From positions 1-30,678 of the IMG/VR virus record IMGVR_UViG_3300021182_000386: a DNA stretch of 30,678 nt, one strand, 5' to 3'. Every line of letters begins with the position of its first letter. Position 1 is the stretch's first letter. The translations under genes were made by a program, and so were the position numbers. The DNA is from a virus. Positions 1-30,678 of this stretch are shown piece after piece. Under the pieces are notes generated by a model. It was not told where the DNA came from. It worked only from the letters and a program-made list of their open reading frames with translations, and did not search any database.

Positions 1-2417
1 TTGCAAGGATTGGAAAAACAATCTGTTTTAACTGCGGCAATGTAGTAAAAAAGGATACGGTTGGAACTGTAGCCCAATGGCTCGAAGAACAGAATGAAGA
101 AGCTAAATTTTATCTTGGCTTTCCAATGCATTTACATGAAGGAAGATCGGTTAAAGATGAGATAAATCTATTAAAGAAAAAGGGATTCTTTAGAATATAT
201 TTGAAAGAAAAACTTATTGATCTTAACGAAGCAAAAACTCTTCCGAGATCAAAAAAAGAAATTGTTGTAGTCCTTGACAGGTTCAAAGTTAAAAAAGGGA
301 AAGTAAGAGAAACCTTAGCAGAGTCAATTGAAACTGCATTTAATGAAGGCGAAGGTCGGCTGGCGACTATAAATGCCGATAACAATGAAGTTAAATATTT
401 CACCAAATTTTATGAGTTCTGCGGTATCAGGTATGAAGAACCTGATCCCCGTTTCTTTTCATTTAATAATCCATTCGGCGCCTGCCCTGTCTGTCAGGGC
501 TTTGGAAAAACAATGGGATATGAAATGGATCTTATTGTACCGAATCCGAAATTAAGTTTAATGGAAGGAGCAATTGCACCCTGGCGCAGTGTCAAATACA
601 GCAAATATCTTCGGGATCTTATCCGTAATAATGAAAATAGAATCCCGCTGAATGTTCCATTTAAAGAATTGACTGCTGAACAGGTTGGTTTCATTCAAGA
701 AGGATTTAGGGGATTTGACGGCATTAATGGGTTTTTCAAACATCTTGAAGACAGAACTTACAAAATGCATATAAGAATCCTGCTTAGCAGATATCGCGGC
801 TATACAATTTGTTCTGCATGCAGGGGTTCCAGATTAAGACGCGAATCACTTCAGGTAATAATTGATGATAAATCAATTCATGATATTGTTTTATTGCCGA
901 TAGAACGAATACTGGAGTTTTTTAATTTACTTGTATTAAACGATTATGAAAAAGCAGTTGCCGGTAGAATATTTGAAGAAATTGTAAAACGGCTTACATT
1001 TTTGAATGAAGTCGGACTTGGATACTTAACCCTCGATCGTCTCAGCAGCACACTTTCAGGGGGTGAAACACAGCGGATTAATTTGGCAACTTCACTTGGA
1101 TCCTCCTTGATGGGAACGTTGTATGTTTTAGATGAACCGTCCATTGGTCTGCATCCGCGAGATAATGCCCGGTTGATAAAAATATTAAAATCTCTTCGGG
1201 ATCTCGGTAATACAGTAATAGTTGTAGAACATGATCCGGAAATGATGAAAGAATCCGATCTTATATTTGATATGGGACCGCGTGCAGGAATTCATGGCGG
1301 TGAAATTGTAGCTCGAGGCACCTATGATGAAATCATGAAAAATGATAATTCGCTTACCGGGAAATATTTGTCGGGACAAATAAAAATTCCTGTGCCTGAG
1401 CATCGCAATACATCAGAGAGCCAATTCATTAAAATAACAGGGGCAAGAGAAAACAATCTTAAAAATATTACAGTTAGTTTTCCTCTTAAAAAGTTTGTAG
1501 CAGTGACAGGAGTAAGCGGTTCTGGTAAATCCACGCTTATTCATGATATTCTTTACGGCGGTGTTATCAAGAATAACGGAGGAAATCCGTCAAAGATCGG
1601 TAAGTTCGATTCAATTGAAGGGTCACGTTATATTGACGAAATTGAGATTGTAGATCAATCGCCGATAGGGAAGTCTCCGCGTTCAAATCCAATCAGTTAT
1701 GTAAAAGGATTTGAATTAATCCGTGAATTATATTCCAATACGCCTCAGGCAAGGGCGCGTGGATATAAACCCGGATTTTTTTCATTCAATGTTCCCGGAG
1801 GCAGGTGTGAAACTTGTCAGGGAGAAGGACTTATTACAATTGAAATGCAATTCCTTGCTGATTTATACCTCGAATGCGATGAATGTAAAGGAACGCGTTT
1901 TAAGAAAGAAGCCAGAGAAATTACATACCGGAATAAAAATATAGTTGATATATTGAACTTGACAGTAGACGAAGCTTTTGAATTTTTTGAAGGCAATAAT
2001 AAAATAGTTTCTATTCTTAAAGTTCTTTCCGATGTTGGATTGGGTTACATAAAACTCGGTCAACCGTCAACTACCCTTTCAGGCGGAGAAGCTCAGAGAG
2101 TTAAACTTGCTTTCCACCTTTCACAATCTAAATCAAGTCGGCATACTCTTTTCATATTTGATGAACCGACTACCGGATTACATTTCGATGATATCAGTAA
2201 ACTTTTGAAATGTTTTCAGATGCTTATTGAAAATCAAAATTCAATTATTATAATTGAGCATAATCTCGACATTATTAAATGTGCCGATTATGTAATAGAT
2301 CTCGGTCCTGAAGCGGGTGAAAAAGGAGGAGAAATCGTTGCAGTCGGAACTCCCGAAGAAATCGCAAATAATGAAAAATCCTATACGGGTAAATTCTTGA
2401 AAAAAATTCTTAATTAG
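1..2417 (+). CDS. uvrA: UvrABC excinuclease subunit A, N-terminus cut by window edge
   Basis: UvrA is the damage-recognition ATPase of nucleotide excision repair. The frame is open from base 3, so the real start lies upstream; about 804 residues are present against about 940 in the family, so the first Walker A is missing. Visible are a zinc-binding FNNPFGACPVC segment (near 465-495), a first ABC signature LSGGETQRINLA with LYVLDEPSIGLHPRD (1045-1160), a second Walker A GVSGSGKST (1510-1540), a second zinc module with CETCQGEG and CDECKGTRF (1805-1905), and the second signature LSGGEAQR with FIFDEPTTGLH (2075-2180). It is a chromosomal housekeeping gene, convergent with the protease that follows. 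Family assignment is firm. Confidence 0.97.
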   Translation, partial: ARIGKTICFNCGNVVKKDTVGTVAQWLEEQNEEAKFYLGFPMHLHEGRSVKDEINLLKKKGFFRIYLKEKLIDLNEAKTLPRSKKEIVVVLDRFKVKKGKVRETLAESIETAFNEGEGRLATINADNNEVKYFTKFYEFCGIRYEEPDPRFFSFNNPFGACPVCQGFGKTMGYEMDLIVPNPKLSLMEGAIAPWRSVKYSKYLRDLIRNNENRIPLNVPFKELTAEQVGFIQEGFRGFDGINGFFKHLEDRTYKMHIRILLSRYRGYTICSACRGSRLRRESLQVIIDDKSIHDIVLLPIERILEFFNLLVLNDYEKAVAGRIFEEIVKRLTFLNEVGLGYLTLDRLSSTLSGGETQRINLATSLGSSLMGTLYVLDEPSIGLHPRDNARLIKILKSLRDLGNTVIVVEHDPEMMKESDLIFDMGPRAGIHGGEIVARGTYDEIMKNDNSLTGKYLSGQIKIPVPEHRNTSESQFIKITGARENNLKNITVSFPLKKFVAVTGVSGSGKSTLIHDILYGGVIKNNGGNPSKIGKFDSIEGSRYIDEIEIVDQSPIGKSPRSNPISYVKGFELIRELYSNTPQARARGYKPGFFSFNVPGGRCETCQGEGLITIEMQFLADLYLECDECKGTRFKKEAREITYRNKNIVDILNLTVDEAFEFFEGNNKIVSILKVLSDVGLGYIKLGQPSTTLSGGEAQRVKLAFHLSQSKSSRHTLFIFDEPTTGLHFDDISKLLKCFQMLIENQNSIIIIEHNLDIIKCADYVIDLGPEAGEKGGEIVAVGTPEEIANNEKSYTGKFLKKILN

Positions 2418-2446
2418 AACGCAAATAACCGTTTTACGTTTGATAC

Positions 2447-4672
2447 TTATTTAATCAGCAACATCTTTTTCGTATTTATATAATTTCCTGCATGAAGCTG
2501 ATAAAAGTATACACCGCTTGAAAGTGCTCTGCCGTCTGATGAAAGTTGAGAGTTAAAATTGATCTTATAAATCCCCATTTGTTGCTCCTTATTAACAAGC
2601 ACAGCTACTTCCCTGCCAAGAATATCATAAATTTTTAATTGAACTTTACTGGTTGACGGAATCTGATAACTAATAATTGTACTTGGGTTAAATGGATTTG
2701 GATAATTATTAAACAATTCAAAATGGTCGGGAAGCGATGCTGATTGTTTTACAGACGTTGCCGTTTGATCTGCAACAATAATTGGTCTTATCCTGAAATT
2801 ATAATTTGATTTGATTCCCCATCCGTTTCCGTCATTATTATTCCTTGACGACCGGAGATTTAGTAAAGGACTGCTATTATCGACAAAAAAGCCAGTTGCA
2901 TTCCCGGAAGTAAAATAAACTACTATTTGATAATCCTTTCCTCCCGTGACCTTAACTTTCGTGCCGGTCAAATCAACATAGTTCCAGGAAAATAAAGTTA
3001 TATTGGACGAATTTAAGTTTACGGTATTGCCGATTTTTGTTCCAGGTAAACCATTTGAGTCAGACCAGACTTCAAAATATAGAGGACCTGAAATATTGTT
3101 TGTTACATATGAATGGAACATTACACCTGTAACCTGTCCTGATGAGGCCGGAGAAAATCTGACTGCTATCGGCTGATTTGGAGAGACATTTGTATATGCA
3201 TCACTACCCCATTGATCATAAGCAAAAATTGAATAATTTTTCTGAATCTGATTAACTAAATTTGCCATTGCATTAAATACATTCATTTTTCCATAACCCC
3301 ATTGAGGATTTGGAAGAGATCCTGTATAACTGTCGGAAGAAGAACTGCCGGTCAGATAAGATTTTATTTGTGCTGCATTGAGACCGGAATTTTGTTGAAA
3401 TAGTAAAGCAACGGCACCGCTGGTTACTGCACTTGACATACTAGTTCCCTGTTCAATCATATATCTGTTTCCGGGCATTACCCATGATGCGCTGATATTT
3501 ACTGCTGTAGAAGATTTTACCGAAACAACCGCCTCACCGGGCGAAGACAAATCAGGTTTCTGCATGCCGTCTCTTCTTGGACCAACACTGCTGAATGAAC
3601 AAATATTATCAGAACCGTCGGTACCTACATATGACAAACTCTGCAATGATGCATCTTCCCATCTCCATTTAGTAGCGAAAGCTCCTGAAGTAATTACTGT
3701 TGAAGCACTGCCGGGTGAATCGATGCAATATTTAGAATCGCCGTTTACTAGACTTGCTCCTATCGAACTGTCAAAAAGCCAGCCATGATAAATCATTGAA
3801 TTTTGTGAATTATTTGTAACAGTCAAGTTCCAAGTTCCTACTGCAGGATTATGATTACTTCCGTTGCTCACATATAAGTAAACTTCTCTGTTATTATTCT
3901 CAGTATAAACCTGATCATAGACATAAACAGTTCCATCTGTTGTTTCAACTGATGCATTTCCTGCCGATGTTGAATTTACAATTTTATTGTTAGGTGAAGT
4001 TACTTTACTTGAAACAGCTCCATTGGTGCTGAACCATAGATCAAAACCAAAAAAATTATTATTTACACCCATTACAGGTGTATAAGTAGGAACAGAGAAC
4101 GAAAAATTTACTGCGGCTGAATTTGCTATTGAACCCGTAATGTGTGCATTTGTGCCGTTTTCATTACCTGCTGCTGCACATACTGCTCTTCCTGCTCCTC
4201 CGTTAACAAAACTGTCAACAACTTCATCAAGCGCATCAGTACCATCATTAGGTCCTTCAAGTCCTCCAAAACTCATATTTACAACAATCGGTTCGCTAAG
4301 CTGTTTAGAAATTGCTGCTGCATAAGTTAATCCGTCAATAATAGAGTTATTAGAGAATGTACTGTCCCCAGCTTTAATAATTAAAAGATCAGCATCAGGT
4401 GCCATACCGGCATATTTTCCATTTGAAGCAGCGCCGTTACCAGAAGCACTACCAGCTGTATGGGAACCATGTCCAAAAACATCCTTCTCTCTGACAAAAC
4501 CGGAAGTGGATTTATTCAATTCCCCGTTGATATTGCTGTTTGAATATTCAACTCCGTAATTTAACCCCGACAAATTAACAGCATCCCGGTCTTGCGGACT
4601 TTTTTCACTTCCTTGTTTATTTAAAGTCTGATCCCAGATATAAACTACTCTGCTCTTTGTAGTATCTGTCAT
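2447..4672 (-). CDS. S8 (subtilisin-like) serine protease with T9SS sorting domain, 5'-truncated
   Basis: Secreted subtilase of 741 residues as readable. The catalytic His is H68 in GHGSHTAG, the oxyanion Asn is N170 in AAGNENG and the nucleophile is S411 in GTSMSSAV. The C-terminal 90 residues carry FNNYPNPFNPST, KIYDILGREV and GVYFYQL, a type A sorting domain for the type IX secretion system, so the protein would be exported and anchored or released at the cell surface. There is no signal peptide, and the catalytic Asp motif (D-[ST]-G-[IV]) normally found just before a TTKSRVVYIWDQT-like stretch is absent; the in-frame codon six before the ATG is already a stop (TGA). I infer that the gene was cut at about 4672-4690 by phage insertion and is probably inactive. 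The family call is firm; the cause of truncation is inference. Confidence 0.9.
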   Translation of the reverse strand: MTDTTKSRVVYIWDQTLNKQGSEKSPQDRDAVNLSGLNYGVEYSNSNINGELNKSTSGFVREKDVFGHGSHTAGSASGNGAASNGKYAGMAPDADLLIIKAGDSTFSNNSIIDGLTYAAAISKQLSEPIVVNMSFGGLEGPNDGTDALDEVVDSFVNGGAGRAVCAAAGNENGTNAHITGSIANSAAVNFSFSVPTYTPVMGVNNNFFGFDLWFSTNGAVSSKVTSPNNKIVNSTSAGNASVETTDGTVYVYDQVYTENNNREVYLYVSNGSNHNPAVGTWNLTVTNNSQNSMIYHGWLFDSSIGASLVNGDSKYCIDSPGSASTVITSGAFATKWRWEDASLQSLSYVGTDGSDNICSFSSVGPRRDGMQKPDLSSPGEAVVSVKSSTAVNISASWVMPGNRYMIEQGTSMSSAVTSGAVALLFQQNSGLNAAQIKSYLTGSSSSDSYTGSLPNPQWGYGKMNVFNAMANLVNQIQKNYSIFAYDQWGSDAYTNVSPNQPIAVRFSPASSGQVTGVMFHSYVTNNISGPLYFEVWSDSNGLPGTKIGNTVNLNSSNITLFSWNYVDLTGTKVKVTGGKDYQIVVYFTSGNATGFFVDNSSPLLNLRSSRNNNDGNGWGIKSNYNFRIRPIIVADQTATSVKQSASLPDHFELFNNYPNPFNPSTIISYQIPSTSKVQLKIYDILGREVAVLVNKEQQMGIYKINFNSQLSSDGRALSSGVYFYQLHAGNYINTKKMLLIK

Positions 4673-4830
4673 GCTTCTTATAACCGATCACGGATTTTGA
4701 GAAATATTCCCAAATAGAATGAGAAATCTTAGATAACATATCTTTTTGCGATTTCGGACAAAATGGCAGACTGGAATTACCCCCTATTAATAAACTATTA
4801 ACGAACCATTAATGGCGGCTCAAAATGGCA
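4673..4830. other. Probable host/phage junction with short repeats
   Basis: Gene-free stretch between the truncated protease and the last phage gene. It holds the 10-mer CAAAATGGCA twice in direct orientation (4759-4768 and 4821-4830), GAGAAAT twice (4699-4705 and 4721-4727), a perfect palindrome CCATTAATGG (4806-4815) and several ATTAA words. Repeated transposase-binding sites of this kind are expected at the ends of transposable phages, whose termini start with TG; a TG lies at 4672-4673, exactly where the protease frame starts to break down. The exact phage end cannot be fixed because the opposite end is not visible. Confidence 0.45.
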
Positions 4831-5064
4831 TTAAACGATAAATGAATCTAAACCCAAAGTCGCTAATTTTGCTTTGACTTCGGGAATAGTTCCCTTAAAT
4901 AGTTCGTTTGAACTGTCAGTTTGAGTATTACCGGAAACATCATTGAAATTCACAGATTGTGAAAGGCTTATGTTAAATTTACCATCCGGTGTTGTAGTAG
5001 CATTAATGCTAAGGTTAAAACTTTTTGTCCCTGTTGCTGGAATGGTTGCTAAATCAAGTTGCAT
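4831..5064 (-). CDS. Hypothetical phage protein, 77 aa
   Basis: Not recognised. A small protein with alternating polar and hydrophobic residues in its first 50 positions (SFNLSINAT, KFNISLSQSVNF) that look like beta strands, followed by a helical C-terminus (EVKAKLATLGLDSFIV). It is the last gene of the leftward block, 39 bases after the preceding gene, and the closest phage gene to the junction. Genes in this position are often accessory. The reading frame is plausible in codon content but no function can be given. Confidence 0.6.
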   Translation of the reverse strand: MQLDLATIPATGTKSFNLSINATTTPDGKFNISLSQSVNFNDVSGNTQTDSSNELFKGTIPEVKAKLATLGLDSFIV

Positions 5065-5103
5065 GTTACACCTAAAATTATTGATGACGTTTAAATGTTA
5101 TAG

Positions 5104-5526
5104 TTAATTGGATAAAGTTAGTCCGAAGTCAACCTTCAATAATCTAATCGGAGTTTTGATAGATTCCTTAAAAGTTTCATACTCAACCCGGTCCGGATCT
5201 GTGGTTGTTAAATCCCTCATTTTTAGTTCACGACCGATTGAATAACGTTCTGCAATTTGATCTTCGATTATTGTATCGAAATCTTTCATCATGCGGCAAT
5301 TATCAAGTATTGGTTTAATTGCTTCAAAAGTTAATTCGGTTGCCTCTATCTCGGCAGATTGAGCAGCAAGAAAAGCAGTTACATCATCTGTTTCCACTCC
5401 GAAATAATTAACATCACCATCAGTCTGATAATGAATTAATTTTTCTTGATTTATTGCTCGAAGCGATAAGGTTGTATTATCTTTTACAACTTCCTTAGCA
5501 CTGAAATATTTCACGGTAAACCTCAC
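5104..5526 (-). CDS. Hypothetical phage protein, 140 aa, overlapping the DGR reverse transcriptase
   Basis: Not recognised. A soluble 140-residue protein with an acidic middle and no membrane segment. Its start overlaps the end of the reverse transcriptase gene by 32 bases in another frame, so the two are probably translationally coupled. It ends 39 bases before the next small gene. No DGR accessory family other than Avd is expected here, so it may be a DGR-linked factor or an unrelated accessory protein. The overlap with the RT is the only contextual clue. Confidence 0.7.
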   Translation of the reverse strand: MRFTVKYFSAKEVVKDNTTLSLRAINQEKLIHYQTDGDVNYFGVETDDVTAFLAAQSAEIEATELTFEAIKPILDNCRMMKDFDTIIEDQIAERYSIGRELKMRDLTTTDPDRVEYETFKESIKTPIRLLKVDFGLTLSN

Positions 5527-6529
5527 TTTTATTATTTTTAATCAACCATTCACTTATAAACTCTCCATATCCTTCTGCAACTTTTAATATCTGCCGGACA
5601 ACATATAAGAGAGAATTTGTACGTTTCGAATGAGATAAATAAGAAGCAATGCGACTCATATCGGGATGTTTCTTTATAACTCGTTTTAATTTATAAAGCG
5701 ATCTCTTTCTAATTAATCGACTATTGTACCAAGTTCTGTAACCAACAAAATCAACACCGGATTTAATTTGAGCGATTTGTGTTTTGCTATTAGCTTCAAG
5801 TTTTAGACCATTCAACATAACCTTAATATATCTCAATACTCTTTTCAATTCTTCTTTTGTTTCACCGAGTATTACAAAATCATCCATATACCGCAAATAA
5901 TGTTTTCTTTTTAAATATCGTTTTATTAAATGATCAACCGGGTTAAGCATTAAGTTTGCAAGTACTTGTGAGGTTACATTACCAAGAGGCAGTCCGACTC
6001 CTGCTTCATTTTCATAAAACTTTTTAAGCAATCCGAGAGTAGGTTCACATTTAATAACTTTTCTTAATAGTTGTTCCATAACCTTATGATTAATCGAATA
6101 AAAGAACTTTGATATATCCACTTTTAGATAATATCCAGATCCTTTATAATTGACCAGGTACTTCTTAAGCAAGTCACTGGCCCGGTGTGTACCCTTTTCT
6201 CTTCTGCAGGCATAAGATGTATCAATAAATCTTGCCTCTATAATATCCCGGATAGAATTAAGAACTGCATGTTGAACAATCCGATCCTCAATGTGAGGAG
6301 CTTCAATTAATCTTTCTTTTGGATCGTAAACATAAAAAGCTCTTGCTGGTTTTATTTTGAAAGTACCGTCTTCAAGAGAGATAAGGATTCTGTTAAGGTT
6401 GGTTACTAATTCACTTTCGAACAGAAGAATATTGTGATGATAATTTTTGTTTTTCTTTACTTCCTGAAACGCTGCGAGAAGAGCTTCATAGGAACACCAT
6501 TTTTCTTTTAAGTTCCCAACTCTTTTCAT
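5495..6529 (-). CDS. Diversity-generating retroelement reverse transcriptase
   Basis: Reverse transcriptase of 344 residues that copies the template-repeat RNA into cDNA with errors at adenines. Palm motifs are visible in order: YLKVDISKFF (catalytic D138), GLPLGNVTSQ (residues 179-188; the SQ where group II intron RTs have QG is characteristic of DGR RTs), RYMDDFVIL (YMDD, residues 214-217) and VDFVGYRTW (motif 7). There is no maturase or endonuclease domain, and length fits DGR RTs. It lies directly downstream of the template repeat and Avd, in the same direction as the target gene. Retron and abortive-infection RTs are excluded by the paired TR/VR repeats. Confidence 0.96.
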   Translation of the reverse strand: MKRVGNLKEKWCSYEALLAAFQEVKKNKNYHHNILLFESELVTNLNRILISLEDGTFKIKPARAFYVYDPKERLIEAPHIEDRIVQHAVLNSIRDIIEARFIDTSYACRREKGTHRASDLLKKYLVNYKGSGYYLKVDISKFFYSINHKVMEQLLRKVIKCEPTLGLLKKFYENEAGVGLPLGNVTSQVLANLMLNPVDHLIKRYLKRKHYLRYMDDFVILGETKEELKRVLRYIKVMLNGLKLEANSKTQIAQIKSGVDFVGYRTWYNSRLIRKRSLYKLKRVIKKHPDMSRIASYLSHSKRTNSLLYVVRQILKVAEGYGEFISEWLIKNNKSEVYREIFQC

Positions 6530-6814
6530 TTTAATTGTCCTAAATAATCAGAAGTTCTTTCCATACTGGAAATACTATAATTATTATTCAGTTGCATTTT
6601 TGCCGATTGAGACAAGGATAAAGCTCCCTTTGATTAACATTCATCTAAATTGCCTTAGCAGTTTAGTTCTCAAGATTATCAGAGTCACGCGCGAGCGGAC
6701 ACATTTCTATTAGAATTAGTGCGATTATTATTCAGATTGACATTCCACGCACCGGCATTATTAGTATTATTCCAATTGCCGCCAACAAGAACGCACACAG
6801 TATCAAGCTTTACC
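6530..6814 (-). ncRNA. DGR template RNA region (Avd-RT spacer)
   Basis: The 285-base gap between avd and the RT gene contains no convincing coding frame and carries the template repeat. In studied DGRs the RNA copied by the RT spans the TR and flanking spacer sequence, where the downstream spacer helps prime cDNA synthesis. About 156 bases lie between the TR and the RT start, enough for such a primer/structure region. The RNA boundaries are inferred from position only. Confidence 0.6.
6686..6797 (-). repeat. DGR template repeat (TR)
   Basis: A 112-base segment that aligns without gaps to 7241-7352. On the coding strand it has 30 adenines and would encode an Asn-rich peptide (NWNNTNNAGAWNVNLNNN), the AAY-rich design typical of TRs because Asn codons can mutate to many residues without creating stops. 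It begins 18 bases after the avd stop codon and ends at the GC-rich block TGTGTCCGCTCGCGCGTG. Twelve differences from the VR all lie at TR adenines. Confidence 0.97.
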
Positions 6815-7165
6815 CTACTGTTCATCTTTACCGAGTTCCGTTTTAATCCAAGCACCGATCATCTTACCAACTTCATCTATCATTGTTTGTGAAATACGAT
6901 GTTTCTGTGAATCAATATATTTCAGTTCAAAAGCAAGATTCACAAATTGACGTAACATCTCATGCTTTACGTTTAGATCCGAAAATGTTGTTTTCTTATG
7001 AAACTTTTTATTAATCGTTATGGCGGCTTCAAATATCTCATAATTAAGTTCCCTTATTTTATTTGCGAGTAAATATTTTTCATGTTTTGGAAATTGTTTG
7101 AGCATGATGTTATTATAAACAATCATCTCTCTAATCTTTTTTACAATAAGTAAGTATTCTGCCAT
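6815..7165 (-). CDS. avd: DGR accessory variability determinant (Avd-like)
   Basis: A small basic, wholly helical protein of 116 residues. Avd forms a barrel-like pentamer of four-helix bundles that binds nucleic acid and the RT and is needed for mutagenic retrohoming. Features matching the family are the FPKHEKYLLANKIREL segment (the family has PK-x-E-x-x-x-L near the first helix turn), heptad-like helices through the middle, and a C-terminal GKMIGAWIK resembling the family's G-x-x-[IL]-G-[GA]-W. It sits between the target gene (62 bases upstream) and the TR (18 bases downstream), the usual place. Confidence 0.9.
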   Translation of the reverse strand: MAEYLLIVKKIREMIVYNNIMLKQFPKHEKYLLANKIRELNYEIFEAAITINKKFHKKTTFSDLNVKHEMLRQFVNLAFELKYIDSQKHRISQTMIDEVGKMIGAWIKTELGKDEQ

Positions 7166-7201
7166 AAAATATTTTTCCGAACGGTTTTAAATTTATTTCA
7201 T

Positions 7202-7254
7202 TCCGCTCGTTATCACTCGCTCCACATCTAAACACGAAGGCACGCGCGAGCGGA
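7202..7254. repeat. Inverted repeat bracketing the VR 3' end
   Basis: The arms TCCGCTCG (7202-7209) and CGAGCGGA (7247-7254) are perfect 8-base inverted repeats separated by 37 bases that include the target gene's stop codon. One arm lies inside the GC-rich 3' end of the VR, the other downstream of the gene; the TR has only the first arm. In Bordetella phage BPP-1 a hairpin/cruciform just after the VR promotes retrohoming. The long loop here makes the equivalence uncertain. Confidence 0.4.
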
Positions 7255-8943
7255 CACAAAGCTATAAGAACTAGTGCGAGTATTATACAGATTGACAATC
7301 CACGCACCGGCATAATTAGTATCACCCCAATTGCCGCCAACAAGAACGCACAGTTCGTTACGGATGAACTTAGAAAACATGTCCTGTCCATAAAGATTAC
7401 TACCTGATGACGAGATTGCATTCCGGTCTTTTGGTAATCCTAATGATGACAATTTGTAAGCGGCAGACGTTCTGTCGGTAGTCGTACTCATTACAGTATT
7501 ATTTCCGTTTCCAAATCTATCACTATAAAGTCCATTTATCAAAAGATCCGATATATCAATCACATCAAAATTAGCAGTAAAACCGGCTGCACCCCAGTGA
7601 TCAGTATTTAGAGAATTTCCAGATGTAATAGTTTTTATATCAACACTTTCCTTAAGGATTCCAAATGAACCTGTCACGGCAGAAAAACCATTACCTGTGT
7701 AATCAGCAGTTAAAGCAGAGGTGTTAACATAAGCGTTATTGTTTACATCATTGGTTCTTCTTTTTAGATAAAATGTATCTGCAGTAATTACTTCAACCGT
7801 AAAGTTGTAATATTCTAATAGATTATTCCATTCCGTTGTGCTTGAACCGTCTATCATTTTTACATCACCGGTTGAATAACCATGTGCTGTAATAGTAAAT
7901 ACAGCTTGAGCCGCTCTTGTAATAGCTGTTATTGTTTTTGATGTAGCGACACAAACCATTCCAGGTGCAATTTTATATTGATTACCATTTATATCAGCCA
8001 CTCCACACAATTGACCATTATGTGTAGTCATAGCTATATTATTCGCACCTCCTGTTTTTCTGGCTTCATTTCTTCCCGCCCAGTAAGCATCAGTGCAAAC
8101 AGAAAAAGTTACTGAGCTATCATTATAATCGGCGCCGTAATTATTATTTCCTTTGGGAAAATTCTTTACACCGGTTGAATCATACCAGGCACAAAACGAT
8201 GTTGAGGTGGCAGCTTGTCCGTGAGCTTTCGATAATCGAGCAAGTGCTGTATAACCGAATTTCAAGACAGGAGTAAAATTATTTCCTCTGCTTTTTGCAA
8301 CTTTGAAAACATCGCCATATATATTTGTTGGCGATTGCCCGTTACTCTTACAATTAGCAAAACTGCCAGCAAAGTTATTTGAAGCGTCTCTTTGTGTATC
8401 AACTGCAGACGATATTGGATTACCATTAATTATGGAAGAAGCAATTCCTGTACTTCCATTTACAAAATTCGTTAAAGACCAATCAACTTTATCGTAGAAT
8501 ATTCCACTACCGATTACTCCACCATTGATAAAGTCACGTTCAACAACATAACCATCCGCTGCAGCTCCATCAATACTATAGCCATAATCCTTGAATGATT
8601 TTGTGTAAGTTAAATTATTAACTTCTTTATAAACGTATACGGGGACATAAACCATTACTGAGCCGTCAATTGTGCTTACGTAATTCCCATAATTTGCACT
8701 ACCTCTATTTGTGTAATCAGACATTCCAATTAAATAAACAGGGAGTAATGCAGCGGGACAAATACCTACACCAAAACCAATATCTCCTGCATTTCCGATA
8801 TTGTTATCTTCAATCGACATTATCTGATTTTTCATATCTCCAAATGCAATCTGAAATGTTTGATCTGGATTAGTTCTATCCAAAGGAAACATATCAGTTA
8901 ATTGTAGAGACGTTGTTTTAGTTTGATCTTTTATTCGTGACAT
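7228..8943 (-). CDS. DGR variable target protein, receptor-binding candidate with C-type-lectin-like C-terminus
   Basis: A 571-residue protein whose last 40 residues hold the variable repeat. The C-terminal wording (LCVLVGGNWGDTNYAGAWIV then SARACLRV) matches the formylglycine-enzyme-like C-type lectin fold of DGR targets, in which G-G-[NS]-W and a terminal R-A-x-L-R-x frame the variable binding site. Residues near 335-420 form a domain with HGYSTGDVKMIDG that also occurs in the giant tip protein. It is encoded among tail-fibre genes, 4 bases after the 234-residue gene upstream, so it likely sits at the tail tip and binds host surface molecules, like Mtd of BPP-1. The N-terminal part is not recognised. 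Confidence 0.93.
   Translation of the reverse strand: MSRIKDQTKTTSLQLTDMFPLDRTNPDQTFQIAFGDMKNQIMSIEDNNIGNAGDIGFGVGICPAALLPVYLIGMSDYTNRGSANYGNYVSTIDGSVMVYVPVYVYKEVNNLTYTKSFKDYGYSIDGAAADGYVVERDFINGGVIGSGIFYDKVDWSLTNFVNGSTGIASSIINGNPISSAVDTQRDASNNFAGSFANCKSNGQSPTNIYGDVFKVAKSRGNNFTPVLKFGYTALARLSKAHGQAATSTSFCAWYDSTGVKNFPKGNNNYGADYNDSSVTFSVCTDAYWAGRNEARKTGGANNIAMTTHNGQLCGVADINGNQYKIAPGMVCVATSKTITAITRAAQAVFTITAHGYSTGDVKMIDGSSTTEWNNLLEYYNFTVEVITADTFYLKRRTNDVNNNAYVNTSALTADYTGNGFSAVTGSFGILKESVDIKTITSGNSLNTDHWGAAGFTANFDVIDISDLLINGLYSDRFGNGNNTVMSTTTDRTSAAYKLSSLGLPKDRNAISSSGSNLYGQDMFSKFIRNELCVLVGGNWGDTNYAGAWIVNLYNTRTSSYSFVSARACLRV
7241..7352 (-). repeat. DGR variable repeat (VR)
   Basis: This 112-base segment lies at the 3' end of the target gene and ends 10 bases before the stop codon. 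It matches the TR at all 82 non-adenine positions and at 18 of 30 adenine positions. Substitutions on the + strand are at 7259, 7260, 7261, 7266, 7271, 7280, 7287, 7298, 7314, 7323, 7325 and 7326. They change ten codons, for example Asn to Gly, Asp, Tyr, Ile, Thr, Ser and Phe. The last 18 coding bases, GC-rich and identical to the TR, are the likely initiation-of-mutagenic-homology segment. Confidence 0.97.
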
Positions 8944-8947
8944 AATT

Positions 8948-9652
8948 TTATTCCTTGAATTTTATGATAATACAATCCCACCAACCTATGCGCTTCATTA
9001 TTAGAGAATTAAGATCGGCGTTATAGTTTATTTTGGCGTCAATGTTGCGATAGGCTTCTAACGTAGCATTCAAATTATTTGTATTCAATATTTCAGCAGT
9101 AATATACCGTTCTCTATTTTGTGTCCCGGTTATTAAAACAGAATATCCAATTTCGGAATTCATAATGATATGGTGTGCAACCTCGGCTGTAATAGAAATA
9201 CTATTGCTTATCACTGAATTAATTAATCTATGTAATTGTGCCGCAGCATTAATATCAAAAATGATTCTGAATCCATTCTCCGGCAAAAAGTATATTGGTT
9301 CACTAAGGTGATTTGTAATTTGGTTCCCAAGATGATTTGTAAAAACAAATCCGGGATCTCGTCCAAAATCATTCATCTTAATTTCTTTTGTTTGTATCCC
9401 TGTTTGTTGCTGAAGAAATGAAGTAAGAACACTAGATCCATATTCTTTAGTAACCATCGGTGATATAGTAAATTGATAAAAACATGAAGTATTCGATCCG
9501 AATTCTTTCGTGATTGCAGAGATTCCACCGGATTGGATTGATAGATTCGATGTGATAATCTTATCAATCGCGCCACTTTGGAGAAACTGAATATTATTAG
9601 ATAGATGATCTAGTATTTCAATTCCAAGATGATTTGTGAAATTTACTAACAT
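8948..9652 (-). CDS. Putative tail tip/fibre adaptor with internal repeat, 234 aa
   Basis: Not recognised as a known family. The protein contains a partial internal duplication: FTNHLGIEILDHLSNNIQFL at the start and FTNHLGNQITNHLSEPIYFL near residue 110. The rest is rich in Ile, Asn and Ser with strand-like alternation. It ends 4 bases before the DGR target gene and begins 2 bases after a tail-fibre gene, so it is co-translated with both. By context it could connect the variable protein to the tail, an inference only. Confidence 0.75.
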   Translation of the reverse strand: MLVNFTNHLGIEILDHLSNNIQFLQSGAIDKIITSNLSIQSGGISAITKEFGSNTSCFYQFTISPMVTKEYGSSVLTSFLQQQTGIQTKEIKMNDFGRDPGFVFTNHLGNQITNHLSEPIYFLPENGFRIIFDINAAAQLHRLINSVISNSISITAEVAHHIIMNSEIGYSVLITGTQNRERYITAEILNTNNLNATLEAYRNIDAKINYNADLNSLIMKRIGWWDCIIIKFKE

Positions 9653-9654
9653 TC

Positions 9655-10062
9655 TTAATCTACCGTAAAGACAAGTGAATTAACTTCGAATACCGGTCTA
9701 TCACCAACGTTATAAGTTTTAGCCGTTCCAAGTACACCAAAAGCATACATATTTCCAGCCGTCAATGCGTCGAATAAAGCAACATGAGTAATCACGTTTG
9801 TGCCGCTCGTTGCAGTCGGGAAACGTACTTCAGTATTATTTTTTATTGTCGCGCTTCCATCATCAGCGGCATTTGAAAAATTTGTTTTGTTATTCACGAA
9901 AGGCTGACGAGCATAAGCGCCATAATTTGCTTCAACAATTGACCCATCTTCACCAGGTTGAGCCGTTGCAAGAGCAATGTAAAAAGTGCCTGGAGGAGTA
10001 AAATCCGCAGCTCCAAATAACTTATCGTTTACTTTTTTCTCTGCCAAGTTTGTTAGTGACAT
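9655..10062 (-). CDS. Small phage tail-fibre-type protein, 135 aa
   Basis: Resembles a widespread family of small phage structural proteins that start with a helix (MSLTNLAEKKVNDKLFG), continue with a P-x-x-x-Y-x-A-L strand (PPGTFYIALATAQPGEDGS), a YGAYARQPF turn, and an N-x-x-x-x-x-F-P-x-A motif (NNTEVRFPTATSG), then a VTHVALFDA-like segment. Such proteins are encoded beside tail fibres in many phages and are annotated as tail fibre or tail-associated proteins. It has a strong ribosome-binding site (AAAGGAG, 8 bases before the ATG). Its exact place in the virion is unknown. Confidence 0.75.
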   Translation of the reverse strand: MSLTNLAEKKVNDKLFGAADFTPPGTFYIALATAQPGEDGSIVEANYGAYARQPFVNNKTNFSNAADDGSATIKNNTEVRFPTATSGTNVITHVALFDALTAGNMYAFGVLGTAKTYNVGDRPVFEVNSLVFTVD

Positions 10063-10074
10063 CTCTTTTCTCCT

Positions 10075-10218
10075 TTATAAATTATTTAATTGTGTTTTCA
10101 ATTCTGATAGTGAAATCCATACAAACTTTTTCTGTCCATTGATAAGTTTCACCTGGAGAGTATATTTAAATATCGTGCTTGTTACTGATACTAAAGCAAC
10201 TTTAGTTATGTTAATCAT
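10075..10218 (-). CDS. Small hypothetical phage protein, 47 aa
   Basis: A short gene on the leftward strand: its ATG (10218-10216) overlaps the stop codon of the upstream gene in an ATGA arrangement, and its stop (10077-10075) is 12 bases before the next start. The product has a hydrophobic first half (NITKVALVSVTSTIFKY) followed by a polar, amphipathic half. It fills the only sizeable gap in this part of the tightly packed operon, which supports it being real. Function unknown. Confidence 0.6.
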   Translation of the reverse strand: MINITKVALVSVTSTIFKYTLQVKLINGQKKFVWISLSELKTQLNNL

Positions 10219-10745
10219 GATAATTCATCCAGCATCGTTTTTAAATTTCTCAAAGAAGTAAATTCACATTTGCCAGCTGCATTTATCATAACAATATCTC
10301 CAACTCCACCATCGGCAGCTTGTACAACCTGATATTGTATATTCTCACTCGGGATTACAAAACCATCAAATGGAGTCTGTACATCATAATTTATTTTGAA
10401 ATCACCTTTTGCGATGGTTTTTGTTTTATCTGAATCAACAGCATCTACAACAACCAAATCATGATAATATTTAGGTTCTCGAAAATTGCTTGTATTCTCA
10501 CCGAGCAATGAGATCTTAAATACCGTCTCGCCGCCATCAAGTATTGTTTCAATCTCATAATCACTGCCACCGGCAAATACATTATTTTTCTCTATTAATC
10601 GATCACTTGATTCTTTTTTATTTAATTTGACAACCCATGTACATTTATAGGCGGTCCAATCACCCGGGACTCTGATCTCCAACCGATCTTCAAAGAGATA
10701 AGCATCTCCGCGTTCGATCAAAAAATTCTTTGTTATAATTTTCAT
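10215..10745 (-). CDS. Hypothetical tail/baseplate-region protein, 176 aa
   Basis: Not recognised. A soluble, beta-rich protein with an Asp/Glu-rich surface, starting MKIITKNFLIERGDAYLF. The C-terminal 35 residues (QVVQAADGGVGDIVMINAAGKCEF onward) read like a short beta domain followed by a helix (LRNLKTMLDEL), as in phage fibre or upper-baseplate adaptors. It lies between the giant tip gene and the small fibre genes and is linked to the 47-residue gene by a 4-base overlap. A structural role is inferred from position. Confidence 0.7.
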   Translation of the reverse strand: MKIITKNFLIERGDAYLFEDRLEIRVPGDWTAYKCTWVVKLNKKESSDRLIEKNNVFAGGSDYEIETILDGGETVFKISLLGENTSNFREPKYYHDLVVVDAVDSDKTKTIAKGDFKINYDVQTPFDGFVIPSENIQYQVVQAADGGVGDIVMINAAGKCEFTSLRNLKTMLDELS

Positions 10746-10789
10746 TTAATTCACGATTAATAAGTTATTAATTCTGTGTTAATTAAAAA

Positions 10790-11338
10790 TTAATCTTTGT
10801 TTAAATCATCAATAATAAAGTTTTCCAGAGCTCGGAAATCAATCTCAACCGGTAAACTTTTTTCTGCATCAAGTTTAGTAAGACTAATTTGTTTACAATC
10901 GAGTTCTATTTCAATGTTTATTAATTCAATAAATCTTTTGTTGAATTCTTCTATATTTTCACTGAGATCATATTGTTCGGAAAGTATCTTTTTACCTTTA
11001 ATTTTCTTCCCATCGATTTCTAATATTAAATCTTCGGTATTACTATCACTGGTTTCATCAATAATTTGTGAGTAAGAATCGAACTCATTTCCAGATTTTA
11101 ATTTGACTTTTTTCTTAACGGATAATTCTTCTAATAAACCTTTACGTAGTTCGGAAAAATCAGTTAAAGCTTTATTCACAGCTATTGTTAACCGACGTTG
11201 AATATCATATCTCAAAGCCGCGCCAGAAGGTTTAAAATTTAATAAAGCAGATAAAGCGGGATTCATTATTCCTATTTCTATAAACCCTTCTGGAGTAATT
11301 TTGAACAATTGATTTTGTTTGATTTTGATATTATCCAT
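10790..11338 (-). CDS. Hypothetical tail-region protein, 182 aa
   Basis: Not recognised. The first 40 residues are mixed strand (KIKQNQLFKITPEGFIEIGI), then the protein becomes helical and highly charged, with segments likely to form amphipathic helices (YDLSENIEEFNKRFIELINIEIEL). It has no Cys-rich motif or membrane segment. It starts 22 bases after the giant tip gene ends and therefore belongs to the tail-tip cluster. Similar-sized proteins after a tail tip gene often serve as chaperones or minor tail proteins; neither is shown here. Confidence 0.7.
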   Translation of the reverse strand: MDNIKIKQNQLFKITPEGFIEIGIMNPALSALLNFKPSGAALRYDIQRRLTIAVNKALTDFSELRKGLLEELSVKKKVKLKSGNEFDSYSQIIDETSDSNTEDLILEIDGKKIKGKKILSEQYDLSENIEEFNKRFIELINIEIELDCKQISLTKLDAEKSLPVEIDFRALENFIIDDLNKD

Positions 11339-11360
11339 TATAAAATCCTTTATTTATATT

Positions 11361-14300
11361 TTAATTTATTTGTGCCCATGCTGCGCCATTCCATACAAGA
11401 AATTTTCCAGATGTATTAAATCTAAAATCACCCGGAGTTAAGATACTTCCCACACTATCATTAAAAGCTGTTGAGTTGGTAATACCTAAAAACTTAGGGA
11501 CATAATATCCACAAACCATTACAGATCTCGCTGCTGAATTAGCAGAAAATACCCATCCAGAAGTTTGTTCTGTAATATATATTCCATAAGGATTTAAGGC
11601 ACTGTAATATTGTTTAGGTGAATATGCTGTAAAATCCCAACAAGAGCATTGGTTGCCTTCCAATTTTGAATAATTTATTACGCCTGTTTCTGAAAAATTC
11701 GCTGATGTACTAAAACGAGAGGATATGACATCACCTACAACTGTTAATTTATTTGTTGTAGTATAATTCCAATCAAATCCAGATGTCAAACCTGTTCCTG
11801 CGGAATTTTTTACACCTATCATTAACATCGGATTTGAGGCATTCCAAACTTCAAATCCTGAACCACTATTTGCAATAAAAGGTGTTATAGATGTATTTAA
11901 TGAAATTCCTGCTGATGATGTACCAATTGTAAATTTTTGATAATCAAAATTCCATCCAGCAAAAATTGTATATGCATCATCTAATCTAAATAGCCAATTA
12001 TTACTGTTATCAATTGCACTTATTCCATAATGCCCAGTCCAAATAGGGACAGTTGGCGCAGTAGGAGTTCCTCCGCAATAAGTCTGACCAACCATTACAA
12101 ATTTTGTAAGTCCTGTTAATGGTCTTATATAAATTGAAGTATTATCACTACTTATATAAATTTTTTGTGCAGAATCATTCAAAAAACCTTTCGTAAAATT
12201 CCAACCGGCAATTGTTGAAACCATTCCATTATTACCGTAGCCTACATTCATCAACCAATTTGAGTTAATGCAATCCCATAATGCAAATCCTGTTCGCATA
12301 TAACCGCCATCATTATAAGAACCGGCAGTAACAATAAGTTGATTAACAATACCGGAAGTGACCAAATTTGAGACTACTTGCAATCCTGCTGTAAGACTTG
12401 TGAGAATGCCATAAAGACTTATAACTGATTGATAATTCCCGCTGGTAAAGGTCTGAGTAATATTATTAGTTGTAATAGACCAATTTGCAATGGATGCACT
12501 TGTGCTTGTCAGTTTACCACTCGCATCAACACTGAACGCTCCTGATCCTAAAGAGAAAGTTCCCGCGGTTACATTTCCCAATGCAGTGATTGTTCCAGTT
12601 GTTATTTTGCCGCCAGAAATTGTTGTAGTATTATTATTTATATCCGCTGCAGCTCCTCCGGAAGATATTTTTCCGGAAGGATCATAACCAGTTGCGAATG
12701 TAGTAGAACTGTTTATAGTTAATTTAGCACCATTAATTGTAATTCCTTCTGAACTCGCATTGATTGATCCTACGACATTGGAAGTTTGAACAGGAATAAA
12801 ATTTAATGCAGAAAGACTTATTGTATTTGTAGCAATTTTTCCGCCTTGTATTGTAGTCTGACCAATTATAGTAGTTACATCGCTTGGTTGAGTATATCCT
12901 GTAACAGATAATACTCCTGAACTATTAATACTGATTGTATTAAAATCCGTACCGGAAGAATTTTTGTAAATAAAATTAATGCCTGTGGAAGAAATAACTA
13001 ATCTCGCTTGACTGTTAAGATTCTGTCCTATTGTTATTATGCCGGAAGAGTCTAAACTCATTACAGTATTACTAATATTGTAAACATCATTATAAATAAA
13101 ATTTATTCCGGAACTGGCTAATTCAACTCTATTTGTGTTTGATGCAATTTTACCAAGAATTAATTTACCATTTGTATCCCATTGCGCTAAATTCGTCGTG
13201 CCATATCTTATCTGGATGCCATTAGTCGCTTCGACCGTCAAATTAGTTTTGGTTTGATCTCCTACGGCAATACCATATGTCTTTGAACTATAACCGTAAG
13301 CACCATTCAAATTCCCAAATTGCCCTAATAATAATTGACTTGTCGGACTAACAAATTGTTGTATTCTTGCATAGGGACTATTAACACCATTTAATCCATC
13401 TATTGTAGAGACTTCATATGTCCCATTTCCTGATATGCCATAATCTAAAGCTAATGTACCGGCTGTTATAACTGTAACACCGCCAATCGCTCCACCGGAT
13501 ACTCTTGTAAATGTAAAAGACTGATATGCGGGAGCAGAACCAACTGCCGGGTATGTATTACCATGAACAACTGTACCCCAGCAATCATAAACACTTAACC
13601 CACCACTTATTCTTGATATAGATCGTAATCTTATATTATCACCATCTTGAAATACAAAACCGGAAAAACCTGCAAATGCTTCAATATATAATGTTCCCGA
13701 ATAACCTATACTTGGAACAACAAAATCAGAAAAAACTTTTGCAACTGATTTTGTAATTATTTGTTCGCCTGCCAATGCTTGTTCTAAATCCGCAATAAAA
13801 GATTTCACATGCATTTCATTAGCATATAAATATTGGAAATCGGCAGATCCATCATTAGTGATTCTCCAACCTGTAGTTTGAGAAGTATATACAGAACTAC
13901 CAGCATATCCGGTAAGAGAAATATTTGTGGCATTAACTTGGACAAAAGTTGGACTTGCGGTTGTTAATAAACTTTGATCAAAATGAAAATTATCTGCCAT
14001 ATCTGCATTAAGATTTGTAACCAAAGTTGTTGTACTTGTAATAACAAATGGCGCCGTTCCAATAGCTATGTTACATGTTAACTGACCGGTCAATGTTTCA
14101 TTCGTAAATTGAGGGCTGGAGGTTGTGGAAATATCCTGTATGGTATTTAATGTATTTGATGTTACTTTTAAGTTTGAGGTGTTGTAATTGATATATGTGC
14201 CATCAATAATTGTTGCATTCCACACACCGGTCGTCAAAGTACCTACGCTTGTTAAACTCGAAGAAATAACAGCCGTGCCGAGTGCTGTTGCTGATAATAC

Positions 14301-17018
14301 TTGTGTACTATTTATCTTATAAACTTTGCCTGAGGCTAAATTAATATTAAGATCCGAAAGCCATTCAGTAGTTTCAAATTTTATTGATCCAATGACCGCA
14401 TCACTGGCCCCAAGCATCTGAATGCCGCCATCGATAGCGGTTGTGTTATCTCCACTTTTATTTAAATTAATAGTATGATCAACTACATTTAGATTAACTT
14501 GGTTTACTTCATTAATAACTCCGCCGATATATAAATTGCCATCGACTGAAATATTCCCTGTTATTTTTTGATCACCGTAAATCTTTTGTTTGTAATTAGT
14601 ATCTGCTACGCCACCAATCGATTGCATACCGTCAATCTTTTGATTTCCTACAATCCATTCATCACCATAATTTTTGAATTTGTAATTTGTATCCGCTGCG
14701 CCGCCGATCGATAACATTCCGTCAATCTTTTGGTTGCCAACAATCCATTCATCACCATAGTTTTTGATTTTATAAATTAAATCCGCTATACCGCCAATTC
14801 CGATTCGCGCAAATTGAGGAGTATCGGTTATTTTTATTCCTTGTATTGTATCGAGAGCTCCGTTTGTATTTATTAAATTGTTAGAATAATTTATTGAGAG
14901 CGCTGCGCCGGTTAAATGGAGTGGGAGTTGGGCTGAGAATGCAACATTCCCACCTGAAACCCCTTGAACAACATCTTGTATTGATGTTGGAGATGCAGAA
15001 CTAATTGATGCTGCATAATTTGCGGGACTTAATACAACCTGAGCCTGTTGATAATTATAACTATAAGCATTAACACTAACCAGTTCAAAAGTTGCGGTTG
15101 TTTCTACTTCATCAATTTCACTTGAGAGTATAAAATAATATTCTCCGGCAATATAAATCAGATCAAGTAATTCCCAATCCAGCATATCATCATTTAATCT
15201 TGCTTTTATGTTATAGTAAAAATGTCTATTTCCGTAAAAGTTGAAAACATTTTGTGCTATTGAAAGAGCATAGTTATCAAGAGCTGTTTGAGTAAATGAT
15301 AGATTAGAAGGCGCCAGAACTTGTAATTGGATTTCATTACGTGGTTTTATGCCCGGGTATATTGAGATGCTTTTTGTCCAGGTAAGCGGAGTAATTCCAT
15401 CATCAAATAAAGTGGATAGACTTTCAGTAGGATAATCAGTTATCATTCCACTTGAATTTATATAGGACCCATTCGAAGTCAATTTTATTGTATTACTATC
15501 AACTACAACCACTAAAAGATTTTGATTTATAAGCAAATTTTCCCATTCAGAGATGGTATCTCCGAATATCATTAAAGGATTACCTGCGGTATATCCATGA
15601 TTAGGAATTGTAAATTGTGCTTGAGCTTCTTTAGTTATGGCAGTGATGGATTTTAATATTCCAGTTTTACTTGTCTGAACGGTAACTGAAACTGAATCAA
15701 TCAGTTTATCCCAAAAATATTTTTTGGTACCGGAAGTTTTGTAAACAGATGGAAGAGTTCGGACTGTGCCAGTGTTAATATCATTTTTATTTTTAAGAAC
15801 TAACTCACCCTGCTTATTAAAAAAGATATAACAGCTAAGACTATCAGCTAAAAACTTGACTGCATCTAATGGATGCATATTGAAGGGATCTTCAAAAAGT
15901 AATTGTTGATAATATAAAAACGGATTTATAGGAAAAGTTAAATAAGACGAAAGATTATTTATTGTAACATTATTCCAGGCATTAATTGCTATAGCTTCAA
16001 TAATTTTTAATGCATCAAAACCGGTTATCATTCCATTAGTTATTATGTTAATAATATCATTACCATAATAATTGCTGCTATAACAATATGAATTTTTAAA
16101 CGTGCCTTGGCAATGGATCATATAAACCTTAGTTGCATCATCATTTGATTCTGCGTATTCAGGATTATATGCTCCTTGAGAACTAGCATCATATACATAT
16201 TGACAGGTTGTTCTACCATAACCGAATGTTGAAAGATTAATAGGTAAAAGCTGAAGCATATTAACAACAACATTCTGAAGAAGTAAAACCGAACTTCCTG
16301 CAGGCATTTGTGCGCCTCGAGTTTCAAGGGTACTCTTTGCTACAAAATAGTAATCATAAACTCCGTTACCTTTATTGAGACGTAATGTTTCACCTTGTTT
16401 GATAAAAGTATCTGTAAAATTAATTGGTACTCCTGTCGCAGTTGGATTAGTATCTGACTGCCAGCGTTCGGCATTTGTATTAAATGCCATTGCTACCACT
16501 TTTAGATACGGTCTTTTTGATGCGTCAGAATTTGTCTGTTTTACATTTGTTAATTGGATATATTTATAAGGTCTTGAAGGATCGTTTGTAACATAAGATC
16601 TAGTTGAAAAATCAATAAATTGTCTCTGTGTAGCTGTATTGGTAAGTATTTCAAGTGATTTTAATTTATCTACAATTTCAAGTTCAATATTCTGTTCTAA
16701 ATCCGGCCAGTTAATAGTTGAAAAATCACATAACCCTTCAAATAATTTAGAAGTTGTCCCATTGCTTTTTTCGCCATGCAGTTCAAAAATATATTGTTCA
16801 GCCTGTGTAAGATCACCGCTAAAGGTATTATAAACCGGGTTATTAACTGATTGATAACCAAGTGTTAATTGCGCATTATCATAAGCAATTATTCCGGATT
16901 CACCGATATTATCCGATTCGAGTTGACGTTTAATAGCTCCAATTCGATTGATAATTATCGATGGAGTCCAGTCAACAAGTGTTCCGTTAAGTCCGTTTCG
17001 AAATTTTAATAAGATAAT
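11361..17018 (-). CDS. Giant tail tip/fibre protein, about 1885 aa, non-canonical start
   Basis: The frame is open from 17018 to 11361. The usual annotation would start at GTG 16499 (1712 residues), but 173 further codons upstream are free of stops and protein-like (for example WTPSIIINRIGAIKRQLES and EQYIFELHGEKSNGTTSKLF); no ATG, GTG or TTG occurs there. The first possible codon after the in-frame TAG at 17021-17019 is ATT 17018, which overlaps the tape-measure stop by 13 bases. The N-terminal third looks like tail-tip/hub structure, followed by a domain around 15425-15655 shared with the DGR target, three 30-residue repeats, then long stretches of fibre-like TG and ITTG repeats. The C-terminus ends GDFRFNTSGKFLVWNGAAW, typical of tail fibres. 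It follows the tape measure, the position of central tip proteins. Confidence 0.85.
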   Translation of the reverse strand: MILLKFRNGLNGTLVDWTPSIIINRIGAIKRQLESDNIGESGIIAYDNAQLTLGYQSVNNPVYNTFSGDLTQAEQYIFELHGEKSNGTTSKLFEGLCDFSTINWPDLEQNIELEIVDKLKSLEILTNTATQRQFIDFSTRSYVTNDPSRPYKYIQLTNVKQTNSDASKRPYLKVVAMAFNTNAERWQSDTNPTATGVPINFTDTFIKQGETLRLNKGNGVYDYYFVAKSTLETRGAQMPAGSSVLLLQNVVVNMLQLLPINLSTFGYGRTTCQYVYDASSQGAYNPEYAESNDDATKVYMIHCQGTFKNSYCYSSNYYGNDIINIITNGMITGFDALKIIEAIAINAWNNVTINNLSSYLTFPINPFLYYQQLLFEDPFNMHPLDAVKFLADSLSCYIFFNKQGELVLKNKNDINTGTVRTLPSVYKTSGTKKYFWDKLIDSVSVTVQTSKTGILKSITAITKEAQAQFTIPNHGYTAGNPLMIFGDTISEWENLLINQNLLVVVVDSNTIKLTSNGSYINSSGMITDYPTESLSTLFDDGITPLTWTKSISIYPGIKPRNEIQLQVLAPSNLSFTQTALDNYALSIAQNVFNFYGNRHFYYNIKARLNDDMLDWELLDLIYIAGEYYFILSSEIDEVETTATFELVSVNAYSYNYQQAQVVLSPANYAASISSASPTSIQDVVQGVSGGNVAFSAQLPLHLTGAALSINYSNNLINTNGALDTIQGIKITDTPQFARIGIGGIADLIYKIKNYGDEWIVGNQKIDGMLSIGGAADTNYKFKNYGDEWIVGNQKIDGMQSIGGVADTNYKQKIYGDQKITGNISVDGNLYIGGVINEVNQVNLNVVDHTINLNKSGDNTTAIDGGIQMLGASDAVIGSIKFETTEWLSDLNINLASGKVYKINSTQVLSATALGTAVISSSLTSVGTLTTGVWNATIIDGTYINYNTSNLKVTSNTLNTIQDISTTSSPQFTNETLTGQLTCNIAIGTAPFVITSTTTLVTNLNADMADNFHFDQSLLTTASPTFVQVNATNISLTGYAGSSVYTSQTTGWRITNDGSADFQYLYANEMHVKSFIADLEQALAGEQIITKSVAKVFSDFVVPSIGYSGTLYIEAFAGFSGFVFQDGDNIRLRSISRISGGLSVYDCWGTVVHGNTYPAVGSAPAYQSFTFTRVSGGAIGGVTVITAGTLALDYGISGNGTYEVSTIDGLNGVNSPYARIQQFVSPTSQLLLGQFGNLNGAYGYSSKTYGIAVGDQTKTNLTVEATNGIQIRYGTTNLAQWDTNGKLILGKIASNTNRVELASSGINFIYNDVYNISNTVMSLDSSGIITIGQNLNSQARLVISSTGINFIYKNSSGTDFNTISINSSGVLSVTGYTQPSDVTTIIGQTTIQGGKIATNTISLSALNFIPVQTSNVVGSINASSEGITINGAKLTINSSTTFATGYDPSGKISSGGAAADINNNTTTISGGKITTGTITALGNVTAGTFSLGSGAFSVDASGKLTSTSASIANWSITTNNITQTFTSGNYQSVISLYGILTSLTAGLQVVSNLVTSGIVNQLIVTAGSYNDGGYMRTGFALWDCINSNWLMNVGYGNNGMVSTIAGWNFTKGFLNDSAQKIYISSDNTSIYIRPLTGLTKFVMVGQTYCGGTPTAPTVPIWTGHYGISAIDNSNNWLFRLDDAYTIFAGWNFDYQKFTIGTSSAGISLNTSITPFIANSGSGFEVWNASNPMLMIGVKNSAGTGLTSGFDWNYTTTNKLTVVGDVISSRFSTSANFSETGVINYSKLEGNQCSCWDFTAYSPKQYYSALNPYGIYITEQTSGWVFSANSAARSVMVCGYYVPKFLGITNSTAFNDSVGSILTPGDFRFNTSGKFLVWNGAAWAQIN
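14529..14798 (-). repeat. Three tandem 90-bp units inside the giant tip gene
   Basis: Three in-frame units with an exact 90-base period encode 30-residue repeats: each starts IGG-x-A-D and continues NYK-x-K-x-YGD and GNQKIDG-like text. Units one and two are nearly identical in their second halves (KNYGDEWIVGNQKIDGM); unit three is diverged, and a fourth partial IGG follows at 14528. The pattern suggests recent duplication of a beta-strand fibre segment. Confidence 0.85.
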
Positions 17019-19198
17019 CTACCCGATCTATTTTTATAATCATAATATTTGCCAACTTTAGAAGCTTCTGCATTATCAAAATAAGCTCGTGAAGGCCTTT
17101 CAATAATTGCTTTTTCAAGACTTGCAAATCGTGTTTCAAGTTTGTCCGATAGGTTATTATTATTTCCACCGGCGCCGGCATTAAAATAATTTCGTGCATC
17201 AATTACAGCATTACCAACTAATTGGTGTGCCACTGTTAAAAAATCTTCTTCAGGAGCTACTATTTCATTATGATGACCTTCAAAAAATCCAAACTTCCCT
17301 GCAGGTAATCTTCCACCTGTTTCAAATCCTTTCGGAATAGCTAACAAATATGATAATGCGACTGATGATGATAGACCAGCATCTCCCGCAATATCAGCTG
17401 CACCAAAAGACATAATGCTTGCAAAAGCGGCTGCAGGAGCGTAGGCTGTGGCTAATGCAGTACCAGTTACTGTAGCTGTACCAATTTCAGTTGCTTTTGC
17501 TGTGTCACCCATTACCGCTTGCATAATTAAATTTTCTAAATATTTCTTAAGCATATCTGCAATCATGCTTATAAAAGAACTTTTAATAGAATTCCAAATT
17601 GCAGAAAGCCGTTGACTTCCAGACATTGTTGAATCAGTAAGAGAATGGAAAAATGTATCATAACCCGATTCCATTACATTAAGAACACCGCTAAATAATT
17701 GATGATCTTTTTTATATTGTTCTGATTTCCAGTCAAAATATTCTTTTTCAATTTCCTTCATCGATTCGGTTTTGAAAAGAGTAATTTCAATTTCAGATAA
17801 ACCGGCTTTTCTTAAATTTTCTACATCTTTATCCACTTCGGAAGTTTGATGAGTCATATAATCAGGATCTGCAAATTTGACTTTATCGTAATATTTTTTC
17901 TGCATCTCCTCATCAAATTTTTGAGTTTCTTCAAACCGTTTTTTTCTTGAAGCTAATGCCTGTTTTGCCCCTTCATCATATCCTTTTTGAGTTTCCTGCA
18001 TTTTTTTATCAATGAGCGAAATTTCTTTTTCCTGTATATCTTTTTGAGAAAGGAATTCATCAAGACCGGCTTTTGTTTTTATACCATTTAATGAAGCAAT
18101 TAGATCGGAATATTTTTTATCGGCAGCGGATTTCATATTAAGAAGTTCGATATAATTTTTAGTCTCAAGTGAATTGCTGAATTGTTCTTCCTGATTTACT
18201 TTTGCAATAGCCGCCTGTTCTTTTGCTTTTTCTTCAGCGAATTGGTTGGAAGTATTTGAATTATTATTTGAAGATTTATTATTCCCGGTTATAGCATCAA
18301 TTCTTTCCTTTGTTCTTTCAAGTTCAGCTCGGTATTGTTTTAATAATTCTAATTGATGAGGAGAAATAACACCATCATCTATATGTTGTAAATTACTTAT
18401 TTTCTCATTTAATGCTGATTGTTCATTTTGTAATTTTACTAAATCACCCATATTATTTCTTACTTCTAATAATTGATCAAGTTGCTTTTTTAATATTTTA
18501 CCATTATCAGAAGTATATTCAGGGACATTAGTTATAAATTTCCCGGAGATTCCTTTAGTCATTTTGAAAGGTTCTTGAGAAAGTTTTACTCGTAATTCTG
18601 TTTCCTTTTCATCTAGTTGTTCTTTACTATATTTTTGCCAGGAATCTCTTAACTTATCAAGTTCTTCTTTTTGTTTTTTAATTTCTTCAGTATTATCTCC
18701 TAAAATTCCTTTTAATAAAATTGCAGCACCTACAACGGCACTTATTGCAAGTGTTAATCCACCACTAAGGGTTGCACCCATTGCCATCGAAAGACCTTTT
18801 ACAGCGAAATCAGTCGCCTGAAAAGCCATAAATCCTTCCATCAATGAGCGAGTAAATCTTTTCTGACTTTCGTTTGCATTATCACCTGAATTTACAAGAG
18901 CAGATAAACTAAAAGTCATCATCATAATAGCATCGCGACCTTCACGGAACATAAAACTTCTTTCACGATGTATAGATCTTTCCTGCCGGTAGAATTCAGT
19001 TAGTTTGCTTACTTCTTTACCTTGTTTTGTAGTTGCTTCACTGCTTTCATTTGTTGCTACAGTACTTTCTTTTAGAGCAGTAGTTGTGTTCTGGACTTCT
19101 CCGGCAAGTTGCTTTAATTTTTCTTCTGTAAGTTCAACTTCAGAATCAACTTGTTGACCGTCAAGAGTTAAATAAAATTTCAGAACATTATCATCCAT
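17006..19198 (-). CDS. Tail tape measure protein
   Basis: A 730-residue protein that sets tail length and is packed inside the tail tube. It is mostly helical and rich in Lys, Glu and Gln, with predicted coiled coil in the N-terminal 80 and the middle (roughly 200-480) and a hydrophobic stretch around residues 130-165 (LTLAISAVVGAAILLKGILG) plus a second near 560-620 (VTGTALATAYAPAAAFASIM). The C-terminus has FFEGHHNEIVAPEEDF, like the soluble end of many tape measures. Its position right after the frameshifting chaperones is diagnostic. At 730 residues the tail would be rather short, about 100 nm using the usual 1.5 angstrom per residue rule. Confidence 0.88.
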   Translation of the reverse strand: MDDNVLKFYLTLDGQQVDSEVELTEEKLKQLAGEVQNTTTALKESTVATNESSEATTKQGKEVSKLTEFYRQERSIHRERSFMFREGRDAIMMMTFSLSALVNSGDNANESQKRFTRSLMEGFMAFQATDFAVKGLSMAMGATLSGGLTLAISAVVGAAILLKGILGDNTEEIKKQKEELDKLRDSWQKYSKEQLDEKETELRVKLSQEPFKMTKGISGKFITNVPEYTSDNGKILKKQLDQLLEVRNNMGDLVKLQNEQSALNEKISNLQHIDDGVISPHQLELLKQYRAELERTKERIDAITGNNKSSNNNSNTSNQFAEEKAKEQAAIAKVNQEEQFSNSLETKNYIELLNMKSAADKKYSDLIASLNGIKTKAGLDEFLSQKDIQEKEISLIDKKMQETQKGYDEGAKQALASRKKRFEETQKFDEEMQKKYYDKVKFADPDYMTHQTSEVDKDVENLRKAGLSEIEITLFKTESMKEIEKEYFDWKSEQYKKDHQLFSGVLNVMESGYDTFFHSLTDSTMSGSQRLSAIWNSIKSSFISMIADMLKKYLENLIMQAVMGDTAKATEIGTATVTGTALATAYAPAAAFASIMSFGAADIAGDAGLSSSVALSYLLAIPKGFETGGRLPAGKFGFFEGHHNEIVAPEEDFLTVAHQLVGNAVIDARNYFNAGAGGNNNNLSDKLETRFASLEKAIIERPSRAYFDNAEASKVGKYYDYKNRSGRLSY

Positions 19199-19807
19199 TC
19201 TTCTTCTTTGCCTTTCTTAAAGATTTCAGCAAACCGGTCAATTCATTTAACTGCTGCAGACGTTTTTTATAATAATAATTTAGCACTGTTTTTCTTTTTG
19301 TCTTTTTTAATAGTTCTTCTTTTGTCGCATCACCTTCAGAAACAGAAAAGAGAATTAATTCCTGTTCTGTAAGTTTTAATTCTCCATTCCAACTTTTATA
19401 TTTATAACCTCTTAAGTCATTAAAGTCATCAAAAGCTTCTCTCTCTCTTCTTCTGAGAGTTTCAAAAATTGCTGCATAGAAATTTGTAATAACATGTATG
19501 TCAAAAAAAAATCAGTTATAACCTGCGAAGTTTCTGTTTTTGTTGCGCTGCCAAAATTAAAATCAACCGGGTTAGATCCATCTTTATATTTCAATACGGT
19601 TTTTAAGAATGTAGTAGCTTCTGTTTTTGAAATATTCTCACTTTTGTAAATGTTGCCGGTATTATTGAATTTCCTTAAAAACTCTTGAAGCCACTCACCT
19701 TCATCCCATGAATAATCATGGTGCAATATGAATTCTTTTCCGCCAATATTATAAGAATATTTCTCAAGTAATAATTCCGGAGTTTTTCCTTCTAAATTAT
19801 TTTGCAT
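19191..19807 (-). CDS. Tail assembly chaperone long form (GT-like) made by -1 frameshift
   Basis: Inferred product of about 205 residues: the first 101 codons of the 131-residue chaperone frame, then 104 codons of the -1 frame ending at TGA 19193-19191. The -1 frame is closed by TGA immediately before the nine-T run, is then open for 106 codons, and has no ATG at all and no GTG or TTG in its first 70 or so codons, so it cannot be translated on its own. Its text is protein-like (FYAAIFETLRRREREAFDDF and GELKLTEQELILFS). It overlaps the tape-measure start by 8 bases. In lambda-type phages the G and GT chaperones arise in exactly this way and position, binding the tape measure and tail tube subunits. 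Confidence 0.8.
19412..19807 (-). CDS. Tail assembly chaperone short form (G-like)
   Basis: A 131-residue zero-frame product, acidic and helical, ending EEREKLLMTLMT. Its start overlaps the end of the preceding gene by 11 bases. It stands two genes after the tail tube and directly before the tape measure, the expected place for the G-type tail chaperone. The heptanucleotide T-TTT-TTT occurs in its frame at codons 99-101 and gives access to the C-terminal extension described separately. Sequence similarity to lambda G is not obvious; the call rests on order and the frameshift architecture. Confidence 0.75.
   Translation of the reverse strand: MQNNLEGKTPELLLEKYSYNIGGKEFILHHDYSWDEGEWLQEFLRKFNNTGNIYKSENISKTEATTFLKTVLKYKDGSNPVDFNFGSATKTETSQVITDFFLTYMLLQISMQQFLKLSEEEREKLLMTLMT
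19503..19513 (-). promoter_or_regulatory. Programmed -1 ribosomal frameshift site (T9 run)
   Basis: On the coding strand the codons are GAT TTT TTT TTG, giving the slippery heptamer T-TTT-TTT (with T-TTT-TTG one codon later). Slipping back one base moves the ribosome into the 106-codon frame that leads to the tape measure. The run of nine T could also cause transcriptional slippage; both routes give the same fusion. No obvious downstream pseudoknot was worked out. Confidence 0.75.
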
Positions 19808-20189
19808 TATCCGTTCCGGTTTTAGTAATATTTACAACATTAGAAGCCGCATTCTTAACTGATATTTTTCCCTGCAGCACAATCTTTTTTGCATTTGCTT
19901 CGGATAGTTCATATCGTTTTCCCGGCAGAGATTTAGCGATATTTGTTACTTCAACTTCATAACCAGTTTCATTATTTATAAGACTATCTTTTATTCTTGT
20001 AGACGCATAAAACATTTGTCCATTGCCAGCGTCAAATATGCGCAAAGCTTTAGAAGTATTTTTGTCAGTATAAGGGATCTTTAATATGCTTTTAATTGAT
20101 GTTTGTTTATCCTCTGAAAGTACTTCTTCAATAAAAATATCTATTGATGAATTGTCTGCAGAAGATAAATCTTCTTTATTCTTTGCCAT
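19797..20189 (-). CDS. Hypothetical tail protein, 130 aa
   Basis: Not recognised. A polar protein with a Ser/Asp-rich start (KEDLSSADNSSIDIFIEEVL), a central segment resembling strand-turn-strand (KALRIFDAGNGQMFYASTRI), and a Lys/Asn-rich C-terminus. It lies between the tail tube and the chaperone genes and overlaps the chaperone start by 11 bases, so the two are coupled. Position suggests a tail completion or chaperone-associated role, but nothing in the sequence proves it. Confidence 0.7.
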   Translation of the reverse strand: MAKNKEDLSSADNSSIDIFIEEVLSEDKQTSIKSILKIPYTDKNTSKALRIFDAGNGQMFYASTRIKDSLINNETGYEVEVTNIAKSLPGKRYELSEANAKKIVLQGKISVKNAASNVVNITKTGTDNAK

Positions 20190-20217
20190 TTCAATTATTC
20201 CTGATTTTATAATAATT

Positions 20218-20239
20218 CCCTCTCCAGTAATGGAGAGGG
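20218..20239 (-). terminator. Hairpin after the tail tube gene
   Basis: A perfect 9-base stem (CCCTCTCCA and TGGAGAGGG on the + strand) with a 4-base loop, 14 bases beyond the tail tube stop codon. In the leftward transcript it is followed by AATTATTATAAA rather than a clean U run, so it may act as a weak terminator, an mRNA-stabilising 3' end or a processing site rather than a full stop. Confidence 0.65.
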
Positions 20240-20252
20240 TTCTTAAATTTTA

Positions 20253-21206
20253 TTAACCGATTGAAAGTGTTCCGCCATTCAATCCAAGATCAGCTGCTAT
20301 GCCGCCATATGCTGCACCAAATTGGAATAAATGTTCATATGGTCTTACTTTGCCCGTTAATGTTAATTTTGAGATTCTCTTATCCTCAAAATCCGGTTCA
20401 ACAAAATTATTTACGGCACCGGGATTGAATAGAAATGCGTCATAATAAGCTCCGGCATTTCCAAGTTTTATATTGCATGAAGCATTAATATCCTTTGCGA
20501 GTAATTCCTGTATTTTAGATATAGCCGCATTTCTCATTGTAATTTCGACCGTATGAATAATCCAATCAACGCATAATTGACCATATGCATTTTCGGCTGT
20601 ATTCGCCTTCATTGAATATTTGAAATCTTCAAGTTCTCCCGGTGCAAATAAAGTGGTTGCGATTGGGACTTCAATGGCGAGAAAATTAATCCTTCTCCGG
20701 AGAGTTTCATCTTCGCCGCTAACATTTCCTGCGCCATTTAATACTACTTCGGTTGCGCTGGATGCGCCATCAATTAAAGTTTGCGCGATCGCAAAATCCG
20801 CTGCGCCTTTCAATGTTTCTTTAACAGATCTTTTTTCCATAGAAATTAGATATTCAAATCCCAATCCGAGCAGGAAGGAACTGGAAGTAAATTGAAAAAC
20901 ATCTTCACTTCCGGCAGTAAATGATTGTTTCTCAGTCATTATCTGCACATCACAACCAAGATTCATGTGAGTGAATAATGAATTTATATATTTCATAGTT
21001 GGCTGCATCATTTCATATTCTATTGCAGCCTGAATCATGTTTCTTCCCGGTCGGTCTTTAACATCCTTACTTGTTTTATAAGGAGGGAATTTCAATGTTG
21101 CTTTATCCCGGATACCGCATAATGCAATACCTGCTGGTGTTGTCAATAAAGTTCCAGCGTTGCATTTGCCAATTTGTTTAATTCCGGGTATCGAAATAGT
21201 TGCCAT
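20253..21206 (-). CDS. Putative major tail tube protein, 317 aa
   Basis: A 317-residue beta-rich protein beginning MATISIPGIKQIGKCNAG, with a C-terminal segment (KLTLTGKVRPYEHLFQFGAAYGG). It is located after the gp37-like gene and before the chaperones and tape measure, where the tail tube subunit lies. It is followed by a strong hairpin, as are the capsid and decoration genes, consistent with a highly expressed structural protein. No sheath gene precedes it. Direct family recognition is weak; a tail terminator or other major tail protein is the main alternative. Confidence 0.6.
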   Translation of the reverse strand: MATISIPGIKQIGKCNAGTLLTTPAGIALCGIRDKATLKFPPYKTSKDVKDRPGRNMIQAAIEYEMMQPTMKYINSLFTHMNLGCDVQIMTEKQSFTAGSEDVFQFTSSSFLLGLGFEYLISMEKRSVKETLKGAADFAIAQTLIDGASSATEVVLNGAGNVSGEDETLRRRINFLAIEVPIATTLFAPGELEDFKYSMKANTAENAYGQLCVDWIIHTVEITMRNAAISKIQELLAKDINASCNIKLGNAGAYYDAFLFNPGAVNNFVEPDFEDKRISKLTLTGKVRPYEHLFQFGAAYGGIAADLGLNGGTLSIG

Positions 21207-21218
21207 TTTATAACCTCT

Positions 21219-21719
21219 TTAATTGTTTTCTTTTAATTCTTTTTCCATAAAATCAACCGGTACGCCAAATGTGACAAGATATTTCCAAACATAATCCTGT
21301 TCATCAACTAACTCATCACGGACCGGATAAACTTTTCTTTGATATTCCGGCAGGTGATTAAATATTTCAATGCCGCTTATTTTATCGATTATAAAATCCA
21401 CATATTCAGCCGGCATCATAACACGATAACTTTCACTTGGCTGCAGAGGATTGTCTACAAATCTGATTACTGCGGCTACCTGAATCAGCATTATTCTTTT
21501 CATTAATAATGTTCTGCCTTTTGTAATAGATTCATAAGTAGATCCGCCATAAAGAATGCCAAGTACTCCACGCGGATGAGTCAATTTATATTCCGAAAGT
21601 GTTCTCAATCTTTCTTTAGTTACTTGATCACATTGGTCTAATTCTTTTATTGCAGGATCGAGAACTTTTTCAAATACGTCTATAGCTTCTCTTATTTTAT
21701 CAATCTTTACTTCAGGCAT
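21219..21719 (-). CDS. Mu gp37-like head-tail region protein, 166 aa
   Basis: A soluble helical/strand protein whose size and place (between the gp36-like and lysis genes on one side and the tail tube on the other) match the Mu gp37 type family, which acts at head completion or tail joining. The first 50 residues form a charged helix (EAIDVFEKVLDPAIKELDQC), followed by a compact region with YGGSTYESITKGRTLLMKR and VMMPAEYVDFIIDKI. It ends 12 bases before the tail tube gene. The family assignment is tentative. Confidence 0.5.
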   Translation of the reverse strand: MPEVKIDKIREAIDVFEKVLDPAIKELDQCDQVTKERLRTLSEYKLTHPRGVLGILYGGSTYESITKGRTLLMKRIMLIQVAAVIRFVDNPLQPSESYRVMMPAEYVDFIIDKISGIEIFNHLPEYQRKVYPVRDELVDEQDYVWKYLVTFGVPVDFMEKELKENN

Positions 21720-21749
21720 TACTTTACAACTCCTATCATTAAATCATTT

Positions 21750-22220
21750 TTATACTTGAGTAGTTGGCGCAGTAGAAGGAGGAGTAGGAGGAGTTACTTC
21801 AGGCAATTTTAATTTTAACAAAGTCAGCACATAAGAAATTATTCCCCATGTAGATAATCCATTTGCAAGTGCGGTTACAACTATTCCATAAATGATAACA
21901 TAATACCAGGCTAATGCTGCGAATATTCCAATTGATAAGAGCCATCCTATACTTCCGAGAATTAAGCTTATGCCAAAACTCAAAACAATTGTTAAAGTCC
22001 CGTTTGTATTCCACCATTTTTTAAATACTGCAGTAAGCGATAAAACTCCTGCAGCAAAACCGGTTAATGAAGTGAATAATGTTGCAAGATCAATTTGTAT
22101 AGGGGATGAAACAATAGGCACTGTATTGGTTACAGGTTGTGCGTTAACTGTAAAAGCTGTGCAGAAAATGATTGTGGCTAATGCAATTAAAAATACCATG
22201 ATTTTGTATGACCTTTTCAT
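21750..22220 (-). CDS. Membrane protein with signal peptide, holin candidate, 156 aa
   Basis: The N-terminus is a signal peptide (basic KRSYK, hydrophobic FLIALATIIF, then a likely cleavage after NAQ). Downstream are hydrophobic stretches LATLFTSLTGFAAGVLSLTA, TIVLSFGISLILGSIGWLLS and IFAALAWYYVIIYGIVVTAL, so two to three membrane passes, and a Pro/Thr-rich tail (PEVTPPTPPSTAPTT). It belongs to the cluster that also holds the lysozyme and two other membrane proteins, so it may be a holin or an anti-holin. The signal sequence is unusual for a classical holin. Confidence 0.6.
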   Translation of the reverse strand: MKRSYKIMVFLIALATIIFCTAFTVNAQPVTNTVPIVSSPIQIDLATLFTSLTGFAAGVLSLTAVFKKWWNTNGTLTIVLSFGISLILGSIGWLLSIGIFAALAWYYVIIYGIVVTALANGLSTWGIISYVLTLLKLKLPEVTPPTPPSTAPTTQV

Positions 22221-22270
22221 TTTACTACTCCTTTTATTTTCATTATAATTAATAATGTATTGATGCTATT

Positions 22271-22738
22271 TTATTTTACCAAAAAAATTAACAATGAGGC
22301 GATTATCGTTGTTAAAAAAAATACATCCTGATAAAAAGGTTTTTCATAAGTAAGAGTTTTAGTTTCTGTTATTGACTGAAACTGTTTAATAATTCTTTCT
22401 TTTATATCCCATATAATTTCAAAAGTGTTTTTAGGTGGGAAATAATAACTAACTTTAATTTTGCTGGAATCCTTTTGAATTATTGTATCTGCTTTAGCTA
22501 CAATACAACCGGAATCCGGTCCAACTTTAACGGTATCAATTCTTGCTTTCCATTTACTCACGAAAATTGTTTTAGGAACTTTAATCGTATCAACATGAGT
22601 AACAGTATCTCTTTTAATTACTGTATCTGTTACATGAACTGTTTCTTTTGACGGGAAGAATATTGTTTTAACAGCCAATCCGATAATTATTAAAATCGCT
22701 AATCCTAAAGCAGTACTCATTATTTTATCAGAGTTCAT
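22271..22738 (-). CDS. Two-TM protein of the lysis cluster, spanin-like candidate, 155 aa
   Basis: The protein starts with a membrane segment (STALGLAILIIIGLAVKTIFF), followed by a periplasm-type domain with repeated D-T-V/I words (VHVTDTVIKRDTVTHVDTI, KWKARIDTVKV), and ends with a second membrane segment (DVFFLTTIIASLLIFLV). Its ATG overlaps the lysozyme stop codon by 4 bases, so the two are co-translated. In this position an outer-membrane disruption protein of the spanin type is expected, but the protein lacks a lipobox and a clear coiled coil. Function is inferred from place. Confidence 0.6.
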   Translation of the reverse strand: MNSDKIMSTALGLAILIIIGLAVKTIFFPSKETVHVTDTVIKRDTVTHVDTIKVPKTIFVSKWKARIDTVKVGPDSGCIVAKADTIIQKDSSKIKVSYYFPPKNTFEIIWDIKERIIKQFQSITETKTLTYEKPFYQDVFFLTTIIASLLIFLVK

Positions 22739-23280
22739 AATAATCCTTTAAATAATGCGCTTGATAAATTATCCTGATATAATGCGCTTTCTGCTTTTCG
22801 TCTTTGAAGTAACCCCGGAAGTATTATTAGTCTTCCATTAACTTTAGCTTTGGTATATTTCATTAGGATCGTTATTACCATTCGGGTATTGCCGGTATCA
22901 AGAGCTTCTTTTAATTCAGAATTAATTTTATATCCAACATTAAAAACAAAAGATGAAAGAGCATCATATTCATGCCATTTCATATTTCGATCAACTGTTC
23001 TTTTTATATAATTATCAAATCTTAACAAATCATTCTTAAGAACTAATTCACCTTGCTGCCGGGTTCCGGTCATCCCAGGGTGAACATCATATCCAGTATG
23101 ACCATAAAATATTGTCCATACATGAGCAGGACATAAATATGCTCTTGGTTGGAATCCTTCCGAATATTCGATTAAAGTTATTCCAACAGAAGTTGTTTTT
23201 GTCTGGCCATATATCTTTGGGAGATAGAATAATGAGCCGATAAATAAAAGAATCATAATGATGTTAAATATTTTTTTCAT
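22735..23280 (-). CDS. Endolysin, GH24 lysozyme
   Basis: A 181-residue T4/P22-type lysozyme that cleaves the MurNAc-GlcNAc bond in peptidoglycan at the end of infection. The catalytic triad is E41 in SEGF, C50 in AYLCP and T56 in VWT, spaced E-x8-C-x5-T, the E-C-T version of the usual E-D-T triad known in several phage endolysins; a YGHTG follows. The first 25 residues are a hydrophobic signal (IFNIIMILLFIGSLFYL) ending in IYGQ, so the enzyme probably reaches the periplasm by Sec as a signal-peptide or signal-anchor-release endolysin. It is flanked by membrane proteins. Confidence 0.93.
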   Translation of the reverse strand: MKKIFNIIMILLFIGSLFYLPKIYGQTKTTSVGITLIEYSEGFQPRAYLCPAHVWTIFYGHTGYDVHPGMTGTRQQGELVLKNDLLRFDNYIKRTVDRNMKWHEYDALSSFVFNVGYKINSELKEALDTGNTRMVITILMKYTKAKVNGRLIILPGLLQRRKAESALYQDNLSSALFKGLL

Positions 23281-23727
23281 TTATAATACATTCTCCAAAC
23301 TTGGCCAATAGAAAACGAGGAAAGTTGCAATTGCAATTAAGCCGGATATTAATAATGCGGTACTTAAGACTCTTAAATCAGTCTGGTTTACATAAGAGGT
23401 AAATTTTATTTTAGTATATAACCATTGAATTAATGTTCCTCCTATAGGAGTAAGAATACAAAGCAATAGATAGTAGAAAAGCATTTGCAATAAAGTAAAT
23501 TTTTCCTTTGGAGATTTAACTTCATTTAATTGTTTGTGCAATTGAGAATCTTTAACAGTATCAATGATATTATGAGTAATTATATCAGTGTTCTGAGAGA
23601 TTTTATCATCTATGTTATATATTTTTGCTTTAAGATTATTCTGTGCAGGCCAGAACCAAAGAATTAATACTGCGCCAAGAATTAATAATATTATAAATGC
23701 AGTTAAATGAATTTTTAAATATTGCAT
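23281..23727 (-). CDS. Membrane protein of the lysis cluster, holin candidate, 148 aa
   Basis: The protein has an N-terminal membrane segment (LTAFIILLILGAVLILWFW), a 50-residue polar middle that is helical, and two further hydrophobic segments (LLQMLFYYLLLCILTPIGGT and LSTALLISGLIAIATFLVFY). It directly precedes the lysozyme, with stop and start only one base apart. Three membrane passes and adjacency to an endolysin fit a class I holin, although the long soluble loop is larger than normal. Either this or the 156-residue protein may be the pore former. Confidence 0.65.
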   Translation of the reverse strand: MQYLKIHLTAFIILLILGAVLILWFWPAQNNLKAKIYNIDDKISQNTDIITHNIIDTVKDSQLHKQLNEVKSPKEKFTLLQMLFYYLLLCILTPIGGTLIQWLYTKIKFTSYVNQTDLRVLSTALLISGLIAIATFLVFYWPSLENVL

Positions 23728-23742
23728 TGCATTTCTCCCGGG

Positions 23743-24213
23743 TTAATATTTATTCCACATATCTTTATTAAAGGTTCTATCAGCTGGGGTTTTATTTACT
23801 CTTATTTCTCCAGCATATCCAACTGTTTCAGATGAGATTGGTTCAAGATCAAGAACTAAATCGCCCTGCCTGATAGCCTTTAACTGATTTGTGCCGTCAT
23901 TATAAATTTTTTGTTCACTATCAGAAATTGAATCCCGCAGTCTTCGTTTCTTTGCATTATAAACAACTCTATCATCACTTAGCGATTGGATAGTATTCGA
24001 TGTTTTAGTAAGAGGCAGTTTATAACTGCCGCGTAATGAATTATCAATTTCTTCAGCTACTTCAACAACTAACTGATTAAAACGAATAACAATCAGATCA
24101 TTCGGATCTGTAAGATCTATTTCTTCATCCTGCCTATTCTCATCGTTTAACAACTGTTTGAGAATAGTAAGATCAATTACACTATTAACACTTTCAAAAG
24201 TTGAATAACCCAT
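23743..24213 (-). CDS. Mu gp36-like protein (DUF1320 type)
   Basis: A 156-residue protein with the layout of the Mu gp36 family: an N-terminal part with a short helix and an acidic stretch (NRQDEEIDLTDPND), a helix ending in EEIDNSLRGSYKLPL that matches the family's I-[DE]-x-Y-L-x-x-R-Y-x-L-P-L, a C-terminal helix with YNAKKRRLRD and a G-x-L-x-L end. These proteins act at the head-tail connector. The ATG overlaps the upstream stop by one base (TAATG). This family is most common in transposable phages, a clue to the phage group. Confidence 0.75.
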   Translation of the reverse strand: MGYSTFESVNSVIDLTILKQLLNDENRQDEEIDLTDPNDLIVIRFNQLVVEVAEEIDNSLRGSYKLPLTKTSNTIQSLSDDRVVYNAKKRRLRDSISDSEQKIYNDGTNQLKAIRQGDLVLDLEPISSETVGYAGEIRVNKTPADRTFNKDMWNKY

Positions 24214-24374
24214 TATGCTATTTTCTTTTTATAAATTTTAAATATTACTTTAAATGCAAATACAAACCGATGAAAAATATTTTCTTTACAAACAGTACTG
24301 AGTGTTTCGTTCAAAGTTATTTTATACTGTTGCTTTGCAAATCTCCGGAGTTTCTTAACATATTTATTGTTCAT
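24213..24374 (-). CDS. Small basic protein, 53 aa
   Basis: A very basic product (MNNKYVKKLRRFAKQQYK then a hydrophobic FHRFVFAFKVIFKIYKKKIA). The ATG at 24374 is chosen because AGAGAGG stands just before it; a longer TTG start at 24416 would fall inside the hairpin after the capsid gene and is less likely. It links the capsid gene to the gp36-like gene and shares a base with that gene's start. No function recognised. Confidence 0.55.
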   Translation of the reverse strand: MNNKYVKKLRRFAKQQYKITLNETLSTVCKENIFHRFVFAFKVIFKIYKKKIA

Positions 24375-24397
24375 AATCCTCTCTAAAACATTTTTAT

Positions 24398-24427
24398 AAA
24401 TCCTCTCCTTTTTCAAGGAGAGGATTT
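24398..24427 (-). terminator. Strong hairpin after the major capsid gene
   Basis: Perfect 13-base inverted repeat (AAATCCTCTCCTT and AAGGAGAGGATTT) with a 4-base loop that in the transcript is GAAA, a stable GNRA tetraloop. It begins 23 bases after the capsid stop codon. The following sequence is ATAAAAATGTTTT, not a pure U run, so partial termination or mRNA protection is more likely than a full stop. It shares a CCTCTCC/GGAGAGG core with the hairpin after the tail tube. Confidence 0.75.
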
Positions 24428-24450
24428 TGTATTACATTATTAATGTATTC

Positions 24451-25503
24451 TTATGCAATAACCTTCGCGTAAATATTCGCGGCAGGTTGGTTAAAAGTCG
24501 GCAATGGATGTGATTCAACAAGCAACCACAAACCGCTCGGATCTTTTTCAATCCAATCTTTGCTAAAATATTGACCAACAACTGTTCCGGCTTCAAGATC
24601 ATCAACACCTGCATATTGTAATCTATAATCAGCAGATAGTGATACTAATGCTACATAACCGTCAGGAATTAATTGTTGTTGATTACCACTTGAGTCAACA
24701 TAAATTCCTGCATAGGTATAATAATCGACATTATTAATTGTTGCTTTTCTTTCTGCGCCCGCTGATATTTGTTTAGGATCAGTTTGAATTTGACCGATAT
24801 TTATTTTGAATGCATTTAGATATTGAATAACTTTTGCCGAAGCAAAGAATAATGCCCATGTAGCCGGTGACATTATAGCTACTGTTGGAACTCTTCCGGA
24901 ACCTTGCTGAGCAATTACTTTCCAGTTATCCATATCTTGAATTGGATTACAAGTAGTAGGCGCCGACCATAATGCAGTATTTGCTAATACAGGTTTGTTT
25001 GCCGCCGGCATTGAAAAATCAATTGAGAAAGCCATATCATCCTGAGTAATTGAATAAGATCCTGCTAATCCTTTGGCGCAGAGAAATTCAATTGTTCTAT
25101 CGATAATATCTTTCATATCTTTTTGTTCACGTGCTATGCGTTGTATTCTTGCTTGCTGGATTGGATCGTTGCCGGCTGGTCCGCCAGGGACAAATATTGG
25201 AGCGTTTGCGCCGCGTGTATAATAAAGGTCATCAGGTTTTAATAATTTTTTTATTCTAAGTTCAGGCGGTTCAACAAGATTAGTTTTTACGCCAAGATTT
25301 CCGAGAACCTTTGCCGGATTACCTCGTCTTACAAATGGCGCGATCTTTTGTCCGCCGATAATTACGTCAACTAAAACTGCTTTAGTTGCATGCGTTTCTA
25401 CTCTTCCAAACAACAAGTCCTTAATAAAACTTGGGACCGGCAGCATTTGGTTTACAGCTTCGGTTAATGCCGCAAACCCGAAGGGATTAATTGTAATGCT
25501 CAT
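24451..25503 (-). CDS. Major capsid protein, lambda gpE type
   Basis: A 350-residue HK97-fold capsid subunit of the E family. Typical text includes an early LLFGRVETHATKAVLVDVII strand, VRRGNPAKVL, and the C-terminal end region with YAGIYVDSSGNQQQLIPDGYV, then FSKDWIEKDPSGLWLLVESHPLP, which matches the family's P-D-x-x-V-[LAV] and W-x-x-x-x-x-P motifs. It follows the decoration gene and protease, the order used by phages with I-type protease modules. A hairpin stands upstream and another downstream. The call is well supported by both motifs and order. Confidence 0.9.
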   Translation of the reverse strand: MSITINPFGFAALTEAVNQMLPVPSFIKDLLFGRVETHATKAVLVDVIIGGQKIAPFVRRGNPAKVLGNLGVKTNLVEPPELRIKKLLKPDDLYYTRGANAPIFVPGGPAGNDPIQQARIQRIAREQKDMKDIIDRTIEFLCAKGLAGSYSITQDDMAFSIDFSMPAANKPVLANTALWSAPTTCNPIQDMDNWKVIAQQGSGRVPTVAIMSPATWALFFASAKVIQYLNAFKINIGQIQTDPKQISAGAERKATINNVDYYTYAGIYVDSSGNQQQLIPDGYVALVSLSADYRLQYAGVDDLEAGTVVGQYFSKDWIEKDPSGLWLLVESHPLPTFNQPAANIYAKVIA

Positions 25504-25560
25504 TTTATTCTCACTTTTTTAGTTTCAGAAATTTTTATTCTTAACTACCTATAAAAAGAA

Positions 25561-25596
25561 TTTCAGAGAACAGGATTTTATTCCTGCCCTCTGAAA
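25561..25596 (-). terminator. Terminator-like hairpin between decoration and capsid genes
   Basis: Arms TTTCAGAGAACAGG (25561-25574) and CCTGCCCTCTGAAA (25583-25596) pair over 14 positions, twelve Watson-Crick and two G-U in the leftward transcript, with an 8-base loop. It is followed in that transcript by TTCTTTTTAT, close to an intrinsic terminator. Since the capsid gene lies right after it, it must be leaky, an attenuator, or be followed by a new promoter in 25504-25560. Confidence 0.7.
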
Positions 25597-25604
25597 TATG
25601 ATAA

Positions 25605-26291
25605 TTATATTACGCTGCCGATTAAAATCGGCGAATATTCAAAATCATCCTGAGCTGCTGCATCAAAACCGGTCAATGCGGCTGAATTAAACCATCCTGC
25701 GATAAACGCACTTGCAGGTGCCTCATTTGTTGCGTCAACATCTACTGCAAGGATGCAATTTGCTTTGTCTGATCCATCAACATTTGCATCATTATAAGGT
25801 TTGTATTTAAGAGAACCCGCAGCGATCGTAATATCAAATCCATCACCAACGATAAATGGTGTCGATCCTTCAACAAGTGCAAATTTTACTTCATTTGAAA
25901 TCGTGATACCTGGAGTAGTTGGTATATCAAAAGATCCAATAAGATTGCCTTTCGGATCTATCAATTGTCCAATACCCTTTTGAGCAGGGACAGTCGGACT
26001 TGTTGCCACGCCAGCTATTGCAGCGCGAACAACTCTCATCTGATAAACGCCTGCTTTCGCATTGGTAAGAATCGGAGTAGTTGCATCAAGTACTAATGTA
26101 CCGTTCCCTGTATTACCGCCTGTATGAGCAGCTGAACTTGCCGCGCCAAGTTTAACTTTACCAAGTACAGTACCTTTTGTTAAAACTCCGGATCCGGCTA
26201 CAATAGTCACCGGCTTTACCGCAACGTCAAAATCACCGGCAAATAACTGCACCAGCGATTGATCCTGCTCATTGATTAAATTTACTGTCAT
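25605..26291 (-). CDS. Head decoration protein, lambda gpD-like
   Basis: A 228-residue protein beginning with a short tail followed by LFAGDFDVAVKPVTIVAGSGVLTKGTVLGKV, which matches the decoration-protein signature A-G-[DE]-F-x-x-x-x-x-x-V-T-I-x-[ST]-G-x-x-x-x-x-G-T-V-L-G. It continues as a beta-rich domain with a Gly/Ala/Ser-rich interior. Trimers of such proteins clip on the expanded capsid surface. It is longer than lambda D (110), as in many non-lambda phages. It lies between the protease/scaffold and the capsid gene, the canonical position. Confidence 0.82.
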   Translation of the reverse strand: MTVNLINEQDQSLVQLFAGDFDVAVKPVTIVAGSGVLTKGTVLGKVKLGAASSAAHTGGNTGNGTLVLDATTPILTNAKAGVYQMRVVRAAIAGVATSPTVPAQKGIGQLIDPKGNLIGSFDIPTTPGITISNEVKFALVEGSTPFIVGDGFDITIAAGSLKYKPYNDANVDGSDKANCILAVDVDATNEAPASAFIAGWFNSAALTGFDAAAQDDFEYSPILIGSVI

Positions 26292-26355
26292 TTTAACACC
26301 TTTTTAATTGGTTATTAATTCTTGTTTAATTTTTATAAAATGATAAAGTCACTCG

Positions 26356-26835
26356 TTATTTTTTATTTACACAATCTGCAATTGCGTTTGCTGTTTTTTT
26401 GTAATCTGGTAAATTCTTATCTCCGGTTTTTTCTTTGGTTGCTACTTCGTGCAGTTCAATTTTAACCGGAAGCTGTTTTAAGGTTTCTTTCAATTGTTCA
26501 AATGCATTGAATTGTATTTTTGTGCCTGCAGCATCACCTGAAGAAAATTTAAGAACTCCTTTTTCTTTTGCCGCAAGAAGCATTTGAATAGTTTTTTCTT
26601 TTTCTGCTGGAAGAATTCTTAATTGCATCTCCGGACTTTCGCAAAATGCGAGGACTTCAACACGGTTTTTTTCTATTTCAGCTGCAGAGATTTTTGTAGT
26701 AGCCGACTGCAGTTCTGTTTTGGTTGAAGTTAAATTTGTTTCGAGAGAGATTATTTCTTCTTTCGCGGCATCAAGAATATTTTTTATTTCTTGTGGGATT
26801 TTACTTAAATCGAGTTTACTAAAATCTAATTTCAT
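26356..26835 (-). CDS. Nested capsid scaffold protein (Mu Z-like), 159 aa
   Basis: Inside the protease gene and in the same frame, ATG 26835 is preceded by GGAGATAAA (GGAG at 26844-26841, 5 bases before the ATG), a better initiation signal than most gene starts here. It would give the 159-residue C-terminal scaffold alone (MKLDFSKLDLSKIPQEIKN onward), with the coiled coil, as phage Mu (I/Z) and lambda (C/Nu3) do. Initiation there is inferred from the ribosome-binding site and precedent. Confidence 0.7.
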   Translation of the reverse strand: MKLDFSKLDLSKIPQEIKNILDAAKEEIISLETNLTSTKTELQSATTKISAAEIEKNRVEVLAFCESPEMQLRILPAEKEKTIQMLLAAKEKGVLKFSSGDAAGTKIQFNAFEQLKETLKQLPVKIELHEVATKEKTGDKNLPDYKKTANAIADCVNKK

Positions 26836-27534
26836 TTTATCTCCATTTGTATTTGTTGAATATTGAATTTGATTATCTTTTTGAATTGACTGTGGATCCG
26901 GTTTACTAAATATTGTCGGAGGGTTTCCTGTTTCTTCCAGATCATATTCAGGAATAACCTGATCGGCTTCTTCTTTGCTGAATTTTTCTATTAAAAGGTT
27001 TTTAAGATTTCTTAAGATGCCTTTGATATTCTTGAACGGCCACTGCGAAACTTCATGTTGAGAAAATTCGTAATTGTTATTTTCGATTTCAGCAAAGTGA
27101 GATTCTTCACCCGGGAGGCAAAGCAATAATTTTGCAGAAGTATCTTCAGAAGAAAAAGCATAAGACCCAAGTCCGTCAACTGCAGGAGAAATTTCTTTCG
27201 GAAGGAATCCAATCGAACTAAGCGCATAAGTATTTTCATCTATCGATACGCTTCTACCCGGGAGCTCTCCGGAGTTTACTGCTTCTTTAAATTTTTCTAC
27301 AACGGTTTTAGGTAATGCAAATAAATAATTACCAACTCGTTTTAATTCAGCGATTGTTCCAAATCCAAGTTTATCATAAGATGGATGTTCAACTACAAAC
27401 TGCGGTTCCTTTGTGAGATCAGTATTCGCAACAATTTTATCAAGATCACTTTCGCTGAATGTAACTTTCTTCCCGTTCTTAGCTGTGAATGTACCGGTTT
27501 TAAGAATCGGCATATAATTAAAAGTTTTACTCAT
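26356..27534 (-). CDS. Prohead protease with fused scaffold (Mu I-like)
   Basis: A 392-residue protein made from an N-terminal I-type protease domain (TFNYMPILKTGTFTAKNGK, then VVEHPSYDKLGFGTIAEL and SGELPGRSVSI, which offer the candidate catalytic His and Ser) and a C-terminal scaffold with a coiled-coil (EEIISLETNLTSTKTEL, AAEIEKNRVEV). It trims the scaffold and matures the prohead. ATG 27534 is preferred over ATG 27555 because GGAG lies 6 bases before it and the extra seven residues are not conserved-looking. It is the first gene of the leftward block. Confidence 0.82.
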   Translation of the reverse strand: MSKTFNYMPILKTGTFTAKNGKKVTFSESDLDKIVANTDLTKEPQFVVEHPSYDKLGFGTIAELKRVGNYLFALPKTVVEKFKEAVNSGELPGRSVSIDENTYALSSIGFLPKEISPAVDGLGSYAFSSEDTSAKLLLCLPGEESHFAEIENNNYEFSQHEVSQWPFKNIKGILRNLKNLLIEKFSKEEADQVIPEYDLEETGNPPTIFSKPDPQSIQKDNQIQYSTNTNGDKMKLDFSKLDLSKIPQEIKNILDAAKEEIISLETNLTSTKTELQSATTKISAAEIEKNRVEVLAFCESPEMQLRILPAEKEKTIQMLLAAKEKGVLKFSSGDAAGTKIQFNAFEQLKETLKQLPVKIELHEVATKEKTGDKNLPDYKKTANAIADCVNKK

Positions 27535-27690
27535 TATACTCTCCGGTTGGATCACGTTTTTCTTATTCGAGTTGAACGAAACTTACTGAGTGGTTTATGA
27601 AAAGTATTTTGAAAGGTTCAAAATACTGTAGCGAACAATATCATTAGTTTGGCAACATGGATTATCAGACTACAATAGAGGGTTAAAAAA
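27535..27690. promoter_or_regulatory. Divergent promoter/operator region
   Basis: Gene-free stretch between two divergent phage blocks. It holds a perfect 11-base inverted repeat AGTATTTTGAA / TTCAAAATACT (27603-27613 and 27617-27627) with a 3-base spacer, and no U run follows in either direction, so it reads as an operator rather than a terminator. On the + strand TTGGCA, then 16 bases, then TACAAT (27650-27677) could be a promoter for the rightward genes. Promoter assignments are weak because host consensus is unknown. Confidence 0.5.
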
Positions 27691-28134
27691 ATGTTGCTTA
27701 CATTTTTTATGAATCAGGCAAGTGCATTAAATGTAATTACGTTCATGGCATTTTGTTTATTGCAAGTGGGGTCACAATCAATATTAGGACAAAACACTCC
27801 CGGACAATACTTATGGGAAACATTGATTGCAACCGGAGGAACTAGTTCAGTATTATTTATAATCTGGCATCTTACCTTTAAACGCACACAGAAACAATTC
27901 GAATTTTCGCTTACACAAAATCAAGAACAATTTGAAACTGCATTGAAGCAGGTTAATCAACAGCATAAAGAAAGTCTTGAACAATATAAAGAGTCTTTGG
28001 AACTAAATCAGAAAACAACCGATCGGATGCTTGAAATAATGAAAATGGAAATGGAGCATAAACAATTACTGGCCGGAATACTTTCTGAAATAAAAACTTC
28101 AATGAAATATCATATGGAAATTCATAAAGGTTAA
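27691..28134 (+). CDS. Membrane-anchored coiled-coil protein, 147 aa
   Basis: Not recognised. It has two hydrophobic segments near the N-terminus (VITFMAFCLLQVGSQSIL and ETLIATGGTSSVLFIIWHL) and then a long, highly polar helix rich in Gln and Glu (KQFEFSLTQNQEQFETALKQ onward) that should form a coiled coil. It starts the rightward block, just after the operator-like repeat, and ends 4 bases before the next gene. Membrane plus coiled coil resembles small phage spanin/holin or sensor-type proteins, but no family is evident. Confidence 0.65.
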   Translation: MLLTFFMNQASALNVITFMAFCLLQVGSQSILGQNTPGQYLWETLIATGGTSSVLFIIWHLTFKRTQKQFEFSLTQNQEQFETALKQVNQQHKESLEQYKESLELNQKTTDRMLEIMKMEMEHKQLLAGILSEIKTSMKYHMEIHKG

Positions 28135-28138
28135 TAAA

Positions 28139-28408
28139 ATGGAAAACACTATTAGAGAAAGAGCTTTAGGGCGTTATGCAATGTTGAAAAAAAATATTTA
28201 TGAAATTGGAGTTAAGGCGCAATCTTTTGTTGAAGAAATTCAAAATGAGGTTAATGCTTTCGCAGTTAGTGAAACTGATTTTGCATCGATGGATTTTAAG
28301 AAAGTAAGAACCTTGTCTGAAGAATTAATAAAACTGCAGAAAGATTATTCTTCTAAAGTAAAAGAAATGATGAGCCTTCAAGAAAATTATAATATAGATA
28401 CAGATTAA
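28139..28408 (+). CDS. Small helical protein, 89 aa
   Basis: Not recognised. A charged, helical protein with predicted coiled coil (RTLSEELIKLQKDYSSKVKE). It is placed between the membrane coiled-coil gene and the small terminase, with gaps of four and three bases, so it is part of one transcription unit. In Mu-type phages small helical proteins of unknown role stand before the small terminase gene. No catalytic or binding motif is seen. Confidence 0.65.
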   Translation: MENTIRERALGRYAMLKKNIYEIGVKAQSFVEEIQNEVNAFAVSETDFASMDFKKVRTLSEELIKLQKDYSSKVKEMMSLQENYNIDTD

Positions 28409-28411
28409 ATT

Positions 28412-28816
28412 ATGGCAGATCCGGCAGTAAAAGAAAAAGCAAAAGAATTATTTGTTATTAATGGTTTCAGTATGGATACCATTTTAACTATGCTAAACGG
28501 CGAAGTTTCCCGAAAGACTCTTTATAATTGGCGCAAAGAAGATAATTGGGAAGAACAGCGAAAAGACCGCGCCGTAAGAACAAAGAATAGAATAGAACGT
28601 CTTGAAGCTTTACTTGATCAGGCGATCAATCAAGCAGAAGTAAATATAACTCCGGGAGGTCTCTTTGCAATCGGGAAATTAATAACCGCATTAAAAAGCG
28701 CGAACTTTATTGATTTTTCAGATGAGAAAGAAAAGAATATAGATGACGGTCCAAAAGAAATTACACCGGAGACCATTTTGAAAATCAGACGTGATGTTCT
28801 AGGATTAGAAAAATAA
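28412..28816 (+). CDS. Small terminase subunit, HTH type
   Basis: A 134-residue DNA-binding protein. The first 45 residues hold a helix-turn-helix (AKELFVINGFSMDTILTMLN then VSRKTLYNWRKEDNWEEQR), the usual start of phage small terminases that recognise packaging DNA. A charged helix follows (RIERLEALLDQAINQAEVN) for oligomerisation, then a stretch that resembles gp27/DUF1804-type proteins. It stands two genes before the large terminase with only the methyltransferase between, which supports the call over a generic regulator. Confidence 0.82.
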   Translation: MADPAVKEKAKELFVINGFSMDTILTMLNGEVSRKTLYNWRKEDNWEEQRKDRAVRTKNRIERLEALLDQAINQAEVNITPGGLFAIGKLITALKSANFIDFSDEKEKNIDDGPKEITPETILKIRRDVLGLEK

Positions 28817-29053
28817 AAAGATATGAGATACCAGTTTTCTTTTATAACGCACATAAATCGCTTATACGGAATAGCCCTATAGATGGTCATATTTGGGAAG
28901 TGAACAAAAATTAAACGCTAATTAAACATTATTAAACGTATTTGAGTAACTGACTGAAAATTATGCTGGTTGAAAATAATGGATTTAAGAAATACAATGC
29001 TAAGACTCCGGGATCTAACCAAATTATCAATCAAATATCTCGGAGTATTTATC
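28817..29053. promoter_or_regulatory. Intergenic region with phased ATTAAAC repeats
   Basis: 237 bases without a convincing gene. TTAAAC recurs at 28911, 28922 and 28932, spaced 11 and 10 bases, that is one helical turn, the arrangement of protein-binding iterons on one face of DNA. Around it the sequence is AT-rich. A 53-codon open frame starts at 28963 but overlaps the methyltransferase in another frame and has no ribosome-binding site. Confidence 0.45.
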
Positions 29054-29803
29054 ATGGACAGTTTAATTCCCTGGGTTGGCGGCAAAAGACTTTTAAGAGA
29101 AAGAATTTCTCATTTTATACCGAATGACATCACTGCATATATTGAAGCTTTCGGAGGTGCCGGATGGGTATTATTTTATAAAGACCGTTGGGCCGAAGTA
29201 GAAGTTTATAATGATAAGGATTCCCGCCTCATTAATCTTTTCAAGATTGCTAAATATCATCCCGAAGCATTAGAAAAAGAAATGGCACTTCTTCCTCATT
29301 CGAGAGAATTTTTTAAAGACTTTCTGAAACAGGAAGGATTAACCGATATACAACGTGCAGCCAGATTTTTCTTTTTAGTGAAAAGATCCTTTGGAGCTAA
29401 AGCTTCAAATTTTGGAACAGGCGCAAAATCTAATGCTGCCAAATCAAACGAAAATATGATTGCATCAATTGATGAGATTTCACATAGACTGGATCGTGTA
29501 GTAATTGAAAATCTTGATTATAAAACAATTTTCAAAACATATGATAACAAGGAAAGTTTTTTCTTCTTAGATCCGCCCTATCGTCACGGTGCTCAATATG
29601 AAGTTGGTAAAATGAATTATGAAGAGTTTCTCGAAGAGATAAATAAACTCAAAGGGAAATTCCTTCTTACAATAGATGACTGTAAAGAAAATCTAAAAAT
29701 GTTAAAAGGGTTCAAGATTAAAAAGTTTTCACGTGAGAATGGCATAAATAGAAAAAATATTGTTAATCAACAATTCAAAGAATTATTTGTGATGAATTAT
29801 TGA
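29054..29803 (+). CDS. D12-class N6-adenine DNA methyltransferase (Dam-like)
   Basis: A 249-residue enzyme that transfers a methyl group from SAM to adenine in DNA. It has the N-terminal W-x-G-G-K start (PWVGGKRLL), SAM-binding FGGAG (residues 33-37), the target-side VYNDKDSRLINLFK and the catalytic DPPY (173-176). ATG 29054 is preferred over 28970 because GGAG stands 8 bases before it and the family begins this way. It lies between the two terminase subunits and its stop overlaps the large-terminase ATG. In phages such enzymes often protect DNA from host restriction or mark packaging, though its target site cannot be read. Confidence 0.9.
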   Translation: MDSLIPWVGGKRLLRERISHFIPNDITAYIEAFGGAGWVLFYKDRWAEVEVYNDKDSRLINLFKIAKYHPEALEKEMALLPHSREFFKDFLKQEGLTDIQRAARFFFLVKRSFGAKASNFGTGAKSNAAKSNENMIASIDEISHRLDRVVIENLDYKTIFKTYDNKESFFFLDPPYRHGAQYEVGKMNYEEFLEEINKLKGKFLLTIDDCKENLKMLKGFKIKKFSRENGINRKNIVNQQFKELFVMNY

Positions 29804-30678
29804 TGGAAAATCCGAACAAATACTTTCTCCCTTATCAGATTCGCTGGCTTGAAGATAAGTCAAGAGTAAAGATTTGGGAGAAGTCCAGACGTATTGGAGC
29901 TACATACGTTCAATCTTATGAAGATGTTGAAGATTGTATAAGCAGAAAAAAATTTGCTGTTTGGTTTTCTTCAGCCGACGAATCCGCTGCAAAAGAATAT
30001 ATTCTTTATTGTGAGCAATGGGCAAAATTATATGACATTGCAGCTAAGTCGCTTGGTGAAATTGTTATCGATAAAGAAAAAGATATTAAAGCCCTTGCGA
30101 TAGAATTCAAAAACGGTTCAAGGATTCATGCGTTAACTTCCAATCCAAAAAGATTCCGGTCAAAAGGTGGTAAAATAATTCTTGATGAATTCGCTCATCA
30201 TGAAGACCAGGCTGCAATGTGGAAGGCAGCTAAACCTTCAGCTACCTGGGGTTATGATATAAGAATTCTTTCGACACATAACGGCAAACAATCTCTCTTC
30301 TTTAAATTCATTGAAAAGATAAAAAAGAAAAAACTGAATTGGTCTTTACACACAACGAGTATTTTTACTGCAGTTAAGGAAGGACTATTATATAAAATAT
30401 TCAGCAGAAAACTATCAAAGAAAGAAGAACAGGATTGGCTTGATCAGGAAAAACAGGATTGTTTTGATGATATAACATGGCTGGAAGAATATTGTTGTGA
30501 GGCTCAGGATGAAGGAGATGAAGCAAATTACATTGCCAAAACAATAAAAAGGACGGCAGACGATTACAATAAATTTGCAGTTTTGGATCGGACAAACGCC
30601 CAATCCCGTGCGCTTGAAGAAGCTTGCATCGCACACGCTATTCCTTATAGAATCTATGGCGGCTTAAAATTCTATGAT
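29803..30678 (+). CDS. Large terminase N-terminal part joined in frame to UvrD helicase
   Basis: The ATG overlaps the methyltransferase stop by 1 base. Residues 1 to about 233 are a Mu gp28-type packaging ATPase: KSRRIGATY near residue 27 is the Walker A-like loop, IILDEFAHHED (125-135) is Walker B, and WLEEYCCEAQDE is the end of the ATPase domain as in gp28-type proteins. From about residue 237 the frame continues as text typical of UvrD/PcrA (DEANYIAKTIK, then RTNAQSRALEEAC and YRIYGGLKFYD), a DNA helicase domain 2A segment. The nuclease domain of the terminase is absent. The frame runs off the window. One base change (LYRTNA to LDRTNA) also departs from the UvrD norm. Confidence 0.8.
   Translation, partial: MENPNKYFLPYQIRWLEDKSRVKIWEKSRRIGATYVQSYEDVEDCISRKKFAVWFSSADESAAKEYILYCEQWAKLYDIAAKSLGEIVIDKEKDIKALAIEFKNGSRIHALTSNPKRFRSKGGKIILDEFAHHEDQAAMWKAAKPSATWGYDIRILSTHNGKQSLFFKFIEKIKKKKLNWSLHTTSIFTAVKEGLLYKIFSRKLSKKEEQDWLDQEKQDCFDDITWLEEYCCEAQDEGDEANYIAKTIKRTADDYNKFAVLDRTNAQSRALEEACIAHAIPYRIYGGLKFYD

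Follow-up and report, generated by a model that had tools for sequence, protein, structure and literature searches.

Diversity-generating retroelements (DGRs) are a well-known class of elements, of which over 30,000 examples have been reported (PMC8144416). In the DGR of Bordetella phage BPP-1, the genes are arranged in the order mtd-avd-TR-brt, and according to the published scheme reverse transcription is terminated by a motif at the avd 3' end (PMC12875486). A DGR with template and variable repeats (TR and VR) of 117 bp is also borne by the Bacteroides hankyphage, a Mu-like transposable siphovirus (PMC6199706). Analysis of a 30,678-nucleotide stretch of viral DNA (hereafter, the window) revealed a full DGR on the minus strand between positions 5495 and 8943, which is transcribed in the order target gene (with the VR at its 3' end), avd, TR and reverse transcriptase (RT). 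The initial annotation had claimed a complete element of this kind, and every part was indeed found at these positions, on one strand and in this order. The element combines an RT of the DGR clade, a TR/VR pair with adenine mismatches, a VR that occupies the last codons of a gene with a predicted lectin fold, and an Avd; it is highly probable that it represents a complete BPP-1-type DGR, borne by a Mu-like transposable tailed phage. It is apparently intact and adds a further member to the class.

The TR (6683..6797, minus strand) and the VR (7238..7352, minus strand; target codons 531-569) are each 115 bp long and share 89% identity. Comparison of the two repeats, which bears out the claim of a TR and a target gene with a matching VR, showed that all 13 mismatches lie opposite TR adenines (6 A>T, 4 A>G, and 3 A>C), with a hypergeometric P of about 4e-9 considering the 31 adenines among the 115 TR bases. 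The TR contains 13 AAY codons (AAT or AAC), in which no stop is possible when the adenines are randomised. The 3' end of the VR is a GC-rich IMH-like stretch, TCCGCTCGCGCGTGC, and the target gene ends 10 bp past the VR. At the 13th mismatch, an A at 6685 in the TR is opposed to a C at 7240 in the VR, resulting in an in-frame TGA in the TR and a TGC in the VR. Since the relative L059 shows the identical TGA/TGC difference at the 3' boundary, mutagenesis is probably not its source; the difference would instead be fixed between the IMH* and IMH boundaries, which would leave 12 substitutions as mutagenesis products. No extra TR/VR copy was detected elsewhere in the record, and the conserved 26-base block at the 5' end of TR and VR had no exact match in the viral contigs searched.

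The sequence at 5495..6529 (minus strand) encodes an RT of 344 amino acids, which matched PHROG 1423 (4e-105) and RVT_1 (E 7e-27), and contains the motifs GLPLGNVTSQ and YMDD. Its closest solved structure is the RT of BPP-1 (bRT, 8ub7; E 3e-52). In a maximum-likelihood phylogeny that covered 68 RTs and had four group II intron sequences as outgroup, the window RT was placed inside the DGR clade, where it grouped with RTs from loci having the same cassette. Support values were 99/91 for the window RT with L059 and 100/100 for the five-member clade, and the four group II intron RTs were set apart at 100/100. The avd gene (6815..7165, minus strand) encodes an accessory variability determinant of 116 amino acids similar to the BPP-1 protein (bAvd, 1e-23) and to PHROG 3206 (Avd of DGR, 5e-32). 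As the protein scored 96.3 bits against the NF033474 (DivGenRetAVD) cut-off of 80, the designation Avd-like, proposed from the sequence, is confirmed above curated cut-offs. The 3' end of the RT is overlapped by a small phage gene (5104..5526, minus strand) that lies outside the DGR mechanism and marks the downstream cassette border in relatives: its homologues come after the RT in L056, L059, L060, and L061, and directly after avd in L058 and L076.

The spacer between TR and RT (6541..6684, minus strand) is predicted to form a structured RNA resembling Rfam RT-14 (RF02921), which it matched over the full length with 44.0 bits (E 5.7e-5), below the gathering cut-off of 48.1; the spacer of the relative L003 exceeds that cut-off. 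RNAalifold analysis of five close relatives proposed, in addition, a helix of 12 bp by which the 5' flank of the TR pairs with the spacer and closes the TR. The 5' arm, AGGGUAAAGCUU (6805..6816, minus strand), begins in the avd stop codon, just upstream of the TR, and the 3' arm, GAGCUUUAUCCU (6615..6626, minus strand), lies in the spacer. In a structure-blind alignment of 35 DGRs, in which five rows had suggested the helix and the other 30 served as an independent test, 97.4% of the cells pair and 125 cells are altered on both sides. The covariation score was 0.81, compared to 0.25 in shuffled alignments and at most 0.22 when the arms were slid, and two pairs are invariant, one of them a G-U. 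Outside this group, a comparable helix was in place at 12 of 24 further DGR loci, some of which are near-copies of one another, as compared to 6% of swapped pairs. In BPP-1, the corresponding position holds a form of the helix with 8 bp; a 15-bp pairing located 70-55 bases upstream of the BPP-1 TR was set aside, as its score equalled the best shuffled score and its position is outside the conserved one.

By analogy with the BPP-1 scheme, a paired 5' arm at the 3' end of avd would fit the motif that ends reverse transcription. We consider it possible, though on balance doubtful, that the helix with its invariant G-U is a general conserved part of the DGR template RNA which forms its 5' boundary, acting as cDNA stop and template clamp. 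The Rfam RT-14 model does not include the helix, and the papers searched made no mention of it, although the cryo-EM work on the BPP-1 RNP may describe it already. For DGRs far beyond BPP-1, the helix provides a candidate boundary of cDNA synthesis that can be put to a direct test. Downstream of the VR, a candidate GATA-loop hairpin with tandem G.A mismatches (GCGAGT-GATA-ACGAGC; 7205..7220, minus strand) is the positional counterpart of the BPP-1 hairpin. It is imperfect, weak and not significant alone; the relatives and BPP-1 have perfect hairpins at the corresponding position, and no compact perfect hairpin was found after the VR in the window. A looser CCGCTCG/CGAGCGG pairing past the VR was dropped in favour of the GATA-loop hairpin, which has counterparts in relatives, as the folding of the looser pairing was no better than that of shuffles (z -1.2).

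The target gene (7228..8943, minus strand) encodes a protein of 571 amino acids for which sequence searches gave no match to a known fold. AlphaFold models of the target and of an insert-free homologue, both made with 30-31 relatives, gave clear matches. The model of the window target (mean pLDDT 76; poor quality in the N-terminal 44 residues) matched TaqVP, the variable protein of a Thermus aquaticus DGR (5vf4; E 6e-9), while the model of the homologue matched TaqVP with E 7e-13 and TM 0.51/0.59, followed weakly by Mtd variants and PvdO. The structure predictions thus point to a TaqVP-type variable protein with a C-type lectin fold, belonging to a large family (268 loci in viral contigs). Inserted in the predicted fold is a domain of approximately 100 residues (about 329-428; 7660..7959, minus strand) modelled with a fold like the FCCH domain of E1 enzymes, for which a Pfam search found no family. 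This domain is 85-100 residues long in most relatives, is missing from the sister phage L080 and from L053, L054, and L055, and shares 41% identity with part of the large tail protein of the same phage (11361-16499). The target gene adjoins a tail-fibre region of two genes (8948..10062, minus strand; PF23140, 5.6e-32), where 9655-10062 matches fibre gp80, in agreement with the adjacency to tail-fibre genes noted in the initial annotation. Considering a target with a predicted lectin fold beside tail-fibre genes, the proposal, drawn from BPP-1, that the element diversifies the host-binding protein holds as probable, and the target is a probable receptor-binding protein of the tail.

The nature of the carrier was indicated by a sister contig (G001; 41.7 kb), whose capsid is 94% identical to that of the window phage and whose genes are syntenic with 10.4-30.5 kb of the window, mostly at 80-84% nucleotide identity, the stretch of the large tail protein being more divergent. 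The sister encodes a Mu-type transposase with an adjacent AAA protein, GemA, Mu portal, and Mu F; the window itself has the Mu gp36 and gp37 families and ends before the Mu transposase/portal region. A tape measure is present and no tail sheath was found in the window. Because a sister with so similar a capsid carries this set of Mu genes, the window phage is most likely a Mu-like, transposable phage whose tail is non-contractile. In view of this sister and of the hankyphage precedent (PMC6199706), the suggestion that a siphovirus with Mu/lambda-mosaic genes is an uncommon carrier for a DGR found no support.

The sister contig terminates within its own VR, as would be expected where VR variants break assembly. 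In the window, the terminase tracks that of the sister up to AQDEGD and then becomes UvrD/PcrA; the last ~160 bases are a chimeric terminase/UvrD join. The host flank at the left end encodes UvrA and an S8 protease that bears a T9SS sorting domain. The protease lacks a signal peptide at its start and is closely preceded by stops, which fits phage insertion into its gene. Comparison of window positions 4560-5110 with the start of the sister contig for matching phage ends gave matches of chance length only. Since the contig holds one chimera, neither prophage status nor the proposed Ignavibacteria host class should rest on this single junction alone. The related phages carry the target with or without the FCCH-like insert, and have the DGR, lack TR-RT, or have a GIY-YIG gene replacing avd-TR-RT; such loci are natural experiments on phages gaining, freezing and swapping diversifying cassettes.

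Pairs of near-identical cassettes were informative regarding activity. Between L086 and L105, the VR differs at 20 of 113 positions, all at TR adenines, while the TR shows no difference and the rest of the cassette only one (1/1656). For L115 and L117, 21 of 112 VR positions differ (19 at A), with none in the TR and 3/1641 in the rest, and for L018 and L033 the differences are 23 of 125 (21 at A), none, and 0/1705, respectively. Variation concentrated in the VR at TR adenines, together with a constant TR, is the signature of working DGRs. For the window phage, which is known from a single copy, activity is suggested by extension from these related cassettes. With BPP-1 as the model for the biochemistry, for what helix and hairpin do and for receptor binding, we infer that the avd-TR-RT transcript would fold so that the 12-bp helix joins the TR 5' flank, at the avd stop codon, to the spacer RNA. 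RT and Avd, positioned on the spacer, would then copy the TR into cDNA with misreading of adenines, and the cDNA would take the place of the 3'-terminal VR in the target gene, with the GC-rich VR 3' end and the hairpin behind it as guides. The TR would be spared from overwriting because it lacks the hairpin and differs at the boundary. The outcome would be a randomised binding face on a protein with a predicted C-type lectin fold, probably borne on the tail, and consequently a change in the host receptor that is bound.

Other readings of the locus were weighed against this one. A reading in which the RT is of a different type (a group II intron, retron or defence enzyme) and has no link to the repeats has a negligible probability: generic RT models do match, all under their cut-offs (TIGR04416 reached 154 of the required 300 bits, and the Drt and retron models fell far short), but the placement in the tree, the Avd, the adenine-only mismatches, the position of the VR within the lectin-fold gene and an identical layout in dozens of loci all argue for a DGR. 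The RT tree, the Avd and the adenine bias between TR and VR led us to reject a non-DGR RT. In favour of a loss of activity, two related loci (L058 and L076) keep avd and target with TR-RT lost or never present, which indicates that the cassette is not indispensable, and the record shows a single VR state. A frozen DGR, in which the VR was diversified earlier and is now fixed and RT and avd are relics, is nevertheless improbable, as all open reading frames are intact, the catalytic YMDD is present, and the TR, the RNA helix and the hairpin are retained. Moreover, no stop occurs among the VR changes, and 12 changes at TR adenines are still legible.

The DGR could also diversify a function other than host range, such as that of an anti-receptor decoy or of a display protein on the lysogen. 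The placement of the target on the tail is itself inferred, its N-terminal 44 residues are poorly modelled, and the ligands of some DGR targets are unknown in the literature (PMC10743442). Such a role appears unlikely, somewhat less so than a frozen element, given that the target closes the late operon, behind a tail-fibre gene, and that phage-encoded DGR targets are mostly structural, host-attachment proteins (PMC8144416). Diversification of a tail protein that binds the host is thus the preferred reading.

Beyond adding a member to a known class, the locus is of value because the helix that closes the TR is conserved, the insert in the predicted lectin fold is modular, and in related loci the cassette is absent or replaced. 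Its likeness to the hankyphage is one of description, and this phage was absent among the top capsid or target matches listed. Rfam RT-14 spans the spacer from TR end to RT start, and the window scores just under its gathering cut-off; as the model starts after the TR, it leaves the conserved AAAGGGA...UCCU block without a partner on the 5' side, whereas in the window this block pairs with the TR 5' flank. TaqVP shares its overall fold with the target model at ~17% identity, but lacks the FCCH-like insertion. The closest correspondence is with BPP-1, which has the same gene order, an RT of 36% identity, an Avd, and the TR between avd and RT; as in the window, the VR lies at the target 3' end and a gene overlaps the RT 3' end, and past the VR follows a hairpin, to which the imperfect candidate of the window corresponds in position. 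The two systems differ in that the BPP-1 target is Mtd, while that of the window is predicted to be TaqVP-like and to contain an inserted domain; the window hairpin has tandem G.A mismatches, unlike that of BPP-1; and BPP-1 integrates at a tRNA, whereas the carrier of the window element is most likely Mu-like.

Three related loci in viral contigs carry a target of the same family as that of the diversity-generating retroelement, with a different arrangement behind it. In L058 (5698-6486) and L076, an 88% identical avd is followed by 28 bases and then by the gene that usually follows the RT; the TR and RT are missing behind avd, and the rest of either record yielded no RT. Judged from the sequences, these two loci would represent either a clean loss of TR and RT or the state preceding their gain. 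In L057, the place of avd-TR-RT behind the target is occupied by a gene with a GIY-YIG nuclease domain (5623-5973; PF01541, 9e-15). The contig of the sister phage (G001) stops within its own VR (L080 5389), as would be expected if VR variants had broken the assembly.

Two regions of the window suggest junctions with other DNA. At 30521-30678, the terminase large-subunit ORF passes in frame, beyond AQDEGD, into a UvrD/PcrA helicase, unlike the terminase of the sister phage, which continues normally past this point; this switch is a chimeric join, most likely produced by assembly. At 4672-4830 lies a T9SS-sorted S8 protease without its 5' part, lacking the signal peptide and with stops immediately upstream, and a 10-base repeat, CAAAATGGCA, occurs within it at 4759 and 4821. 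This region is probably a phage-host junction, possibly reflecting Mu-like insertion into the protease gene.

The FCCH-like domain inserted in the target also occurs, with 41% identity, at residues 272-364 of the large tail protein (11361-16499). Proteins of CP21, CP220 and other large Campylobacter phages in a phage collection, annotated as hypothetical, match only residues 51-330 of the target, its first half.
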